Below, piece by piece: positions 1 through 64,000 of a stretch of 64,000 bases of DNA (position 1 is the first letter of the stretch; each line of letters opens with the position of its first letter). This DNA comes from Lachnospiraceae bacterium A4 (GTDB lineage Bacteria > Bacillota > Clostridia > Lachnospirales > Lachnospiraceae), in assembly GCA_000403215.2 (NCBI GenBank), contig KE159527.1, positions 258,114-322,113 of the forward strand, in the 5' to 3' direction. Below the pieces are notes generated by a model, which saw nothing but the letters and a program-made list of their open reading frames with translations, did not search any database and was not told the origin of the DNA. The position numbers and the translations under genes were made by a program.

Positions 1-212
1 TCCGACTCGTAAGTATCAAACTGGTCTGTGATATATTCCTTGTCAATCAGCTCCATATCCCTCTCTGTCAGCTCCATCATCCATTCCAGACCTATATACT
101 TTTTCATAAAATCCAGAAAATTCTTCTTGATGGAAAATATCTTCTTATATCCCTTATCATGCGGTTTATCTGTAATTTTTTCCTGTGTAGTTAGTTTCTC
201 CTGTATGCTCAT
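1..212 (-). CDS. Rpn-family PD-(D/E)XK nuclease / transposase-like protein, partial
   Basis: The gene runs off the left edge of the window; only the first 70 codons are present. The ATG at 212-210 lies 9 bases downstream of the sortase stop. The visible N-terminus has the pattern H-D-K-G-Y-K-K-I-F-S followed by F-L-D-F-M-K-K-Y-I and ends in F-D-T-Y-E-S-D. This is typical of Rpn (YhgA-like) proteins, in which the first Asp of the nuclease core follows shortly after. Family members are recombination-promoting DNA endonucleases related to transposases. The catalytic residues lie outside the window, so activity cannot be judged. Confidence 0.7.
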   Translation of the reverse strand, partial: MSIQEKLTTQEKITDKPHDKGYKKIFSIKKNFLDFMKKYIGLEWMMELTERDMELIDKEYITDQFDTYES

Positions 213-220
213 TTTTACTC

Positions 221-1423
221 CTAGCCAATTTTCTTTGCCACCACGACAAATCTTCCCTTCTTTTCCTGATAGTCACAGGTGGAAAGTGTCAGGAGCTTAT
301 CACCGTAAGCAGCCGTAACTCCTGTATCATATAAGGACAACGCCGCCATCTCATTCAAATAGGAGTTAAACTCCATCTCCGAAGCAGCATTGATAAACTG
401 ATAGTACTTGAAGGTCACGTCCTCCTCAGAGTATACCTTTGAGCGAAACACATACATTACCTGATACTTTCCTTTCTCGTAGATGGTATCAAACTGTATT
501 ACAGGGTGTTCCTCAAAATAAGACTCACTGCTGTATTTATTTAATGTGCCAAACATTTTTCCGGACTTCATATGATGCCCATAGAGGATAATATTGTCGC
601 ATCCCTTGATCACATCACACTGGTAATCCATAAAAATACAACCGTTGCGGTCCTCCTCCTGATTAAAATTATGATCCAGATAATATTCGTTGTTCACTGT
701 CTGCATCACAGGGTAGTCTATTATAGTATCGTCAATTTTTACCCATCCGATTAGCTTTTGATTCTTTTGATATACTTTTTCATATTCTGGTAGGATATCC
801 GGCACTGTAGTATCCTCTTCTGTGAGGTGTATTTTGACTTTCTTTTCCCCGGAAAGTGCGCTCTGCAAGCCTGCCTCCTTCAATGCCGCCAACTCCTCAA
901 ACTCCCTTGCACTCTTGGCGGACACCTGATAATAGGCGCCCAGATAACCGAAGCTGACAATACACAGAAACATACAGGCCGCGATCAGAAATCTTCGTTT
1001 CTTTTCTTTTTTTCTGAGTACTGCAATAATCTGCTCCTGCATATCCCTGTCAAAGTCCTCAAGTCTTGTCGTATTTTCAGACCGCTGCTGTCTCTTGGAA
1101 GGCTTTACCAGACCTTCTAATTTCTGGATTTGCTGTTTTCTTTTCTCCTTGCGGGCGTGCTTTTCCTCTGCCGCGATCTCCTCTTCCCGCTTCATTCTCT
1201 GGTATAATTCATAAATATTATCGTCAAATCTCCTGCCGACAATCGTCTCAAATGTGTATTGCCCTTTTTTCAACTTCAGGTACAGCGTTTCTATATCTTT
1301 TGGATTATCCAATTTCAGATTGCCGGTAATGGAATCTATGAGTTCCTTGTCCCTTAGAGCCGCTTGATATTCCTCTGCGTTCCGAAAGCGCCTGCCCTCA
1401 ACAGTCCATTCTAATTCCGCCAT
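221..1423 (-). CDS. class B sortase with long cytoplasmic N-terminal extension
   Basis: Membrane transpeptidase that cleaves a C-terminal sorting motif and joins the protein to the cell wall. Of 400 residues, about 1-140 are charged and coiled-coil-like, a single membrane segment follows near 143-165, and the extracellular sortase domain fills the rest. Catalytic residues are visible: His283 in Y-G-H-H-M, Cys383 in T-L-S-T-C and Arg391 in G-R-F-V-V-V. The D-Y-P-V-M and N-G-C-I-F-M-D motifs place it in class B. The extension makes it longer than a usual SrtB (about 230-270 residues). It lies downstream of the giant surface-protein gene, separated from it by a terminator. A second paralogue lies at 12.0 kb. 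The start follows AAAGGAAGATAAG. Confidence 0.9.
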   Translation of the reverse strand: MAELEWTVEGRRFRNAEEYQAALRDKELIDSITGNLKLDNPKDIETLYLKLKKGQYTFETIVGRRFDDNIYELYQRMKREEEIAAEEKHARKEKRKQQIQKLEGLVKPSKRQQRSENTTRLEDFDRDMQEQIIAVLRKKEKKRRFLIAACMFLCIVSFGYLGAYYQVSAKSAREFEELAALKEAGLQSALSGEKKVKIHLTEEDTTVPDILPEYEKVYQKNQKLIGWVKIDDTIIDYPVMQTVNNEYYLDHNFNQEEDRNGCIFMDYQCDVIKGCDNIILYGHHMKSGKMFGTLNKYSSESYFEEHPVIQFDTIYEKGKYQVMYVFRSKVYSEEDVTFKYYQFINAASEMEFNSYLNEMAALSLYDTGVTAAYGDKLLTLSTCDYQEKKGRFVVVAKKIG

Positions 1424-1531
1424 CTTATCTTCCTTTCTGAATCGTATTATGTCTATGTATCGGTTTACATATATACTATTATTTTACTATATTTTCAGTT
1501 AATTTCAAGTCTTTTTCCGATTTTTATCACA

Positions 1532-1576
1532 AAATATTAGAAACAGCATGAATTTTATATGCTGTTTCTAATATTT
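1532..1576 (-). terminator. intrinsic terminator after the giant surface-protein gene
   Basis: A perfect 18-bp stem (1532-1549 pairing with 1559-1576) with a 9-base loop lies 15 bases past the stop codon at 1592. On the minus strand it continues into TTTTGTG. It separates the surface-protein transcript from the sortase gene, which therefore probably has its own promoter in 1437-1531. Confidence 0.75.
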
Positions 1577-1591
1577 ATACAATTTATGGAA

Positions 1592-4500
1592 TTATTTTAC
1601 AGTGATTGTCATAGTCACTGTAGCCGGTTTTGATTCCGGGTCTGCGTCTCTAAATGTTACCAGACACTTTACTTTATACTGTCCTTTCTTAATGCGGAGT
1701 CGTTCTCCCGCCAAATTAAAGCTCACAGTACCATTTTTGGTGACATTATTTACCAGCAAAAAGCTATCCGCATTGGTCTTGTTGCCAGAGTCAATCCTGA
1801 TGTCTATGATCTTCTCCATGTCAATCTCGCTGTTCTTTAACTGTAGCGAGGTCGTGTACTTATTGTTGTTACTTCTGTACAGATTACATTTTGCGGGTGT
1901 AAACACAATCTTTGGCAGTTTATTGACGGGCTTAATCTTCACTTCTGAGTCAATCGTAAATTCTTTACCATTCTGATACTTCATAGAAAATCGAAGTTTT
2001 ACAAGATAAGTATTTTTACTTGACATACGATTTTTATTGCCAGCACTTATCTTCACTTTATTATCATCGATCTTAGCCTCGAAATAGTCCTTATATTCAC
2101 CTATTACCTCTACGTTAGTTATATCTTTTATTTGATATTCACATCCTGAAATCTTTGGTGTGTACACTACTGACGTATTTTCTCTGTCGATCAGATTAAT
2201 CTTACCCTTTGGCGATGCCAGCTTGACTTTTGCACTACCTACTTCTGTGAGCTTGATCGTGAGCACCGATTTCTTTATCGTATATTTCTGGCCAGCCACT
2301 CTCACGACTGCACTGATCTCGAGCTTGTAATTTCCCGGCTTCACTGCACCACGCTTTCCTTCGTATAATCCCAGTTCAATCGTAATGCCTTGCGCACTTG
2401 TAACATCTTTATAATAGAGATATCCGTAATCCTCCTTTAACTTTGTAGCTGTCCCCGAAAAATGCAGTTTCTCAATTTGAATGTCACTGTTATTTACTGA
2501 TACTGGAATTTCAATTAGACCATTAGCGGTATTGGTCGCCATATTCAATGTCACCTGTTTTTGCCCCAGTATTAGTGACAGCTTCTCAGGAGATGTAATA
2601 TAAGTAATCTTTCCTTTTGCATTGACAGGCTGTGTCCATTCGGGACTGTCCAGCTTTGCGGTGTAGGACACGCTCTTTGTACCAAGATATCCCAGTGTGA
2701 TATTGCCAGTTCTGCTGTTCAGTGTTGCGCCAATCCCGCTATTACTCGGCTTGATAATCTCGAATTTCATTGCACTGTCGAGCAGAAGCTGCTCTTTTGT
2801 CTTGGTGTTTATGACATTGACGTCACCGGTTGTAACTCCCGGGCAAATTACCATTCCTGTCATAGACAGCGATGGCTTCTTGTTCTCCGTCGCAATCTTA
2901 AACTGCATATTCTGCGGTTCCCTGTAATCTGCAAACCATATCTCAAGCTGTACATTCAGGCTTGGCGATTTTGATGAGAACTGGCTGATTGTACTGCTGT
3001 CTAAACCGTCTGTCTCGAAGCGGATTGTGCTGCTGCTACGATCATATGTGCCTTCAAAGCCGACTTTCTCCGCCCTTGTAATTTTTATGGTATTAATCTC
3101 ATATTTGCTCGAGATAGTATAGACAGCCGCCGCGTCTTTATAAAACAGATTCGCCTTATTTTGTACCTTCAATGTCACCGTCGGCTTCGTGACCTCTGTC
3201 GTCACCTTCAATGAATAAGGATATTTCCCCCTCGGTGTGACCACTTCAAGTTTACAATTCGTCACCGTTTTCTTGGTCGCCGCCAGCAGCGGTGCATTAT
3301 CCTTCAAGCGCAATGTCGCAATGCCCTCTACAGGTTTTTCTACAATAAAGTTTAGTGAATTTGTCTCGCCCTCAATCACGTTTACCTTCGTAATATTGTT
3401 GCCATTTTGTTCTTGCAGGACAAAATCCGTACCGCTGATGCGGTATTTGTTGACTGTTACGCTTGCCGACTCAAGCACTGGCGCATAGTCCATAATATTC
3501 ACCGTCAGCGTCCCCATGCACTGCCCTTGGTCGTCTGCAGTGGCTGTAATATCTACTGTACCTTCTTTTTTGACAGTGAGAATCACTGTGCCTTCCTCAT
3601 TGACTCCGACCGTTGCAATATTCTTGTCACTCGTCTGCCAGTTAAACTTGATATTCTTTGCGGGTTTTCCGTTGATTGTCGGGATTGCCTCCAACTCAAC
3701 AGAATATTTATTCTTTGCATCTCTGACGTCCCTTTGGTCAATGCCCATAAAGTCGTCGCTTTCCTTGTATTCAAAGTTCTGTCCGCCCGCCCTTATAGGT
3801 TTTACCTTGACATTATTTACACAGTCTGTCACAGGAACTTCAATCTTGAAATCTTGTGAAAACAGATCAATATTTGAGCTGGTTCCACCGTCAATTGCCA
3901 GTGTCAGTGTAAAATCAACGATTCCGCCCTTTGTATTTTCCGCCGCTACAATGGTCATCTTGCCCCACTCAAGCTTTTCCACCGACGCCAGATTGCTCTC
4001 GGAGGTCTTAACGCAGTTCTGCGTAAGCCTGCTTTGAAATTTTGGCGTATTGATGTCTGCACCGCTATACAGATAAGTAATCTTATAGTCCTCTTTCTGT
4101 CCCCGGTTAATCAGCTTCTTCCCTGTCACTTCCACACCGGTGATATGCGCAACTGCCACTGGCAGCCTCGCTTTAAATGGCTGGTATCCCTCCTCTGTAT
4201 AGGTCGCCCAGCAATACTGCAATTCATCACTTACCGAGAGACTCTGGTCGCCGTCATTCCACTCCCAGCCCTCCGGCAGTTTACAGTCAGACAATGAACG
4301 GTCCACATTATCAATATAGCTGACAATTCCGACCTCTTTAATCTTGATCTCCTTCTTATCATACAATGGCAGTATATCTGTGATGGTAATGGTCACTGCC
4401 ACAGCATATGTCGTTCCCTGCAAATCCGCCCTCAACACCGCAGTACCTGCTCTCAAAGCGGTGACTCTTGCAGTGGTGTTTGTAAGTTTTCTCACAATCA

Positions 4501-7500
4501 GCACTTTGGGATCTGACGAGGTAAAATTCACAATCTGCGAGGAATCCTCCGCTGACATTGGAAGAATAAACGCTTCCGCCTCAAAGGAATCGCCGACCTT
4601 CATTCCCCGGTCTGCGGTATTGAGTGAAATTCCTGACGCATACCGTGTCACCGTGACAAAAAGGCTCTTTGTCACGCCGTCTGCAATCACTGTAATATTA
4701 GCCGTTCCGGTCTCTTTTGCAACCACCAGTTTTTTATTGGGATCTACCGTCTCTACTCCGGTCGTCTCATCAACCTCTACATAATCCTCCAGCGCCACAA
4801 CCTTGTCGTCTGACACCTCAAATACGGGCTTCTGCTTATTTCCCGAAACCGTAATCACAGCAGATTTCCCGCTCTCTGTGCCATCGACAAACAGAACCTC
4901 ACTTGATATCTTTACATCGAAATCATTGACGATCTCCTCACTTTTGTAGCCGATATTGACTCTTGCATAAGACCTTCCCCAGTTGTCGCCATCATCTGAC
5001 AGCGTCATATCATACAGGCGGTCCTTATTTGCAAGGCTGTCATAAAATGCCTTGGTAAAATAGTAGTAATTACCCTCTACCGTCGAAGGAATCGTCAATT
5101 TGGTGATCACCTCTGTCGAATCCGTCGCATAGATTGTCAGCGTTGCAGGCAGTGCCAGATTCTGAATATTCAGACCGATCACCCTGTTATTTGAAATCAC
5201 TGGCAGTCCTTTGTTAGAGGTAATGGAGATTTTTTCTCCCTTCTTCTCATCATCGTAATATTTTTCACTTAGATTTGCCATCTTGACAGGCAAACCGTAC
5301 TCTTTATGCGTAATCAGTACATAATAATCCTTAAATGCACTGGTTCTGCTCAAGCCTGTAATATTCATAAACAAGCTGTCTTTATACCGCTCTGTCACGA
5401 CTGCACTCGTCTCTACTGGATTGTTGTCATTGATTCCTGTAAGTTTGATCTCAAAATCATCAGTCTCTGTACAGTTTGGTGTCTTGATATATGCCTGAAT
5501 CGTATTGTCATCTATCCACGAGAGTGAATAGGTATCAAGAACAAACTGATCATACTCCGCGGCTATGACGTTAAATGTATAAGAAGCGTATGCACCGCCA
5601 TTTTTTGTGAGCCGCACTGTATGACTCCCCACTGACAATTTCTGTGTGGGAATCCATACCTGAATACGCGTTCCCTTTCCTCCGTCCTCGCGCAGCCACT
5701 CGCTCGCATAGACTGCCACTTCGCCGCTGTACCCAGTGATCGTTGCTTTTACATCATCACTTTTAATTCCTGACTCCGTCGTACAATAATAAAAATCATG
5801 CCAGTCTGTATTCTGTGAAATTACTTGGGCAGCCTCCCATTTGTTTGTACTTGGTGCCCCCTGACTCATCAAAAATTCCTTATAATATTTTTGGCCGTTT
5901 GCTGTAAGCTCTACGCAATATCTTTCGCCCCTTGTTAATTCATTCTCTGGCGTGAGATATGCCAAACTCTCCGTCAACGCTTTTGATGTAACACTACTTA
6001 CCTCTTTATGATTCGTATCCACAATTTTAAAGCTGACTGAATTTCCATTTAAATCTGTCGTAACGCCGACCTCCACAGCGCCCACAGCGCCATTGTACTC
6101 AGCATAATAGATTCCGCTCTCAAGCTTCGCTTTAAATTCTGTCTGCGTAAAACTGATACTGCCACTTCCGGGCGTCTTGACCAGTTTTATCTCAATTTCT
6201 TTTCCTACAGTACTCCATCCTCTTTCCTTTCGGAATTTGACAATGTATCCAGACTGTACTGTCTTATAGTCAACTCTTGTGGTAGACAATGGTGACTTCG
6301 TCTCCACATCCTCAAAGTCAAACCGCACTTGGGCGGGACTAAAGCCTGAACCCTGAATATACAGATACAGCAGATCGCTTGTATTGTCATAGTCTGTTCC
6401 CAGCACACACTTGGTCACAACGGCTCTCGAAGATACCTCGACAACATTTGGAATCATTCGCTCTGTACCGTCGTTGTTCGTCAGACGAATGTCATAATTT
6501 CCTACTTCCAGCGCATTTTTCTCCGTGGTAAGAACCCATGTGGTTTTCTTTAAAATATTTTCGGAATATTCATATCCATCGCCGATGCCTGTATAGCGCG
6601 GGTCTTCTTTTTGTAAAACAGGTTCACTGCGCTTATCTCCTGAGCGCGCAACAATATCGCCGTTGGAAGCCGTTATTTTAACGGACTCAATATCATCTTT
6701 CACATTAAAAAATGCGACCTCTATGGTATCATCTGACGAGGACAGAAAGTACCGCTCTGCCTCTGTAAATACGTTGTCTACTTTTTCAATCTCAAATTCA
6801 ATATCTCTGACTACCAAATACGTATCTACTTTAGAACTGTTTGGATTGACATCCTTGAATTTGACTCTCAGTTTATGTATCCCCTCCGAAAGCTTTTTAC
6901 CTCCCAGCGGAATCCTGTAATAACCATTCTCTAATACGTCATAGCTCACTTGCTTATTGGGGTCCGATGCACCAGCAGCAACCTCCCCCTCATCAATATA
7001 CATCTCAATCTTAATATCTTTAGAATCTTCCGCAGGAATCTCACACCCTTCCATTTTCAGGAAAATCTCTTCTACTGTATCATAAAAATAATATTTTTTC
7101 TCTGTGACTACAGATAAAAGCTTATTGTAATCCGGCCGGTTCATCACCTCAGGCGGATCCGATGCAGGGTCCGTTTCCGTCTCTGTAGAATTCGCGTCCG
7201 TTGTCTCAAATTCCATCAATTCCTCATCGGTCTGTGTCCACTCAGTCTCCTCTGCTTCCTCTGAGATCTCCGCAGATTCCGCATCATTTGATTCCTCTGG
7301 TGTCTCAGCGGTTTCCGTGACACTTGATTCCTCCGGTGCCTCAACAGTTTCTGCAGCACTTGATTCTTCTGATGTCTCAACAGTTCCCGCAGCAGTCTCT
7401 GTCTCCTCTGACTGCACTGGTGTACGAGACATTTCTGATTCCTCAACTGTCTCCGGCGATGACTGCACAGTGTCCGTATCCGCATCTCCTTCTGATGCAG

Positions 7501-7789
7501 CTACAGTGTCTGTAACCGTTGCATTTTCAGATGTGTTTGTGCTCTCCGCATCACTTGGCTTTCCAGCAGCTTCCACTGTGCCCGTTCCCTGCTCTGAAAC
7601 CTCCGATGACGCCAAGACCGCCATTTCAGCCTGCGTTTCCTCCTCTGTGGTATACTGCTCTCCATTGTCATAATACTGCACTGTCTCCTCAGCTTCAGTT
7701 GCCACTGCTTCCATTGGTATAGTCTGAAATACCATCGCAGCACATAAGATCCCTGCCAGCAGTTTCCGCTTTAACTTAGTTGACCTCAT
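1592..7789 (-). CDS. giant secreted Ig-like (BIG2-type) surface protein
   Basis: A secreted protein of 2,065 residues. The start chosen is the ATG at 7789-7787, 9 bases after TAAGGGGG; the frame stays open 22 codons further upstream. A signal peptide is clear (R-S-T-K-L-K-R-K-L-L, then a hydrophobic run ending near V-A-T-E-A). A Ser/Thr/Glu-rich low-complexity stretch covers about residues 45-200 and has imperfect repeats of the kind E-E-S-S-x-x-E-T-V-E. The rest is beta-rich, with bacterial Ig-like group 2 features such as G-M-K-V-G-D-S-F and F-T-S-S-D-P-K-V near residue 1080 and S-D-K-N-I-A-T-V-G near 1420. No LPXTG-like motif, C-terminal membrane anchor or SLH repeat is seen; it ends in T-M-T-I-T-V-K. 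Probably an adhesin or stalk protein; how it is retained is unknown. Confidence 0.8.
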   Translation of the reverse strand: MRSTKLKRKLLAGILCAAMVFQTIPMEAVATEAEETVQYYDNGEQYTTEEETQAEMAVLASSEVSEQGTGTVEAAGKPSDAESTNTSENATVTDTVAASEGDADTDTVQSSPETVEESEMSRTPVQSEETETAAGTVETSEESSAAETVEAPEESSVTETAETPEESNDAESAEISEEAEETEWTQTDEELMEFETTDANSTETETDPASDPPEVMNRPDYNKLLSVVTEKKYYFYDTVEEIFLKMEGCEIPAEDSKDIKIEMYIDEGEVAAGASDPNKQVSYDVLENGYYRIPLGGKKLSEGIHKLRVKFKDVNPNSSKVDTYLVVRDIEFEIEKVDNVFTEAERYFLSSSDDTIEVAFFNVKDDIESVKITASNGDIVARSGDKRSEPVLQKEDPRYTGIGDGYEYSENILKKTTWVLTTEKNALEVGNYDIRLTNNDGTERMIPNVVEVSSRAVVTKCVLGTDYDNTSDLLYLYIQGSGFSPAQVRFDFEDVETKSPLSTTRVDYKTVQSGYIVKFRKERGWSTVGKEIEIKLVKTPGSGSISFTQTEFKAKLESGIYYAEYNGAVGAVEVGVTTDLNGNSVSFKIVDTNHKEVSSVTSKALTESLAYLTPENELTRGERYCVELTANGQKYYKEFLMSQGAPSTNKWEAAQVISQNTDWHDFYYCTTESGIKSDDVKATITGYSGEVAVYASEWLREDGGKGTRIQVWIPTQKLSVGSHTVRLTKNGGAYASYTFNVIAAEYDQFVLDTYSLSWIDDNTIQAYIKTPNCTETDDFEIKLTGINDNNPVETSAVVTERYKDSLFMNITGLSRTSAFKDYYVLITHKEYGLPVKMANLSEKYYDDEKKGEKISITSNKGLPVISNNRVIGLNIQNLALPATLTIYATDSTEVITKLTIPSTVEGNYYYFTKAFYDSLANKDRLYDMTLSDDGDNWGRSYARVNIGYKSEEIVNDFDVKISSEVLFVDGTESGKSAVITVSGNKQKPVFEVSDDKVVALEDYVEVDETTGVETVDPNKKLVVAKETGTANITVIADGVTKSLFVTVTRYASGISLNTADRGMKVGDSFEAEAFILPMSAEDSSQIVNFTSSDPKVLIVRKLTNTTARVTALRAGTAVLRADLQGTTYAVAVTITITDILPLYDKKEIKIKEVGIVSYIDNVDRSLSDCKLPEGWEWNDGDQSLSVSDELQYCWATYTEEGYQPFKARLPVAVAHITGVEVTGKKLINRGQKEDYKITYLYSGADINTPKFQSRLTQNCVKTSESNLASVEKLEWGKMTIVAAENTKGGIVDFTLTLAIDGGTSSNIDLFSQDFKIEVPVTDCVNNVKVKPIRAGGQNFEYKESDDFMGIDQRDVRDAKNKYSVELEAIPTINGKPAKNIKFNWQTSDKNIATVGVNEEGTVILTVKKEGTVDITATADDQGQCMGTLTVNIMDYAPVLESASVTVNKYRISGTDFVLQEQNGNNITKVNVIEGETNSLNFIVEKPVEGIATLRLKDNAPLLAATKKTVTNCKLEVVTPRGKYPYSLKVTTEVTKPTVTLKVQNKANLFYKDAAAVYTISSKYEINTIKITRAEKVGFEGTYDRSSSTIRFETDGLDSSTISQFSSKSPSLNVQLEIWFADYREPQNMQFKIATENKKPSLSMTGMVICPGVTTGDVNVINTKTKEQLLLDSAMKFEIIKPSNSGIGATLNSRTGNITLGYLGTKSVSYTAKLDSPEWTQPVNAKGKITYITSPEKLSLILGQKQVTLNMATNTANGLIEIPVSVNNSDIQIEKLHFSGTATKLKEDYGYLYYKDVTSAQGITIELGLYEGKRGAVKPGNYKLEISAVVRVAGQKYTIKKSVLTIKLTEVGSAKVKLASPKGKINLIDRENTSVVYTPKISGCEYQIKDITNVEVIGEYKDYFEAKIDDNKVKISAGNKNRMSSKNTYLVKLRFSMKYQNGKEFTIDSEVKIKPVNKLPKIVFTPAKCNLYRSNNNKYTTSLQLKNSEIDMEKIIDIRIDSGNKTNADSFLLVNNVTKNGTVSFNLAGERLRIKKGQYKVKCLVTFRDADPESKPATVTMTITVK

Positions 7790-7974
7790 ATTTGAAATCC
7801 CCCTTATCCATTTGTGTTCAATGCCTCCACAAGCATGTGGCGCATAGAGAAACACCGGTCTACATAATAGTATAGAAGTACATTATATATTATTATAGTA
7901 TATTTTTCGAAAATACACAACGAATTATCTGAAAAATTTATGATTTCGTTTTTTCCAAATTTCATTTTTCAGGA

Positions 7975-8001
7975 ACACTTTCTTCCCTCTGTCATATAGT
8001 A
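7975..8001 (+). promoter_or_regulatory. SigK-like sporulation promoter
   Basis: AC at 7975-7976, then 16 bases, then CATATAGTA at 7993-8001. This fits the mother-cell SigK consensus AC-N16/17-CATANNNTA known from Bacillus and Clostridium. It lies 31 bases upstream of a Cys-rich protein gene that would suit a spore-coat role. The match is to a short consensus and may be chance. Confidence 0.4.
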
Positions 8002-8031
8002 TAGAAAAAAGCTTCTTCGGAGGTACTCAAC

Positions 8032-8325
8032 ATGAGTGAATTATCAGCAAGCCATTGCGGATGCAATCAGACAAATAACGTTTCGGAGTGTGGCTGCGGC
8101 TGCGGCAACAACAGCGGATGCGGCAGTTGGATTTGGATTCTCCTGCTCCTGTGCTGCTGTGGCGGCAACAACGGTTTTGGCAACTTCGGTATGTCAAATG
8201 GCTGTGGATGTGGCTGCGACAATGGCTGTGGCAACAACGGCGGCGGATGCGGCAGCTGGATCTGGATTCTCCTGCTTCTGTGCTGCTGTGGCGGCAACAA
8301 CGGCGGCGGATGCGGATGCTGCTAA
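8032..8325 (+). CDS. high-cysteine Gly/Asn-rich protein with internal duplication
   Basis: A 97-residue protein with a strong ribosome site (TTCGGAGGTACTCAAC before ATG). It contains two near-identical units, C-G-S-W-I-W-I-L-L-L-L-C-C-C-G-G-N-N, separated by G-C-G-C-G-C-type linkers; nearly a quarter of the residues are Cys. It resembles proteins annotated in Lachnospiraceae as 'chorion class high-cysteine' and, more loosely, small hydrophobic/Gly sporulation proteins. A cross-linked coat or membrane-associated spore protein is a fair guess given the SigK-like promoter, but its function is unproven. It heads a three-gene forward cluster. Confidence 0.75.
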   Translation: MSELSASHCGCNQTNNVSECGCGCGNNSGCGSWIWILLLLCCCGGNNGFGNFGMSNGCGCGCDNGCGNNGGGCGSWIWILLLLCCCGGNNGGGCGCC

Positions 8326-8340
8326 TGTACTAACCTGTGG

Positions 8341-8360
8341 GGGTCCGTTTAGGCGGGCCC
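8341..8360 (+). terminator. GC-rich hairpin after the Cys-rich gene
   Basis: GGGTCCG and CGGGCCC pair (one G-U) across a 6-base loop, 16 bases after the stop. No strong T-run follows, so it may slow or only partly end transcription before the next gene. Confidence 0.35.
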
Positions 8361-8440
8361 TCAATCACTGCCATATGGCATAATGTATCGTTCTTTTTCA
8401 TATACATGATTAGATGGTCGGGAATGAATGGAGGTTTTTT

Positions 8441-8968
8441 ATGGACGACAACGATTATGTGATGGCATTCGACCATTTTTATACCACGAATCACATCCAG
8501 ATCTTAAAGTCCCTTCTGCCTTTTATGGACAACGACAACTTCCGTATGCTGCCTGTCTTGATCAAATATATGGAATTAAAATATACGCTGTCTATGATTG
8601 GCAAGGAACCTGCTGGACTGTCAGGCGGTATCCATGCCAGCAGCATTGATACGGATTTGAAAACCGCTGCGGACCCCGCAGACAATCTTGAAAAAATATA
8701 CAAGGCTGTCCACAGGTATCTCGCGCCAAGCGAGGAAAAGGGCTTTAACCAGATCCTATCCGCCATAAAAACAATGAAAAACATGCGTGAAATGCAGCAG
8801 ATGATGGAGCTTTTCCAGAGTCTGAATCCCGATCTGGGCGGCGGCATGGACATCGGTTCCATGATGGACGCCATGAATCCGGGAAGCGAAAACGCAGGCG
8901 GCATCAACATCAACGAGATCATGGAAATGATGAAACTATTTGGAGGCAATGACAATGGAAAACAATAA
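8441..8968 (+). CDS. hypothetical protein, Met-rich helical
   Basis: 175 residues from the ATG at 8441, which follows ATGGAGGTTTTTT; an upstream in-frame ATG at 8414 lacks a ribosome site. I do not recognise the family. The N-terminus (D-D-N-D-Y-V-M-A-F-D-H-F-Y) looks globular and helical. The C-terminal third is rich in Met, Gly and Asn (M-Q-Q-M-M-E-L-F-Q, G-G-G-M-D-I-G-S-M-M-D-A-M-N). No signal peptide or membrane segment is seen. It overlaps the next gene by 14 bases, so the two are co-translated. The shared cluster with the Cys-rich gene hints at a spore-related role, which is inference only. Confidence 0.7.
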   Translation: MDDNDYVMAFDHFYTTNHIQILKSLLPFMDNDNFRMLPVLIKYMELKYTLSMIGKEPAGLSGGIHASSIDTDLKTAADPADNLEKIYKAVHRYLAPSEEKGFNQILSAIKTMKNMREMQQMMELFQSLNPDLGGGMDIGSMMDAMNPGSENAGGININEIMEMMKLFGGNDNGKQ

Positions 8969-9254
8969 TGAATGGATGAATGACCCTGAACTAAAAAACA
9001 TTGACAGGGCAAAACTTGATTTTCTCAATCAAATGTTTGTGCAGAGCACCACAATCAACAGCAGCGGAAGTCAGGCTGAACGGCAGAAAAAAATGATGGC
9101 ATTCCTGCTCTCTCTGGGCAAGCTGAGCAAGGAAAACAATATTTCTTTTCAAAATCAAGAGGTTGAGCTGATTTTCTCTGTCCTGAAAAAATACTCAACC
9201 TCTGATGATATTGCTAAGATGCAGAAAATTTCTTCTTTTTTCCGTTCCCAGTAA
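8955..9254 (+). CDS. hypothetical small helical protein
   Basis: 99 residues from the ATG at 8955, 8 bases after TGGAGG inside the end of the preceding gene. It is charged and helical, with no recognised domain, signal peptide or membrane segment. The C-terminal pattern (E-V-E-L-I-F-S-V-L-K-K-Y) suggests a helical bundle. Its last 41 bases overlap the 3' end of the convergent PKTGD surface-protein gene, which is unusual. The translational coupling to the gene at 8441 suggests the two proteins act together. Confidence 0.7.
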   Translation: MENNNEWMNDPELKNIDRAKLDFLNQMFVQSTTINSSGSQAERQKKMMAFLLSLGKLSKENNISFQNQEVELIFSVLKKYSTSDDIAKMQKISSFFRSQ

Positions 9255-11952
9255 GGATTAGAAGCACGCCTACTGAAAACATTGCACACACGATCAGCAT
9301 ACGATATTGTAAAGGGTCTCCTGTCTTTGGCGTGGAGTCCTTTATATGTTGTGTCCCTTTCGGCGCACTTGCAGAAGTAACGTTTGGCTTCTTAGTTGTT
9401 GTCTTTGTCACGGTGGACGAGCCAGATGAACTCTGCTGCACAGGCGTTGTCTTATTCTGGGTGACTGCGGCGGCCTGCGGTGCCGATGTTGTCACGGGCT
9501 GCGATGCAGAGGCAGAAGGCGCTGTCGGCTGTGATGCAGACGGTGTTCCCGCTGTGGGCTGTACTACAGCAGCAGAAGGCGATACTGTGGGCTGTGTCCC
9601 CGCAGATGGCTGTCCTCCCGCGGCGGGTGTTGTTCCCGTCCCGCTGGCGCCAAGTGCGATCGTCCCTTTGGCGGGTGTATTTGTACCGGAGGCTGCGCCT
9701 GTCTTATTTGCTGTGCCTGCATTTCCCGAGACAGTCGCCCCAAGTTTAATACTTCCAGACTCAGCGGTTGTCACAACAGAGCTTTCAGAATCCTTGGACG
9801 TGCCACTGTCCTTGTACACCAGATGCGTATACTGGTTTGCCAGCTCCTTCGCTTTGTTTTTAGCCTGTTCTGTCTTTCCTGTGATGGTAATATCCTTGGA
9901 TATATTTTTCACGCCGCTAAAGGCATTTTCCCTGACTTCTGATATTTTGTCCGGCAGCGTGATTGCTGAGATACTGCCCATGCTGGCAAACGCATCTTTT
10001 GCGATAATCGTGACTGTATTTGGAATTGTGACCTCCGCCACACTTCCGCTGTATTTGTACAATACATTGTTGGCGGCGTTTGTCGTAAATCCAGACGAGG
10101 TATAGTACCACCGTTTATATAGCGTCAAATCTTCTTTGACTGTCGATTCGGAATAAACATTGGTGCATTCCTTGTCTGTATACCAATTCGAATCTGTTGA
10201 ATAGTTCGAATACTTAAAGTTTGCAGACGAGCTGCTCTTGGGATACTCTGACGAGGAGATTCCCTTTCCGACTGGAATCTTTTTGGTCAGGCTCGCCGCA
10301 TCTGTATATGTCTTCCCGTCATAGGTTCCCGTATATCCGCCCCCGTTCATGTGGAACACGACGGTATTGCTCTTTTCCTCAAAGTGTGCATAGAGTGTGA
10401 GATCTTCTGTCACGGGTTTTCCCCATGCCTTGAATACTGATTTGGTATCGTCCTTGCTTGTGTACCAGCCCTTGAAGGTCTTATTTTTCATAGAAGGCTT
10501 CTTGGAAGGTTTCTCAAGCTTCTCATCTTCATACAGCTTTTTCTTCTCTGGAATATTGGCTGCCTTTTCATTTCCCTCTGTCGTGCTGTAGGTCACTGTA
10601 AAATACGCCCTTTCCGACTGCTCCCACTTTGCATAGATTGTTGTATCCTGCTCTATGATCTCATTGGCAAAATCCCATTCTTTTGTGCAGGCGTTGTCCT
10701 TGTACCAGCCCTTAAAAGTATATGTAGTCTCCTTTTTTTCGTCCTCCTTTGTGAGTGTGAAGTCGTCTTTTCTCAAAATTCGCGGCTGGCTGCCATCTAC
10801 AGACACCAGTTCGGAGACTGTGCGCCCGCTTTGTACCTGCCGTTTCTCCCCCGCGACGCCCGAAATGCCTGTGTCGAAAGTGACTGTATACTTCTGGTCT
10901 GGCTCTATGACAATGACGGAAGAGGATTCTGGTTCTGAGCTTTCTTCTGGCTGGCTCTCCGATTCACTCTCGGTCGGTTTGCTCTCTGACTCGCTCTCGG
11001 TCGGTTTGCTCTCTGACTCGCTCTCGGTCGGCTTACTTTCCGATTCACTTTCTTCTGACTGGCTGGCTTCCAATCCGCTTTCGGTTTTATCCGCTGTATT
11101 TCCTGCGCCCTCTTTAACTTCTGGCGCTTCCTCTGATACATTCTCTTTTGAAGTATCTTCCTTTGAAATATCTTCTGGCATATCGCTGAGATTCTGGATA
11201 CCTGCGATCTGCTCTGTCTTTTCAGCATCGAGATACTCGCTGTAGACAAGCTGTTCATATTCCTCCGCAAGCTGTTTTCCATAGGTCTTAGAGGCTTCGG
11301 TTCCAGCATCATAAATATAAATGATACTGCCATCTCTCACGCCGCTGAACGCATTCTTTTCGACCGTCTGAATCCCCGCCGGCAGTGTAACTGCCCTCAC
11401 CTCATCGAGCTGATCAAATGCCCCTGCCGCAATTGTCGAAACCGTCTGAGGTATCACCACATTTTTATCGCCACCATCATACTGATACAAGATTGCGCCG
11501 TCTGGACTAATATGAAATCCCTTGTCCGCCAAGGTTGTTCCGTCCGATGTAATATTGTACCACTTCTTATATAAAGTCGTGCTCTTTGTCACCTGACTGT
11601 CTGTATTATATTTATTTAGACATTCCTGATCTGTATACCATGTATCCGGCTCTGTCTTATAGCCCGCATAAGATGCGAGTTTATCATCTGGAAAACTGTC
11701 GATGGGCTTCCCGTCATCAATAACAAGAACGGGCGTTTTTTCCTGAAAGCTGTATCCATTGTAGGTTCCGCGAAAAGTTCCCCCATTCATGCTGAAGGTC
11801 ACGACATGCGCAGAGGTGTCATCGACCTGCATGTCTGCCTCTGTCATTTCCCGCACAATCTCCGCCTGCGCTTCCGGCATAGGCACCTGCGAAATAACGA
11901 TTGCCAAAATCATGAGACTTACCCCTAAAATGTTTTTTAATCTCCGATACAT
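9214..11952 (-). CDS. PKTGD-anchored surface protein with InlB B-type repeats and LRR-like modules
   Basis: A cell-wall protein of 912 residues with a signal peptide at about 1-30 (V-S-L-M-I-L-A-I-V-I-S). It holds several Listeria-Bacteroides (InlB B / Flg_new) repeats, marked by Y-T-F-K-G-W-Y-K-D and L-T-L-Y-A-H-F. Two BspA-like leucine-rich modules are also visible (V-V-I-P-Q-T-V-S-T-I-A-A-G-A-F and V-T-I-P-N-T-V-T-I-I-A-K-D-A-F). Low-complexity stretches are S-E-S-E-S-K-P-T-E repeats and a C-terminal Pro/Ala/Thr stalk. The sorting signal is P-K-T-G-D at 875-879, then a membrane helix and K-K-K-K. (S/P)PXTG-type motifs are known class B sortase substrates in Clostridioides difficile, so the class B sortase just upstream is its likely partner. 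The start follows AGAGGGG. Confidence 0.88.
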   Translation of the reverse strand: MYRRLKNILGVSLMILAIVISQVPMPEAQAEIVREMTEADMQVDDTSAHVVTFSMNGGTFRGTYNGYSFQEKTPVLVIDDGKPIDSFPDDKLASYAGYKTEPDTWYTDQECLNKYNTDSQVTKSTTLYKKWYNITSDGTTLADKGFHISPDGAILYQYDGGDKNVVIPQTVSTIAAGAFDQLDEVRAVTLPAGIQTVEKNAFSGVRDGSIIYIYDAGTEASKTYGKQLAEEYEQLVYSEYLDAEKTEQIAGIQNLSDMPEDISKEDTSKENVSEEAPEVKEGAGNTADKTESGLEASQSEESESESKPTESESESKPTESESESKPTESESESQPEESSEPESSSVIVIEPDQKYTVTFDTGISGVAGEKRQVQSGRTVSELVSVDGSQPRILRKDDFTLTKEDEKKETTYTFKGWYKDNACTKEWDFANEIIEQDTTIYAKWEQSERAYFTVTYSTTEGNEKAANIPEKKKLYEDEKLEKPSKKPSMKNKTFKGWYTSKDDTKSVFKAWGKPVTEDLTLYAHFEEKSNTVVFHMNGGGYTGTYDGKTYTDAASLTKKIPVGKGISSSEYPKSSSSANFKYSNYSTDSNWYTDKECTNVYSESTVKEDLTLYKRWYYTSSGFTTNAANNVLYKYSGSVAEVTIPNTVTIIAKDAFASMGSISAITLPDKISEVRENAFSGVKNISKDITITGKTEQAKNKAKELANQYTHLVYKDSGTSKDSESSVVTTAESGSIKLGATVSGNAGTANKTGAASGTNTPAKGTIALGASGTGTTPAAGGQPSAGTQPTVSPSAAVVQPTAGTPSASQPTAPSASASQPVTTSAPQAAAVTQNKTTPVQQSSSGSSTVTKTTTKKPNVTSASAPKGTQHIKDSTPKTGDPLQYRMLIVCAMFSVGVLLILTGNGKKKKFSAS

Positions 11953-12028
11953 ATAAATCCCCTCTTATCTTTATATATTTTCTCAATGTATTTTTTTCAA
12001 TATCATTTGTCTAAATCCTTATACTATA

Positions 12029-13192
12029 TCACGATACTTTTTTCGCGACCAGCACAAAACGTCCGTCCTCCTTATAATTATCACAGGTAGACAATATCAG
12101 GCAAGTATCGCCATATACGAATGTCTCCTCCGTCGTATAGATGGCATTGCTCAGCACATTTTCCTGAAATGCCTTAAAGTTCTCCTCTGTGCTAAGATCA
12201 ATCGCGTCATAGTACCGGAAAACATCTTCATCTTCATATGCCACACCGCTCAGCATCGCCGCCACTACCCGATATTCGCTCTCCTCATATAAGGTGTCGA
12301 AACGGATTGTCATATGCTCATCACAGAATGATTTCTCTTTATAGTTCTTGAGTGTGCCAAACATAACGCCCGTTCTCATATTATGGCCATATATGATAAA
12401 ATTCTGTGGCACATCTGCTGTACGAAGGTCAATGTTATTCCGATAATCCAGTATTAACAGACCATTTTTATCATGCTGCTGCTCAAAATTCTTGTCAAGA
12501 TAATAGTTGTTATCTCCGTCTCTTGTCATGACAGGGTAATCGATTTTGGTGCCCGGTATCCTAAGCCACCCTGCAAAATCTTGATTCTCCTCATATAGTT
12601 GTGTAAATTTGGGAAGAATCGCTGCCGTTATATCGTCTTGTTCCTCAGGCAGTATCGTTTCCTGCTCTGCTGTCTGGTATCCTTCCTTCTGCATTTCTGT
12701 TTTCGTTTGATTGTTATGCGATGTAGCTGGCTGCCCGCTGCTTGCCTCAGATGCCTCAAGAATTTTTTCCTGCAACTTCTTTGTCTGATAATTTGTCCTG
12801 AGATCCATCAATAAATTCCAGTTGATACATACAATACAAGATATGAGCACGACTGCCGAAACAATACACGCAATCTTACGATTAATAGATAACAATCGTT
12901 TTCTATTTTGCTTCTTTTGCCGTTTTCGCTGAATCGCCCTGTCAATCTGTTGTCGCTGCGCATCTGTTGTATTTTCATACAGACTTGATAAAAAGCTCTC
13001 GCCGGTTTCACTTTGAAAACATATGTTATCCTTCTGAATTTTATAGTAGATTTCCTGCGCTTGATGCATGGTCATCTTTTTCTTGCCGGACATGCCATGT
13101 GTCAATTGGCTGATCAACTGCAAATCATGTTCTACTGCCTTTGGGTCGTAGCCAGTGCTGTAGCTGTTATACTCTTTCCTGTAGGTCCCCAT
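12029..13192 (-). CDS. class B sortase, second paralogue
   Basis: 387 residues: a cytoplasmic N-terminal extension of about 110, one membrane segment near 107-127 (I-A-C-I-V-S-A-V-V-L-I), then the sortase domain. His270 (Y-G-H-N-M), Cys370 (I-L-S-T-C) and Arg378 (G-R-F-V-L-V) form the active site. D-Y-P-V-M and N-G-L-L-I-L-D are class B marks. It lies 76 bases upstream of the PKTGD protein gene on the same strand, the classic arrangement of a dedicated sortase and its substrate. The domain organisation matches the sortase at 221-1423, so the pair arose by duplication. The start follows AGGTGTGAACA. Confidence 0.9.
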   Translation of the reverse strand: MGTYRKEYNSYSTGYDPKAVEHDLQLISQLTHGMSGKKKMTMHQAQEIYYKIQKDNICFQSETGESFLSSLYENTTDAQRQQIDRAIQRKRQKKQNRKRLLSINRKIACIVSAVVLISCIVCINWNLLMDLRTNYQTKKLQEKILEASEASSGQPATSHNNQTKTEMQKEGYQTAEQETILPEEQDDITAAILPKFTQLYEENQDFAGWLRIPGTKIDYPVMTRDGDNNYYLDKNFEQQHDKNGLLILDYRNNIDLRTADVPQNFIIYGHNMRTGVMFGTLKNYKEKSFCDEHMTIRFDTLYEESEYRVVAAMLSGVAYEDEDVFRYYDAIDLSTEENFKAFQENVLSNAIYTTEETFVYGDTCLILSTCDNYKEDGRFVLVAKKVS

Positions 13193-13253
13193 TGTTCACA
13201 CCTATTGTATACTTTTTATGTAACCTTAAACATAACTAATATATCACAAAAAA

Positions 13254-13277
13254 AAGAAATTGTATAGACAATTTCTT
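13254..13277 (-). terminator. intrinsic terminator after the leuS operon
   Basis: AAGAAATTGT pairs perfectly with ACAATTTCTT across a 4-base loop. On the minus strand the stem is followed by eight T residues. It closes the leuS / LeuRS-like transcription unit 20 bases after the stop at 13298. Confidence 0.85.
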
Positions 13278-13297
13278 AAATTTATTTTGCAAAATTA

Positions 13298-14146
13298 TTA
13301 TTTCAGCCTCACCCACAACAGCTTACACAAATCTGGTGCATACGGCGCCAGCAGAATCACAAATTTGCGGCAGCATTCGGCAACATCAGGATGAAAATGC
13401 GCATCTGCTTCCTCATGCATCTCATGTGCTGCTTCTGTTCTGCCATGCGGCACAGCCGTCTCAACTGCATGGGAGCGGAGTTCACTAATAATATCACTTG
13501 TTTTTAATTCTTTCTGAAAAACTGTCAGAAGCGTCATCAGTGCCGCTACGATATGATGGCGGTTTGGCATGGTATTTCCGCGGCATATACAGCTTCTGAT
13601 TTTGGCGTCGGTGGTCTCCAGCGCCTTTTCAAGCCGGCGCACACTTTCAGCCGGAAATGTTTCTTCATTATAATGCCCCTTCCTGTTCCACAGATCGGCG
13701 GCAAGAAGCATTCTTCTGGTTCTGCCAAGAAATTTATAGATGCCCTCCAATGCGCCCTCCTGCCAGCTCTCGTAATACGGCGCATCATTTTCTTTTGGTG
13801 TCTGTTCAAATAACAGATATAATCTTAAACAGTCTGTACCGTAATCCATCACCAAATCATCATCAAATACGCGTGCGCCTGTCTCCTCCAGCCAGTTGCG
13901 CAAAGCAGTCTTTTTTAACAACAACTGTTCTTCTTGCTGTATCGTTCCTTTTGATGTCTGTGTATCGCCACACAGAGCACAGTTTTTCTCTCCTGTCTGC
14001 GCGCTGTCAATGCGGCACGCCAATGACAGCGTTTCCCTGCATCGGCGTGCGCATGAAAAACTGTCGGGAAGCTCACACCCCGACAGTTTTTTGGCATTGT
14101 ATTCAATCTCTCTGTGATTCATTGGCGTCAAAATATCATCGAACAT
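13298..14146 (-). CDS. leucyl-tRNA synthetase-like C-terminal domain protein
   Basis: 282 residues from the ATG at 14146, preceded by AACGGAGGCGAAT; a GTG at 14170 that overlaps the leuS stop is an alternative. The centre (D-Y-G-T-D-C-L-R-L-Y, then E-G-I-Y-K-F-L-G-R-T-R-R-M) aligns by eye with the leuS stretch F-G-A-D-T-L-R-T-Y ... [11 protein letters not shown]. The end (V-I-L-L-A-P-Y-A-P-D-L-C-K-L-L-W) matches [24 protein letters not shown] and the editing domain are absent, so it cannot charge tRNA alone. Cys pairs (C-A-R-R-C, C-A-L-C) may bind zinc. It may be a regulator, an accessory tRNA-binding protein or a decaying paralogue; it is intact and directly downstream of leuS. Confidence 0.7.
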   Translation of the reverse strand: MFDDILTPMNHREIEYNAKKLSGCELPDSFSCARRCRETLSLACRIDSAQTGEKNCALCGDTQTSKGTIQQEEQLLLKKTALRNWLEETGARVFDDDLVMDYGTDCLRLYLLFEQTPKENDAPYYESWQEGALEGIYKFLGRTRRMLLAADLWNRKGHYNEETFPAESVRRLEKALETTDAKIRSCICRGNTMPNRHHIVAALMTLLTVFQKELKTSDIISELRSHAVETAVPHGRTEAAHEMHEEADAHFHPDVAECCRKFVILLAPYAPDLCKLLWVRLK

Positions 14147-14169
14147 ATTCGCCTCCGTTGGGTGGAGCA

Positions 14170-16587
14170 CTAATTTTTTGCCACAATGTTTAGGATTCTG
14201 CCCTTTACATAAATTTCCTTCACAATGTTCTTGCCTGCTGTAAGCTCTGCAATGACAGGAATAACATGTGCTTTTTCTTTGACAGAAGCCTCGTCCTCAT
14301 CGAGTCCGACCATCAATGTCGCCTTCACTTTGCCGTTAATCTGCACGGCAATCTCCACTGTGGACTCCACCGTCTTTGCCTCATCATACTCCGGCCACTT
14401 CTGCTGGTAAGCTCTGCCATTGCCAAAGTACATCTCCCAGAGCTCCTCCGTCATGTGCGGCGCTACCGGATTCAGCAGTAAAATCAACGTTGCATATTCA
14501 TCCTTTGTGATGCTGTTTGCCTTGTAAAAATCATTGACAAGCGCCATCATTGCCGCAATCGCCGTGTTAAATTTCAGTCCCTCAAAATCATTGGAAACTT
14601 TCTTGATGGTCTGGTGAATCTTCGTCTCGATCTCAGAGCGGTAGCCGTCTCCTTCAGTCATCATGTCCTGAAGTTTCCAGACACGGTCAAGAAAACGTCT
14701 GCATCCTTTCACGCCCTCCATGCTCCATGCAGCGCTCAGATCAAACGCGCCGATAAACATTTCATACGTTCTGAGTGTGTCCGCGCCAAACTCGTCCACC
14801 ACGTCATCCGGGTTCACCACATTCCCTCTTGACTTGGACATCTTTTCTCCGTTTTCACCCAGAATCATACCATGTGAGGTACGTTTTCGGTAAGGCTCGT
14901 CGCAGGGCACTAAGTTCTGGTCATAGAGGAACTTATGCCAGAATCTTGAATAGAGCAGATGAAGTGTAGTATGCTCCATACCGCCGTTGTACCAGTCTAC
15001 AGGCATCCAGTACTCGAGCGCTTCCTTTGATGCAAACTCCTTGTCATTGTCAGGGTCAATATAGCGCAGGAAATACCATGAGGAACCCGCCCACTGCGGC
15101 ATGGTATCTGTCTCGCGCTCAGCCTTGCCGCCGCACTTCGGACAGGTTGTCTCCACCCAGTCGCGCATTGCCGCAAGCGGTGACTCCCCTGTATCGGTAG
15201 GCATATAGCTCTCCACCTCTGGAAGCCGCAGCGGCAGCTCACGCTCGTCAAGCGGGACATATCCGCAGCAAGGACACTTTACAATCGGAATCGGCTCACC
15301 CCAGTAACGCTGGCGGGAAAATACCCAGTCACGAAGCTTGAAATTAACCTTTCTATGCCCGATTCCTTTTTCCTCCAGCCACTTTGTAACTGCTTCCTTG
15401 GCGTCCTTTACTTCCATTCCATTCAAAAAATCAGAGTTGCAGAGTTTTCCTGTCGCAACATCTGTAAATGCCTCATTCTGGACATCACCGCCCGCAACGA
15501 CCTCTATGATCGGAAGCCCAAATTTCTTTGCAAAATCCCAGTCCCTTGTATCGTGTGCCGGAACTGCCATGATTGCGCCTGTTCCGTATGACATCAGTAC
15601 ATAGTCTGAGACCCACACAGGAATTTCCTTGTTGTTGACAGGGTTGATCGCTGAAATACCATTGATGCATACACCCGTCTTGTCCTTCGCAAGCTCTGTG
15701 CGCTCGAAGTCAGATTTCTTGGAAGCCTGCTCACGGTAAGCTGCGATCTCGTCATAATTTCCGATTTCCGCCTTATACTTCTCGATCAGAGGATGTTCCG
15801 GCGAGATGACCATGTACGTCGCGCCAAACAATGTATCTGGTCTTGTCGTATAGATTAACAGGGTCTCGTCCTTGTCCTTAATCCTGAACTCTACCTCCGC
15901 GCCTTCGGAACGCCCAATCCAGTTTTTCTGGGAAACCTTGACCTTCTCAATATAATCCACATGGTCAAGCCCTTCAATTAACTTGTCGGCATAATCCGTA
16001 ATTTTGAGCATCCACTGGGACTGCATCTTTCGGATGACCTCGGAACCACAGCGCTCGCACACGCCGTTTACAACCTCCTCGTTGGCAAGACCAACCTTGC
16101 ATGAGGTACAGAAGTTAATCGGCATCTCGCTCTTGTAGGCAAGCCCTTTCTTGAAAAGCTGTAAGAAAATCCACTGAGTCCACTTATAATAATTTTCATC
16201 GGTGGTATTCACTTCTTTTGTCCAGTCAAACGAATAGCCGAGCGCCTTTAACTGGTTCTTGAAATGTTCCACGTTATTCTTTGTCACAATCTTTGGATGA
16301 ATCTTGTTCTTGATCGCATAGTTTTCAGTCGGGAGTCCAAACGCGTCCCACCCCATCGGAAACAGTACATTGTAGCCCTGCATTCTGCGCTTTCTTGACA
16401 CGATATCCATCGCCGTGTATGGTCTGGGATGCCCTACGTGAAGCCCCTGCCCTGACGGATACGGAAACTCTACAAGCGCATAGTACTTTGGCTTTGTCTT
16501 ATCCACGCCAACTTTGAAGGCTTCCTCCTTGTCCCATATATCCTGCCATTTTTTCTCAATGTCCTTTGGAGAATACTCTTTGCTCAT
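14170..16587 (-). CDS. leuS: leucyl-tRNA synthetase
   Basis: Attaches leucine to its tRNA in the cytoplasm. At 805 residues it is full length for a bacterial LeuRS. The HIGH-type motif reads H-V-G-H in [11 protein letters not shown] and the KMSKS motif is in [10 protein letters not shown]. Two Cys-rich zinc-type loops are visible (C-T-S-C...C-E-R-C and C-P-C-C...C-P-K-C), and the editing-domain signature [11 protein letters not shown] precedes [12 protein letters not shown]. The start follows AAGAAGGAGTAAAGAGAG. It leads a two-gene unit with the LeuRS-like protein. Confidence 0.98.
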
Positions 16588-16670
16588 CTCTCTTTACTCC
16601 TTCTTGACACCCTTCCATCGCAAAGGGCGCTTATTTTTCTTATATTTTCGATGCGATATACTCATGTGTT

Positions 16671-16699
16671 ATTGTATCGCAATTGTTTTTAGATTGCAA
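16671..16699 (-). promoter_or_regulatory. leuS promoter
   Basis: On the minus strand TTGCAA (16699-16694), a 17-base spacer, then TACAAT (16676-16671). This gives a leader of roughly 75 bases. I looked for a T-box leader, as expected for many Firmicute tRNA-synthetase genes, and found neither the room nor its AGGGUGG-type core here. Confidence 0.65.
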
Positions 16700-16778
16700 G
16701 TTTTTATCTGATCCGTTTTTCATTTTGCCCTTATTACATTACTATTCACGGCCCAGAAGCTGCTCTTAGGAACTGTTC

Positions 16779-16864
16779 GGGGCGATATTCAGAATTTTGC
16801 TTCGCAAAAATCGCCCCTCACTCCTGAATCATGTTTTCACGGAATGCGCAGTTCAGCGCATTCC
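16779..16864. repeat. tandem palindromic hairpins in the leuS upstream spacer
   Basis: Two strong stem-loops stand side by side. At 16779-16817 an outer GGGGCGAT/ATCGCCCC stem encloses a perfect inner hairpin TTTTGCTTCGCAAAA. At 16841-16864 GGAATGCGC and GCGCATTCC pair around a 6-base loop. They lie between the zeta-toxin remnant and leuS and look like a REP/MITE-type intergenic repeat or a two-way transcription barrier. The remainder of 16700-16939 shows no gene. Confidence 0.5.
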
Positions 16865-16939
16865 TGACCTGTGAATTGTAATCTTATTACATATCAATCC
16901 ACAGCCGCATTCCTGTTGCGCCAACAGCTACGCTGTGAT

Positions 16940-17349
16940 CTAATTCAAATTCTTTCTTTCCATAGTTGAAATATCGGTCAAAGCGCATACATCTTCATAG
17001 TGCCAATCATCACACTCATCAAAATATATCCGTTCTTTTCGTTTCTTAAAGATTCGGAAAGGTCTACTGGCAGAGTTGTCATATATATGGCAAATATCAC
17101 AAACTTTGATTAGCTCCTTAACCAACGCTAAAGCCTTATCATATCTTGCAACTATTTTTTCTTCTGGTACATCATGCCCGCCTGATTCTACTCTCGCCTT
17201 TACACGCCATACATTAATCATGGAATCCACTGTCAAAATATAGTTTAACAGCATCAGGTTTCGTTCTGTTGACAACACTGTTTCAAAACAAAATTCCTGC
17301 ATTTGTTCCAAGTGTTCTTCTCGTTGCTTTTCTGCTAATTGCGCCGCTT
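16940..17349 (-). pseudogene. zeta-toxin kinase remnant lacking its P-loop
   Basis: The reading frame from about 17349 gives D-L-E-A-A-Q-L-A-E-K-Q, then F-C-F-E-T-V-L-S-T, R-V-K-A-R-V-E-S-G-G-H-D-V-P and I-Y-D-N-S. These are the middle and C-terminal signatures of zeta-toxin family UDP-N-acetylglucosamine kinases. The first 50 or so residues, which carry the GxxxxGKS/T ATP site, are missing. The frame instead runs straight into the end of the upstream antitoxin-like gene with no good start codon. A deletion at the antitoxin/toxin junction explains this, and the product should be inactive. The first usable in-frame start is a TTG at 17311. Confidence 0.7.
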
Positions 17350-17583
17350 CTAAGTCCGTACATTGGCTTTCTTTGAAATTCGCTCACTATAGCGCTCCTT
17401 CCTCATCCTTCTTCCTACTTCTTTCCGTGTTCCATCATCATTTTCCTGATATATAATCTGACTTTGCCTGTCATATACAACAATCGGAACCCCTAACACT
17501 CTATTTTTCTCTAACTCAATTCTTACCGCTTCATTCGCACGCTTCATGACTGCTTCATCTGAAATATAGTCTTCTCGTTTCAT
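17350..17583 (-). CDS. small antitoxin-like protein paired with the zeta-toxin remnant
   Basis: 77 residues from the ATG at 17583, after GAAAGGAACAGTCT; an in-frame upstream extension lacks a ribosome site. The sequence (M-K-R-E-D-Y-I-S-D-E-A-V-M-K-R-A-N-E-A-V) is helical and charged. A middle segment, V-L-G-V-P-I-V-V-Y-D, is followed by a conserved Arg/Lys tail. Small proteins of this look commonly precede zeta-toxin genes in Firmicutes and are presumed antitoxins; I infer the role from that context. Its own C-terminus abuts the deletion in the toxin, so its last residues may be altered. Confidence 0.6.
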   Translation of the reverse strand: MKREDYISDEAVMKRANEAVRIELEKNRVLGVPIVVYDRQSQIIYQENDDGTRKEVGRRMRKERYSERISKKANVRT

Positions 17584-17692
17584 AGACTGTTCCTTTCTTC
17601 TCCACGCATTCGTTCTAATAAGCATCTTTTAATGCCAATGACCGCAAATATTTCATTTCTTAGATTCTTTTTCATTCCAGCGCCCTGAACTG

Positions 17693-18298
17693 TTATTTTC
17701 CTGTTTTCATTTCCACAGCCTTGATAATCAGCTCCGCACACTGCGTCTTGGTAAAAGTGCCGGAATCAAGCGAGAGGGTATAGTTCTCGACTTTTCCCCA
17801 CTCCTGCTGTGTAAAATACCGGTGGTATGTGGCTCTTGAGCGGTCTTTTTGCTCGAGTTCCTTTTGGATACGCTCTGCCTGGTCTGTCACGCCCTCATGG
17901 CGCTGCACCCGTTTCACACGATGTTCCATGCTCGCGTGAATAAAAACATGAAAGGCATCATCGCGCTCCCTCAGGATATAGTCCGCACCGCGCCCGACAA
18001 TCACGCAGTTTCCTTTCTCGGCAATGGAATTGATTACTTTTTCCTGTGCATCCCTGATTTCCTCATAGGGAACTTCTGCTTTCCTGTAATGTGGCACGAA
18101 ACCGCTCTTCATGTCGATATAATCCTGATCGGACATGTTTTCACCATTTTCCAGAATCAATTTTTCGTCTATCCCCATGCTGGCCGCCACGGACGCCACG
18201 ATTTCCTTGTCGTAAAACTCATATCCCAATTTCTCTGCCAAAAGCCTGCCTACCGTGTGTCCGCCGCTTCCTGTCTGCCTGCTGATTGTGATGATCAT
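17693..18298 (-). CDS. cytidylate kinase-like family protein
   Basis: 201 residues from the ATG at 18298, preceded by AAAGGAGGCGGAAAGT; an in-frame start 7 codons upstream has no ribosome site. The opening I-I-T-I-S-R-Q-T-G-S-G-G-H-T-V-G carries the P-loop typical of cytidylate-kinase-like proteins. Next come G-Y-E-F-Y-D-K-E-I-V, the I-V-G-R-G-A-D-Y-I-L core and R-V-K-R-V-Q-R-H-E-G. True Cmk usually continues into rpsA-type context, which is not seen here, so the substrate is uncertain. Such proteins are widespread in Clostridia as stand-alone predicted nucleotide kinases. No operon partner is evident. Confidence 0.85.
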   Translation of the reverse strand: MIITISRQTGSGGHTVGRLLAEKLGYEFYDKEIVASVAASMGIDEKLILENGENMSDQDYIDMKSGFVPHYRKAEVPYEEIRDAQEKVINSIAEKGNCVIVGRGADYILRERDDAFHVFIHASMEHRVKRVQRHEGVTDQAERIQKELEQKDRSRATYHRYFTQQEWGKVENYTLSLDSGTFTKTQCAELIIKAVEMKTGK

Positions 18299-18399
18299 AC
18301 TTTCCGCCTCCTTTTGCATTGTTCAAATATACCCTGTTATCACTGCTCTTCCAAAAACTCTATTGTAGTTATTTTACTCCATATGAAAACGGTTGTCTA

Positions 18400-19536
18400 T
18401 CACTTTGTCCCGCCAGCCTTAAAATTATAGACTGGTCTGATGACCTTTTCAATCGTCACGGTATCACTGATTACTCCCAGTATATCCTCTATCTTCCGAT
18501 ACGCAAACGGCGATTCATCCAAGGTGTCTTTGTTGATACAGATAGAATAAATGCCTTCCATCGCCTTTTTAAATTCAGAGACAGTATGGTGTTCCTTTAC
18601 CTCGGAGCGCCTGTAAACCCGCCCTGAACCATGCGGCGCGGATTCGTTCCAGTCCGCATTGCCAAGCCCGGTTCCCAAGATGATTCCGTCGCGCATATTC
18701 ATTGGAATAATAACCTGCTCCCCCGCCCTCGCACTGATTGCACCTTTTCGAAGAAGCGGTGTCTCACCTGAAAAATCAATGTAATTGTGAATGCAGGTAT
18801 AACTGTCAAGCACTTTCCATTTCATGCCGCGCACAATCTCGTCAACCATTGCCTCCCTGTTGAGCCGCGCAAACTCCTGCACAATCTCCAAGTCATGCAG
18901 GTAACTCTCCAGCAAGTCTCCCTCCAGACAAGTCAAATCATACGGCGCGTGTCCCTGCTTTTTCATCTGTGATGCTTTTTGTCCTTCTTTCAGATAATAC
19001 TCTGTCACTTCCATTCCAAGATGGCGGCTGCCGGAATGAATCACGAGATAAAGTGCCCCTTCTTCGTCCTTGTCTACTTCAATGAAATGATTGCCACCGC
19101 CAAGTGTTCCGATGCTGCGCTCTGCCTTTGCCTCCTCGACTGCCTTGTAGCAGCGCAGCCTGTGAAGTGATGCCTTGTCACTCAGCTTATGGCATGTCTT
19201 TCTGACTGCGCCGCCGACGGGAACATTGTCGCGAATCACCGTGTCCAGCTTCTGACACTCGAGATGTTTTGCTTTCACTTTGGCGAGGGTCATACCGCAG
19301 CCGATATCCACGCCAACCAGATTTGGCATCAAAAAATCCCCTACTGTCATGGTCAGCCCGATGGTCCCCACCTTGCCGGGATGGACATCCGGCATCACAC
19401 GAATTTTGCTGCCTGCGGCGCTTGGGTGGTCACAAATCATTTGAAGCTGCCTGCGTGCATACTCATCCATTGCGTACTGCTCATTTTCTGTTGTGTAAAC
19501 GACTGCATTTGTATATTTTCCATATATTGTAATCAT
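18400..19536 (-). CDS. rtcB: RtcB-family RNA ligase
   Basis: A GTP/Mn-dependent ligase family joining 2',3'-cyclic-phosphate or 3'-phosphate RNA ends to 5'-OH ends in RNA repair. 378 residues from the ATG at 19536; the frame is open further upstream but without a start signal. Conserved motifs are D-I-G-C-G-M (metal-binding Cys), G-G-G-N-H-F-I-E, H-S-G-S-R-H-L-G, A-P-H-G-S-G-R (the guanylylated His) and the C-terminal Y-N-F-K-A-G-G. No rtcA or archease gene lies nearby, so it may act as a stand-alone repair enzyme. An intrinsic terminator directly upstream isolates it from the previous gene. Confidence 0.9.
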   Translation of the reverse strand: MITIYGKYTNAVVYTTENEQYAMDEYARRQLQMICDHPSAAGSKIRVMPDVHPGKVGTIGLTMTVGDFLMPNLVGVDIGCGMTLAKVKAKHLECQKLDTVIRDNVPVGGAVRKTCHKLSDKASLHRLRCYKAVEEAKAERSIGTLGGGNHFIEVDKDEEGALYLVIHSGSRHLGMEVTEYYLKEGQKASQMKKQGHAPYDLTCLEGDLLESYLHDLEIVQEFARLNREAMVDEIVRGMKWKVLDSYTCIHNYIDFSGETPLLRKGAISARAGEQVIIPMNMRDGIILGTGLGNADWNESAPHGSGRVYRRSEVKEHHTVSEFKKAMEGIYSICINKDTLDESPFAYRKIEDILGVISDTVTIEKVIRPVYNFKAGGTK

Positions 19537-19590
19537 AAAATCTCTTTTCCCTTCTATCTTGATTTTTATACTAAATTTTGGCAGGGAGAA

Positions 19591-19619
19591 AAAAAACACC
19601 TCCGATAAAGGTGTTTTTT
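19591..19619 (-). terminator. intrinsic terminator, T-runs on both strands
   Basis: AAAAAACACCT pairs with AGGTGTTTTTT across a 7-base loop. Read leftward it ends transcripts from 19884-20369 and the small frame at 19653, 55 bases before the RtcB start. RtcB therefore needs its own promoter or read-through. Confidence 0.75.
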
Positions 19620-19652
19620 CCAAAAAAGCTCGAGATTTCGTACAATAACAAA

Positions 19653-19775
19653 TCAATACAAAAATACTCTGTCAGAACTGCGCAAACTTGCGTCAGCCCT
19701 TGATAACGCTCCGAGGAGAACCACACCCTGCCTGTCACTTATGAATTTCTGTAGGTTTTCTGTCAAGTGCTGCAT
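19653..19775 (-). CDS. possible 40-residue small protein
   Basis: ATG at 19775 with an excellent ribosome site (AAGGAGGACAAC), then 40 codons and TGA at 19655-19653. The start reads M-Q-H-L-T-E-N-L-Q-K-F and the end D-R-V-F-L-Y. It lies in a 260-base spacer otherwise lacking a gene, just before the terminator at 19591. I know no family for it. The strong Shine-Dalgarno and good spacing are the only support. Confidence 0.35.
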   Translation of the reverse strand: MQHLTENLQKFISDRQGVVLLGALSRADASLRSSDRVFLY

Positions 19776-19883
19776 GTTGTCCTCCTTATCGAGCTTGTTG
19801 TCAACAGTTACACGTCACAGTTTCGCTTTTGGCTTCCTGTTCCGTTTTTACAGAGTTCGTGCTCTCTGTCTGATCAAAATAAT

Positions 19884-20369
19884 TTACCAGCAATGTCCAT
19901 GATGTCCGCTTCTGTGATGTCTGCTTCCGTGGCAGCCGTAATAGTAATTGGAATCATATGTAACGGCTGGCGCAGTGTATGTCACTGTGGGTGCAGGCGC
20001 TGCATAGGTGACAGCCGCTGTACTCGGCACTGCTGCCGTGCCTGCGGCACCGTCCAATGTCTCTGCCGGAACTGGCTTTCCATGGTCATGACAGTGATCA
20101 CAGATTCCATCCTCGTCAGCATCTACAAAAAAGTCGCAGATTCCATCTGTGTTTGTATCTGTATAGCAGTGAAAATCACAAATATCATCGCCGTTCTCAT
20201 CAACAAAATAATGGTTTCCACAGATTCCGTCACTATCTGTATCCATAAAGCATTCCCCAAGGCTGCATCCTCCGATATGACAGGTTTCGACCTCCTCTGC
20301 GGCATGAGCGGAAAGCGCCGGAGCAAACACTACTGCACAGGCAAGTCCCATAGCCAACAATTTCTTCAT
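19884..20369 (-). CDS. secreted protein with calcium-loop-like Asp repeats and His-rich tail
   Basis: 161 residues from the ATG at 20369, 9 bases after AGGAGG; an ATG two codons upstream is too close to it. A signal peptide ends at A-H-A-A-E-E. Four successive units of the form D-x-D-x-D-G-I-C-D (D-T-D-S-D-G-I-C-G, D-E-N-G-D-D-I-C-D, D-T-N-T-D-G-I-C-D, D-A-D-E-D-G-I-C-D) resemble dockerin/thrombospondin-type calcium loops with an added Cys. An Ala/Thr/Tyr linker follows, and then H-G-S-R-H-H-R-S-G-H-H-G-H-C-W. Binding of Ca and transition metal is likely from composition; the biological role is unknown. Confidence 0.75.
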   Translation of the reverse strand: MKKLLAMGLACAVVFAPALSAHAAEEVETCHIGGCSLGECFMDTDSDGICGNHYFVDENGDDICDFHCYTDTNTDGICDFFVDADEDGICDHCHDHGKPVPAETLDGAAGTAAVPSTAAVTYAAPAPTVTYTAPAVTYDSNYYYGCHGSRHHRSGHHGHCW

Positions 20370-20472
20370 ATCCATATACCTCCTAAAATTTAGAAAATCC
20401 TCTGCTTTTCTCTACCATAGCACATTTGATGGGCTTTTTCAAGCGATAACCGCAGTTTCTTACAGATTCTTT

Positions 20473-21315
20473 TTATGTATGGGAAATAATACGAACCTCG
20501 CCCTTGGCGTTCTCATCATCCATAATGATCTCTCCGGCTTCGGGTACGACAATCGTCCCAGACAGCGGATTCTTAATGCTGAGAACAGGCGTCGTAATTC
20601 TTGCCTCCACCTCAGATTTTTCAAAGCAGAGGTCCGTCTCGATCATCTCGCAGTCAATCAATTTCAGATTTTTGCAGTAGCACAGCGGCTGTGTGCCGAT
20701 GATCTTGCAGTTTTCAAAGGTAAGCCCGTTTGCGTACCATGCAAGGTACTCTCCTTTCACGACACTGTTTCGCACCACGACATTCTCGCCGTGCCAGAAA
20801 GCATCCTTCGTATCAAAATTACAGTTCTCAAACACTGCATTTTTGATGTACTGGAAAGAGTACTTTCCCTTCAATGTCACATTCTTGAACACCATATCCT
20901 CCGAGCGCATCATAAAATATTCGCTCTCCGCCACGGAATCTGTCATTTCAATATTTCTCACAGACCAGCCAAACTCCGGTGATGCAATATCACAGTCGCG
21001 AATCACCACGTCACTGCACTCCCGAAACGCCTTGATTCCATGCATTTTCGTGCCTGTCACAGCTACATGGTCTGAATACCAGAGTGCGGCGCGGCACAGC
21101 GCTGTCATCTCTGAGTCGTGTATCGCCAATTCATGCACATGCCAGAACGGATAGCGCAGGTTAAAAAAACATCTGTTTACCTGTACGTCCGACGCTTCCT
21201 TTACCGCACTTTCCCCGTCCGCCGGACCGTCGAAAGTACAGTCATTTATGATGATGCCTTTGCTTCCATATAGCGCTCTTTCCTCGTCCAAAGTCTGTTT
21301 TTCAACTACTGTCAT
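20473..21315 (-). CDS. DUF3737 family right-handed beta-helix protein
   Basis: 280 residues from the ATG at 21315, 8 bases after TGGAG; a TTG 7 codons upstream is the alternative. The sequence runs in regular beta-helix rungs with stacked Asn/Cys/Phe positions (V-F-E-N-C-N-F-D, L-T-F-E-N-C-K-I, N-L-K-L-I-D-C-E-M). This is the signature of the DUF3737 family, which has a pectate-lyase-like fold. No signal peptide is seen, so it is cytoplasmic. The biochemical function of this family is not established. It stands alone, with divergent spacing to the SUKH gene. Confidence 0.85.
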   Translation of the reverse strand: MTVVEKQTLDEERALYGSKGIIINDCTFDGPADGESAVKEASDVQVNRCFFNLRYPFWHVHELAIHDSEMTALCRAALWYSDHVAVTGTKMHGIKAFRECSDVVIRDCDIASPEFGWSVRNIEMTDSVAESEYFMMRSEDMVFKNVTLKGKYSFQYIKNAVFENCNFDTKDAFWHGENVVVRNSVVKGEYLAWYANGLTFENCKIIGTQPLCYCKNLKLIDCEMIETDLCFEKSEVEARITTPVLSIKNPLSGTIVVPEAGEIIMDDENAKGEVRIISHT

Positions 21316-21487
21316 TTGATTCATCTCCATTTTCAAAAATAGGTATCTTTAAAATATTTGTCAAACACAATCTAGTATAGACTCTTTATCAAAAAATGGC
21401 AAATGAAATGTATATAAACAGAAAATATCAAAAGAATCCCAAAAATACGCCAAAAATATTTACGAACGAATATTTGCAGATAAAAAG

Positions 21488-21516
21488 CTGACAACGGAGA
21501 ACCCTTGTGTTATGAT
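21488..21516 (+). promoter_or_regulatory. promoter of the SUKH-domain gene
   Basis: CTGACA at 21488-21493, a 17-base spacer, then TATGAT at 21511-21516, about 45 bases before the start codon. Both boxes are close to the housekeeping sigma consensus. Confidence 0.6.
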
Positions 21517-21560
21517 ATGATATAGATTCTTCAAGAAAATATATTTAGGAGGTACATAAC

Positions 21561-22322
21561 ATGGCAATCAAATACAACTTGTCACTTCATGAACTAATGG
21601 ATTTTTTGTACGGACAAGACTACGAAGGCTTTACCGAGCAGGAGATCCAAGCTGTCGAGCACAAAATTGGGGTGAAGCTGCCAACCGCTTACCGAAATTT
21701 TTTACTAAAATATGGTGGAAACACAATCTACAATGCATTTAACGATCTTTTTAATTCCTTGGAGGATATCTATACCTCCTATCAGATCATTGATGATATC
21801 TTAGCGGATTTAGAGGAAGATTTTAAGGAATCCATAAGAACTGGAAATCAGGAGGAATATGCAGACAATCCCTATTTCACACTGTGGCAGCTCCCCAGGG
21901 AGGAGTGGCACACCATTACGCAAAACTACGTATTAATAGGGTGTGACCCCGAAGGCATCGCCTACGAAGGATATCTGCTTGCAGACCTGCTTGATGGAAA
22001 TCCTGATCCTCCTTTATATTTAAGCTGTGATGATGATTTCATCGAATATAAAAGGTGGTCCGACAGCACAGAACCATTTCTGATCGAAATGCTTGGCGAG
22101 TCAATATTTTACCATCGTTCTATAGATTCCTATGACAGCACAAAACACATCCCTATAAAAGAACTCTTTTCACATATAGATGCTGACATAGATGACAGTC
22201 AACTCAATGTAAATGGCCACATCGCTACTTGTTTCGATACGGCAAGTGAAAAAGTATACTTTTATTTTGAGTATAAAACTTTTCAGAGAGTGCTCTGCGT
22301 CTGCAAAGCGGATTTACATTAA
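21561..22322 (+). CDS. SMI1/KNR4 (SUKH) domain protein
   Basis: 253 residues with ribosome site AGGAGGTACATAAC. The N-terminal half has the SUKH pattern: T-E-Q-E-I-Q-A-V-E-H-K-I-G-V-K-L-P, then A-Y-R-N-F-L-L-K-Y-G-G-N, and later Y-V-L-I-G-C-D-P-E-G and Y-L-S-C-D-D-D-F. SUKH proteins are best known as immunity proteins to polymorphic toxins, though some are house-keeping. No toxin gene is adjacent. Its final codons and stop fall within a 25-bp sequence that is repeated 1.7 kb downstream, where a foreign block begins and ends. Confidence 0.82.
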   Translation: MAIKYNLSLHELMDFLYGQDYEGFTEQEIQAVEHKIGVKLPTAYRNFLLKYGGNTIYNAFNDLFNSLEDIYTSYQIIDDILADLEEDFKESIRTGNQEEYADNPYFTLWQLPREEWHTITQNYVLIGCDPEGIAYEGYLLADLLDGNPDPPLYLSCDDDFIEYKRWSDSTEPFLIEMLGESIFYHRSIDSYDSTKHIPIKELFSHIDADIDDSQLNVNGHIATCFDTASEKVYFYFEYKTFQRVLCVCKADLH

Positions 22323-22330
22323 AAATCAAA
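22306..22330 (+). repeat. 25-bp direct repeat, left copy
   Basis: This sequence, which spans the stop codon of the SUKH gene, recurs exactly at 24025-24049. The copies bracket the block with the nuclease and transposase remnants. Removing the block and one copy would leave the SUKH gene and the ABC exporter gene as convergent neighbours, with their stop codons two bases apart. Confidence 0.75.
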
Positions 22331-22442
22331 TATAACCGGAACAGGCTTTGGCCTATAAAAATAAATATCTTGAATGTTCCCATCAACGCCAATAATAATT
22401 TGGGGCACCATGAAAGTTAAAACTTTATCCAAATCATATAAA

Positions 22443-22484
22443 ACAATGTCAAAAACCGCATAAAATAAAGGTTTTTGACATTGT
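22443..22484. other. 15-bp perfect stem-loop in the spacer
   Basis: Positions 22443-22457 pair with 22470-22484 (centre G-T-C-A-A-A-A-A-C-C type), with a 12-base loop. It lies in the 277-base stretch between the SUKH gene and the nuclease remnant, which holds no gene. It could be a terminator for either flanking gene, but the T-runs are weak. Confidence 0.45.
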
Positions 22485-22599
22485 ATATACTGTTGTGAAA
22501 CATAAATTTGCTAATTAGTGAACGTTAGCGAAAGTTAAATTATGCCCTCAAATGTCGTACTATTCAAATCACTCGGTTCGCCCAAATATAAATTTGTTC

Positions 22600-22986
22600 C
22601 TAATTTTCCTCGTCATCTAAAATATCTTTAACCAATTTTTCAAGTTCTTTCCGATTTGGTAAGTATAATTCATATTTAGATACAAATAAATTACTGTCCA
22701 TTCCATACGTTGCATATTCTACCAATAATTCGTCCTTGTTTTTGCTTAATATAATTCCAATAGGCGGATTATCATCTGGCATATTTTCTTCTATTGCAAA
22801 ATAACCCATATACATGTTCATCTGCCCAATATCTTCATGTTGAACAGAGTTTTTCTTTAAATCTATCAGAACAAAGCATTTCAAAATTCTATGATAAAAT
22901 ACTAAATCCACATGGTAATGAACATTATTGATTGTTAAAGGATACTGCCGCTTAACGAATGTAAATCCTTTGCCCAATTCCAACAA
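22600..22986 (-). pseudogene. PDDEXK (DUF1016/YhcG-type) nuclease, C-terminal fragment
   Basis: About 128 residues of the C-terminal nuclease domain: F-V-K-R-Q-Y-P-L, then Y-H-V-D-L-V-F-Y-H-R, F-V-L-I-D-L-K-K-N and I-G-Q-M-N-M-Y-M-G-Y-F. This is the D...(D/E)xK core of YhcG-like proteins, although the usual E/D-L-K reads D-L-K here. Whole proteins are about 330-370 residues with an N-terminal DUF1016 region, which is missing. The frame upstream runs only to the transposase remnant and has no start other than TTG. I take it as a broken gene cut by the mobile DNA at its 5' side. Confidence 0.7.
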
Positions 22987-23031
22987 AAACTTTCTACCTG
23001 TGCGGTTAGATTTTATAACTATACCACAAAA

Positions 23032-24024
23032 TTAGGCGCACAGATCCAATGAATCCGTTTCTTTTTTGGGCATTACAAAAGAAATCTGCCCATGTTGGAA
23101 CCAGATATCCTCATATTTATTCTGATAGACCATTTCAATAGCAGCAAGGGCACTGCTCCCATTCTTTGACCACGACATGCCATTATGTTTCTGGCGCTGT
23201 GCCACCAGCATGTCATTTTCTTTTTCCACAGGATTGCTGGAATTGCGCAGACCAAGTTCTGCCCTCACAGCATAGCAGGTTATGCTGTATTCTTTCCGTT
23301 TCAGATAGTTTATCTGTTCATCAAGCCATTTCTGATTTTTTATTACAGGAGACGGTAAAGATTCCAGATATCTTACCGCGTTTTTTACATCTCCCACCCA
23401 CAGAATCCGCAGCAGCTTTTCAAGGGTCTTATTCCGCATGTCCTTCCCTTTTACCGCCATGCTCAGCAGTTCCTGACACTTTTTCTTTAAATGGTACCAA
23501 TCCAGGATCACAGTATATGGATGGAACGGGAACATTTCCTCAATGCTGCTTTTGATATTCCTTGCACCATCTGTAAAAAACACCAGCCTGTTCTGCAGCA
23601 GCCCATTGAAAACCAGGAATGCCAGCATTGCTTTCATTGCGTTTTTCATGCCGCACGCTGTCAGGGCATATGTGTCCTGTCCATACTGGATATGAACCAC
23701 TGTGTTTTCCACATACTTTGCATTCTTTTCCGTTCCCTGGCTGCGCGAGTCCTTCTGATGTTTTACCCCCACATCGTCTATGGATACATACACACATTCC
23801 AATGGTGAGGTCTCCATATCCAGCTCTTCCGCCGTGAACGGTATCTTTTCATCACGGGATGCGTTGGCTGAATCAATAATGATGTCCACTGCCTGTATGT
23901 CAGCTTCTGTCTTTTCCGGGATGGCAGGGGAGGTGATGCTGGCAGAAATAAGGATTTTGACGAACTCACCCTTTGTAGACAACATGCGACTTCCACATGT
24001 GTTATGATACGAAATATGTCCGTC
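23032..24024 (-). pseudogene. DDE transposase fragment, possibly ISLre2/ISH6-like
   Basis: About 330 residues in frame, lacking a proper N-terminus. Visible are V-S-I-D-D-V-G-V-K-H (first Asp), F-F-T-D-G-A-R-N-I-K (second Asp), I-L-D-W-Y-H-L-K-K-K and, near the end, N-P-V-E-K-E-N-D-M-L-V-A-Q-R-Q-K-H-N-G-M, which supplies the Glu. The D-W-Y-H and Q-R-Q-K-H-N-G patterns are like ISLre2/UPF0236-type transposases, but the family is uncertain. The frame extends rightward through the 25-bp repeat into the ABC gene, an accidental fusion. No terminal inverted repeats were found. Confidence 0.6.
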
Positions 24025-24049
24025 AAGCGGATTTACATTAAAAATCAAA
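24025..24049 (+). repeat. 25-bp direct repeat, right copy
   Basis: Exact copy of 22306-22330. It contains the stop codon region of the ABC exporter fragment on the minus strand. Confidence 0.75.
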
Positions 24050-24995
24050 CATAATACTGCGCCTGTGCATTCCACAACTCCACATACTTCCCATCTGCCT
24101 GCGCCACAAGCTCACTGTGCGTCCCCTGCTGTACCACTTTTCCCTCATGAAATACAAGAATCTGGTCACAGAATTTGCAGGAGGACAGCCGGTGGCTGAT
24201 ATACACTGCCGTCCTGCCACCGACAATTTCTTGAAACGCTTCATAGATCTCTGCCTCCGCAAGCGGATCCAGCGCCGCCGTCGGCTCATCAAGAATGATA
24301 AACGGCGCATTTTTGTAAACCGCACGGGCAAGTGCAATCTTCTGCGCCTCACCGCCCGACGGCTCTATGCCGCCAGACTCAAAATCCTGATACAGACTGG
24401 TCTCTATGCCGTTTGGCATCTGCATAAGACGCGCCCCGAAACCGACCTGTTTTAAACTCGCCGCTACGCGTTCTGCATCATACGCTGTCCCCGCCGCCAC
24501 ATTCTGCGCAAGACTGAACGAAAACAGCTTGAAATCCTGAAAGACCACTGCAACTATCGAAAGATATTCTTGATATGCATACTTTCGAATATCAATTCCA
24601 TTGAGCAGAATCACCCCCTCACTCGGGTCATACAGCCTGCAAAGCAGCTTGACGAACGTGGTCTTGCCTGAACCATTCATTCCCACAATCGCAAACCGTT
24701 TTCCAACCTGAAATTTGAGCGAAATATTTTTTAACACATACTGCTCTGTTTCGGGATATTTGAAGCTCACATTGCAAAACTCAATTTCATAATCATAGTC
24801 GCCGCCATCACAAAATGAACGCTTTTCCACAGGAATTGTCCCCTCATACTTTTTGTTGGGTATATCAAGATAATCAAACATCGCACTCAAGTACCCACAG
24901 TAGACCGCATTGTCAGCCAGCACAAAAGCCAGCTCCTGCAAACCGTCGCCAAGTCTTGACAAAACAGCGACATACTGCACGATGCTCCCCACCCC
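24045..24995 (-). pseudogene. ABC exporter half-transporter, C-terminal part (split by IS)
   Basis: Carries the end of the membrane domain and the whole ATPase domain. Walker A is G-M-N-G-S-G-K-T-T, the Q-loop V-V-F-Q-D, the signature P-S-G-G-E-A-Q-K and Walker B I-I-L-D-E-P-T-A-A-L-D-P, followed by the switch His in I-S-H-R-L. The N-terminal part of the same gene is at 27085-27988. The two halves join as F-Y-G-A-F-G / V-G-S-I-V-Q-Y-V, which is normal exporter sequence. The downstream stop lies in the 25-bp repeat. The fragment alone lacks a transmembrane domain and a start, so the gene is inactivated. Confidence 0.85.
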
Positions 24996-27084
24996 CAGGC
25001 TGTCCGAAAACCCACAATTTTTGGCCATTTTGGGCACAAAAAATGCCAGGTTTTTCGGACATTATTTGTCCGTTTATAGTTACCTGACCTCGAAAACTGA
25101 ATAAAATACGCTTTTTTGTTGTTATTTTTCCCATTATGCTGCAACAAGTGCCATCAGTTCTTCAAATGAGAACATGTTACACGCCCTGGACAGGTTATAT
25201 CCCATGGCCATGAGCGCAAATTCCCCACCTACTTTCTGTTTACCCTTTAACAGAAAGCAGGCTGCTCCCATTGCTCGTTTTATTGTTCCAAACGGATGCT
25301 CTGAAATACACATCCGCTGGTTCATTTTTTCCCTGTCCGGCCTGAGTTTAAACCTGACTACCTTTTTCTTTTCAAAATGGTACTTTGCCTTCTTCTGGTT
25401 CTTTTTTCCTGGTTTCTCTGTTTCTTCTTCTGAGTTTTCCGCTTCTTCCGGTTTCCACCACTTTGCTTTCTTTTCCAGGCTGTCTTTGCCAAAATCCGTT
25501 TCCTTCCAGTTCGTGTTTCCCTTCCCGTTCACACACTTATCACGGTATGGGCATCCCTTGCACGCCTGCCTGTTGGCATATCTTGTCGCCCCATTTTTTT
25601 TGATGCTTTTTCTCCTGAGGATTTCCCCTCCGGGACAGTAAACCAGATCCCTTTCCGGATCCCTGACAAAATACCCTTCCCCTGCACGGTTTTTCATTTC
25701 CTCTTCTGTTCCATAGGGGCTCTCCACTTTTTGTTCCGGCCCGTCCGAAACTTTTCTCCTTACCTCTGCTACCTCCATACCTTCTATTACATCCGCATAT
25801 GCTTCCGGCACCACTCCCGCATGAAGACATCTCTTCAGTTCTTCTGCATTCGTGCCTGCTGTATTTAACTCCCCTGCTTCCTCATACTCGATCTCCAGTT
25901 CATATGTGTCCTGTCCGTCTGGCAGAATGACATTAGGAATAATTCCTTTCTCAAGACATGACACCATATCTTCGGCCTGTTCGTATCCCTTATCTGCCAC
26001 AGCTTCAATAATCCTGTCCCCGGCTTCCTGTTTAATGGACTCCGCTGTCGGAGCAATTAATCCATGGTCTGTTGCCTGGTTTGTCGCCAGGTAATCCATG
26101 ATCAGGTGCGTCTCTGAATCCACTGCTGTCTGGACATTGTACGACACGTCCATTCCATTTTTATTTTTCATCAGCCGCGCATCTGCATCTGTCAGTGAAA
26201 TCTGCGTGTGGTTTTCTTTCTCCATCAGTTCCCTGTATGAACGGTATTTCTCCAGTCTTTCCTCTGCCTCCTTCAGTTTTGCTTCCAGTTCTTCCCTGGT
26301 CAGCGTTCCACTGGCAGCCTCCTCCTCTTTATCCGCTTCCTCTATCAGCCGCAGGTATTCCTGTGTGTGGTCTTCCAGCCACTTTATCCTGTCATCCAGT
26401 TTCATAATGGTAAAATTGCTGTCTTTTCCATTCCAGGCTTTAAACTTACTCCCATCTATAGACACGTATCCTGTTTCCAGATCTACGGTTACCCTTTTTA
26501 GAAATTCCTTAAATACTTCCTTTAAATTGTCTGCATTGTCTTTCCTGAAATCAGATATCGTGCGGAAGTCAGGACGGAGTCCGCCAAGCATCCACATAAC
26601 TTCAATGTTTGTGACGCATGCCGCCTCAAGTTTTCTGGATGACCGGATGTTATTGCGGTATCCGTATAGATATAGTTTCAGCATACTCTGCGGATCATAA
26701 CATGGCCTTCCTTCAAAACTTGGTTCTGTTTTTTCGAATCCCATCTCTTTTAAGTCTATGTGATCCACAAAACAATCGATTACTCTTGCAATACTATCCC
26801 ATTCCACCATGGAATCAAGTGTATTTATTACCGCCTGGTTTCTATTGATAGGTTTTACTATATATGGCATGGAAAACACCCCGCTAAACTGGAACTTTTA
26901 AGATACTCCCATTATACCAGATATTGGTGGAAAAGTCCCACATATTTGTTTATTTAGCGTACTTTATTCAGTTTTCAAGGTGCATTTATAAAAATCGCTC
27001 TGTAAGCGTTTTTTAGCTCTGTTTGGGCGATAATCCTACGTTTAAAATCCTGTTATCGCCTCTCAGGGGTTTTCGGACAGTCTC
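24996..27084 (-). mobile_element. IS1182-family insertion sequence
   Basis: A 2.09 kb element. Its ends are imperfect inverted repeats sharing CTGTCCGAAAACCC (left 25000-25013; right, reversed, 27067-27080). The best reconstruction gives a 4-bp CCCC target duplication (24992-24995 and 27085-27088), ambiguous because it lies in a C-run. The left end also holds a larger imperfect palindrome (25001-25062). It splits an ABC exporter gene cleanly. Confidence 0.75.
25134..26870 (-). CDS. IS1182-family transposase
   Basis: 578 residues from the ATG at 26870, 6-7 bases after GGGGTG; an in-frame GTG lies 3 codons upstream. The N-terminus has the family pattern F-E-G-R-P-C-Y-D-P-Q-S-M-L-K-L-Y-L-Y-G and R-S-S-R-K-L-E. 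Next comes the first catalytic Asp in Y-V-S-I-D-G-S-K-F-K-A, a coiled-coil insertion, D-A-D-A-R-L-M and V-A-D-K-G-Y. The C-terminal part contains a Cys cluster (C-P-G-G ... C-K-G-C-P-Y-R-D-K-C) and the Glu region near E-H-P-F-G-T-I-K-R. It appears intact and may be active. Confidence 0.9.
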   Translation of the reverse strand: MPYIVKPINRNQAVINTLDSMVEWDSIARVIDCFVDHIDLKEMGFEKTEPSFEGRPCYDPQSMLKLYLYGYRNNIRSSRKLEAACVTNIEVMWMLGGLRPDFRTISDFRKDNADNLKEVFKEFLKRVTVDLETGYVSIDGSKFKAWNGKDSNFTIMKLDDRIKWLEDHTQEYLRLIEEADKEEEAASGTLTREELEAKLKEAEERLEKYRSYRELMEKENHTQISLTDADARLMKNKNGMDVSYNVQTAVDSETHLIMDYLATNQATDHGLIAPTAESIKQEAGDRIIEAVADKGYEQAEDMVSCLEKGIIPNVILPDGQDTYELEIEYEEAGELNTAGTNAEELKRCLHAGVVPEAYADVIEGMEVAEVRRKVSDGPEQKVESPYGTEEEMKNRAGEGYFVRDPERDLVYCPGGEILRRKSIKKNGATRYANRQACKGCPYRDKCVNGKGNTNWKETDFGKDSLEKKAKWWKPEEAENSEEETEKPGKKNQKKAKYHFEKKKVVRFKLRPDREKMNQRMCISEHPFGTIKRAMGAACFLLKGKQKVGGEFALMAMGYNLSRACNMFSFEELMALVAA

Positions 27085-27988
27085 CCCCAAACGCGCCGTA
27101 AAAGGCTTTAGCTGCCACGAACAGATAGCACGCCGCATTTGCGAACCCCATCAGGGCACGCGCAATTGCAGGGCAAACTGCCATCTGAAAAATCGCAGCA
27201 GCGTCGGCGGCATCCTTTTTCGACATTCCGTCAAGCGCACGCTCTGCGACCGCATTCTGCCCATATATGCGCACGTCCTTTGCCCTGTCCATGTTCATGT
27301 ACAGTTCCTTTCCGAAAAAATCATAGGCACGGTTAAACCAGACTGTGTCTTTGCACCATTCTACAAACACATCATTCTCCTTGATATATGCCTTAGCACT
27401 GCACTGCGCGCCCAATGCGATGCTGCCGAGAAATACCACACTCCAGACTGGACTGTCCATCACCGCATTCCCCGACTTTGCCGCAAAGAGGGAATACGTC
27501 ATGGCAATCGCGGCAGTACTGCTGGCTGCTGCCCGCACCAGCGTGGAAGTTCCCCACACAAGCTGCGCCAGACCATTTCCAAACATGAAAAGGTTCTCCT
27601 CTGCCTGCTGTTTTTGATAGCGAAGCGCTGCATTTTCCAAATCTGCATAGTCCATAGACATCTGTTTGTCCGCAAAAATCTTACCAAAATAACACCACAT
27701 CTGTGCTTCCTTCTCACTGCACACGCTGTCCAGTATCCCCCGCAAAACCGCACATACAAATTGAAGGCACACAACACACGCCGCATACAGCACAATCGTC
27801 TTCATTCTGCACAGCGCTGATAATTCATTGATAATCTGCGCAGAAAACCATACCGCTGCAAACGGCTGTAACGTGCTGACCAGCTCGCACAGCGCCCTGC
27901 CCTGTGCAAGTCCCGGACAGTACTGGCGCAATATCCGAAAACCGCGCACAGTCACCTCAAACCGTCTGCGCAGCGACATTTTTTTCAT
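27085..27988 (-). pseudogene. ABC exporter half-transporter, N-terminal part (split by IS)
   Basis: The membrane domain of the gene whose ATPase half is at 24045-24995. The start is probably the ATG at 27988, 9 bases after GTGGAG, overlapping the end of the upstream exporter gene by 32 bases. Several hydrophobic segments are visible (T-I-V-L-Y-A-A-C-V-V-C-L, S-V-V-F-L-G-S-I-A-L-G). The frame runs from the break into the IS and stops 11 codons later (27055-27053), giving a truncated product. With the intact partner upstream it would have formed a heterodimeric exporter, so that exporter is probably broken. Confidence 0.8.
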
Positions 27989-29822
27989 TGGCATTTGCTC
28001 CACCCTGCTCTCCCTCCTCTCGATAATAAGCTGCCTGTGTCTCAAACAAACTGTAATACTTTCCCTTTCGCGCAATCAACTGCGCGTGTGTTCCCTCCTC
28101 GCACACCACGCCGTTTTCAATCAAAAGAATGCGGTCACAGAAGCTTGTGCTGGCAAGTCTGTGCGAGATGAAAACGGAAGTTTTCCCTGCGCTGATCTGG
28201 TGATACTTCTCATAGAACCAGCTTTCTGCAAGCGGGTCCAGCGCCGCCGTCGGCTCATCGAGCAGCAGAATGGGCGCGGATTTGTACAGCGCACGCGCCA
28301 ACAGGAGCTTTTGAATTTCTCCGCCCGAAAATTCCACGCCGTCGTCATAGATGGTTTTTCCAAAATTGCTGTCTACGCCCTGCGGCAGTTGCGTGATGCG
28401 CTGCCACAGCCCCGCCTGCTCCAGACAATCGTGCACGCTCGCAGCATTCAGTATCTCCACTGGCGCCTCTGCCACGATTTCGCTGATTTTGACAGGCAGA
28501 ATGCTATACTGCTGAAACACGGCTGAAAAGAGTTTGTAATACGCTGTCCTGTGATACAACCGTACATCAACACCATCATACAAAACCTGACCCTCCGTCG
28601 GGTCAATCAGCCCGCAAATCAATTTTATCAGTGTTGTTTTTCCCGCGCCGTTTAACCCCACAACTGCCAGATGCTCGGCAGGCGTAATCTTGAGATTGAC
28701 ACCGCGCAGCGCATACTCCTCCGCGTTGTCATAGCGGTAGCTGACATTGCGCAGCTCTATGACTTTCGCGCTCTCCTTTTCAGAGATTAATACGCCCCCT
28801 TCTCTGCGATATGCTTCTGGGTACTCCAGATAAGAGCGGAAATATTGTACTCTCTGGCTTTGCTGGCTCAGCGCTGCAAGCTGTCCTATAATACGCCCAA
28901 ACCATGTCGAAAACGCGCTGACTGCTCCAAAATACAGCACAAAATCGGCCACAGAAATCTGTCCATGAAACACAAGCGTCAAAAGATATGCATACACCAC
29001 ACACTCCCGCACCAGCGCAAAGCCGCTGTCACAAACCGCCACTCCAAAGAGCTTTGCGGTATATTTCTTATACCACTTTGCCATGCCTTTCATATTCTGT
29101 TCATAAAGCTTTGTAAACCAGACTGCCATCTGGTACAGCCGAATGTCTTTTGCACTGCGCAGATCATCGGCGCTGCGGTTAATATAATCCAACTGCTGCT
29201 GGTAGCCAAAGCGCTCTGCGCTATTCTCACCGACCCACTTGACAATACGCTGATTCAGAAAAAATCCTACGCCAGAAGTCACAGCCAAAAACAGAATGAT
29301 TCCTATATTTAAGCGCGATAAAATGCCAAAAAAGACAGCAAGTCCCAGTACACTTGTGCATAAATTAATCAGTGTCTCATAAATGCCTGTAAGCGGCGAC
29401 GCATTGCCATTGCAGCACGCAAAACTTTCTGTCTGCAGCTTGCGGAACCACTCGTTTTCCTGATTACAATAATCTGTAGTCAATCCTTTTTCCGAAACAC
29501 ATTTCATATAATATGTGTTCATCTTGTACTTGTGAAAATAAAAGTACTTTTTTAAAAATTCACTTGCTGCAGACAATACTGCAACGCCTGACATCAATGT
29601 TAAAACTGTCATGCTCAGCTCTGTGAAGCTGTGGTTGTCTGTAAAGCATGTAATCACTGCTTTTGGCAGATACGTCGTCAGAACCGGTATTGCCACATTC
29701 AGAAGAATTATGGCTGCACCCAAATACAGCAGTGAAGCGCAGCACTCCCTCGTGCACCGCAGGCAGTACAGAACATTCTGCGCCACAGTATAGGTGGTTT
29801 GTATCTGTTCATCTTCCTTCAA
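27957..29822 (-). CDS. ABC exporter, fused membrane and ATPase domains
   Basis: About 621 residues from the TTG at 29822, 8 bases after AGGAGG; an upstream GTG sits directly on the ribosome site and is unlikely. The N-terminal half is a six-helix type 1 exporter domain. The ATPase has Walker A G-L-N-G-A-G-K-T-T, Q-loop A-V-F-Q-Q, signature F-S-G-G-E-I-Q-K and Walker B I-L-L-L-D-E-P-T-A-A-L-D-P, plus S-H-R-L-A. It pairs by overlap with the disrupted second half-transporter. Such pairs in Clostridia often export peptides or drugs; the substrate is unknown. An IS now stands between this gene and its probable promoter. Confidence 0.9.
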   Translation of the reverse strand: MKEDEQIQTTYTVAQNVLYCLRCTRECCASLLYLGAAIILLNVAIPVLTTYLPKAVITCFTDNHSFTELSMTVLTLMSGVAVLSAASEFLKKYFYFHKYKMNTYYMKCVSEKGLTTDYCNQENEWFRKLQTESFACCNGNASPLTGIYETLINLCTSVLGLAVFFGILSRLNIGIILFLAVTSGVGFFLNQRIVKWVGENSAERFGYQQQLDYINRSADDLRSAKDIRLYQMAVWFTKLYEQNMKGMAKWYKKYTAKLFGVAVCDSGFALVRECVVYAYLLTLVFHGQISVADFVLYFGAVSAFSTWFGRIIGQLAALSQQSQRVQYFRSYLEYPEAYRREGGVLISEKESAKVIELRNVSYRYDNAEEYALRGVNLKITPAEHLAVVGLNGAGKTTLIKLICGLIDPTEGQVLYDGVDVRLYHRTAYYKLFSAVFQQYSILPVKISEIVAEAPVEILNAASVHDCLEQAGLWQRITQLPQGVDSNFGKTIYDDGVEFSGGEIQKLLLARALYKSAPILLLDEPTAALDPLAESWFYEKYHQISAGKTSVFISHRLASTSFCDRILLIENGVVCEEGTHAQLIARKGKYYSLFETQAAYYREEGEQGGANANEKNVAAQTV

Positions 29823-30025
29823 TATGTTCACCTCCTATCGCCATAGTGTGCTCTCGGAAACTCGAACCCCTTGTTTTATAAGGCTTCAGAAATTTCCGAA
29901 ATCACATTTTCACCTCTATTTTTTACCTTCATTTTGTAACATTTTCGCTTTTAAATAACTTCCTGCTCTCTAAAAATAATTCTTATTTTTTCTAAAAACA
30001 GCTTGACAAATACCCCGAAATGTGC

Positions 30026-30105
30026 GGTCGTTTTCGCTGATAATGCCAGCGAAAACGACCCTTTGTTTTATAAATATCTTCACTCTTTCTCTTATAAAAC
30101 AAAGG
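30026..30105 (+). promoter_or_regulatory. two consecutive hairpins, the second covering the transposase ribosome site
   Basis: Hairpin 1: 30026-30039 pairs perfectly with 30047-30060 (14 bp, GGTCGTTTTCGCTG arm). Hairpin 2: CCTTTGTTTTATAA (30060-30073) pairs perfectly with TTATAAAACAAAGG (30092-30105). The last GG of that arm belongs to the AAAGGAGG site at 30101-30108. A transcript entering from outside the IS would fold hairpin 2 and hide the site. This is a known way for insertion sequences to avoid activation by read-through. Confidence 0.6.
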
Positions 30106-30117
30106 AGGTCACATTTT

Positions 30118-31635
30118 ATGTTCAAACCCGAATTATGGCAGAGCCATGACGAGTATAGAACCATCATCACTACGATTGGCCGCAGGCTTTCCCGTAACAA
30201 CCCTAAATATTCCTTTAACGAATATGATGCGGAACGCCAGAAACTCTTAAACCTCAATCTTGACCCGCTTTTGGATTATATCCATGGTTTTTATTCCCAG
30301 AGCGGACGCCCTGCAAAACACCAGGCACAGATCCTGCGCTCTCTGATCCTTTTTGTCCTGCTTTTTAATAAAACCAAAGCACGCACAAGCCTTACTTTAT
30401 GGGTACGTGAAGTCCTTCCCAACTCCATTTCCCTGGCTGTTCTTATTGGCTGCTCCTCTCTGGATGAACTGCCGCCCCTCGGCTCTTATTATGATTTCAT
30501 GAACCGCTTCTGGATGGGCACGAGGAACCTGTATTCCCGCACGGCGCTTCTTCCGGCAGGCAGAAACGGCAAAAAACCAAAAAAACTGATTGGCGCCGAT
30601 GGAAAACTGGAGGAACCGCAAGACCCCTGCACGGTTACCTGCAGGGATATCGCAAATGATATCCTGGACGGAAAGCCTGCCGCTGACAATCCACAAGCCG
30701 CACTCCAGAAAATCTTTTCCATTCTTGCTGTACTGCCGTCTGTCCGCCTTGGGCTGATTGATGCGCAAAACCTTACCCTCTCCGGTGACGGCACCGCTGT
30801 GGTTTCCCATTCCTCCCCTTACGGCAGGCATCTTCACTCCTGCGGCAGGGACTGCCCGTTCCGGGATGGATGCGGCCGCCATTATTCTGACCCGGATGCC
30901 TCATGGGGATGGGACAGCGATAACAAAACATGGTTCTTCGGACATACTCTTTATATGCTGTGCACCAGGAACAATGCGTTGAAAATCGAACTCCCGCTGT
31001 TAATAAAGTTTACCGATGCCAAACGCCATGACAGCAAAAACTTCCTTTATGCCATAGATGATTTCGGGCGCAATGCCTTTGGCATTTCACCGAAAAATGT
31101 CTGCCTTGACTCCGCACACGACAACATCCCAACCTATGAACTGCTGGAACACTGGGATATCAATGCGCTGATTGACATCAACGGCAGGGCAAAGTCATCA
31201 GAAAACGCCCCTGCGGATGTCACTTTTGACAAGGAAGGACATCCTGTCTGCAAGGCTGGGCATGAAATGTGCCCCTGGGGAAATGATCCAGTCAAGGATG
31301 CTCATAAATACCGATGTCCCTGGAAATGCGGTCGTATTAAGGAATGCCCTTACGCCGCCGAATGCTCCCCTGGCAGCTATGGGCGCACGGTCTACATAAA
31401 GAATAAAGGAGAGCTCCGTTTCCAGCCGCGCATCCCCAGGGATTCCCAGCAATATAAGGATATTTACAAGGAACGTACCGCCTGTGAACGCGTCAACGAC
31501 CGCGTTCTCAATGACTACTGCCTGCAGAGCCTGAAAATACGGGGCAGGGATTATTTCTCATTCTGGAGTATGCTCATTGGCATCTGCATACATCTTGATG
31601 CGAGATATAAAGTGGCACATTTGTACGTTGTCTGA
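30118..31635 (+). CDS. DDE transposase of the 29848-31837 element
   Basis: 505 residues from the ATG at 30118, 9 bases after AAAGGAGG. Features: a helical N-terminus (A-K-H-Q-A-Q-I-L-R-S-L-I), G-S-Y-Y-D-F-M-N-R-F-W, the first Asp in L-S-G-D-G-T-A-V-V, and a Cys-rich knuckle (C-G-R-D-C-P-F-R-D-G-C). The second Asp region is V-C-L-D-S-A-H-D, followed by another Cys set (C-P-W-K-C-G-R-I-K-E-C-P) and the Glu in Y-K-E-R-T-A-C-E-R-V-N-D-R. The layout is IS4/IS1182-like; I cannot fix the family. It looks intact. Confidence 0.85.
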   Translation: MFKPELWQSHDEYRTIITTIGRRLSRNNPKYSFNEYDAERQKLLNLNLDPLLDYIHGFYSQSGRPAKHQAQILRSLILFVLLFNKTKARTSLTLWVREVLPNSISLAVLIGCSSLDELPPLGSYYDFMNRFWMGTRNLYSRTALLPAGRNGKKPKKLIGADGKLEEPQDPCTVTCRDIANDILDGKPAADNPQAALQKIFSILAVLPSVRLGLIDAQNLTLSGDGTAVVSHSSPYGRHLHSCGRDCPFRDGCGRHYSDPDASWGWDSDNKTWFFGHTLYMLCTRNNALKIELPLLIKFTDAKRHDSKNFLYAIDDFGRNAFGISPKNVCLDSAHDNIPTYELLEHWDINALIDINGRAKSSENAPADVTFDKEGHPVCKAGHEMCPWGNDPVKDAHKYRCPWKCGRIKECPYAAECSPGSYGRTVYIKNKGELRFQPRIPRDSQQYKDIYKERTACERVNDRVLNDYCLQSLKIRGRDYFSFWSMLIGICIHLDARYKVAHLYVV

Positions 31636-31850
31636 TCTAATATGAATACACTCGAACTCTATAACCAGCCATTTATCCTGTTAAAAAACGCATTTCTAAC
31701 AGGCTTACTACTTTATGCCCTTTTTTCGGGAAAGTTCCCCTGAACAATTTTAAAATGAACATTTTTCTCTCCCACTTGTTGAATTCGTTTATATGGCCTG
31801 TTTTTCTGTTGCATCTTCAGTGAGTTTCCGAAACTACTCCCATAGTATAC

Positions 31851-31879
31851 ATTATAATGAATCACTCTGTCATTTTGAA
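31851..31879 (-). promoter_or_regulatory. orphaned promoter of the ABC exporter operon
   Basis: Minus strand TTCAAA (31879-31874), 17-base spacer, TATAAT (31856-31851), ending at the right edge of the IS. If the IS and one CCATAGT copy are removed, this promoter lies about 35 bases upstream of the exporter ribosome site. The insertion therefore probably separated the operon from its promoter by 2 kb. Elsewhere in 31638-31998 I see no gene. Confidence 0.5.
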
Positions 31880-31998
31880 CGTAAATGGTTCGAATGAAAA
31901 CCCGAAATGCAGCACCAAAAATTTAAATATTTTTAATGGAATCACAAAAAGATCTGTGATAAACTAAAACAAAAAAGAATACAGAGGGATTGCAAAGG

Positions 31999-32976
31999 AT
32001 GAAAAAAGCATTTTGTTTATTGACAACATTTATAGTATTGTTATGTTCTGCATGCAAAAATACAGAAACATCCTCTACGGCAACAGAAGCCCATCAGGAA
32101 AATACCCAAGTGCAGGAGGAATCGCCAAGTGTCCAAAATAAATTAACCTATTCAAACTTAGACAGCAACGCATCGACACAGGAGGTCCGGTCACTTTTGA
32201 CAGAAGCCGGCATTCAGCCTGAGCATGTTGACACTGTATTAAGCTGGGTTGCCGACTATAATGACAGCATGAGAGATTGTCCGTCTTTTACGCTGGCAGG
32301 GGATTTTATTACAGTGGACGAAATGTCTGTTGATTATGGAGAATACCCACCAATGTCTACACAATGGTTCAAACATAATAACCGAAATTACCATGATGTT
32401 CTGTGCAGGATTGTAGCTTATGAATTAAATCAGGACAATATTTCGATCGACAATGTCATAGCAGAAGAAGACTTTGACTGCTGGGACGACAATACGGCAT
32501 GGCTCTATACAGATGGTGATATTCTATTTGGACGCGATGCCGTGGAAGGTGAACACAAAGCATATGTTCCCTTTCCGCTGATTGATTGGCATAAAGATGT
32601 GCAGGCTCAATATTTTACCCTGTTTAACCCAATTCACACAACGAAGCAATTCAGTCCGCAGGAAATGCTTCAAGCCATTCAGGAAAAATGGGCGTCACAG
32701 GGAATTTCTTTCAAAGAAAGTCCATTTTCCCTTATCACCTTTTGGACACAAAGCGGTGATCGAATCTGTGCTTCACATGCCGCCACTTTGGCTGAAACAG
32801 CTTTTGGATATATACTTTTTGAAAAAACCAATCCAGAAGCGCCGTATATGGCAACAAAATTTAGTTCTACTGACGAAGTAAAAAGGTATTTGTATAACAT
32901 GATGAACTTGGACTATACAAGATATAATGAGCAGATAGGAACTTATGCTATTTTACAAAATAACAGGCTGCTTTAA
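31999..32976 (+). CDS. lipoprotein of unknown function
   Basis: 325 residues from the ATG at 31999 (a TTG three codons upstream is possible). The lipoprotein signal is clear: M-K-K-A-F-C-L-L, a hydrophobic run, then the lipobox L-C-S-A-C with Cys17 lipidated. A Ser/Thr/Gln-rich linker precedes the folded part, which starts near N-K-L-T-Y-S-N-L. No catalytic motif or family is recognised. Its gene converges on the kinase/LytTR pair, so a direct operon link is excluded. Confidence 0.75.
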   Translation: MKKAFCLLTTFIVLLCSACKNTETSSTATEAHQENTQVQEESPSVQNKLTYSNLDSNASTQEVRSLLTEAGIQPEHVDTVLSWVADYNDSMRDCPSFTLAGDFITVDEMSVDYGEYPPMSTQWFKHNNRNYHDVLCRIVAYELNQDNISIDNVIAEEDFDCWDDNTAWLYTDGDILFGRDAVEGEHKAYVPFPLIDWHKDVQAQYFTLFNPIHTTKQFSPQEMLQAIQEKWASQGISFKESPFSLITFWTQSGDRICASHAATLAETAFGYILFEKTNPEAPYMATKFSSTDEVKRYLYNMMNLDYTRYNEQIGTYAILQNNRLL

Positions 32977-33007
32977 GTTTAAAATACATTCCACGGCCGC
33001 AAAGCAT

Positions 33008-33676
33008 TCACAAAGGCAGCAGCACTTCCGTCGCAAATATTCCTTCCTCATTCTGGCGGTTGATGTAGCCGTCATACTTAGCAACAATATGGTCAATGCG
33101 TTTCAAGCCAAAACCATGACTCTCGCTGTTTTTTGTGGAAATGTATGTCTTGCCTGACTTTTTGATTTGCTGCCCCGAGGAATTTTGAACAGAAATATAT
33201 AACTGTTTTTTCAGAATACCGATGTAGACACGAACAAAACGTTCGGACTCCTGCTCTTGTTTCAGACAGGCTTCCATCGCATTGTCCAAGAGATTTCCAA
33301 TCACAATGCAGAGGTCGATTTCCGAAATCTTCAAATCAGACGGCACGACAGCCTTTGCGTGAAGGTTAATTTGATGGGACTGAATCAGGGAAAGCTTACT
33401 ATTCAAGATGGCATCCACCATCACATTCCCTGTCTTGATGACGGTATCCACAGTTGTGAGGTCACTGTTCAGCTTCAGCAGATACGCCCGAAGCTGCTGC
33501 GGTTTGTCTGTCAGCGCAAGCATCGCCTGAATATGATTATGGTAATCATGCCGCCAGCCGCGCATTGTCCTGTAAACATTTTGAACCTCCTCGCAGTGTT
33601 TTGCAATCAAATCATTCTGGTACACTGCGATTCTGCGGTCAATCGCCCGCCCAAACAATATATCAAATAATTTCAT
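33008..33676 (-). CDS. GHKL-domain sensor kinase without membrane segments (AgrC-like core)
   Basis: 222 residues. The phospho-accepting His lies in M-R-G-W-R-H-D-Y-H-N-H, followed by the N box (I-G-N-L-L-D-N-A-M-E-A-C) and the G box (H-G-F-G-L-K-R-I). These mark the AgrC/CitA-like GHKL family. Family members normally have five to seven N-terminal membrane helices for signal binding; here the protein begins shortly before the dimerisation helix. It may be cytoplasmic or rely on a partner for sensing. It overlaps the upstream LytTR regulator by four bases (ATGA), so both are made together. Confidence 0.88.
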   Translation of the reverse strand: MKLFDILFGRAIDRRIAVYQNDLIAKHCEEVQNVYRTMRGWRHDYHNHIQAMLALTDKPQQLRAYLLKLNSDLTTVDTVIKTGNVMVDAILNSKLSLIQSHQINLHAKAVVPSDLKISEIDLCIVIGNLLDNAMEACLKQEQESERFVRVYIGILKKQLYISVQNSSGQQIKKSGKTYISTKNSESHGFGLKRIDHIVAKYDGYINRQNEEGIFATEVLLPL

Positions 33677-34413
33677 CTGTCTGTTCTCCCGGTTTCTTCT
33701 ATATATGGCTCTTTGTAATACTGAATAAACGCCTGATTTGCCATATGATATGCGCCTCTTGACAGCGGAATGCTTCTTCCGTCCTCAAATACGACTGCGT
33801 TCTTTGTCATGCGCGCAATATGTTTCAAGCCTGCCAGATAAGAACGGTGGCATCGGATAAAGTCTCCGCCAAGAAGCTGTTCCATCTCCGTGATGGAACG
33901 CTTTGTGTTATATTCATGATCTGTCGTGTAGATTGTGACTTTATGCGAAAAAACCTCAACATACACAATCGTATGTATCAAAATCCGCTGACAGTCCTTA
34001 TCACACCAAACCAAAATACTGCGCTCTTTCTTGTGCAGCTTCCTGACAGCGCGGTTCAAAACCTCGCTGAGTTTTTCCGCACGGACGGGCTTCATCAGAT
34101 AATGCAGCGCTGCCACCTCGTACCCCTGCGCGATATAGTCGGGATACCCCGTGATAAATATGATTTGAATCATTTCATCGTCAGCGCGGAGTTTTGAGGC
34201 AAGCTCAATACCGTTCATCTGTTCCATCTCGATATCTAAGAGCAGGATTTCATAATCCTTCTCCTCCTCATACTGGAACCAGAACGCCTCCGCCGACAAA
34301 AAGGGGACGATGCGCACTGTATATCCACACCGCCCTGCCCAGCTCTTTACAAGGCCGGATAAGTATTTTATCTGATTTTGTTCGTCGTCGCAGATGGCAA
34401 TCTTATAATCCAT
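33673..34413 (-). CDS. LytTR-family response regulator
   Basis: 246 residues. The receiver domain has I-A-I-C-D-D-E (acidic pair), the phospho-acceptor Asp in L-L-L-D-I-E-M and the Lys in Y-L-M-K-P-V. The C-terminal LytTR DNA-binding domain shows V-E-V-F-S-H-K-V, F-I-R-C-H-R-S-Y-L-A-G-L and I-P-L-S-R-G-A-Y. Such regulators control peptide signalling, bacteriocin and surface genes. Its partner kinase overlaps it. Targets are not evident; the reversed lipoprotein gene and the HD-hydrolase gene are neighbours. Confidence 0.92.
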   Translation of the reverse strand: MDYKIAICDDEQNQIKYLSGLVKSWAGRCGYTVRIVPFLSAEAFWFQYEEEKDYEILLLDIEMEQMNGIELASKLRADDEMIQIIFITGYPDYIAQGYEVAALHYLMKPVRAEKLSEVLNRAVRKLHKKERSILVWCDKDCQRILIHTIVYVEVFSHKVTIYTTDHEYNTKRSITEMEQLLGGDFIRCHRSYLAGLKHIARMTKNAVVFEDGRSIPLSRGAYHMANQAFIQYYKEPYIEETGRTDR

Positions 34414-34533
34414 TACGCTTCCTCATAGTTCCTCGTTCTTAAATGTATTGTATCCTTCATAATAATAGCTTGCGTCAATCCCTTTCATGTACACAGCCCT
34501 GTCCTTGGATTGACAGTTCTGCTCCGATTCCGT

Positions 34534-35124
34534 TTATGCTTCCTTCAAATTTCCGTTTTGAATATTCTTTTGGATAATACTGTCTGTCAGTTCATACAGT
34601 TTTTCCGACCCTAATTTTGTTTTGCCCTGCCTTTTGTAGACCTGTTCTGCCGTGACTTGATGTGCGCGCCAGTCTCCGCCGCCATTGCTGTCATTTAGCA
34701 TCAGCGGCTGCAAATTGTCCATTGCGTGCGCAAATTTTGCCTCGGCTGTCTCATACGCCTCAAACTCGTCAAACAAAGCGGCAAATTCTGCTTTTTGCTC
34801 GTCGGGAAGAATAGAAAAAATTCGTTCTTTGGCAGCCTCTTCTCTGGCTTTTTGCGTCTTTAAGCCCTCTGTGTCGTATGCGTAGGTGTCCCCTGCATCA
34901 ATCTCCACAATATCATGAATCAGGCACATAATCATGACTTTTGCAATGTCAATCTCCTCATTTGCATACTCTTTGAGCAGATATGCCATCAACGCCATAT
35001 GCCATGAATGCTCTGCATCATTTTCATTTCTTCCATTCATTGACAGATGTGTCTGCCTGAAAATATTTTTCACTTTGTCAATCTCCAAGGCAAATTCTAT
35101 TTGTTTTTTCATACGATCATCCAT
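34534..35124 (-). CDS. HD-domain phosphohydrolase (YfbR/HDDC2-like)
   Basis: 196 residues from the ATG at 35124, 7 bases after CGGAGG. Metal-binding residues: His in D-A-E-H-S-W-H-M, H-D in C-L-I-H-D-I-V-E-I and the later Asp in A-M-D-N-L-Q-P. The pattern A-E-H-S-W ... H-D-I-V-E-I-D-A-G-D-T matches 5'-deoxynucleotidase YfbR and related HDDC2 proteins, which remove phosphate from dNMPs. It stands alone, with a 200-base spacer upstream that contains a short stem-loop (35211-35240). Confidence 0.85.
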   Translation of the reverse strand: MDDRMKKQIEFALEIDKVKNIFRQTHLSMNGRNENDAEHSWHMALMAYLLKEYANEEIDIAKVMIMCLIHDIVEIDAGDTYAYDTEGLKTQKAREEAAKERIFSILPDEQKAEFAALFDEFEAYETAEAKFAHAMDNLQPLMLNDSNGGGDWRAHQVTAEQVYKRQGKTKLGSEKLYELTDSIIQKNIQNGNLKEA

Positions 35125-35210
35125 GTCGGCACCTCCGCATTTTTTATTTTCGCGCCAGCCGCAGCCGCGAAACGGCATATTTCCTTATGCGGCTGTGTGC
35201 ATAACTTTAT

Positions 35211-35240
35211 ACTGAGCGGTCAGTCTTTTCGACCGCCAGT
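35211..35240. other. stem-loop in the adaptor/HD-hydrolase spacer
   Basis: ACTG-A-GCGGTC pairs with GACCGC-C-AGT across a 9-base loop. No clear T-run follows on either strand, so a terminator role is doubtful. The spacer holds no gene. Confidence 0.35.
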
Positions 35241-35324
35241 ATATCTTACCACAAAAATGCCCATAATACTATGGATTTTTCAAATCCTTTTCTAAGTAAA
35301 AATCCATCTTGCCAAACTTTAGCT

Positions 35325-37433
35325 TTATTTATCCTGCGGGCGCACGCTCTGTCCCTGTTTTAGCTCCTCGGTCGAGTATGTAATGACTTTGGTGTCTTGG
35401 CTGATTGTGCCGGCTTCGATTGCTGCATAGCGGTCATTCTGGTCTTTGACCTGCACCTTGATTTTTTCGGCATAATACTCGCTTCCGAGGATTCCTTCTT
35501 TTTCGTTTAATGTATAGATATAAAAAGTGTCTCTCTCCTCAAAGACAGCCTCCACCGGAAGCGCTAACTCATGATATTCACCCTGCACTGCCTTTTGGAC
35601 GGTTCCGCTTAGCCCGGGCTGTCCCATATTCTCTGGAAGCATACAGAGAATGTCGTACCCTCCCTGTGTATTTTCGGTCAGATAGTCCACCGTAACTTCT
35701 GTTGCCGTGGATTGTCCGTTGAGTTTTAACTCAACAGTATCATTTAAGTGCACATATTTTCCCTCTTCTTTGGTGATGCTGAATTTAAACTGGCAGGGTC
35801 TTAGTGCATCTGTCAGCAGAAGTGCCGCGGTGTCTGATGTCCTGCTGCCGACTTCGATCTGGATTTTTGAAATAATGCCATCATTTTCAGCCTTTATTTC
35901 TCCCTTTTGCTGTTTTATTGCATGAAGTCTTTCAATCTGCTTCTTCGCCTGTTTGATATCTAATTCATAAAGCATTGCCGTAGAATCTGCTTTTGATGTA
36001 GTTTCCGCATTTGCAATCTCCCGCAGCTTCTGCCGCAATGTCACTTCGCGCGTGTAGCTTGCATCGTTATAGCTTTCCTTCGCTTGCTGGACAGTCTCCT
36101 CAAGCGTCAGTTTGGTGTTCTGCCATGCATCATACTCGGCTTCCTCCGCCGAATAGTCAGGCTGTGTGACGGCATCTCTATCATGTTTTGTCAACTGGTC
36201 GCGCAGGACGAGCAGTTCTTCGTTTGCCTTTTTAATCTTATTGAGCAGCTCCGTTCGCTTTTCCTCGTCTGCTGGACTTGGGTTTTGATTTTCCTTTGTG
36301 TCCGGTGCCAAAGCGCCTGTTTCTGTATTTTCATTGCCATTCTCTACGCTGTCTGTATCATCTGTATTCGCATTTTCGTTCTCATTCTCCGTGCTGTCCG
36401 TGTCATCTGTATTCGCATTTTCGTTCTCATTCTCCGTGCTGTCCGTGTCATCTGTATTTGTATTTTCGCTTTCATTCTCTGTGCTGTCCGTGTCATCTGT
36501 ATTTGTATTTTCGCTTTCATTCTCTGTGCTGTCCGCAGCATCTGTATTGGTTCCCGTATCTGCATTTCCATGCCCGTCAGTATTCTCTGCGCCATTTTGA
36601 GTATTTCCAGCATCTGAATTGTCCGCTCCCGTATTGGTGTCCTCTGTTCCTCCTGTATTGTCCGTGTCAGCGCCCACCGACCCCGACAAAACTTTTGGCT
36701 GACCCTCTTCTCCCGAACGAACCTCTTTTCCGATGCGATTCTCCAGCTCAGCAAGCTGCTCCTCCAAATCCTGTATCTCGCGCTCTTTCGCTGTAATTTT
36801 ATCCGCAATGCCATATCCCTTGTTTACCCAGTCATGGTACGCATCCCACGCATTGCGTCTGGCATTGTCCGCCGTGTAGGGCACTGTGTCCGCAAGATGC
36901 TTTCCAAGCGCCGCCTCCGCCTTATCCAGCGCTTCCTTTGCGCGCGCTTTCGCAACCGCCGTCTCCTTATCCGCCGTCTCGTAGTCCTCCTTTGCCCAGA
37001 GGATTGCCACTTCTTTTTTCTGCGCGTCAATCACTGCATTGACCTGCCAGTCCGAAAGATTGCACTCTAGCTTGGAAAGCTCTGTCTCCTTTGCACTGAT
37101 CAGCTCTGTAAGATCTGATGTGTCAATCGTAAAAAGAACATCTCCCGCCTGAACCGCATCGCCCTCATGTACATATATTTTGTCCACCCGCAGCCCCGCC
37201 TGCGTATTGACGGCGATCTCACCGCCCGCCGTCACAATTCCGTCCGTATTGACTATGTGCTCCACATATTTTTTGGACGCGGTATCCGTCTTGACCATCG
37301 GCAGCCCTGACACATAAATGCTCTTTGAAATAATCGTACAAAGCCACACAAATGCCAGAAATATCAAAAATATTTTCATCCACTTTTCCATCCGCCTGCG
37401 GAGTAAAAGCTTCTCCTCATCCTTCTCCATCAT
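35325..37433 (-). CDS. HlyD/RND-type membrane fusion (adaptor) protein with acidic repeat insert
   Basis: About 702 residues from the ATG at 37433, 5 bases after GGAGGG. One membrane segment lies near residues 20-45. The biotinyl-lipoyl-like hybrid motif is A-G-G-E-I-A-V-N ... V-H-E-G-D-A-V-Q-A-G-D-V-L-F-T-I-D. Then come a long coiled-coil hairpin and a barrel-sandwich/beta-barrel C-terminus (E-N-D-G-I-I-S-K-I-Q-I-E-V-G). The hairpin tip is replaced by an Asp/Asn/Thr/Glu-rich stretch with four 15-residue repeats. Such adaptors normally serve MacB-type or RND exporters, but none is adjacent; it lies 21 bases after two sugar-type permease genes. Partner unclear. Confidence 0.8.
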   Translation of the reverse strand: MMEKDEEKLLLRRRMEKWMKIFLIFLAFVWLCTIISKSIYVSGLPMVKTDTASKKYVEHIVNTDGIVTAGGEIAVNTQAGLRVDKIYVHEGDAVQAGDVLFTIDTSDLTELISAKETELSKLECNLSDWQVNAVIDAQKKEVAILWAKEDYETADKETAVAKARAKEALDKAEAALGKHLADTVPYTADNARRNAWDAYHDWVNKGYGIADKITAKEREIQDLEEQLAELENRIGKEVRSGEEGQPKVLSGSVGADTDNTGGTEDTNTGADNSDAGNTQNGAENTDGHGNADTGTNTDAADSTENESENTNTDDTDSTENESENTNTDDTDSTENENENANTDDTDSTENENENANTDDTDSVENGNENTETGALAPDTKENQNPSPADEEKRTELLNKIKKANEELLVLRDQLTKHDRDAVTQPDYSAEEAEYDAWQNTKLTLEETVQQAKESYNDASYTREVTLRQKLREIANAETTSKADSTAMLYELDIKQAKKQIERLHAIKQQKGEIKAENDGIISKIQIEVGSRTSDTAALLLTDALRPCQFKFSITKEEGKYVHLNDTVELKLNGQSTATEVTVDYLTENTQGGYDILCMLPENMGQPGLSGTVQKAVQGEYHELALPVEAVFEERDTFYIYTLNEKEGILGSEYYAEKIKVQVKDQNDRYAAIEAGTISQDTKVITYSTEELKQGQSVRPQDK
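36345..36537 (-). repeat. 45-bp tandem repeats within the adaptor gene
   Basis: Four copies of a 45-bp unit encode D-S-T-E-N-E-S-E-N-T-N-T-D-D-T. The copies are of two slightly different kinds, adjacent pairs being nearly identical, which points to recent slippage or unequal exchange. The repeat number probably varies between strains. Confidence 0.85.
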
Positions 37434-37454
37434 AGAACCCTCCATAACAAATTT

Positions 37455-38321
37455 CTAACCTTTTAGACCGGAATAAATAATCCCCTGCTCGAGATAATCC
37501 TGCCCCATGACAAACACAAAAATTGCCGGTATCAGCATCATCACGGACGCCGCAAACGCAAATCCTGCTTGTGTCCAGCTAATTTCAGGCAGATAAAGAG
37601 ACAGCGGCCACAAGGTCTTGTCCTCGAGAAATGCAAACGGCTGCTCAATCATATTCCAGTATTCCAAAAATCCGAGCACCAGCGCCGAGAGGATTCCGCC
37701 CTTTCCAAGCCCAATCCCCGCCATAAAAAAGATATACACTTCCCCTGCCCCATCAATCCTTGCCGCCTCAATCAAAGATTTAGGAATTGCCCGAAATCCA
37801 CCATATATAATAAAAATCGGAAACGTACTGAACACCGCCGGCAGAATGACTGCCCAATGTGTATCTAACAGCGAAAGTCTGTCAAGCGTAAGATAGCTCG
37901 ACAGCATTGTCACCTGAAACGGCAGAAGCATCAGCACTACATAGATCGTAAAAAGCACATTTTTCCCTCTGACATCATAGATCGCAAATGCCCATGCCGC
38001 AGGCACGCCCACGACCATCTGTCCCAGTAGAATCAAACCCACCATTTTCACGGAGTTCCAGAACAATACAAAAAACTCCGGCGAATAAAAAAGCAGACGG
38101 ATATAGTTCTCCATCGTTGGATATTGCGGAATAAGCTTCCATGTCACAAATCCCGTCCCTTGCTCAAACACAGGCGCCAGACATTCATATAAGTCCCCTT
38201 TTCCCATGACGGAACCTGTCACGACCAGAAACACTGGCGCACAGATCACAATGCCTGCCGCTATAAATATCAATTTTGTCACCGCCTCCGATGCACAGCG
38301 GAAAATTTTTCTTACCCTCAC
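37455..38321 (-). CDS. sugar-type ABC transporter permease, MalG-like
   Basis: 288 residues from a GTG at 38321, 8 bases after TAGGAG. Six membrane helices are visible. The ATPase-docking EAA loop reads E-A-A-R-I-D-G-A-G-E-V-Y-I-F, as in carbohydrate uptake (CUT1) permeases. It follows a MalF-like permease and a solute-binding lipoprotein, and precedes the adaptor gene. No ATP-binding subunit is in the operon; a shared MsmK-type ATPase elsewhere is usual in Firmicutes. Confidence 0.88.
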   Translation of the reverse strand: MRVRKIFRCASEAVTKLIFIAAGIVICAPVFLVVTGSVMGKGDLYECLAPVFEQGTGFVTWKLIPQYPTMENYIRLLFYSPEFFVLFWNSVKMVGLILLGQMVVGVPAAWAFAIYDVRGKNVLFTIYVVLMLLPFQVTMLSSYLTLDRLSLLDTHWAVILPAVFSTFPIFIIYGGFRAIPKSLIEAARIDGAGEVYIFFMAGIGLGKGGILSALVLGFLEYWNMIEQPFAFLEDKTLWPLSLYLPEISWTQAGFAFAASVMMLIPAIFVFVMGQDYLEQGIIYSGLKG

Positions 38322-38388
38322 TTCAAGTCTCCTACTTCTACAAATTTATTTTCTATATTTATGCTTTATCTGGATTCATGTCAGTTTT

Positions 38389-38526
38389 CAGCACTGCACT
38401 ATATTTTCCAGACAATCCTTATTTAGCTTATTTACTTATCTCTGGCTATAATACTGAGTTTGCAGCACCGCACTGTATTTTCCAGACAAACCTTATTCGG
38501 CTTACTTATCTCTGGCTATAATACTG
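38389..38526 (-). repeat. tandem duplication of a permease gene 3' end
   Basis: About 65 bp including the last codons (Q-Y-Y-S-Q-R) and stop of the MalF-like permease occurs twice, at 38463-38526 (within and after the gene) and 38389-38456, with several base changes and a 4-base gap. The second copy is non-coding and fills much of the 184-base spacer before the MalG-like gene. Confidence 0.75.
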
Positions 38527-39276
38527 GAACAGCAGAATAAACACAAACAGCACCACCGCCACCAGCACACTTGCCGCCGCCATCTTGTCAAACTCAAGAT
38601 TCACATACCAGTTGTTAAAAGTATGCTGCAAGAGATAAATATCCTTGTTGGGATAAGAGCCGCCGACAAGATACGCTTCCCTATAAATTTTCATGGAATT
38701 TAAAAACGACAAAATCACTATTGTGTACACACTCCCCTTCAAACAGGGCAGCTTCACAAAAATCAGGCACTGAAAGCTGTTTGCACCATCTACCCGCGAT
38801 GCCTCAATCAATTCATTCGGAATGCCCGCGATGCCTGCAAGCCACAGCACGATCGTATACCCTGTATTTTTCCAGAGATAACTGACGACAAGGCTGTCAA
38901 AATCCTGCCTGTAAAAAAACATTCTCCACACGATGACCACAGTTGCCGTCGGCATCGCCAGCGGAAATAAATAAAGGCTTTTTATGACATGAATGTCACG
39001 AATCTTGCTGAGCACAAGTGCTGCTGCCAGACCAATCACCACCAGCAGCGGTATCGCCACGCCCACAAAGTGCAGCGTGTTTTTTACTGCGAGACGGAAT
39101 GCCTGATTGTTTACCACTGTTTTGTAATTGTTGAGCCCTGCAAACTCTCCTGACATGACTGTCATAAAGGAACGCCGCACCACATCCGCAAACGGAATTA
39201 GCACAAAAATCATCACGCCTGCCAGACTCACACCGATAAATCCAATAAAATACATATATTCTTTTATTTTTTTCAT
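38506..39276 (-). CDS. sugar-type ABC transporter permease, MalF-like
   Basis: 256 residues from the ATG at 39276, 8 bases after CAGGTG; a GTG three codons upstream overlaps that site. Membrane helices are clear. The EAA loop reads E-A-S-R-V-D-G-A-N-S-F-Q-C-L-I-F-V-K-L-P, typical of CUT1 permeases. It is slightly short (usual 290-310 residues), mainly because of a short N-terminus. It would form the membrane channel with the MalG-like protein. Its 3' end is duplicated just downstream. Confidence 0.87.
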   Translation of the reverse strand: MKKIKEYMYFIGFIGVSLAGVMIFVLIPFADVVRRSFMTVMSGEFAGLNNYKTVVNNQAFRLAVKNTLHFVGVAIPLLVVIGLAAALVLSKIRDIHVIKSLYLFPLAMPTATVVIVWRMFFYRQDFDSLVVSYLWKNTGYTIVLWLAGIAGIPNELIEASRVDGANSFQCLIFVKLPCLKGSVYTIVILSFLNSMKIYREAYLVGGSYPNKDIYLLQHTFNNWYVNLEFDKMAAASVLVAVVLFVFILLFQYYSQR

Positions 39277-39366
39277 GATCTTCACACCTGCTCTGTCGAA
39301 TTGAAGCTGTCTGTGCTTCTTTATACCAGTATTGTATCATGCTTGTATCTAAAAAAGCTCTAAAAG

Positions 39367-39403
39367 AGGAGTAGGATAATGATTTTCTCATAATCCTACT
39401 CCT
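39367..39403 (-). terminator. intrinsic terminator after the antitoxin/PIN pair
   Basis: A 16-bp stem with one mismatch (AGGAGTAGGAT arm) and a short loop, 24 bases past the PIN-gene stop. On the minus strand it is followed by CTTTTAGAGCTTTTTT. It shields the permease genes from the TA module, so the solute-binding gene at 39926-42289 is also separated from its permeases. Confidence 0.7.
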
Positions 39404-39427
39404 TCAGTTTCTGTTTACAGTTTTTTC

Positions 39428-39604
39428 TCACCACAACAGCTCAATATCAAGTTTTCCAAGAGTCTTTTTGATCGCAATCTCCCACAAGGAAACAATACTT
39501 ACATATAAATCGCTGCTTTTTCCAATGATTTCTCTTGCCTTTGGAGACAGACTGGGATTATCATCAAGAAACCATAAAAGAGCGCAGGTATCCACTAAAT
39601 ACAT
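39428..39604 (-). pseudogene. truncated PIN-domain (VapC-like) toxin
   Basis: 58 residues from the ATG at 39604, overlapping the antitoxin stop as TAATG. The start M-Y-L-V-D-T-C-A-L-L-W-F-L holds the first PIN Asp, and V-S-I-V-S-L-W-E-I-A-I-K the conserved Glu. It then stops after L-D-I-E-L-L-W. PIN toxins are about 125-140 residues; the second half with the remaining metal-binding Asp residues is missing. The RNase is therefore probably dead. Confidence 0.75.
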
Positions 39605-39837
39605 TACATATACTCCTTAAAACATTCTGGCGTCTCATCAAAATCTTCCGACATTATCATTTTTCTCTTCAATATTCCCGGTTTTCTTATATATCCATCT
39701 TCGTCCATGCCTTCATTTTTTGCTGGCACAACTGCTTTAGCTTTTTCAGACAAATATTCCGCAAACTGAATAACCTGTGATAATTTATCATCTGGCAGAC
39801 TGTTTATTACATGTAATGCCTGTTGCTGAAGTGTCAT
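39604..39837 (-). CDS. VapB-like / DUF2281 antitoxin
   Basis: 77 residues. The N-terminal helix set (A-L-H-V-I-N-S-L-P-D-D-K-L-S-Q-V-I-Q-F-A-E-Y-L) is the pattern of DUF2281-type antitoxins, followed by a flexible toxin-binding tail. It overlaps the truncated PIN gene by one base (TAATG), a normal toxin-antitoxin layout. The toxin is truncated, so the antitoxin may persist only as a regulator or relic. Confidence 0.75.
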   Translation of the reverse strand: MTLQQQALHVINSLPDDKLSQVIQFAEYLSEKAKAVVPAKNEGMDEDGYIRKPGILKRKMIMSEDFDETPECFKEYM

Positions 39838-39925
39838 ATTCTACACGTCCTTTCATAATACATTTCTTAAATTCTATCAAAATTATAGCATTAATGAATG
39901 CTTTAAGCAATGTATTTTTCCTCCC

Positions 39926-42289
39926 CTATTCATACAGATAAAGCTCCACGCTGTCCGCAATCGCCTTCACCGCGGCGTCAATGTCCTGTGTGCCCTCAAG
40001 GTACTTCGCACCCTCCGCATAGACAGCGCTTTCGAGCACAGTGTCACTCAGATACGGTGTGTCAAGCTGTGCAATCCATGACTCCAATTGATCAATGCCA
40101 TCCTGCTTTACCGGATAAATCGTATAGTCAAATATTTTCCCGTCTTCTGTGGAAAAAGTCATATAACCCTCTCCGCCGTCATCGCCAAGCTTGCTCTCAT
40201 CATAGGCAAACTGCGCCGGAAGCGCCGTTTTATTTATGGGAATCCCAAACTGCATTGACTCCTGAAGCGTTGCGCCAAGCATCAGGCGCACAAATTGTTT
40301 CGCCGCATCTGCATTTGAAGATGCCGCGTTGATTCCCACAATTGACGCAGGATGATAGACATTGCTGCACTGCCCGCTCATCAGTTTTGTCAGCGTGTTC
40401 TCCAGACCGCTGATTCTTGGCACAGATAACAAGTCCTTGTACGTATACGCATCTACAATCTCGCCATAGGTAAAAGGCGACTCTCCCATCATATACATCG
40501 TGTTCTGTGTCATCATAAAATATTGCCCTTCCTCAAAGTTGTCTCCATTCTCATCAATTACATTCTGCTGGTATATCTTGATATACTCCTCCGGCGTGCC
40601 GTTCATCTCCACATCATAAAGTCTCTTGGACTGTTCAAGAAACGCCCGCACTTTACTCTGATCAAGCTGTCCGTCCGCATTCTTCCATGTCGGTGCGCAC
40701 ACTGGCATAAACCGCCGCATAATCCCGGTTGACGAACATACCCCCAGAATGGTTGTGTCTGGAAATGCCTCTCTTGCCCTCTCCGCCATATCCGCAATCG
40801 ACTGGTAATCATTGGCACTGCTCACATACGTTTCATCACCCAAAAGAATTGGAATACAGAACTTCGCCGGAACAGCATACATCTTGTCGCCTGTCTGTAT
40901 GTTTTCAATTAAATTTCTGTAAAGTCCGTCTGTCTGGTCTATTTCATTGACGATCTCGGACAAATCCATCAACACACCTTTTTCCGCATAGGTATCAATG
41001 TTGATGCCATCCAGCATAATCACATCAGGGCCGCTGCCGCTTAGAAGCTGCGTATTTAGCTTTTTGAGTGCATCTTCCCTTGTGACGCCGCCCTCCTCCA
41101 TACCAATCTGATACTCTATAAACAAATCTGGATACTGTGTTTGATATGCAGATATCGTCTGCTTCACCAGATCATCCTCATTCAGACTGTAGACTGTAAT
41201 CTTGTCGTTCGGAACAGTAGGCACTGTCGCATCATAGGAAAACTTCACGATTTTACCGCCGCTGTACCACGCAAAAAATTCATTTTTATCATTCATTGCC
41301 ATTGCTACAATGCTGTATGTCGGATCGCCCAGCGAAGAAAGGCTGCCATCAATCACCTGCTCCACTGCCCCGCCGCCGATGACATGGCGGTACAGTCCCT
41401 TATCTCCCGCTACATAGATGGTTTTGTCCGCACCCAGAAAAGCATATGTAGTATACCCTGCGCCCGTCCACGCCATCTCCTTATAATTCTCGTCAATAAA
41501 GGAGTCAAGCACTTCATCCTCAATCAGACTTTTCTGTGCCAAATCGTACAAAAAAATCTTCTCATAAGAAAGGCACATCAAAATACCGTCCCTGCAATCA
41601 AGCAGATCCAATGGTTCTCCAAGCGTCAGGAGTTTCTCTGTTGTCCCTGCTTCGGGATCTATCTGATAAACAGCTCTCTCCCCTGACACAAACGCATACA
41701 GTGTTCCCTGCTCGTCAAACGTAAGTGTCCTCAGTGTCGAATGCGCATCCGGCAGTTCAATCTCTATCTGCTTTATGGTCTCATCCGTGTTGAAAATGTA
41801 AAGGTTATAGTCATACTCTTCCTCTGTGCCTTCTATTTTGTCCATACCGACAATGGCAATCGTTCCGTCTTTCGCTATCGCTGACGCAATCGGATAATAC
41901 GCAGCAATAAAATCCGAAAACGCCTCGTTTGTCTCGGCATTCCATGTCGCTCCGTTATCCTTTGACACAATTTTCTGTTTCGTAAGACTATTTAGAAAGA
42001 CCATCTGCCCATCGCTGAAAATCTGTCGTTCTACATGATCATAAAAATTTTCGCCCTCGAATACTGTCGTCTCTACATAGCGCCCCATTCCGCTGCCGCC
42101 CGCTTCATCATTTGCCCCAGACTGGGTGGTGCTCTCATCTGTTACACTGGTCTCGCTTGTCGTGCCTGAACCATTTGCATTGCCGTTACTGGCAGTCTGG
42201 TCCTTTGCACCGCAGCCTGCTGCCGTGATGCCAACTGCCGCCGCAGTGAATAAAGCTGCCATTTTCGTAGCCATTGATTTTTTTCTCAT
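39926..42289 (-). CDS. extracellular solute-binding lipoprotein with N-terminal propeller-like domain
   Basis: 787 residues; the start follows ATGGAGGGATGTT. The lipoprotein signal ends in the lipobox T-A-A-G-C, then a Gly/Ser/Asn linker. Residues about 70-350 form repeated beta-strand units (L-Y-I-F-N-T-D-E, Q-I-D-P-E-A-G-T, V-A-G-D-K-G-L-Y-R) resembling a beta-propeller. From about residue 355 it is a family 1 sugar-binding protein (I-S-A-Y-Q-T-Q-Y-P-D-L, S-G-P-D-V-I-M-L-D, later S-N-V-Y-H-P-A-S-I-V-G-I). Normal binding proteins are 400-450 residues. It presumably serves the permeases at 37.5-39.3 kb. The propeller may help capture a polymer. Confidence 0.85.
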   Translation of the reverse strand: MRKKSMATKMAALFTAAAVGITAAGCGAKDQTASNGNANGSGTTSETSVTDESTTQSGANDEAGGSGMGRYVETTVFEGENFYDHVERQIFSDGQMVFLNSLTKQKIVSKDNGATWNAETNEAFSDFIAAYYPIASAIAKDGTIAIVGMDKIEGTEEEYDYNLYIFNTDETIKQIEIELPDAHSTLRTLTFDEQGTLYAFVSGERAVYQIDPEAGTTEKLLTLGEPLDLLDCRDGILMCLSYEKIFLYDLAQKSLIEDEVLDSFIDENYKEMAWTGAGYTTYAFLGADKTIYVAGDKGLYRHVIGGGAVEQVIDGSLSSLGDPTYSIVAMAMNDKNEFFAWYSGGKIVKFSYDATVPTVPNDKITVYSLNEDDLVKQTISAYQTQYPDLFIEYQIGMEEGGVTREDALKKLNTQLLSGSGPDVIMLDGINIDTYAEKGVLMDLSEIVNEIDQTDGLYRNLIENIQTGDKMYAVPAKFCIPILLGDETYVSSANDYQSIADMAERAREAFPDTTILGVCSSTGIMRRFMPVCAPTWKNADGQLDQSKVRAFLEQSKRLYDVEMNGTPEEYIKIYQQNVIDENGDNFEEGQYFMMTQNTMYMMGESPFTYGEIVDAYTYKDLLSVPRISGLENTLTKLMSGQCSNVYHPASIVGINAASSNADAAKQFVRLMLGATLQESMQFGIPINKTALPAQFAYDESKLGDDGGEGYMTFSTEDGKIFDYTIYPVKQDGIDQLESWIAQLDTPYLSDTVLESAVYAEGAKYLEGTQDIDAAVKAIADSVELYLYE

Positions 42290-42404
42290 AACATCCCTCC
42301 ATATGTACCCTTTCGTTTTTCGTACACTGGCATTGTAGCATAGTTATCTCTAAGAAATCTCTAAAATGATCAAAACACAGCTTTTTCATGCAGCGCAAAA
42401 AATA

Positions 42405-42429
42405 AAAAGCCCAGAAACTCTAGGCTTTT
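42405..42429 (-). terminator. terminator of a former leucine tRNA gene
   Basis: AAAAGCC (42405-42411) pairs with GGCTTTT (42423-42429), with further pairing inside. On the minus strand it is followed by TTTTTATTTTTT. It lies a few bases past the tRNA 3'-end fragment at 42434-42454, the position expected of the native tRNA terminator. Confidence 0.65.
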
Positions 42430-42433
42430 ACGC

Positions 42434-42454
42434 TGCGGAAGATGGGACTTGAAC
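42434..42454 (-). other. attachment-site-like tRNA-Leu 3' end, copy 1
   Basis: The 21-bp sequence on the minus strand reads GTTCAAGTCCCATCTTCCGCA: the T-loop, T-stem and acceptor 3' strand of a leucine tRNA. The rest of the tRNA is absent. The same 21 bp recurs at 42929-42949. Integrases of genomic islands recombine at tRNA 3' ends and leave such partial copies at the far end of the element. Confidence 0.65.
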
Positions 42455-42543
42455 CCATTTCACATTCCGCAAATATACTAACAGAAAGGCTTTCAGTGTA
42501 TCTCTGTCAAAACGTGTTCAAGAAAGTGTTCAAAATAAATTTT

Positions 42544-42768
42544 CTATTTTTGGTGTGATGGTGTTTTATCATTGGTCAGACCGCCTATATAATCTAAAGA
42601 TACGTCATAGAATTTAGCAAGAGTAATAGCCAGTTCAAAGGGCAGTTCTCTTTTTCCAGTTTCATAATTATGGTAAGTAGTTCGTTGCATATAAAACAAA
42701 TCAGCAAGTTTTCTGATGGATAAATCGTTATCCTCCCTTAAATCCCGTAGTCTTGGATAATATCCCAT
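42544..42768 (-). CDS. XRE-family helix-turn-helix repressor
   Basis: 74 residues from the ATG at 42768, 8 bases after AAGGAGG. It is a single HTH_3 domain: L-R-D-L-R-E-D-N-D-L-S-I-R-K-L-A-D, recognition helix Q-R-T-T-Y-H-N-Y-E-T-G-K-R-E-L-P, then L-A-K-F-Y-D-V-S-L-D-Y. It lies between the two tRNA-end repeats. Two similar inverted repeats directly upstream are probable self-operators. Likely a regulator of an element that has otherwise been lost. Confidence 0.88.
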   Translation of the reverse strand: MGYYPRLRDLREDNDLSIRKLADLFYMQRTTYHNYETGKRELPFELAITLAKFYDVSLDYIGGLTNDKTPSHQK

Positions 42769-42788
42769 TTGCATCACCTCCTTGACAG

Positions 42789-42839
42789 TGTACAACAAAT
42801 GATGTACACTTATATATGTTGTCCATCATATGTTGGACA
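42789..42839 (-). promoter_or_regulatory. twin 20-bp operators before the XRE gene
   Basis: TGTACA-N8-TGTACA at 42789-42808 and TGTCCA-N8-TGGACA at 42820-42839. Both have the same length and spacing, with centres 31 bp apart (about three helical turns). An AT-rich -10-like TATATAA lies between them on the minus strand. The layout suggests cooperative binding by the dimeric XRE protein and self-repression. Confidence 0.6.
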
Positions 42840-42928
42840 TAATCGTAATGAAAAACAAATGAAAGGAAGTAGGGCAATTGAAAAAAGGAAAACTTAATAT
42901 ATTCAAGTTTTCCTCACTTATAAACCTA

Positions 42929-42949
42929 TGCGGAAGATGGGACTTGAAC
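42929..42949 (-). other. attachment-site-like tRNA-Leu 3' end, copy 2
   Basis: Exact second copy of 42434-42454, 495 bp away. A few tens of bases further right a second GCGGAAAG acceptor-like string occurs (opposite arm, near 42983-42990), so a degenerate tRNA-like fold of about 64 bases is possible, but it is not a full tRNA. Two copies suggest two successive integrations, or an earlier integration and decay. The stretch 42950-43354 has no gene that I can support. Confidence 0.6.
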
Positions 42950-43354
42950 GAATTTCCCCACACCGTAACCCCTCATAGAAAGGAGCTTTCCGCACATCAG
43001 CTAATTGAGTGTAACCAAAAGTATAACCAACTTGTCAACCGCTTGTTTACGCTTTTATTCAACAAACTGGAATTCTGATAAGACACTTTTTATAGGATTT
43101 ATTAACTGTTATATCTTATCTGCAAAAAATCTGCAAACCCTTGAAAATGCTAAATTTATAGCGAGTGAGTTTGCCCTTAGACTTTCCCTTGTGTTATATC
43201 CTTTTCCCTCGTGTTACGAACCCTCATAAGGGCAAAAATAAGGGAAAGAAAAACCTGTAACAAATTATAACATGAAATGAACAGGACAGGAAGAATTGAT
43301 TGGAATGCTTTCACAAATTTCTCCAAAATACAGACAAGAAAGGACAGATAAGAT

Positions 43355-43594
43355 ATGAGATTTATATATGCAGAATACAATATGTACCACAACAGCGTTG
43401 ATGTAACAACCTTTGACGGATATATCCTACGGATTGACTGTAATGTAGCAGAAGATAGATTACGGACTACTCCCCGTTCTCAATGTGCGCTAGATGCTTT
43501 AGCAATAGACGAACCACTTGAATATGCCCGATTAACACTTGATGGCAACTTGCAGATATGGGTAGATGCAGAGGATGATTTAGAAATTTGGTAA
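43355..43594 (+). CDS. DUF6061-like small protein
   Basis: 79 residues; AAAGGA lies 12 bases upstream. The pattern A-E-Y-N-M, then V-D-V-T-T-F-D-G-Y-I-L-R-I-D, then L-D-A-L-A-I-D-E-P-L-E-Y-A-R-L and D-G-N-L-Q-I-W resembles the small DUF6061 proteins common in Clostridial mobile regions. Function unknown. It lies at the left end of the integrated element, beside a transposase fragment. Confidence 0.6.
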   Translation: MRFIYAEYNMYHNSVDVTTFDGYILRIDCNVAEDRLRTTPRSQCALDALAIDEPLEYARLTLDGNLQIWVDAEDDLEIW

Positions 43595-43601
43595 TAATAG
43601 A

Positions 43602-43946
43602 GTGCTGGCTGTTCTGAATCTGACTGGTGAATGCCACAGTCTTTCCTATGACGCACTGACTGCCCATACAGCAATCGTGTTTACCAGATATATGCTGCTT
43701 GCTTTGGAGTAGCACAGGAATGAAGATCAGAGGACTCTGGGGGAGCTGTTCTTCTTTCTTGTAGATGAAATGGCGGATATAACATTCTCACATTCCCTTT
43801 GTATCCTGATGGAAGCAATGATGGCAAGTCTTCATGATATCCTGAAACTGAGCAATGAGCAGATAGCAGATTTTACTGCAGATTTTGAGAAGCGTTTACC
43901 AAAATATCTTCAAAAAGCATTACATCCAGCAGCAGTATCGGCATAA
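43602..43946 (+). pseudogene. DDE transposase C-terminal fragment with in-frame stop
   Basis: The frame reads L-T-G-E-C-H-S-L-S-Y-D-A-L-T-A-H-T-A-I-V-F-T-R-Y, then a TAG, then H-R-N-E-D-Q-R-T-L-G-E-L-F-F, and ends in F-E-K-R-L-P-K-Y-L-Q-K-A. The Y-D-A-x-T-A-H-T-x-x-V-F-T-R-Y-M and R-T-L-G-E-L-F pattern is the C-terminal end of IS4-type transposases found in Lachnospiraceae. The N-terminal part is absent. Confidence 0.6.
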
Positions 43947-44116
43947 ATACTGTTTTGTTAGCTGAAATATTGAATTTTCGAGGTACGAAGCCCATTTAAG
44001 ATATGGGAAGTCTTAGTAATTAATATACAAATTAGAATACTGATTATAGATATCCAGGAAATAGTATTTCGTTTCTTATTATGACTTCCTGTTCTCATTC
44101 AGTATCCCTCCTATCT

Positions 44117-45181
44117 CTACTTAATTAAAAGTCTTTCAACTGCTCCGAGCCTTCCACCACTCCTATTAACTGAATGCTCAAATTTAGATATCAAAGCACC
44201 TATTTCCATATTTGAACATTTATTAAGTGTACTTCTATCATAAATACCAGACATTACCGTAATATTGTCTTCAACTACATGGACAACTACTTTATTCACT
44301 GGTAGCAACGCCATTAAATCTCTAGCAACTCTAATCGAAATTGCAGCAATCAAGTTTTCAAAACTACTATTATTAACACCACCATCCAACAGATCATTTG
44401 CATTATGTGAAAACTCTACCTCTATATAACTTGGTTTATCCGTGCCAAATTCAAAGTTTCCGCTGTATAATAACAAATCATCAACGGGTCTTAATTCTTC
44501 TATTGCTTTTAAATAAGCATCTATGTTTCCACTCAATATATCTGGAGCTATTTTTTTACAGAACTGCCAAACATCAGGATTTATTAATAACTCGTCAGCT
44601 GTAGCACCACCTAATATCTCTGTCCATTCGATGGTTGCATCACAATATCTATATATATTTTTAATATCTTCCTCTGTAAGATTTATTTTCTTGCTTTCAT
44701 CGACATTCCCAGGCTCCAAAGAATCCGAATAATCCCATGGTATTTCACTACTGTCTATATCTATAAGTTCTGAAAATGCACTTGTCCCACTAGAAGAAGT
44801 TGCCACTTCTCTCCTGTCTACACTTCGACTCGCCTCTGGAATATCAACATATTCAGACTCATTATCATATATTGAATCCATCGAAACGAGTTCATCATAT
44901 CTTTGCAAATCAGATTCTTCGGGTACCTTTTTTCTACCAAACAGACCATTGGTTGCTCTACTTGGTTGGGTACTCCTATTTTGTTTTTGTCCACCAATCT
45001 TTTTTGTATCTGTATAATAAATACCTGTTCCCGGAAGGCCAACGGTTGTTGTGACTCTACCACTGGTACTTATAGTTTTATGATATCCTTTTGTTCCAAG
45101 AGAGACACTCATCCCAGTTTTACTGAAATTCAACTTGACCCCTTTGCACAAGGATACACTTTTTCTGAATCGTAATCCCAT
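44117..45181 (-). CDS. DUF4236 domain protein, last gene of the phospho-signalling operon
   Basis: 354 residues from the ATG at 45181, 8 bases after ATGGAG; the frame extends 10 codons into the phosphatase gene. The N-terminal 60 residues are the DUF4236 pattern: G-L-R-F-R-K-S-V-S-L-C-K-G-V-K-L-N-F-S-K-T-G, then T-V-G-L-P-G-T-G-I-Y-Y. An acidic Ser-rich linker follows, then a C-terminal domain of about 200 residues (E-W-T-E-I-L-G-G-A-T-A-D-E-L) that I do not recognise. DUF4236 proteins are often found with phage-related and conflict genes. The operon has 2 bases between this gene and PP2C. Role unknown; substrate or effector is possible. Confidence 0.8.
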   Translation of the reverse strand: MGLRFRKSVSLCKGVKLNFSKTGMSVSLGTKGYHKTISTSGRVTTTVGLPGTGIYYTDTKKIGGQKQNRSTQPSRATNGLFGRKKVPEESDLQRYDELVSMDSIYDNESEYVDIPEASRSVDRREVATSSSGTSAFSELIDIDSSEIPWDYSDSLEPGNVDESKKINLTEEDIKNIYRYCDATIEWTEILGGATADELLINPDVWQFCKKIAPDILSGNIDAYLKAIEELRPVDDLLLYSGNFEFGTDKPSYIEVEFSHNANDLLDGGVNNSSFENLIAAISIRVARDLMALLPVNKVVVHVVEDNITVMSGIYDRSTLNKCSNMEIGALISKFEHSVNRSGGRLGAVERLLIK

Positions 45182-45183
45182 TC

Positions 45184-45927
45184 TTATCTCTCCATTATCA
45201 ATACTGAACAATCATCGCTGGATCCAAGTTCTTGAGCCTTTTTCCATAGTTTAACTACTCGTTCTTTTATTGGTATAGGTTCACACAGTATTTCTTCAAA
45301 AGTATCTATATCAACGTAATCATGTATTCCATCTGATGTCATAATCAATGTATTTGGAATAGACTCCATTAAAATTGTTTCTACAGATAACATTTTAAGC
45401 AAATCATTGTCCCCTCCACCAAAACACGAAATAATCTCGCTTTTATTACACATTTCAGCAGCTTCGTAATTTCCTTGACGAATCAACCATTGATATGTTG
45501 TGTGGTCAGATGTTAACTGTTTTAAATAGTTTCCTTGCAACGCATATAATCTGGTGTTGCCAGAATGAGCTATTTTCAAGCCTTCATTACAAAAAAATAC
45601 GCCTGTAAATGTAGTTGCCATTTGTTCTTTTCCGGCTATTTTTTGTGCATTGTCTATCAAGCTTATGTTTGCATCTTTCAATAACAACTCTAAAGCGGCC
45701 TCATCATCTGTTTTCTCATAATTACACTGTATATAGTCCAACAAATAAGTACTAGCTTCATGCCCTCCGGCATTACCTCCTACTCCATCGGCAACTGCAA
45801 ACCATGAACTCTCAATTTTTTCAAATACAATAACCGCATCTTGTGAGATAATATTTTCTCCATTAAAAACACTATCATCGCATATTTCTTTTCCAATACC
45901 TGTTTTTACAAGCGCAGTAACTATCAC
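45184..45927 (-). CDS. PP2C-family Ser/Thr protein phosphatase
   Basis: Removes phosphate from Ser/Thr using two metal ions. About 247 residues from the GTG at 45927; an alternative TTG at 45951 overlaps the AAA gene. Metal-binding motifs are C-D-D-S-V, F-A-V-A-D-G-V-G-G-N-A-G-G, M-T-S-D-G-I-H-D-Y and G-S-S-D-D-C-S-V. No membrane segment. It is in one operon with the kinase (50340-52025) and FHA protein (48399-49025), so it most likely reverses that kinase. Confidence 0.92.
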   Translation of the reverse strand: MIVTALVKTGIGKEICDDSVFNGENIISQDAVIVFEKIESSWFAVADGVGGNAGGHEASTYLLDYIQCNYEKTDDEAALELLLKDANISLIDNAQKIAGKEQMATTFTGVFFCNEGLKIAHSGNTRLYALQGNYLKQLTSDHTTYQWLIRQGNYEAAEMCNKSEIISCFGGGDNDLLKMLSVETILMESIPNTLIMTSDGIHDYVDIDTFEEILCEPIPIKERVVKLWKKAQELGSSDDCSVLIMER

Positions 45928-45935
45928 GAAATCAC

Positions 45936-47801
45936 CTATCTCTCCGAGCAAACAAGTGAGTATGGCATTTTTTCAGCATTAATTTGCTCAATTACTATTT
46001 CCTTATCTCCAAAAATCTCATTATCAAACATATATCTAGAAAGAGGATTAATGAACAAGCTCTCAACAATGTTACCTATTCCTCTACCACCATTTTCAAG
46101 ATTTCCAAGAGCTGCATCTTCCAATGTTTTCATTGCAGAATCTGAAATAGAAATTTTAATGTTCTTTTCAGACTGTACATTCTTAACAATCTTATCTATT
46201 TGAGCCGCCAAGATGGATTTTGCAACATCTGGTCTAATAAAATCAAAAACAACTATATTCTCACCAATTCTATTAAGAATTTCTGGTCTGCCTAACTGAA
46301 GCTTAAAATAATCTTCGATACCCTTTCTCACATTTTTCTGCACTTCTTCATAAGGCATATCTGGATTAACTCTTTGGACTCTTTCGCCCATATTATTGGT
46401 CGAATATATTCCTAAGTTGCTTGTGAAAATTATTATTGTTTCTGAAAAATAAACTGTATTACCTTGACCATCCGTCATTCTTCCATCCTCCAATATCTGA
46501 AGAAATTTGTCTAAAATTGACGGATGAGCCTTCTCAATCTCATCAAACAACAAAATTGAAAAAGGATTATTCTTTACCGCATTTGTAAGCTGTCCACCCG
46601 CTTCGTAACCCACATATCCAGGAGGCGCTCCTAATAACTTTTGATCACTGTGTGACTGACCATACTCACTCATATCAAAACGAATGCAATTATGTTCATC
46701 ACCAAACAATTTTTCAGCCAATGTTTTTGCTGTTTCTGTTTTACCCGTACCTGTTGGTCCCGCAAAAAACAACACTCCTTTGGGCTTACCAGAAGATTGC
46801 ATCCCAGACATTCCAGTCATAGCTCTCTTTATTACATCTAATGTTTTTGTTAATGCTATTTCCTGTCCTTTTACTCTTTTTTCGAAGTCAGCATGAGCAT
46901 TCTGCATTTCTTGATATTTGAGTGTATTCCATGGATTCTCTTTAATTCCAAACTTATACAAATCTACAACATCACACATATTTTTGATGTGAATTTGCTG
47001 ATTTTTTGATAATCTTCGTAATCCATTTAGTTCAGTAAAAGTGAATCCTTCTGTTAATGCGACAAATTTATCTTGTATTTTTTCAAGTTCGTCTGGATGT
47101 TCTTGATAGTAAGCATTTTCTTCTACAAAGATATCACTTGCAAAAAAGCTAGGGAAATTGGCTCCTTTAACTAAAGCCTCACGTTCCTCCTTTGATGGAG
47201 TTTTCAGCAAAATCGTTTTTACATTTGGATTGTCCAAATAAAACCAAGCTGGCAAATCGTTAATCTTATTAACAAGAAGTATCACAACATTTTTTAGTAT
47301 TCCATTTTGGGTTCTGACATCTTTTCCTTCAATAGAGGCCTGTAATAAAATTGTAAAACTATCAATTTCCGACTGCTCCATATTACTAGGAGACGCAATA
47401 TATCTAGATGCAAAATCCATTACCACAGCTGTAGCTTCATTTGCTTGTGAGATAGCTTGCTTAACAATATTTGAAGCCGTGCCATTTCGTCCCTTAAAAT
47501 CGGCCCTTATATGTTGATCCTCAAGACTCCCTCCAACCAGTTTTGCAAAATTTTGAATATAGCCATCCTCACAATTGTTGTAGAATCCTCTTATGCTATC
47601 GTAAAATGCAATATTTTGATATCCAGCATCCTTAAAATAATAATGAAGATATTCAACAAGCCTTAATATGCTACCTTTTTGAACACTTCCATCTGTTGGA
47701 TATTGGTATTTATCCAACACATTTCCTTCAAGAATGATTATAGGTTTAATCTTATCAAAGATTTCTAATTCCCTATGCCACTTCGGAATAAAATCACCCA
47801 T
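45936..47801 (-). CDS. ClpB-like AAA+ ATPase with a degenerate N-terminal ATPase-like domain
   Basis: 621 residues. The C-terminal AAA_2 module has Walker A G-P-T-G-T-G-K-T at 348-355, the pore-type loop G-Y-V-G-Y-E near 395-400, Walker B I-L-L-F-D-E at 416-421, and sensor T-S-N-L-G, followed by a ClpB-type small domain (G-R-P-E-I-L-N-R-I-G). Residues 1-300 look like an AAA fold (I-I-I-L-E-G-N, A-V-V-M-D-F, V-V-I-L-L-V-N-K) but lack a P-loop. It differs from ClpB/ClpC in lacking the N-domain and a ClpP-binding loop. It overlaps the radical-SAM gene by 8 bases. Likely an unfoldase/remodeller acting on an operon partner. Confidence 0.88.
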   Translation of the reverse strand: MGDFIPKWHRELEIFDKIKPIIILEGNVLDKYQYPTDGSVQKGSILRLVEYLHYYFKDAGYQNIAFYDSIRGFYNNCEDGYIQNFAKLVGGSLEDQHIRADFKGRNGTASNIVKQAISQANEATAVVMDFASRYIASPSNMEQSEIDSFTILLQASIEGKDVRTQNGILKNVVILLVNKINDLPAWFYLDNPNVKTILLKTPSKEEREALVKGANFPSFFASDIFVEENAYYQEHPDELEKIQDKFVALTEGFTFTELNGLRRLSKNQQIHIKNMCDVVDLYKFGIKENPWNTLKYQEMQNAHADFEKRVKGQEIALTKTLDVIKRAMTGMSGMQSSGKPKGVLFFAGPTGTGKTETAKTLAEKLFGDEHNCIRFDMSEYGQSHSDQKLLGAPPGYVGYEAGGQLTNAVKNNPFSILLFDEIEKAHPSILDKFLQILEDGRMTDGQGNTVYFSETIIIFTSNLGIYSTNNMGERVQRVNPDMPYEEVQKNVRKGIEDYFKLQLGRPEILNRIGENIVVFDFIRPDVAKSILAAQIDKIVKNVQSEKNIKISISDSAMKTLEDAALGNLENGGRGIGNIVESLFINPLSRYMFDNEIFGDKEIVIEQINAEKMPYSLVCSER

Positions 47802-48408
47802 TGTTTGTCTCCTCCAATCCCATTTTATTCATCAAATCATTTAGTTCCTGTTCGTATCCCCGTCTATGAATTCCCACAGAAATCACACCGTCAGTTGTTG
47901 TAAAATTTTGTATCTCATTCTCTCCATTTATAAGATAGTTATCATACATATCCTTATAACTTTGGTTTAATACAATGATATTTTGGTTAGTTGAACCTTT
48001 CATAAAACAGTTCTCATTTTTTTCTTCGATGTATTCCCCATCGATTAAAACTGCTATTTTTTCTAAAATAGAATGATGTTTATCATTCAAATAATCAAAT
48101 TTGTAACCCGAATATATAATTATGTCTTGAGTAATTGTGGATAAATAATTTACTAACTTTTCCAAATCTTCTGCCTGTTCAAAAGGATCTCCACCTGTAA
48201 TTGTAAACCCATCAACCTTATGATGTTCTGTTATTCTTTCAATTAACTTAATAACATTTTCTAAAGAGACCTTGTACCTATCCTGTAATTCCCACAATTC
48301 CGGATTACTACAACCTTTACAAAAATGAGTACACCCATTGAACCAAATACCTACACGGTTGCCCGGACCTAAAACTTTTACTGGATACAACAATCTTGCT
48401 ACGTACAT
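47794..48408 (-). CDS. radical-SAM activase-like protein (NrdG/PflA-type)
   Basis: 204 residues. The [4Fe-4S] motif C-T-H-F-C-K-G-C (C-x3-C-x2-C) follows G-I-W-F-N-G, and the SAM-binding G-G-D-P-F-E-Q-A is in place. This is the short radical-SAM form typical of anaerobic ribonucleotide-reductase or glycyl-radical activases. No glycyl-radical enzyme is nearby. A C-terminal tail beyond the usual NrdG end (G-V-I-S-V-G-I-H-R-R-G-Y-E-Q-E-L) may bind a partner. It overlaps the FHA gene by 10 bases and the AAA gene by 8, so production of the three is tightly coupled. Target unknown; perhaps it modifies a protein of the same system. Confidence 0.88.
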   Translation of the reverse strand: MYVARLLYPVKVLGPGNRVGIWFNGCTHFCKGCSNPELWELQDRYKVSLENVIKLIERITEHHKVDGFTITGGDPFEQAEDLEKLVNYLSTITQDIIIYSGYKFDYLNDKHHSILEKIAVLIDGEYIEEKNENCFMKGSTNQNIIVLNQSYKDMYDNYLINGENEIQNFTTTDGVISVGIHRRGYEQELNDLMNKMGLEETNNG

Positions 48409-49025
48409 GAACCAATTCTAATCACAAAATATGCAGCCTCATTTTGACGTTGTCCATTTTGTGAATTACCTCCTAATCCTATTTCATCTCCATCTTTTAA
48501 CTCTTTAGGATTATCATCTTCTATTTTTACATTGTTAATATATGTATAATTTGTTTTGCTAAAGTTGAAAACATACAACTTTCCATCTATAATTTTGAAT
48601 TCCGCATGTCTTCTACTGACATATGACTTATCTCCCAAATAATCCTGAAGTTCATTCTCACGTCCAACAACGGTTGATTCAGAGACGAATTCATAAGCAA
48701 AAGATCCATCCAAACTAGAAATAATAAATTTGTTTGTTTCTTCTGTTTCCGCCTCATCTGGTGACGGAACAACCATCGAAATATCCTCTCCGCAGCTTTG
48801 ACATTTTCTACTTTGTACAGGATTCTTAAAACCACAATCACACAGACGAATCATCTTAGCTGTAGAAGAAGAAACATTTTCTTTTGAATTCTGTTCAGAT
48901 TGCGCTTTTTCTGTGTCTTCATCTAAAACACGTGTGCTTGATAAATCAGTTTCACACTTCGAACATTCCAACATATATGGTTCATTATGTTCTCCACACA
49001 CAGGACATATTTTATACTTTGCCAT
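48399..49025 (-). CDS. FHA-domain protein with two zinc ribbons
   Basis: 208 residues. Two zinc-ribbon-like Cys sets come first (C-P-V-C-G...C-S-K-C and C-D-C-G...C-Q-S-C), then an FHA domain: S-T-V-V-G-R-E, V-S-R-R-H-A-E-F-K-I and Y-I-N-N-V-K-I. The G-R, S-R-R-H and N residues that read phosphothreonine are all present. FHA domains bind pThr peptides, so this protein is the natural reader of the kinase two genes upstream. Cytoplasmic, no membrane segment. Confidence 0.92.
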   Translation of the reverse strand: MAKYKICPVCGEHNEPYMLECSKCETDLSSTRVLDEDTEKAQSEQNSKENVSSSTAKMIRLCDCGFKNPVQSRKCQSCGEDISMVVPSPDEAETEETNKFIISSLDGSFAYEFVSESTVVGRENELQDYLGDKSYVSRRHAEFKIIDGKLYVFNFSKTNYTYINNVKIEDDNPKELKDGDEIGLGGNSQNGQRQNEAAYFVIRIGSCT

Positions 49026-49031
49026 ATCTTA

Positions 49032-50327
49032 TCATTCGTCCTTTCTTAAATATCCTTGGGTAGCAGTTGACTTATGAGTTTTTTTAGCCTCATAGCTTAC
49101 CACATCCTCTTTCATACAATAGTCTGAAGTGTTTATTATTTGGGCAAATTGTGCTTCGGGTGGCAAAATAGACACACGATGACTTACTATACCCATTGCC
49201 CTCAGTTTTTCTTCAATTTTTAAATAGTCATCGCAAAACGAAACCATATCTTGTGCCAAACTTTGGCATTCAGCTTCACTTGGAATTCTGTCCTGATCAT
49301 CTAATCCACCTAATTCCATAGTAATCTGTCCTTCATCGCTATACGTAACATTTACAGCAGTACCTTCATCGAACAGGTACAATTCATTTGTAAATCTTCG
49401 GCCATCCTTTCTAACAACTTCACGATTGCCAATGACCTTGTATCCCATTTCCTGCATTGCTTTATCAACACATTCACTTATGTACTCTTGTTCTTCTTTT
49501 CTTTGAATTATTTTTTGCATATCCTGAATTTCTTTTTCTAATTCTTCAATGCTCTCTAAAGAAAAGGAAAACTGCTTTTTAGGAACACCCAATTCACCAA
49601 CTAGCACTTCATACTCTGCACATAATTCTTCAAACCTCGCTCCATACTCTAAAAATAGGGAATTATACGCTTGGCACTCTTTCAAAAACGGTATAATTGA
49701 CATTGCATAATAATTCTCTATAAAATCTATACTATCTATTTCAGCAGCCTTTTCCTTTAGTACTATGAACTTAGCTCTTAATTCATTAGAAATTTGAAAT
49801 CCTCTAATTTCTTCCAATGCTGCATCAATTTTCGAAGTATAATCCGACATATTAACCGCTGGAAGTTCTTCCTCTATCCTTATAAATGAAATTGTGAATC
49901 CTTCAGAAATTGCAGCATTAATCTCTTCTCTGAATTCTTCATCTGCCTTTCTTAATTCGGATGACATTTTCACTTCGCCATCAGACAACACCTTCGTCAT
50001 TTCCTTTAATTTTTTATTTGTAGACTCCATCACAGACAATCCACTTTTTTCAGAAACAGTTCCGGCATCATTTAGGATTTGCATAGCCTTATTTCTTACC
50101 GATTCAAGAGTGTCTATTTCAAAAGTACTTTTTCCAGTTTCAGAAACTATTCTTCTGAATTGTGCAATTTCTGTATCAACCTTTGAAACTATCTCTTTCA
50201 ACCCAGCTACATTTTGCTTTAGCATAACCGTATTTTTTTGAATCTCTCGCTGAATTTGTCTCTGCTCCGCTAAAATCCTTCTCTGCTCGGGTGTCAATGT
50301 ATATCGAGAAGTTTTAGGACCACTCAT
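49032..50327 (-). CDS. coiled-coil protein with MSGPK...LTPEQRR N-terminus
   Basis: 431 residues; the start follows TAGGAGGGAAAAGAT. The first residues, M-S-G-P-K-T-S-R-Y-T-L-T-P-E-Q-R-R, form a distinctive motif I associate with proteins beside FHA/kinase genes in Clostridia (from memory, not checked). Residues about 25-280 are long coiled coils. The C-terminal 150 residues look globular (Y-K-V-I-G-N-R-E-V-V, D-E-G-Q-I-T-M-E-L-G-G-L) and unrecognised. T-S-R-Y-T in the N-terminus could be a kinase target. A scaffold role is suggested by position between the kinase and FHA genes. Confidence 0.8.
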   Translation of the reverse strand: MSGPKTSRYTLTPEQRRILAEQRQIQREIQKNTVMLKQNVAGLKEIVSKVDTEIAQFRRIVSETGKSTFEIDTLESVRNKAMQILNDAGTVSEKSGLSVMESTNKKLKEMTKVLSDGEVKMSSELRKADEEFREEINAAISEGFTISFIRIEEELPAVNMSDYTSKIDAALEEIRGFQISNELRAKFIVLKEKAAEIDSIDFIENYYAMSIIPFLKECQAYNSLFLEYGARFEELCAEYEVLVGELGVPKKQFSFSLESIEELEKEIQDMQKIIQRKEEQEYISECVDKAMQEMGYKVIGNREVVRKDGRRFTNELYLFDEGTAVNVTYSDEGQITMELGGLDDQDRIPSEAECQSLAQDMVSFCDDYLKIEEKLRAMGIVSHRVSILPPEAQFAQIINTSDYCMKEDVVSYEAKKTHKSTATQGYLRKDE

Positions 50328-50339
50328 ATCTTTTCCCTC

Positions 50340-52025
50340 CTAATTTAATACTTTCTGTCTCCATTGCTCTATTTCTTTTCTCTTACCTAGGGCAACAAGC
50401 CAACTCTCGAACTGACAATCTAAATTACCATCATAATCAACAAGACTATGACAGAGTTCTTGAAAATCATCAAAAGACTCATCTACCATTTTTTTCATAA
50501 ACTCGTTTAATTCACCAACTGTTCTAAAGTCCTTGTCTCCAATATGCATAAGTTTCTGGCCAGAAAGCATATATCCTGTCATATACAAGTTAATTCTTCT
50601 ATCGCGCCCGCTAGTATAGGCTCTAAATGATGATTCTAGACTTTCCACAGCTTTAAGCATCTGTGTATTTTTTGCATCAAACTGTCTAACATATGCAGAG
50701 AAAATAGAGTTATTAAAGATTTCTGTAACGTATGAATTTAAGCTTTTATCGTCTTTCCATAAATGTTCTAGCAAATCTCTCCCTAATGCTGGAAGACTCT
50801 GATACACTCGACCTTTCCAATAAAACTCTGTGGTTTTTGGATTCAAAGCGTACATTGTTGACCAAAAAATCATATCATCTTTTCCACTTTGTCTAGTTGC
50901 ATCCATTTCGGCCTTCCTACATATATTTTCAGCTGGTTTATCAAATCTTCCAAAATACTGTGAAAAGTTACCACGAAACAGTTGTTTCTTTCCATCATCC
51001 CAATTTTCAACAAGAGCTCGAACTAATTCTTCTCGTTTTATATACTTCTTTCCTTTGAACTCAAACGGAGGTATTTCCTTCCTATCAATACCTTCGCCGG
51101 GTATAGTTTGTTTAATACCACTGCACCATTTTTTTACTTCGTCATAGCCCCATCGTCTATTAGGATTCTCTTTGTTCTTACGATTAGTAATATCATAGTA
51201 TGTTAATGCAATTATGAGTTCCTTTAATTCTTGTGGCATATTTGATGGAAAAGGAATTCTTTGCACTGAAACATATTTTTCAATTTCTTCTTGTGGCATA
51301 TTATCATATGGTGTTTTTCCACAATATAATTCATAAATGGTTATACCCATAGAATAATAATCGGATTCACTCAAAAATAAATCTCTAAATGTTTCGGGTG
51401 CCGAGTACTGTGGAGTCATACCAGTTCTAGTAACAATTACCGTGCTACCCGATTCAACAGCTGAACTTATACCAAAGTCTATAATCGCTATGCTTTTTCC
51501 ACCTTCGGTAATCATAATATTTGAAGGTTTCAAATCTTTGTGAATGATTCCATTATCGTGCATAGCCTTAAGTCCATTATTTAAACAAGGGATTATCACA
51601 TTTTTTAATTGATCTAATTCTAGTTTCTTTCCTTGCAGGCTTCCTATTGGGTAATATGGCATTACTTCAACAGTTGTCCCATTCCACTCACCCATATCAC
51701 ATATTGGTGCGACATATGGGGAAGAAATATTCTTCAATTTTGCAATTACATCCGGCTTTATCGACATTTCTCTTCGATACACTTTTGCTACATACTTCTT
51801 ATTACCATGCTCACATATGTATAAATCTGCCTCTCCTGATTTAACTTGCATTTTTTCTTTGACCACATATTTTTCGCACAGAACTGTCCCCACAGAAATA
51901 TGTGTTCCAGAAACACTTCGATTAATTACAGTTGCATTGCCATTAGAGGGATTAACATTTCTATTAATCATAGTGACATTACTTCCAGATTTTATATTTT
52001 TATTTATTTCTGTTACATTTGCCAT
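50340..52025 (-). CDS. Ser/Thr protein kinase (Hanks type)
   Basis: 561 residues; the start follows GGAGGGATAATAA. The kinase core spans about residues 50-310: Lys in Y-V-A-K-V-Y, catalytic H-K-D-L-K-P-S-N, D-F-G-I-S-S and the activation-loop end Y-S-A-P-E-T. The Gly-rich loop is poor. Before it are three short repeats, N-V-T-E-I-N-K-N, N-V-T-M-I-N-R-N and N-A-T-V-I-N-R-S, which look like Thr phospho-sites for an FHA reader. The C-terminal 250 residues (Y-I-K-R-E-E-L-V-R-A-L) are an unknown helical domain. No PASTA or membrane segment, so cytoplasmic. It lies 3 bases after the helicase gene. Confidence 0.93.
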   Translation of the reverse strand: MANVTEINKNIKSGSNVTMINRNVNPSNGNATVINRSVSGTHISVGTVLCEKYVVKEKMQVKSGEADLYICEHGNKKYVAKVYRREMSIKPDVIAKLKNISSPYVAPICDMGEWNGTTVEVMPYYPIGSLQGKKLELDQLKNVIIPCLNNGLKAMHDNGIIHKDLKPSNIMITEGGKSIAIIDFGISSAVESGSTVIVTRTGMTPQYSAPETFRDLFLSESDYYSMGITIYELYCGKTPYDNMPQEEIEKYVSVQRIPFPSNMPQELKELIIALTYYDITNRKNKENPNRRWGYDEVKKWCSGIKQTIPGEGIDRKEIPPFEFKGKKYIKREELVRALVENWDDGKKQLFRGNFSQYFGRFDKPAENICRKAEMDATRQSGKDDMIFWSTMYALNPKTTEFYWKGRVYQSLPALGRDLLEHLWKDDKSLNSYVTEIFNNSIFSAYVRQFDAKNTQMLKAVESLESSFRAYTSGRDRRINLYMTGYMLSGQKLMHIGDKDFRTVGELNEFMKKMVDESFDDFQELCHSLVDYDGNLDCQFESWLVALGKRKEIEQWRQKVLN

Positions 52026-52028
52026 TTA

Positions 52029-55000
52029 TTATCCCTCCAATAGCTGTACTCGTTCATCAGATACCCTAACGATTCCCTGCTTTTCTAATGATTCGATTGC
52101 CTCAAGCATTCTTTGACGTATCTTAGCGCCCGTCTTTTCAAATCCAAAAATTCTCGCTGTCTCCAAAATCAAAGATGGTACTTCAACGCCAAATGCACCT
52201 GATAAAACTAATTTCATTGCTTCTTCTATTTCCTTTAACGGAATATATTCAATATTTCTATCTGGACTTCCAGCAAGAGAACGTCTAACTTTTATTCGAG
52301 AAAAATCAGAAAGCGTTATAAAACTATCTCTGTCAATTTTTATTTCGCCTGACATCTTTCTCTTTAGAACATAATCAACACTATTCCTGATTGGGGCAGT
52401 TACCTTCTCATTTCCAAAGCAACCTGCCATTCTCTTATACAAAAGTTCCAAGTGAATTGGCTGCTCAACTCTAATCACTTCGTGCATTCTGTCAGCAATT
52501 CTTGATTCATTATCATTGGCCCTGTATGTTGTAACATCCCACCAATGACCTTCTTGATACCTATCAAGATTATATGGATTATTCTGATTAATAGGTTGAA
52601 CATTCTTATTTGACGAAATTTCTTCTGTCTCAACTTTAATCTCTTCATTTTTTCGCTCTATCGTTTCAAATTCAGAATAATTCTTTAATGCATCTGTGAT
52701 AAAATCAATTAATTTCTGTTTTGCCACCTGCTCGTTTTGAATCCACTCAGTAGACCAAACTCGATACATCTTCCAGCCCATTCTCTCCATAACAGATACA
52801 CGCAAATGATCTCTATCACGTACAGTTCTTGCCATTTGATATGAATCACCATCACACTCTATACCAGCAATATATGCGCCTTCAATTTCAGGATGCTCTA
52901 TGGCCATATCAACCGTATAATCTGATGTTCCTATATTGCGCTTAACCTTATATCCTCTACTTTCAAGGAAAAGTGCTACACTTTCACTAAAAATATCAGT
53001 TTCATAAAGTCTATTTTTCTTCTGTACAGGACTAGACTCTCTAACGGTTCTAGATGCAAATTCAATATATGTTCTCAACATCCTAACACCTTCAGATTTA
53101 GTTTTATCCAAATCTATATCCTCTGGTTGAATGGATCCAACAAGTTTTACATTATATTTTGCTCTAGTAATGGCAACATTGAGTCTTCGTTCTCCTCCTT
53201 GATGCCCAAGAGGACCAAATCTCATGAACATTCTTCCTTGAGAATTCTTTCCATAACAAATAGAGAAAATAATAGTATCTCTCTCATCACCCTGCACGTT
53301 TTCCAAGTTTTTAATAAAAAATGCCTCTTCTTTTTCTTCTGAAAAGAAACCATCATACTCTCTATGCTTCTTTCTAAATTCTTGAACGGCATCTTCAATT
53401 GTACTCTGCTGGCTTTCACTAAAAGCAATTATTCCTAGTGACCTCTCCGGATGTTTTTTGATATGTTGCTCGATTAATTTAACACAATATGCTGCCTCTT
53501 CTTTATTGCACCTATTCTCATATACACCATTTTGCACATAAATATATTCAACACCAGAGTCCGCTTCGTTCACTTTACTGCTCGGAAATGTAACTAAATT
53601 ATTTCCATAAATTTCTCTGTTTGAAAAAGAAATCAAATCTTCATATCGGCTTCTGTAATGCCATAGCAATGATCTGTTCGGTATTGTGTTTGTAGCTTCC
53701 TCCAAAATAGAATCAGAGATGATTTCATCATAATCATCGTCATCTGAATCGTAATCCGAATCATTGTTAGTACTAGCCGCAAAGAAATTTGTTGGTGGAA
53801 GCTGTTTGCTGTCACCGGCAATAATAACCTGGGCTCCCCTAAAAATTGCTCCAATAGCATCTTGCGGAAAAATCTGCGAAGCCTCATCGAAAATAACCAT
53901 ATCGAACTTATATGTATCTGCTTCCAAAAAATATGAAACAGAAAGTGGAGACATCATCAAACAAGGTTTCAACTTAAGTAAAAGATTTGGTATTGATTTG
54001 AATAACTTTCTTAATGGCATTATTTTTCTCTTCTTGCCCAATTCATGAATCAATACCGACATCTCATCTCCCGTTCTGTTGAACATAGACTTGTCTGGCA
54101 TTCCTTCTATTAATTTTTCCCTTATTCTCATTTGTGCAACAGGCAACTGATGTGTATCTAATTCTCTGAATTTCTCAACATTATCAGAATGAATTCTTGC
54201 ATTGAACCCTCCAATTGCCTTTACATCATCAGCTCTATCTCCAATCCATGCATAATAGAATGCCTTTAAGAACACCCTATTTAACTGACCTTCTGGGAAT
54301 ACAATATCTTCTGACTGCTCAACAAATTCTGTGAGACCATTTTGTTCGCAAGACGCTTTACACTCCCTATAGTCAATCCACAAATCCATAGTTTCAAACT
54401 GATCCACACATTTGTTTAATTTATTTGCAAATTTTTCAAAATTAGTAAATCCCGGTTTAATATCAGCATTAAACAACTCGATAAAAGCATAAAAGAGACT
54501 CTTTTTACTTATAATTTCTGCAATATATTTTTTTATCTCTTCTACTTCATTTCTTTTACCCTTATTAGAAATAAATTTGAGCCATTCTATGCTAACACCA
54601 GTTTTTTCAGGCAATGCCACAAACTCTTCGAAATTAGAAATTAAAGTTTTCAATGAAGCCCAATTGGTATCTGCATTTATACTCGCAAATGCAAATTTCT
54701 CTCGTGCAGATTTCAAAAGAGTTTCATAATTTGCTTTCATCAAATTATAATCCTGCAATTTACTCATATCTGCTTTTATTTCTGTATACGATTTATTTCC
54801 CTTCAAATATGCTTCAATACCTGCGATTTCCGATTTAATTACTGATATTATTCCCTGTGAATCCACAATTGAATCATTCATATCTACAAGTCCATTTTTA
54901 GAAACATTTGTAAACTTATTTGAATAATCCCGGACAGCATTTATTAATGTCTTGGTGCTATCCACTTCTGACTCTGTCAGTACAGACGCTGTTACTGTCA

Positions 55001-58000
55001 ACTGTTTTCCAAGCAATTCTTCTCCCCTATGTTCTAATGCCTGCATCTCATCCATAAGGTTCAAACACTCTGTTAATTTTTTAAGTAAAGCAACATTTTC
55101 TTCATATGATAATCTCTTATCTGCACTAACAGACCTATTTTGTATCTTACTAGCATCTTCCATATAACGAGAATTAAGGAGTTCTATCAAATCAGACTTA
55201 ATTTCACTATATGGTCTCGTACCAATAACCCATGACTCTATAATTTTTATTTCTTTTATTACTTCATCCACTGCACTTATAGAACCATTTATACTTTCAA
55301 TTGTTGCCACAATTCCTGTATGACTAATAGGAGAATACATCTTTAATAATTCTTCTCCAGATGATATAAGTTCCTTCACAGTCTCAACTTCCTGTAAAGA
55401 TAAAACTGAGTCGATGTCATTGAACTCTGCCACATTCAGTATTTTAGCAGCTTTACCAAGTTCATTACTCTTTACTTCAAGAAGAGCTTTTCTTTCTCTT
55501 AATTTTTGCAATAAAGCAATAGCTTCTTCATTCGTTATTTTCTTTTTAACGTTCTTATATCCAAGACGTAACTGTTTTATATCCTCCCTGTATTGCTTTT
55601 TGAATATTCTAAAAAATCCTGTATATTCAACTTTAAAGCGATTAAGCATATTATCCACATCAATCTCAAATATACTTTGCTCACATTCACCTAGGATTTC
55701 ATTTTCTAATTTGCTTATTTCTTCTTGTAATCTTGTTTTCTCAAACAAAACCGTACACACATCAAGGAATAACTGTAATTTCTGAATAGTATCATTAGAA
55801 TTTGACGGCATATATGCAACATTCATTTTGTCAAAATATACCTTCAAATCCGCATAAGTAGCATATAATTTCTTTAAATCAGAACTAATATCATCATATT
55901 TTTCATAAATAGAATCATCCGAAAAATCATCTCCAATTTGATGACGAACATTTATACATGCGGCCTCAAAAGATGCATAAAACTCCTTATTTATGCCGAA
56001 GACTGTCTCATCATATCTCTCGATAATTTTCTTTATTAACGATGCATAATCAACTTCAAAACGATTAAGCATTTCAACAGCTTCTATATCAAAAATGTTG
56101 CTATTATATCCTTCAAGAATACCTGCTTCAATTTCTTTAATATGGGCAGAAGTCTTTTCCATTTTTATCAAAATTCCGCAGACTTCAACCAAGCCACAAA
56201 TGTACTTCAAAGAAGAATCTGTGTTTTGATTACAATAAGCAGTATTCATTTTGTCATAAACGGCTTGTAACTCTATTACTGCTGTTTGAAAAGCTTGTAA
56301 CTCTTCGGCCAATTCAGAATATTGTTGAAACAGAACACTATTAGTATAATCCTTTCCTAATAGTTCTCTTGCGACATCACAAACACCTTCATAATTTGCC
56401 AAAAATGATATTGGATCAATATCAAATATTGACTCTTGATATGAGCGTACTATTTCCTCTATCTTATTGCCGATTGCATCAATTGTACTTTCAAGTTCAG
56501 AAAGCAATCTCTTTTCTTGTGTTAAGTCTTTTCCAATCCATTCACTTGGAGCGTCTGAACATCTATCCAACAAAGAAAATGCTTGATAGTATGCATCAAT
56601 ATTATCTAGACTACATATAGCAAGAATATTTTCCCCTTCAACTACGCAAGTATTAGGTACTCGACTCAATATCCACTGGAGTGTGCTCATCTTTTCTTTT
56701 AATTCTTCTTTTTGCACATTACCTAATCGTGAAATCGTGATTCCTTGCCATGGGTTTTTATACCACTTTTCTCCCAACGAACCTCTTGTCATCTCAAGAT
56801 TTTCAACTAAGAGACCCATTCTATTTACTTCATCTTTAGAATAATCTCCAATTCCATCTAATGTTAATCTAACAAATGGTAAATCCTGTAACTCAGCAAT
56901 TGCTCCATAGACTTCATACAAACTCATCTCAATAGGCATTATTGTCTTGTGTATATCCTCTACATAGCACTTAAGTCCGTCTCTCAAAACGTCTAATCTA
57001 GTTAGCTTTGCAATTTCTTCATCTTTAACTTTTATATGCTTTAAATTCAGATTTTGTCCGAGTTGCTCCAAAATCTCCTTTTTATTCGCCTTATGGCTAT
57101 GGAGAGCCAAGCAAAAATCTGCTAGATGAACCTCTTCAAGTCGTCTGTGTACCACTTCAAGCGCTGCCATCTTTTCTGACACAAACAATATCTTTTTGCC
57201 ATCAGCCAACCCTTGTGCAATAATGTTTGTAATCGTTTGGCTTTTTCCTGTTCCTGGAGGTCCTTGCATAACAAAACTGACGCCCTTCTGCGAGAGCAGA
57301 ATCGCATCTTGTTGGCTAGAGTCCGCATCTACAACTTGATATAACTCACTTGCTTTCTCTTTATCGTGATCGAAATCGATTTCCGAAATACGGTCTGTAT
57401 TTAATGCTGTTGTATCTCCGGCAAATGCCTGAATAATTGGATTATTTTTTATCTCTTCCTCATTGTTGAGAATATCCTTATACATACTTATCTTTAAGAA
57501 AGATACTAATCCTAAACTTGTCTCTCTTAGGACTCTCCACCCTCTTACATCTACTAACTGCTCCATTTCAGACATAAAGTCCTCAAGAGAATTCTCGTCC
57601 GGGTCAAATTCTGGAAGTGTAATTCCATAATCACATTCAAACAAATATGCCAAAGTAGGATTAACTACTAAATCATCCTCATATTTTTTAAGTACATATG
57701 GAGCATTCAACGATTCCAAAACAAGGCTGACAGGAACTAAAATTAGTGGTGATTTAATCCAATTATCCTTGCTTCCTTTTTCTCTCCATTCAACAAATCC
57801 GAACACTAAATATAAAATATTAGTACCCTGCTCATCCAACGACAATCTAGCCTTATTTCGCAAATCTTTTAATGTCTTTTTTGATTCTTCGACTGTTCCT
57901 GCTGCTTTGATATCTCCCAATCTAACCTCAACAGGTGCTGAAAGAGAGTCCATAAGTGATAAAACAGAATAAACTCTTATATCTGAATCCTTATCAATAG

Positions 58001-58187
58001 CCTTTTGAAATGTAAGTTTCTCTTCTTTCACAACCAAACGATCATACAAGCCTTCAAAACTTGGTTCAAGTATGCGTAGAGTAGCCCTCTTGGTCTCTCT
58101 GAAGGAAATCATTTTATTTCTTTTTCCTAAATCGAGAAGTTGGTTTTCCCAATATTCAACTTTCTTATTAATCAACTCTGTATTCAT
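52029..58187 (-). CDS. giant DUF4011-SF1 helicase-Vsr/MTES_1575-like nuclease-DUF3320 protein
   Basis: 2,052 residues; the start follows TAGGAGAATGCC. Order: DUF4011 (about 5-240, W-E-N-Q-L-L-D-L-G-K-R-N), helicase Walker A G-P-P-G-T-G-K-S at 309-316, a coiled-coil insertion of some 900 residues with repeats, and motif II V-I-F-D-E-A-S-Q (about 1430) with G-D-S-K-Q-L-P-P. Then come helicase C-terminal motifs (V-Q-G-D-E-R-D, V-A-I-T-R-A), a Vsr-like nuclease (about 1745-1820, V-D-M-A-I-E...G-I-E-C-D-G-D) and DUF3320 (about 1850-1910). Proteins of this DUF4011-helicase-Vsr architecture have been reported as anti-phage. It is the probable effector of the operon. Confidence 0.92.
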   Translation of the reverse strand: MNTELINKKVEYWENQLLDLGKRNKMISFRETKRATLRILEPSFEGLYDRLVVKEEKLTFQKAIDKDSDIRVYSVLSLMDSLSAPVEVRLGDIKAAGTVEESKKTLKDLRNKARLSLDEQGTNILYLVFGFVEWREKGSKDNWIKSPLILVPVSLVLESLNAPYVLKKYEDDLVVNPTLAYLFECDYGITLPEFDPDENSLEDFMSEMEQLVDVRGWRVLRETSLGLVSFLKISMYKDILNNEEEIKNNPIIQAFAGDTTALNTDRISEIDFDHDKEKASELYQVVDADSSQQDAILLSQKGVSFVMQGPPGTGKSQTITNIIAQGLADGKKILFVSEKMAALEVVHRRLEEVHLADFCLALHSHKANKKEILEQLGQNLNLKHIKVKDEEIAKLTRLDVLRDGLKCYVEDIHKTIMPIEMSLYEVYGAIAELQDLPFVRLTLDGIGDYSKDEVNRMGLLVENLEMTRGSLGEKWYKNPWQGITISRLGNVQKEELKEKMSTLQWILSRVPNTCVVEGENILAICSLDNIDAYYQAFSLLDRCSDAPSEWIGKDLTQEKRLLSELESTIDAIGNKIEEIVRSYQESIFDIDPISFLANYEGVCDVARELLGKDYTNSVLFQQYSELAEELQAFQTAVIELQAVYDKMNTAYCNQNTDSSLKYICGLVEVCGILIKMEKTSAHIKEIEAGILEGYNSNIFDIEAVEMLNRFEVDYASLIKKIIERYDETVFGINKEFYASFEAACINVRHQIGDDFSDDSIYEKYDDISSDLKKLYATYADLKVYFDKMNVAYMPSNSNDTIQKLQLFLDVCTVLFEKTRLQEEISKLENEILGECEQSIFEIDVDNMLNRFKVEYTGFFRIFKKQYREDIKQLRLGYKNVKKKITNEEAIALLQKLRERKALLEVKSNELGKAAKILNVAEFNDIDSVLSLQEVETVKELISSGEELLKMYSPISHTGIVATIESINGSISAVDEVIKEIKIIESWVIGTRPYSEIKSDLIELLNSRYMEDASKIQNRSVSADKRLSYEENVALLKKLTECLNLMDEMQALEHRGEELLGKQLTVTASVLTESEVDSTKTLINAVRDYSNKFTNVSKNGLVDMNDSIVDSQGIISVIKSEIAGIEAYLKGNKSYTEIKADMSKLQDYNLMKANYETLLKSAREKFAFASINADTNWASLKTLISNFEEFVALPEKTGVSIEWLKFISNKGKRNEVEEIKKYIAEIISKKSLFYAFIELFNADIKPGFTNFEKFANKLNKCVDQFETMDLWIDYRECKASCEQNGLTEFVEQSEDIVFPEGQLNRVFLKAFYYAWIGDRADDVKAIGGFNARIHSDNVEKFRELDTHQLPVAQMRIREKLIEGMPDKSMFNRTGDEMSVLIHELGKKRKIMPLRKLFKSIPNLLLKLKPCLMMSPLSVSYFLEADTYKFDMVIFDEASQIFPQDAIGAIFRGAQVIIAGDSKQLPPTNFFAASTNNDSDYDSDDDDYDEIISDSILEEATNTIPNRSLLWHYRSRYEDLISFSNREIYGNNLVTFPSSKVNEADSGVEYIYVQNGVYENRCNKEEAAYCVKLIEQHIKKHPERSLGIIAFSESQQSTIEDAVQEFRKKHREYDGFFSEEKEEAFFIKNLENVQGDERDTIIFSICYGKNSQGRMFMRFGPLGHQGGERRLNVAITRAKYNVKLVGSIQPEDIDLDKTKSEGVRMLRTYIEFASRTVRESSPVQKKNRLYETDIFSESVALFLESRGYKVKRNIGTSDYTVDMAIEHPEIEGAYIAGIECDGDSYQMARTVRDRDHLRVSVMERMGWKMYRVWSTEWIQNEQVAKQKLIDFITDALKNYSEFETIERKNEEIKVETEEISSNKNVQPINQNNPYNLDRYQEGHWWDVTTYRANDNESRIADRMHEVIRVEQPIHLELLYKRMAGCFGNEKVTAPIRNSVDYVLKRKMSGEIKIDRDSFITLSDFSRIKVRRSLAGSPDRNIEYIPLKEIEEAMKLVLSGAFGVEVPSLILETARIFGFEKTGAKIRQRMLEAIESLEKQGIVRVSDERVQLLEG

Positions 58188-58217
58188 GGCATTCTCCTAA
58201 ATCACACATACTTTAAA

Positions 58218-58442
58218 CTAATCATCTTGATTGTCTTTTTTGTTCTTGTTTCTCCAATTTTTATATTCACCAGAAGTCACCCTATTATCCGTAGGTTTTT
58301 CAGCATTAACAGGAATTGCCCATGCTTTTCCAAACTTTGTGACTCCCTTTATTTTTCCTTCTGCACATAAAATTTGAACCGTCCTTGATGTCAGTCCCCA
58401 CTTTTCAGCTATTTCCTTAACTGTTGTATAACCTTCTATCAT
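58218..58442 (-). CDS. small helix-turn-helix (MerR/excisionase-like) protein
   Basis: 74 residues from the second ATG (58442), 6 bases after GAGG; the ATG at 58445 is only 3 bases from it. The wHTH pattern is Y-T-T-V-K-E-I-A-E-K-W-G-L-T-S-R-T-V-Q-I-L-C-A-E-G-K-I with G-K-A-W-A-I-P at the wing. Such short proteins act as regulators or as specificity factors in mobile elements. It is first in the operon, 30 bases before the helicase gene, behind a terminator-like hairpin. Likely the operon regulator. Confidence 0.85.
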   Translation of the reverse strand: MIEGYTTVKEIAEKWGLTSRTVQILCAEGKIKGVTKFGKAWAIPVNAEKPTDNRVTSGEYKNWRNKNKKDNQDD

Positions 58443-58545
58443 CATTCACCTCATAATAAGACAAAAATAGCATTACCGAATACGGCAATGCTACATAATC
58501 AAAGCAACTGGCAACCATTTTACAGGCCCTATAGTTTTGCGTCAT
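58417..58545 (-). CDS. possible 42-residue leader peptide
   Basis: ATG at 58545 after GAAAGAAA, 42 codons, stop TAA at 58419-58417, overlapping the start of the HTH gene in another frame. Its codons 19-27 or so run through the terminator hairpin at 58469-58492. A ribosome translating it would unfold that hairpin. That fits a leader peptide of an attenuator, but the coding evidence is weak. Confidence 0.3.
   Translation of the reverse strand: MTQNYRACKMVASCFDYVALPYSVMLFLSYYEVNDDRRLYNS
58469..58492 (-). terminator. terminator-like hairpin in the operon leader (possible attenuator)
   Basis: On the minus strand AGCATTGCCG, loop TATT, CGGTAATGCT (one mismatch), then ATTTTTGTC. It lies about 15 bases upstream of the ribosome site of the HTH gene and downstream of the promoter at 58582-58610. 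Transcription of the whole operon must pass through it. Confidence 0.65.
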
Positions 58546-58581
58546 TTTCTTTCAAAAATTTTGCCAAAATATTCTTTTATT

Positions 58582-58610
58582 ATCATACTCGTTTTTGCGA
58601 AATTTGTCAA
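58582..58610 (-). promoter_or_regulatory. strong promoter of the helicase-kinase operon
   Basis: Minus strand TTGACA (58610-58605), 17-base spacer, TATGAT (58587-58582). This is nearly perfect for the housekeeping sigma factor. It begins 19 bases left of the ISAs1 end and gives a leader of about 130 bases. The promoter lies within what was the 3' coding end of the gene at 61699-62130 before the ISAs1 insertion. Confidence 0.75.
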
Positions 58611-58681
58611 TATAATCTCCTTGATTATACAGGACAAACGCATGAATGTTTATTCTCTTTATTATGCTTCATTGTCAAGTC

Positions 58682-58966
58682 TTACAGGCTTAATATCTGT
58701 TCCAAATACTTTCTGGCATTCATACTGATACAATAGCGTTTCTTTCTCAGTGACAGTTTCTTTCCCACATCAAAAAGTTTTAATATGGATAAACACCATT
58801 TATTTATGATATTCAGATTCTGTGCTGCTGTTTTATCCAAAGTAGTGTTGGCATCTTCTTTAAACGTTACATCCAAATGCCAGTGCATAACCTCCACTGA
58901 CCAGTGTTCCCTCACTGTCCTTGCAAACAGCTCCACATTTAACGGCAGGCTGCTGATATAATACCT
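58682..58966 (-). pseudogene. ISAs1 transposase, C-terminal part
   Basis: The frame from R-Y-Y-I-S-S-L through L-F-A-R-T-V-R-E-H-W-S-V-E-V-M-H-W-H-L-D-V-T-F is the C-terminal hallmark of ISAs1 transposases; it ends at 58682. It joins T-E-S at the end of the other part (60789-61628). The codons before R-Y-Y-I belong to the IS110 insert. Confidence 0.85.
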
Positions 58967-58984
58967 CCTAGTATAATAATGATA

Positions 58985-59330
58985 TAGCAACAAGAGCTAT
59001 AGTTAATAAGTTACAAAGACAAGTCAAACAGATAGCTGAAGGGGAATATTCCTTCCACCATCAGATGCTGTCAATAAAAAGATTTATCATGTCTGAGGTT
59101 TCCTTAATGCACCAGACAAAATATTGAGGTATAATCATCGAAGGCAGGATCATTGACGTTTCCTCCTTGGGAACCAGTGGTTTTCCACTGGCCATACCTC
59201 TTAGAAAGTCTGTCAGTCCATTCGGTGGTGATTTATGTTTTGGCTGGTTGGGAAGCCCCAGGCTATACCTGTATAAGCCGCTAGGTTGTGTATCCGCCTT
59301 TTGGAAATGGATGCCTGCCGGAAAGGATAT
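58985..59330 (+). ncRNA. candidate IS110 bridge RNA region (left end)
   Basis: About 350 non-coding bases precede the IS110 transposase gene. IS110-group elements are known to encode, in this left end, a structured bridge RNA that pairs with target and donor DNA and guides the recombinase. A perfect hairpin CCAGTGG-TTTT-CCACTGG lies at 59174-59191, and more foldable sequence (GGCTGGTTGGGAAGCC, near 59240) follows. Exact RNA ends cannot be set by eye. Confidence 0.5.
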
Positions 59331-59335
59331 ATACC

Positions 59336-60670
59336 ATGCAATACCAGAAAGTACTTCAGATGCTTAACTGCATACCTTATCTCTCAGTCGGACTTGATGT
59401 CGGCGCAGATTTCACCTGGATGTCCATCATGCTCCCCAATGGCACGCTTACCGGTAAGCCGTTTAAGATCATACATTCCGATCCGCAGTCCCGGGAGCTC
59501 GCCGTCACAAAAATAAAGGAAGCACAGGAAATGTATTCTCTCAAAAGCCGCTGCTTCCTCGAGTCTACCGGGATATACCACATCCCGCTTCTGTGCTTCC
59601 TACATGATAAGGGTTTTGACTGCTCCGTCATTAATCCTATCATTACTAAGAATAGCACAAATTCGAACATAAGGAAACTGCATAATGATAAATTTGATTC
59701 AAAAAAGGCAGCAAAGGTTGGGCTTGATGCTTCTCTTAAGACTTCTATCGTCCCTGATGACGAAATCATCGACCTTCGGAACCTGGTGCGCGACTACTAT
59801 TACTACAAAGATCTGCAGTCTGCTGTTGTCCTGAAACTGAATGCGGAACTTAAGGTGTCCTTTCCCGCATACCTGCAGGTATTCAGCAAAATCACGACAC
59901 TGACTTCCCTTAAACTTCTTGAATCATACCCCCTTGCTACGGACATGCTTGCTGCAGCAAAGGACGAGATTGTCAAAACAATCAGGGAAACTGCACATTT
60001 TGGTGAAAAATATGCCCTCTCCAAATATGAGGCCATTTTTATCGCTGCAGAAGACGCCGCTGTTTTTGGACGTGCACTCCCAAGTAATGCCCTCCGAATC
60101 AGGCTGTATATAGAAACTTACCGTGAGTACCAGAAACATCTTGATTCCATACTTGAAGAGCTTCATAAAGCAGTGGATGGATTACAGGGAAAACCGGTCC
60201 ATAACCAGATCTGCCTTATCCAGTCCCTGCGGGGTGTAGGTTTCCTGAGCGCAGTTGTGCTGATTGCAGAAATGGGTTCCTTTGAACTGTTTTCTTCCCC
60301 TAAAAAACTTTATGCCTACTTTGGACTGGATCCTGCTGTAAAACAGTCAGGCAAATTCAATGGGGACAGGGTACATATGTCCAAGAGGGGTTCCAGCCTT
60401 GCCAGACGCATCCTGCATATGGCGGCACTCAATAACCTTAAAGTTGATAGGGGTACGAAAATGCCCGTAAACCCAGTCATTCATAGTTACTATACCGACA
60501 AATGCAGGAGCAAGAAAAAAAATGTGGCTGTCGGGGCTGTGATGCATAAAATCTGCAACATCATTTTTGCCATGCTCAGGGATAATAAGCCGTTTGAAAT
60601 GATCACACCACAGGAGCATTGTAAACGCTATGAAGTTGACCATCCTTCAAAACCAGACAATGCAGCCTAA
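59336..60670 (+). CDS. IS110-family transposase/recombinase
   Basis: 444 residues from the ATG at 59336, about 10 bases after GGAAAGG; the frame stays open 16 codons upstream. The RuvC-like DEDD domain starts Y-L-S-V-G-L-D-V-G-A-D-F-T-W (first Asp), then F-L-E-S-T-G-I-Y-H-I-P and N-D-K-F-D-S-K-K-A-A. The C-terminal transposase_20 domain has I-Q-S-L-R-G-V-G-F-L-S-A, L-Y-A-Y-F-G-L-D-P, and the catalytic Ser region S-K-R-G-S-S-L-A-R-R. It appears intact and could be active. Confidence 0.92.
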   Translation: MQYQKVLQMLNCIPYLSVGLDVGADFTWMSIMLPNGTLTGKPFKIIHSDPQSRELAVTKIKEAQEMYSLKSRCFLESTGIYHIPLLCFLHDKGFDCSVINPIITKNSTNSNIRKLHNDKFDSKKAAKVGLDASLKTSIVPDDEIIDLRNLVRDYYYYKDLQSAVVLKLNAELKVSFPAYLQVFSKITTLTSLKLLESYPLATDMLAAAKDEIVKTIRETAHFGEKYALSKYEAIFIAAEDAAVFGRALPSNALRIRLYIETYREYQKHLDSILEELHKAVDGLQGKPVHNQICLIQSLRGVGFLSAVVLIAEMGSFELFSSPKKLYAYFGLDPAVKQSGKFNGDRVHMSKRGSSLARRILHMAALNNLKVDRGTKMPVNPVIHSYYTDKCRSKKKNVAVGAVMHKICNIIFAMLRDNKPFEMITPQEHCKRYEVDHPSKPDNAA

Positions 60671-60788
60671 ATGCCAGACATAATTTTAAATTTCCACACA
60701 GGTGGGTTTATTAAAGTTACCCTTTTTTAGAAACTGGCACAAATAAATTTTTTTAATAAATTTCTCAAATTACTTATTGACATTTCTT

Positions 60789-61628
60789 AGCTGGACTTTC
60801 TGTTACCTGTTTCCCTGACTGTTCCGTTGTCTTACAGATCATCCCTATGCTTTTTATACCTTTCCAACGGCTTTTTTCCTGCATCCAGCCTATCTTACTG
60901 CATTGGTAATATTCCCTTGTTTCTATTTGGGAATGGGATTTTTCTTTGGTAATTCTATACCCGTTATTACACTTTATCTCCTTCAGAAGTTCCACGTCTT
61001 CAAAATACTCGCTTATTTCCCTGTACAGGTTTTTTTGGTTTTCCTTTACCGCCAATGTGTAATCTGCATGCTTCTGTTTAATCTTTTCCACGATTTCCGT
61101 CTGCGTCCCCATGGCATCAACCGTTATAACGCTACCCTTTATCTGTATGACATCCAGTAATTGCGGGATTGCAGTGATCTCATTTGATTTTTCTTCCACC
61201 TTTTTCTGGCCAAGACAAAAACCGTCCATGTCACACCATGCGGAAACAATATGGTTTGCTTTCTGGCCATTTGATTGATTGCCCCTCATGGTTTTCCCGT
61301 CAATACAGATAATTTTTTTGAGTGTTTCCCCCTCGTTGCTGTTTACAAGCTCATGCCACTTATTATAAACGCCCTGCATATATTCAGGCGCAATACTGCC
61401 CATGACCCTTTGCATTGTGTCATGCGAAGGGATGCCATTTTCCAGTCCAATGTACTGCCTAAGGAACTCCTCGTTAGACTTTGCGAAAATTTCAACTTCC
61501 TCCCAGTCATCGGCATTTGCCAGTTTTGCAAACAGCACAATCACCACAATATCAAGCAGTTTATGCCTGACCTTTTTTTCCTGTCTTTTGTCCTCAATTA
61601 ATTCTATTGTTTTTAATATCTCTGTCAT
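60789..61628 (-). pseudogene. ISAs1 transposase, N-terminal part
   Basis: From M-T-E-I-L-K-T-I-E-L-I-E-D-K-R, through L-A-N-A-D-D-W-E-E-V-E, G-L-E-N-G-I-P-S-H-D-T, I-C-I-D-G-K-T-M-R-G and V-I-T-V-D-A-M-G-T-Q, to K-Q-V-T-E-S. These are the DDE-type signatures of ISAs1 (H-repeat-like) transposases. After T-E-S the frame enters the IS110 element and stops at 60774. The start at 61628 is the native one. Confidence 0.88.
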
Positions 61629-61698
61629 TGTAAAACACCACCTTTATTGTAATAATACCACAAATCTCCTGTAAAGGTAATGTTTGTTCACAATTTAT

Positions 61699-62130
61699 TC
61701 ACTCATGCGTTTGTCCTGCTTGATTATACACTTTTTCTTTAGGCTCATACACTTTCGCATCTTTCATCTGAAAAACTGCAGCATTATTCTTTTCTGAATA
61801 AATTCCATCAATCTGATAAGTCTCGGATAGGTCAAGATTATTCTTTACCATAAAGCCAATTACAAATGATGCGCTTGAAATAATCACCTGCCTATTTTTA
61901 TTAAAACAAATATCATCTGCAACCTTAAAGGAAAGCTTGTGCTTTTCCTCTGCTGGCTCCACCAAGATAGAATCCATTTCAGGATTTATTCTAATAGAAA
62001 TATAAGGTGGAACACCAAGCACCCGGACAACATCTTTCCCTGTCTGAATTATATTCTGACGGCCATATAATGATATTCTTATTTTTGCTTGTTTTTTTGA
62101 GCCGTTCCACAACTTACCTTTATCATTCAC
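61699..62130 (-). CDS. hypothetical protein, C-terminus altered by ISAs1
   Basis: 143 residues, with an 8-base overlap with the upstream gene. No recognised domain; it is a beta-rich small protein (A-K-I-R-I-S-L-Y-G-R-Q-N-I, V-P-P-Y-I-S-I-R-I-N-P-E). The last codons, A-G-Q-T-H-E and the stop, come from the ISAs1 end. Removing the IS and one target copy restores an open frame of another 22 codons (G-D-Y-I-D-K-F-R-K-N-E and on), ending at 58552. So the protein was about 159 residues before the insertion. Probably a partner of the 246-residue protein. Confidence 0.7.
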   Translation of the reverse strand: MNDKGKLWNGSKKQAKIRISLYGRQNIIQTGKDVVRVLGVPPYISIRINPEMDSILVEPAEEKHKLSFKVADDICFNKNRQVIISSASFVIGFMVKNNLDLSETYQIDGIYSEKNNAAVFQMKDAKVYEPKEKVYNQAGQTHE

Positions 62131-62863
62131 TTACTCCACCCCCCGATGTATTTAAAGAACCAACTGTCATCTCCTCATTCTCACCATCCGTGGTGCCATT
62201 ACTATAGGTCTGCATTTCAATAGCGCTTGCATCCGGGATTTCCTCTTCCGGCAAATCCGAATATGACTGTCCTGTGTATTCATCCAAAAATTCAAAGATA
62301 TTCATCTGCGTTGCCTCAATATAATCGTTGTAAGACTTACCAATGCAATCCTTGTACTCTTCTGGGTAATACTTAACCTGCTTTTTCTTGATTTCTCCTG
62401 TTTCTTCATCTACAAATTCCATCTGCTTAGAATCAAACATGATGGCTTCTTCCAAATCAAAAATAAGTACAGGCATAGGACCCGGCTTTGCCAAAGCAAC
62501 TCTGCCAAGAATCTTATATCTGCAATTCAGTTTCCATCCCATCATTTTATACAGTTTCAAAATAAATTCTTCAGAGCTGATGGTTCTATTTACTTTTGTA
62601 TCATCCGACTCTCTAATTCTCGCCCATTGCAATGATGCACTTTCTTCTTCCTTACAAGGCACAACCATAAGACGCTTTTTATCACGATTGACTGGGGTAA
62701 GAATAAACAGATCCTCATCAAACATTCTGACACTAGCCATATTAAAGGTCATTTTTCCATACTTAATAGAAACCGCTGGCTTGCTTAACATAGAGAACTG
62801 CGTTCTCGGTGGCAACTCATACCCGGATAAATCCTCAAATTCCAGCTCCTGTCCTTGTGCCAT
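62123..62863 (-). CDS. hypothetical protein, possibly 5'-truncated
   Basis: 246 residues from the ATG at 62863. There is no good ribosome site. The frame is open upstream to about 62935 with coding-like sequence (S-Y-N-F-T-D-Q-E-L-I-R-Q-L-V-K-S-R) but no start codon, which suggests the true N-terminus was lost at a junction with the relaxase gene. Recognisable features are few: a beta-rich N-terminal half (F-S-M-L-S-K-P-A-V-S-I-K-Y-G), then V-L-I-F-D-L-E-E-A-I-M-F, and an acidic tail. It overlaps the following gene by 8 bases. Confidence 0.6.
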   Translation of the reverse strand: MAQGQELEFEDLSGYELPPRTQFSMLSKPAVSIKYGKMTFNMASVRMFDEDLFILTPVNRDKKRLMVVPCKEEESASLQWARIRESDDTKVNRTISSEEFILKLYKMMGWKLNCRYKILGRVALAKPGPMPVLIFDLEEAIMFDSKQMEFVDEETGEIKKKQVKYYPEEYKDCIGKSYNDYIEATQMNIFEFLDEYTGQSYSDLPEEEIPDASAIEMQTYSNGTTDGENEEMTVGSLNTSGGGVSE

Positions 62864-62951
62864 TCTTGATTTAACAAGCTGACGAATTAACTCTTGATCA
62901 GTAAAATTATAGCTTTTAGTTTTAAGTCTGCTGCTTTATAACTGGTTAGGT

Positions 62952-64000
62952 CTAATACATTTGGTTCCGGTTCATTTTTATACCCATAAGCTGTACCTGC
63001 TTTTCGACAGCCTCCACATTCTGCGCTAACTGTTCTATTGTGCCTGTACGGTTTTCCGGCTTGATTTCCGCCTGTATCAGTTCTTTCGGGTATTCCTGCC
63101 TTGTATGGATATCCATATAGGATTTCAGCCGGTAGTAATAGCCTTCATTCCTGTTATCTTCAAACACAGGGGAAACTTCGCCCTTTGAGGTTTGCCACCG
63201 CATAAGGCGGGGAAACCAGCACAGTCCGTCCACAATGATTTCCTTAAATGAATTGAGCAGTTCCCCAAGTGCAGTAAACATCCCCCGAAAACTGTTTCCT
63301 GCCTCTATATCCGCCCCACGCTCTACATGGTTTGCAAATTCCTCAATCAGCGGCGCAAAGGGAAGATATGACTGTATAAACTGTTTTATCTGCCTGAGTG
63401 CTTTTAAGAAGATATTGGAACTTTCAATCTCCCCGTCCAATTCGTCCAGTTTCCTCTGCTTGGTGGACTTTTTATGGTTCAGAACGAGAATGTCAGCCTC
63501 CAGTCCTATTTTATCCGTTGACAGTTTTTCAATCTTTTCTTCCTCTTTTGCAACTTTGTATTCCGCAACCGTCAGGTCATGGTTTTTGCCCTTTTTCTTT
63601 TCCCGTAATTCCTGCTGGAAGATGGCTTTCATGTAGTGGTTGGCATCCGCCCGCATTTTATCCTGCAAAACTTCCGACAGGACTTGGGGCGTGAATACGG
63701 ATCGTTTTGACACTTTTGTTGACAAGCCACGCTTAAACCCCCTCCCTACCGGAACACCTACAACGTGCATATGCGGGCTTGCCTCATCAAAATGGATTAC
63801 CGCATTTGCAATCTTAAAATCCGACAGATACTCCTGCAATTTCAAAAGGAGCTGCTTATAGACCTGCTTCATAAATATTTTGTCACCGCTGTTCTGCTCC
63901 CAAAATTTCTTATCCCCGCATTGTATGATGACTTCCACCGCCATGTCCTGTTCCGTTTCGGACACATGTTCAAAATAATCGCCAATCCGTCTTTCCGGTC
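62952..64000 (-). CDS. MobV-family relaxase (Pre/Mob), partial
   Basis: Nicks and transfers DNA at an oriT in mobilizable elements. The frame runs off the right edge (R-I-G-D-Y-F-E-H-V-S-E-T), so the N-terminus is missing. The MobV motif III, V-I-H-F-D-E-A-S-P-H-M-H-V-V-G, has the H-x-D-E-x-x-P-H-x-H metal-binding set. A long coiled coil follows (K-E-E-E-K-I-E-K-L). At least 349 residues. It marks the element as mobilizable with help from a conjugative partner. The oriT should lie just upstream, outside the window. Confidence 0.9.
   Translation of the reverse strand, partial: PERRIGDYFEHVSETEQDMAVEVIIQCGDKKFWEQNSGDKIFMKQVYKQLLLKLQEYLSDFKIANAVIHFDEASPHMHVVGVPVGRGFKRGLSTKVSKRSVFTPQVLSEVLQDKMRADANHYMKAIFQQELREKKKGKNHDLTVAEYKVAKEEEKIEKLSTDKIGLEADILVLNHKKSTKQRKLDELDGEIESSNIFLKALRQIKQFIQSYLPFAPLIEEFANHVERGADIEAGNSFRGMFTALGELLNSFKEIIVDGLCWFPRLMRWQTSKGEVSPVFEDNRNEGYYYRLKSYMDIHTRQEYPKELIQAEIKPENRTGTIEQLAQNVEAVEKQVQLMGIKMNRNQMY

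What the first reader, a model, noticed from the sequence alone, without database searches (positions are those of the whole stretch)
47794..48408. Radical-SAM activase without a glycyl-radical enzyme, translationally locked between FHA and AAA+ genes
Seen: C-x3-C-x2-C and G-G-D-P motifs, and overlaps of 10 and 8 bases with both neighbours. Known: short NrdG/PflA-type proteins activate glycyl-radical enzymes. Inferred: here the target must be something else, perhaps a protein of the operon or a nucleotide product, or the cluster acts as an oxygen/redox sensor.
Basis: partly seen in the sequence, partly recalled or inferred. Interest (0 to 1): 0.75.

Follow-up and report, generated by a model that had tools for sequence, protein, structure and literature searches.

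The report
Radical-SAM enzyme paired with unfoldase
A small iron-sulfur radical enzyme, related to but distinct from those that switch on anaerobic enzymes, is kept in the same gene cluster as one particular protein-unfolding machine in very different bacteria, which suggests that the two work together on a target protein that is still unknown.

Summary
ORF 47794-48408(-) (204 aa) is a radical-SAM protein with CX3CX2C and GGDP, overlapping its FHA and AAA+ neighbours by 10 and 8 bases. It is no ordinary NrdG: it scores under the NrdG cut-off, and in a 74-row tree all 33 operon-type rows, with two phage rows, share one branch supported 99/99. No glycyl-radical match lies in the window. Main new result: the constant partner is the AAA+ protein, an Hsp100/ClpB-like unfoldase with degenerate first ring and active-looking second ring. 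Searching from that protein, a radical-SAM gene lay in the same cluster in 17 of 17 genomes and 13 of 13 plasmid loci examined (of 20 records), in both gene orders and in different settings: kinase/phosphatase/FHA with DUF4011 helicase, or SF1 helicase, usually with a PIN protein. The operon lies in a 15.3-kb block 99.9% identical to one in Mediterraneibacter agrestimuris. Best reading: an unfoldase/radical-SAM pair modifying a protein in a mobile, defence-like system. Pairing is well supported; substrate, chemistry and defence role are inferred.

The parts
47794..48408 (-). radical-SAM protein, NrdG/PflA-like, 204 aa, with a C-terminal extension
   Evidence: own branch; fold
45936..47801 (-). 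AAA+ protein, 621 aa: Hsp100/ClpB-like with degenerate first ring (residues 1 to about 290) and active-looking second ring with GYVGY pore loop
48399..49025 (-). zinc-ribbon-like plus FHA protein, 208 aa
   Evidence: FHA 54.2 bits; zinc-ribbon matches under cut-off
49032..50327 (-). 431-aa protein beginning MSGPK, no Pfam or NCBIfam family found; coiled-coil-like by eye
50340..52025 (-). Ser/Thr protein kinase, 561 aa
   Evidence: Pkinase 105.5 bits
52029..58187 (-). 2052-aa DUF4011 - AAA_11/AAA_12 helicase - MTES_1575 endonuclease-type domain, DUF3320-like end; similar to candidate defence family PDC-S37 and to anti-phage ProA and Hhe
45184..45951 (-). PP2C-type protein phosphatase, 255 aa
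44117..45211 (-). DUF4236 protein, 364 aa, possible accessory gene (likely true start MGLRFRKS, about 30 bases downstream)
   Evidence: DUF4236 model also matched near the operon in L033, L148, L150
43069..58408 (.). 15.3-kb block 99.9% identical to a Mediterraneibacter agrestimuris contig

Best explanation
The gene encodes a probably active radical-SAM enzyme that is a fixed partner of the adjacent Hsp100-type unfoldase, in mobile multi-gene clusters that look like defence against phages or other mobile DNA. Most likely mechanism (inferred): the unfoldase pulls a segment of a system protein, or of an invader protein, into reach; the radical-SAM protein abstracts a hydrogen from it in the manner of PFL-activating enzyme and leaves a change (cross-link, epimer, cleavage or a short-lived radical) that licenses or triggers the effector, which would be the helicase-nuclease in this window and the helicase (with a PIN protein in most cases) in type 2 clusters. 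Kinase, phosphatase and FHA proteins would form the switch in type 1 clusters. Shown here: intact motifs, separate branch, PflA-like predicted fold, constant pairing with the AAA+ protein, conserved second-ring unfoldase motifs, recent transfer. Inferred: activity, substrate, product, defence role.
For: Motifs: CX3CX2C, GGD/EP and GSxNQ in 25 of 25 compared copies; G14, R18, C26, C30, C33, GG72-73, P75, G101, GS138-139, NQ141-142 in 31 of 31 operon copies. Tree: one branch 99/99 with 33 operon-type rows plus 2 phage rows, against 39 other rows. Pairing from the AAA+ side: 12 of 398 phylum-sample genomes and 6 of 391 class-sample genomes, one shared, so 17; radical-SAM gene in the same cluster in 17 of 17, next gene in 15 of 17. 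Plasmids: 20 records together, 13 examined: in the cluster in 13 of 13, next gene in 12 of 13. Both gene orders occur. Distances of the two proteins correlate, r 0.85 over 25 loci, 0 of 2000 permutations as high. Unfoldase: ClpB C-terminal domain Z 28.4, rmsd 2.7, 307 aligned; two-ring ClpC chain Z 28.0 over model residues 17-621, but rmsd 8.4; second-ring Walker A in 25 of 25 and pore loop PPGY[VI]G[YF] in 24 of 25, no Walker A in the first 300 residues in 25 of 25. Fold: PFL-activating enzyme first by Foldseek, E 7.5e-6, Z 10.7; QueE tied within 1 Z. Mobility: 15,340 bases at 99.9% to another species, while the 3.4-kb stretch around the own nrdG matched that genome only over 556 bases at 68%. 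Setting: helicase similar to anti-phage and candidate defence families. Precedent in passages: bssD activase and AAA+ bssE are shared by sequenced anaerobic toluene degraders, BssE function uncertain (PMC7285207).
Against: No activity, substrate or defence is shown. The AAA+ profile (A3) was seeded partly with loci first found through the radical-SAM or 431-aa protein, so the 17 are not all independent; four loci (G016:C39, G131, G677, G735) were first recognised as clusters from the AAA+ side (4 of 4 with the radical-SAM gene next to it). The branch also holds radical-SAM proteins without this AAA+ partner: two phage rows and L030/L031 beside a different AAA+ protein. Bit score alone does not separate the family: G677, G735 and G640 scored 114.6 to 120.8 in the NrdG range. 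MSGPK, a candidate target motif, is missing in type 2 and some type 1 clusters that keep the radical-SAM gene. Rhizobium and Acinetobacter are aerobes (recalled), against a stored glycyl radical. Flanking genes were only read by eye. Genes of one operon are inherited together, so correlated distances are expected. The helicase is under the NCBIfam ProA cut-off (1261.8 against 1500). A related protein (L152) has weak viperin (pVip) matches, 24.0 and 19.6 bits.
Confidence: 0.42

Rival explanations
1. The radical-SAM protein is a sensor subunit: its [4Fe-4S]/SAM state (oxygen, redox, iron or SAM level) gates the unfoldase without modifying a substrate.
For: Constant pairing with one ATPase and close spacing fit a regulatory subunit; kinase, phosphatase and FHA in this operon show a signalling system.
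Against: The catalytic-type motifs and the PflA-like core are kept in every compared copy, more than a bare cluster needs.
Confidence: 0.2
2. It makes a small molecule or modified nucleotide, like viperin or QueE, which acts as antiviral product or second messenger.
For: QueE is tied with PflA in the fold comparison and viperins come next; the Moellerella relative has weak pVip matches (24.0 and 19.6 bits).
Against: Sequence models favour NrdG/PflA; the window protein matched no viperin model at E 0.01; an unfoldase partner points to a protein substrate.
Confidence: 0.15
3. It activates a genuine glycyl-radical enzyme encoded elsewhere in the genome.
For: The own genome has three glycyl-radical loci; for one (C11:76573) none of the 17 Fer4_12 matches lies on that contig.
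Against: The operon moves as a block between genomes and occurs on plasmids of Rhizobium and Acinetobacter (aerobes, recalled); the other two glycyl-radical loci have an activase-type gene close by.
Confidence: 0.06
4. It is an ordinary NrdG that happens to sit in an operon.
For: NrdG (TIGR02491) is its best NCBIfam match, 112.9 bits; the window protein keeps H28 and N35, which are nearly constant in the NrdG set.
Against: Under the cut-off of 126.1; separate 99/99 branch; R143 (38 of 38 in the NrdG set) and G44 (37 of 38) are replaced in the window protein; an nrdG-like gene lies elsewhere beside a glycyl-radical locus.
Confidence: 0.02

Closest known systems
NrdG (class III ribonucleotide reductase activase, TIGR02491)
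   Same: Closest sequence family; CX3CX2C, GGDP, GSxNQ
   Different: Under cut-off, own branch, C-terminal extension with invariant G179, no glycyl-radical gene in the window, in a cluster with the family AAA+ protein in the type 1 and type 2 loci examined
Pyruvate formate-lyase activating enzyme (PflA)
   Same: Best fold match; GPGxR motif (PflA side recalled)
   Different: No glycyl-radical partner in the window; far under its model cut-off (53.1 against 231.75)
BssD/BssE of benzylsuccinate synthase
   Same: Radical-SAM activase and AAA+ ATPase conserved in one cluster (PMC7285207 passages)
   Different: BssD has a glycyl-radical enzyme as target; BssE not compared by sequence here
ProA / PDC-S37 / Hhe DUF4011 anti-phage helicases
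   Same: The 2052-aa helicase-nuclease matches all three
   Different: Under the NCBIfam cut-offs of ProA and Hhe; here with kinase, FHA, AAA+ and radical-SAM genes
Mokosh (MkoA)
   Same: Kinase and helicases match MkoA models
   Different: Matches partial; Mokosh has no AAA+/radical-SAM pair (recalled)
Pseudomonas aeruginosa cDHS1 right flank
   Same: DUF4011 gene with a radical SAM protein named beside it (PMC10250203 passages)
   Different: A hotspot flank in the passages seen; its radical SAM protein was not compared here

Membership tests
Radical SAM superfamily | CX3CX2C cluster motif, GGE/DP motif, profile match | tested here: met
   PF04055 36.4 bits over cut-off 29.5; motifs in 25 of 25
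NrdG | TIGR02491 score over curated cut-off | tested here: not met
   112.9 against 126.1
NrdG | groups with NrdG in a tree | tested here: not met
   35-row branch 99/99 that leaves out the 39 other rows
NrdG | nrdD neighbour | tested here: not met
   no Gly_radical match in the window
PflA | TIGR02493 score over cut-off and glycyl-radical partner | tested here: not met
   53.1 against 231.75; no partner in the window
PflA | same fold | tested here: met
   Foldseek rank 1, E 7.5e-6; Z 10.7, rmsd 4.0, 152 aligned; residues 164-186 and 200-204 not confident
QueE | same fold and profile | tested here: inconclusive
   fold tied with PflA (Z 10.0); not among the 18 NCBIfam families
Viperin (pVip) | PADLOC pVip model | tested here: not met
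   no pVip match for the window protein at E 0.01; its relative in L152 has weak matches, 24.0 and 19.6 bits
Hsp100/Clp two-ring unfoldase | second ring with Walker A, Walker B, pore loop and GRG sensor-2 motif | tested here: met
   all four in the window protein; by pattern Walker A 25 of 25, Walker B 22 of 25, pore loop 24 of 25, GRG 19 of 25; fold
Hsp100/Clp two-ring unfoldase | active first ring (Walker A) | tested here: not met
   no Walker A in residues 1-300 in 25 of 25
ProA anti-phage helicase (NF058533) | score over cut-off | tested here: not met
   1261.8 against 1500
PDC-S37 (PADLOC candidate) | model match | tested here: inconclusive
   1320.1 bits over 3 stretches, no curated cut-off given
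Anti-phage defence system | protects cells from phage | not testable with these tools
   needs experiment

The most novel reading that the evidence does not exclude
An Hsp100 unfoldase and a radical-SAM enzyme form a transferable core that has been combined with different sensors and effectors to build several bacterial immune systems; the unfoldase threads a target protein past the radical-SAM active site, so that immunity is armed by radical protein modification.
Probability: 0.3. Interest if true: 0.92.

Novelty: new variant of a known kind. Interest (0 to 1): 0.72.

Why it matters
If true, radical chemistry on proteins would join phosphorylation, proteolysis and nucleotide signals as a way to arm bacterial defence, and the puzzle of radical-SAM genes without a known substrate in defence-rich regions would become testable with a small set of genes.

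Tried and rejected
Ordinary NrdG: rejected. Precursor peptide inside the window operon: coordinates no gap between its genes exceeds 12 bases, so none fits; but two related clusters (L033, L155) lie beside His-Xaa-Ser radical-SAM maturase genes (HxsB 518.1 and 580.6 bits, cut-off 370), found in 2 of 45 loci scanned. MSGPK as universal target: rejected. Homology of the 431-aa protein to the about 371-aa type 2 protein: inconclusive, hhalign E 0.0044 but probability 7.8. An exclusive clade of the 33 operon-type proteins without the two phage rows: not rejected (p-AU 0.4) but not shown (seen in 18% of 200 bootstrap trees). Search from the 431-aa protein: 7 of 391 genomes: four have the radical-SAM gene in the cluster (G000, G144, G157, G290); in one the contig ends just after that gene (G016:C46); one looks like a remnant with neither radical-SAM nor AAA+ gene found (G010, 6-kb contig); one is not the family (G336). 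Type 2 DNA against E. coli genomes: no place covered 80% of the query; the eight rows seen were clp genes. Viral contigs: of 80 radical-SAM loci kept (of 159), none had a second component; of six AAA+ viral loci read, one (L191) was a type 2 cluster. PIN domain in type 2: Pfam match in L152 and L188, annotated in L151, L167, L168, L169, no Pfam family in L190 and L191. The first look at own nrdG in A1 was on the wrong strand and was set aside. Literature: ten searches of an open-licence library (some asked other things) listed no description of this pair; that is absence in those listings only. Complexes could not be modelled.

Rows dropped: radical-SAM rows under 130 aa (L070, L119) from the trees; the shortened Rhizobium C104 copy (L149), L158 (near copy) and L009 (near copy of the window) not put in; L004 (long branch) left out of the careful tree. 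L060, first counted as NrdG, was moved to the operon group after its cluster was read. One search left out L030, L031, L068 and L107. One search used 25 loci; near copies and cut contigs were left out.

Full report
WHAT IS THERE. The window carries one minus-strand operon of eight genes: DUF4011 helicase-nuclease, Ser/Thr kinase, a 431-aa protein starting MSGPK, zinc-ribbon-like/FHA, radical-SAM, AAA+, PP2C phosphatase, DUF4236. The radical-SAM gene is at 47794-48408, overlaps both neighbours as reported, and has the stated motifs.

WHAT IT IS. Pfam gives Fer4_12 and Radical_SAM over cut-off. NCBIfam gives NrdG first, but under cut-off (112.9 against 126.1). The predicted structure (mean pLDDT 78.7, weak at 164-186 and 200-204) is closest to PFL-activating enzyme, with QueE tied by Z. 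Set against 38 NrdG-like proteins, 31 operon copies keep G14, R18, C26, C30, C33, GG72-73, P75, G101, GS138-139 and NQ141-142 in 31 of 31, and fix W22, Q78 and a C-terminal G179 (31 of 31 each; W22 is 11 of 38 and Q78 21 of 38 in the NrdG set). Residues nearly constant in the NrdG set are no longer fixed: N35 38 of 38 against 17 of 31, R143 38 of 38 against 17 of 31; H28 (36 of 38) and G44 (37 of 38) are not the commonest residue. The window protein itself keeps H28 and N35 but has R44 and N143. In the careful tree 33 operon-type rows plus two phage rows form one branch, 99/99, against 39 others. By bit score alone three members (G677, G735, G640) lie in the NrdG range.

THE PARTNER. The AAA+ model (mean pLDDT 71.0; first 300 residues 30-76 by blocks) matches the ClpB C-terminal domain at Z 28.4 and two-ring Clp/Hsp100 chains over residues 15-621, the latter with large rmsd (about 8-10). 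By pattern, the first 300 residues have no Walker A in 25 of 25 copies; the second ring has Walker A in 25 of 25, Walker B in 22, the pore loop in 24, GRG in 19. Searching from this protein: 12 of 398 genomes in the phylum sample and 6 of 391 in the class sample, one shared, 17 in all. A radical-SAM gene lies in the same cluster in 17 of 17 and is the next gene in 15 (G290 has three genes and G731 one gene between). The profile was seeded partly with loci found from the other side; four loci (G016:C39, G131, G677, G735) were first recognised as clusters from the AAA+ side. On plasmids, searches list 20 records; I examined 13 and left 7 unread whose AAA+ matches score the same as an examined record of their species. 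In 13 of 13 the gene is in the cluster; in 12 it is the next gene; in Geminocystis it is 8.7 kb away. In Rhizobium sp. C104 its reading frame is shortened to 126 aa.

SETTINGS. Type 1 has a kinase, often FHA, PP2C and the 431-aa type protein; in Caballeronia and Rhizobium the kinase is fused to the helicase and no clear FHA or PP2C protein was called. Type 2 has SF1-type helicase, a second protein (PIN domain by Pfam or annotation in 6 of 8), an about 371-aa protein, AAA+ and radical-SAM, with no kinase, phosphatase or FHA called: loci L151, L152, L167, L168, L169, L188, L190, L191. The other genes therefore change while the pair stays. Some loci fit neither: Geminocystis (L164) and G568 (L155) had no kinase called; L154, L160, L189 and L271 are on short contigs. 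L030 and L031 have a kinase-like protein, radical-SAM and a different, two-domain AAA+ protein near a conjugative coupling protein.

MOBILITY. Window 43069-58408 matches one Mediterraneibacter agrestimuris contig over 15,340 bases at 99.9%, although a 3.4-kb stretch around the own nrdG matched that genome only over 556 bases at 68%. One end of the match lies inside that contig, the other at its end. IS110 and DDE transposases and a Mob_Pre protein lie at 59-64 kb of the window. A type 2 cluster lies in an IMG/VR contig.

HOW IT MAY WORK. See best explanation. A radical-SAM activase needs access to a normally buried chain segment (for PFL, recalled); an unfoldase could provide it. A stored glycyl radical is unlikely in aerobic hosts (recalled), so a stable closed-shell change or a short-lived radical is preferred. 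Nothing here shows activity.

KNOWN OR NEW. DUF4011 anti-phage helicases (ProA, Hhe), kinase-based defence and viperins are known kinds. In PMC10250203 (passages) the right flank of hotspot cDHS1 holds a DUF4011 gene, found in every Pseudomonas aeruginosa isolate, and a radical SAM protein. In PMC7159879 (passages) a radical SAM domain occurs in a vWA-MoxR conflict system and is proposed to modify a peptide. The ten searches that ran listed no account of this unfoldase/radical-SAM pair in an open-licence library.

Noticed in passing
window 43069-58408: The whole operon block is 99.9% identical to a Mediterraneibacter agrestimuris contig, which points to recent transfer.
   Followed up: yes
window 49032-50327; alignment A7: The protein start MSGPK is exact in 9 of 11 aligned rows of a protein that otherwise varies greatly.
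   Followed up: partly
L068, L107: Two phage-record radical-SAM proteins fall in the same 99/99 branch; no NRDD match in the four records searched and no family AAA+ match in the two searched (records may be fragments).
   Followed up: partly
L033, L155: His-Xaa-Ser system radical-SAM maturase genes (HxsB, HxsC; HxsA3 in L033) lie beside the cluster in the same direction.
   Followed up: partly
L151, L167, L188: Further radical-SAM genes lie next to these type 2 clusters.
   Followed up: no
L030, L031: Radical-SAM relative beside a kinase-like protein (under the Pkinase cut-off) and, in L031, a two-domain AAA_lid_6 AAA+ protein, with a conjugative coupling protein nearby.
   Followed up: partly
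G000 C11:76573: A short open frame with a glycyl-radical domain; none of the 17 Fer4_12 matches lies on that contig.
   Followed up: no
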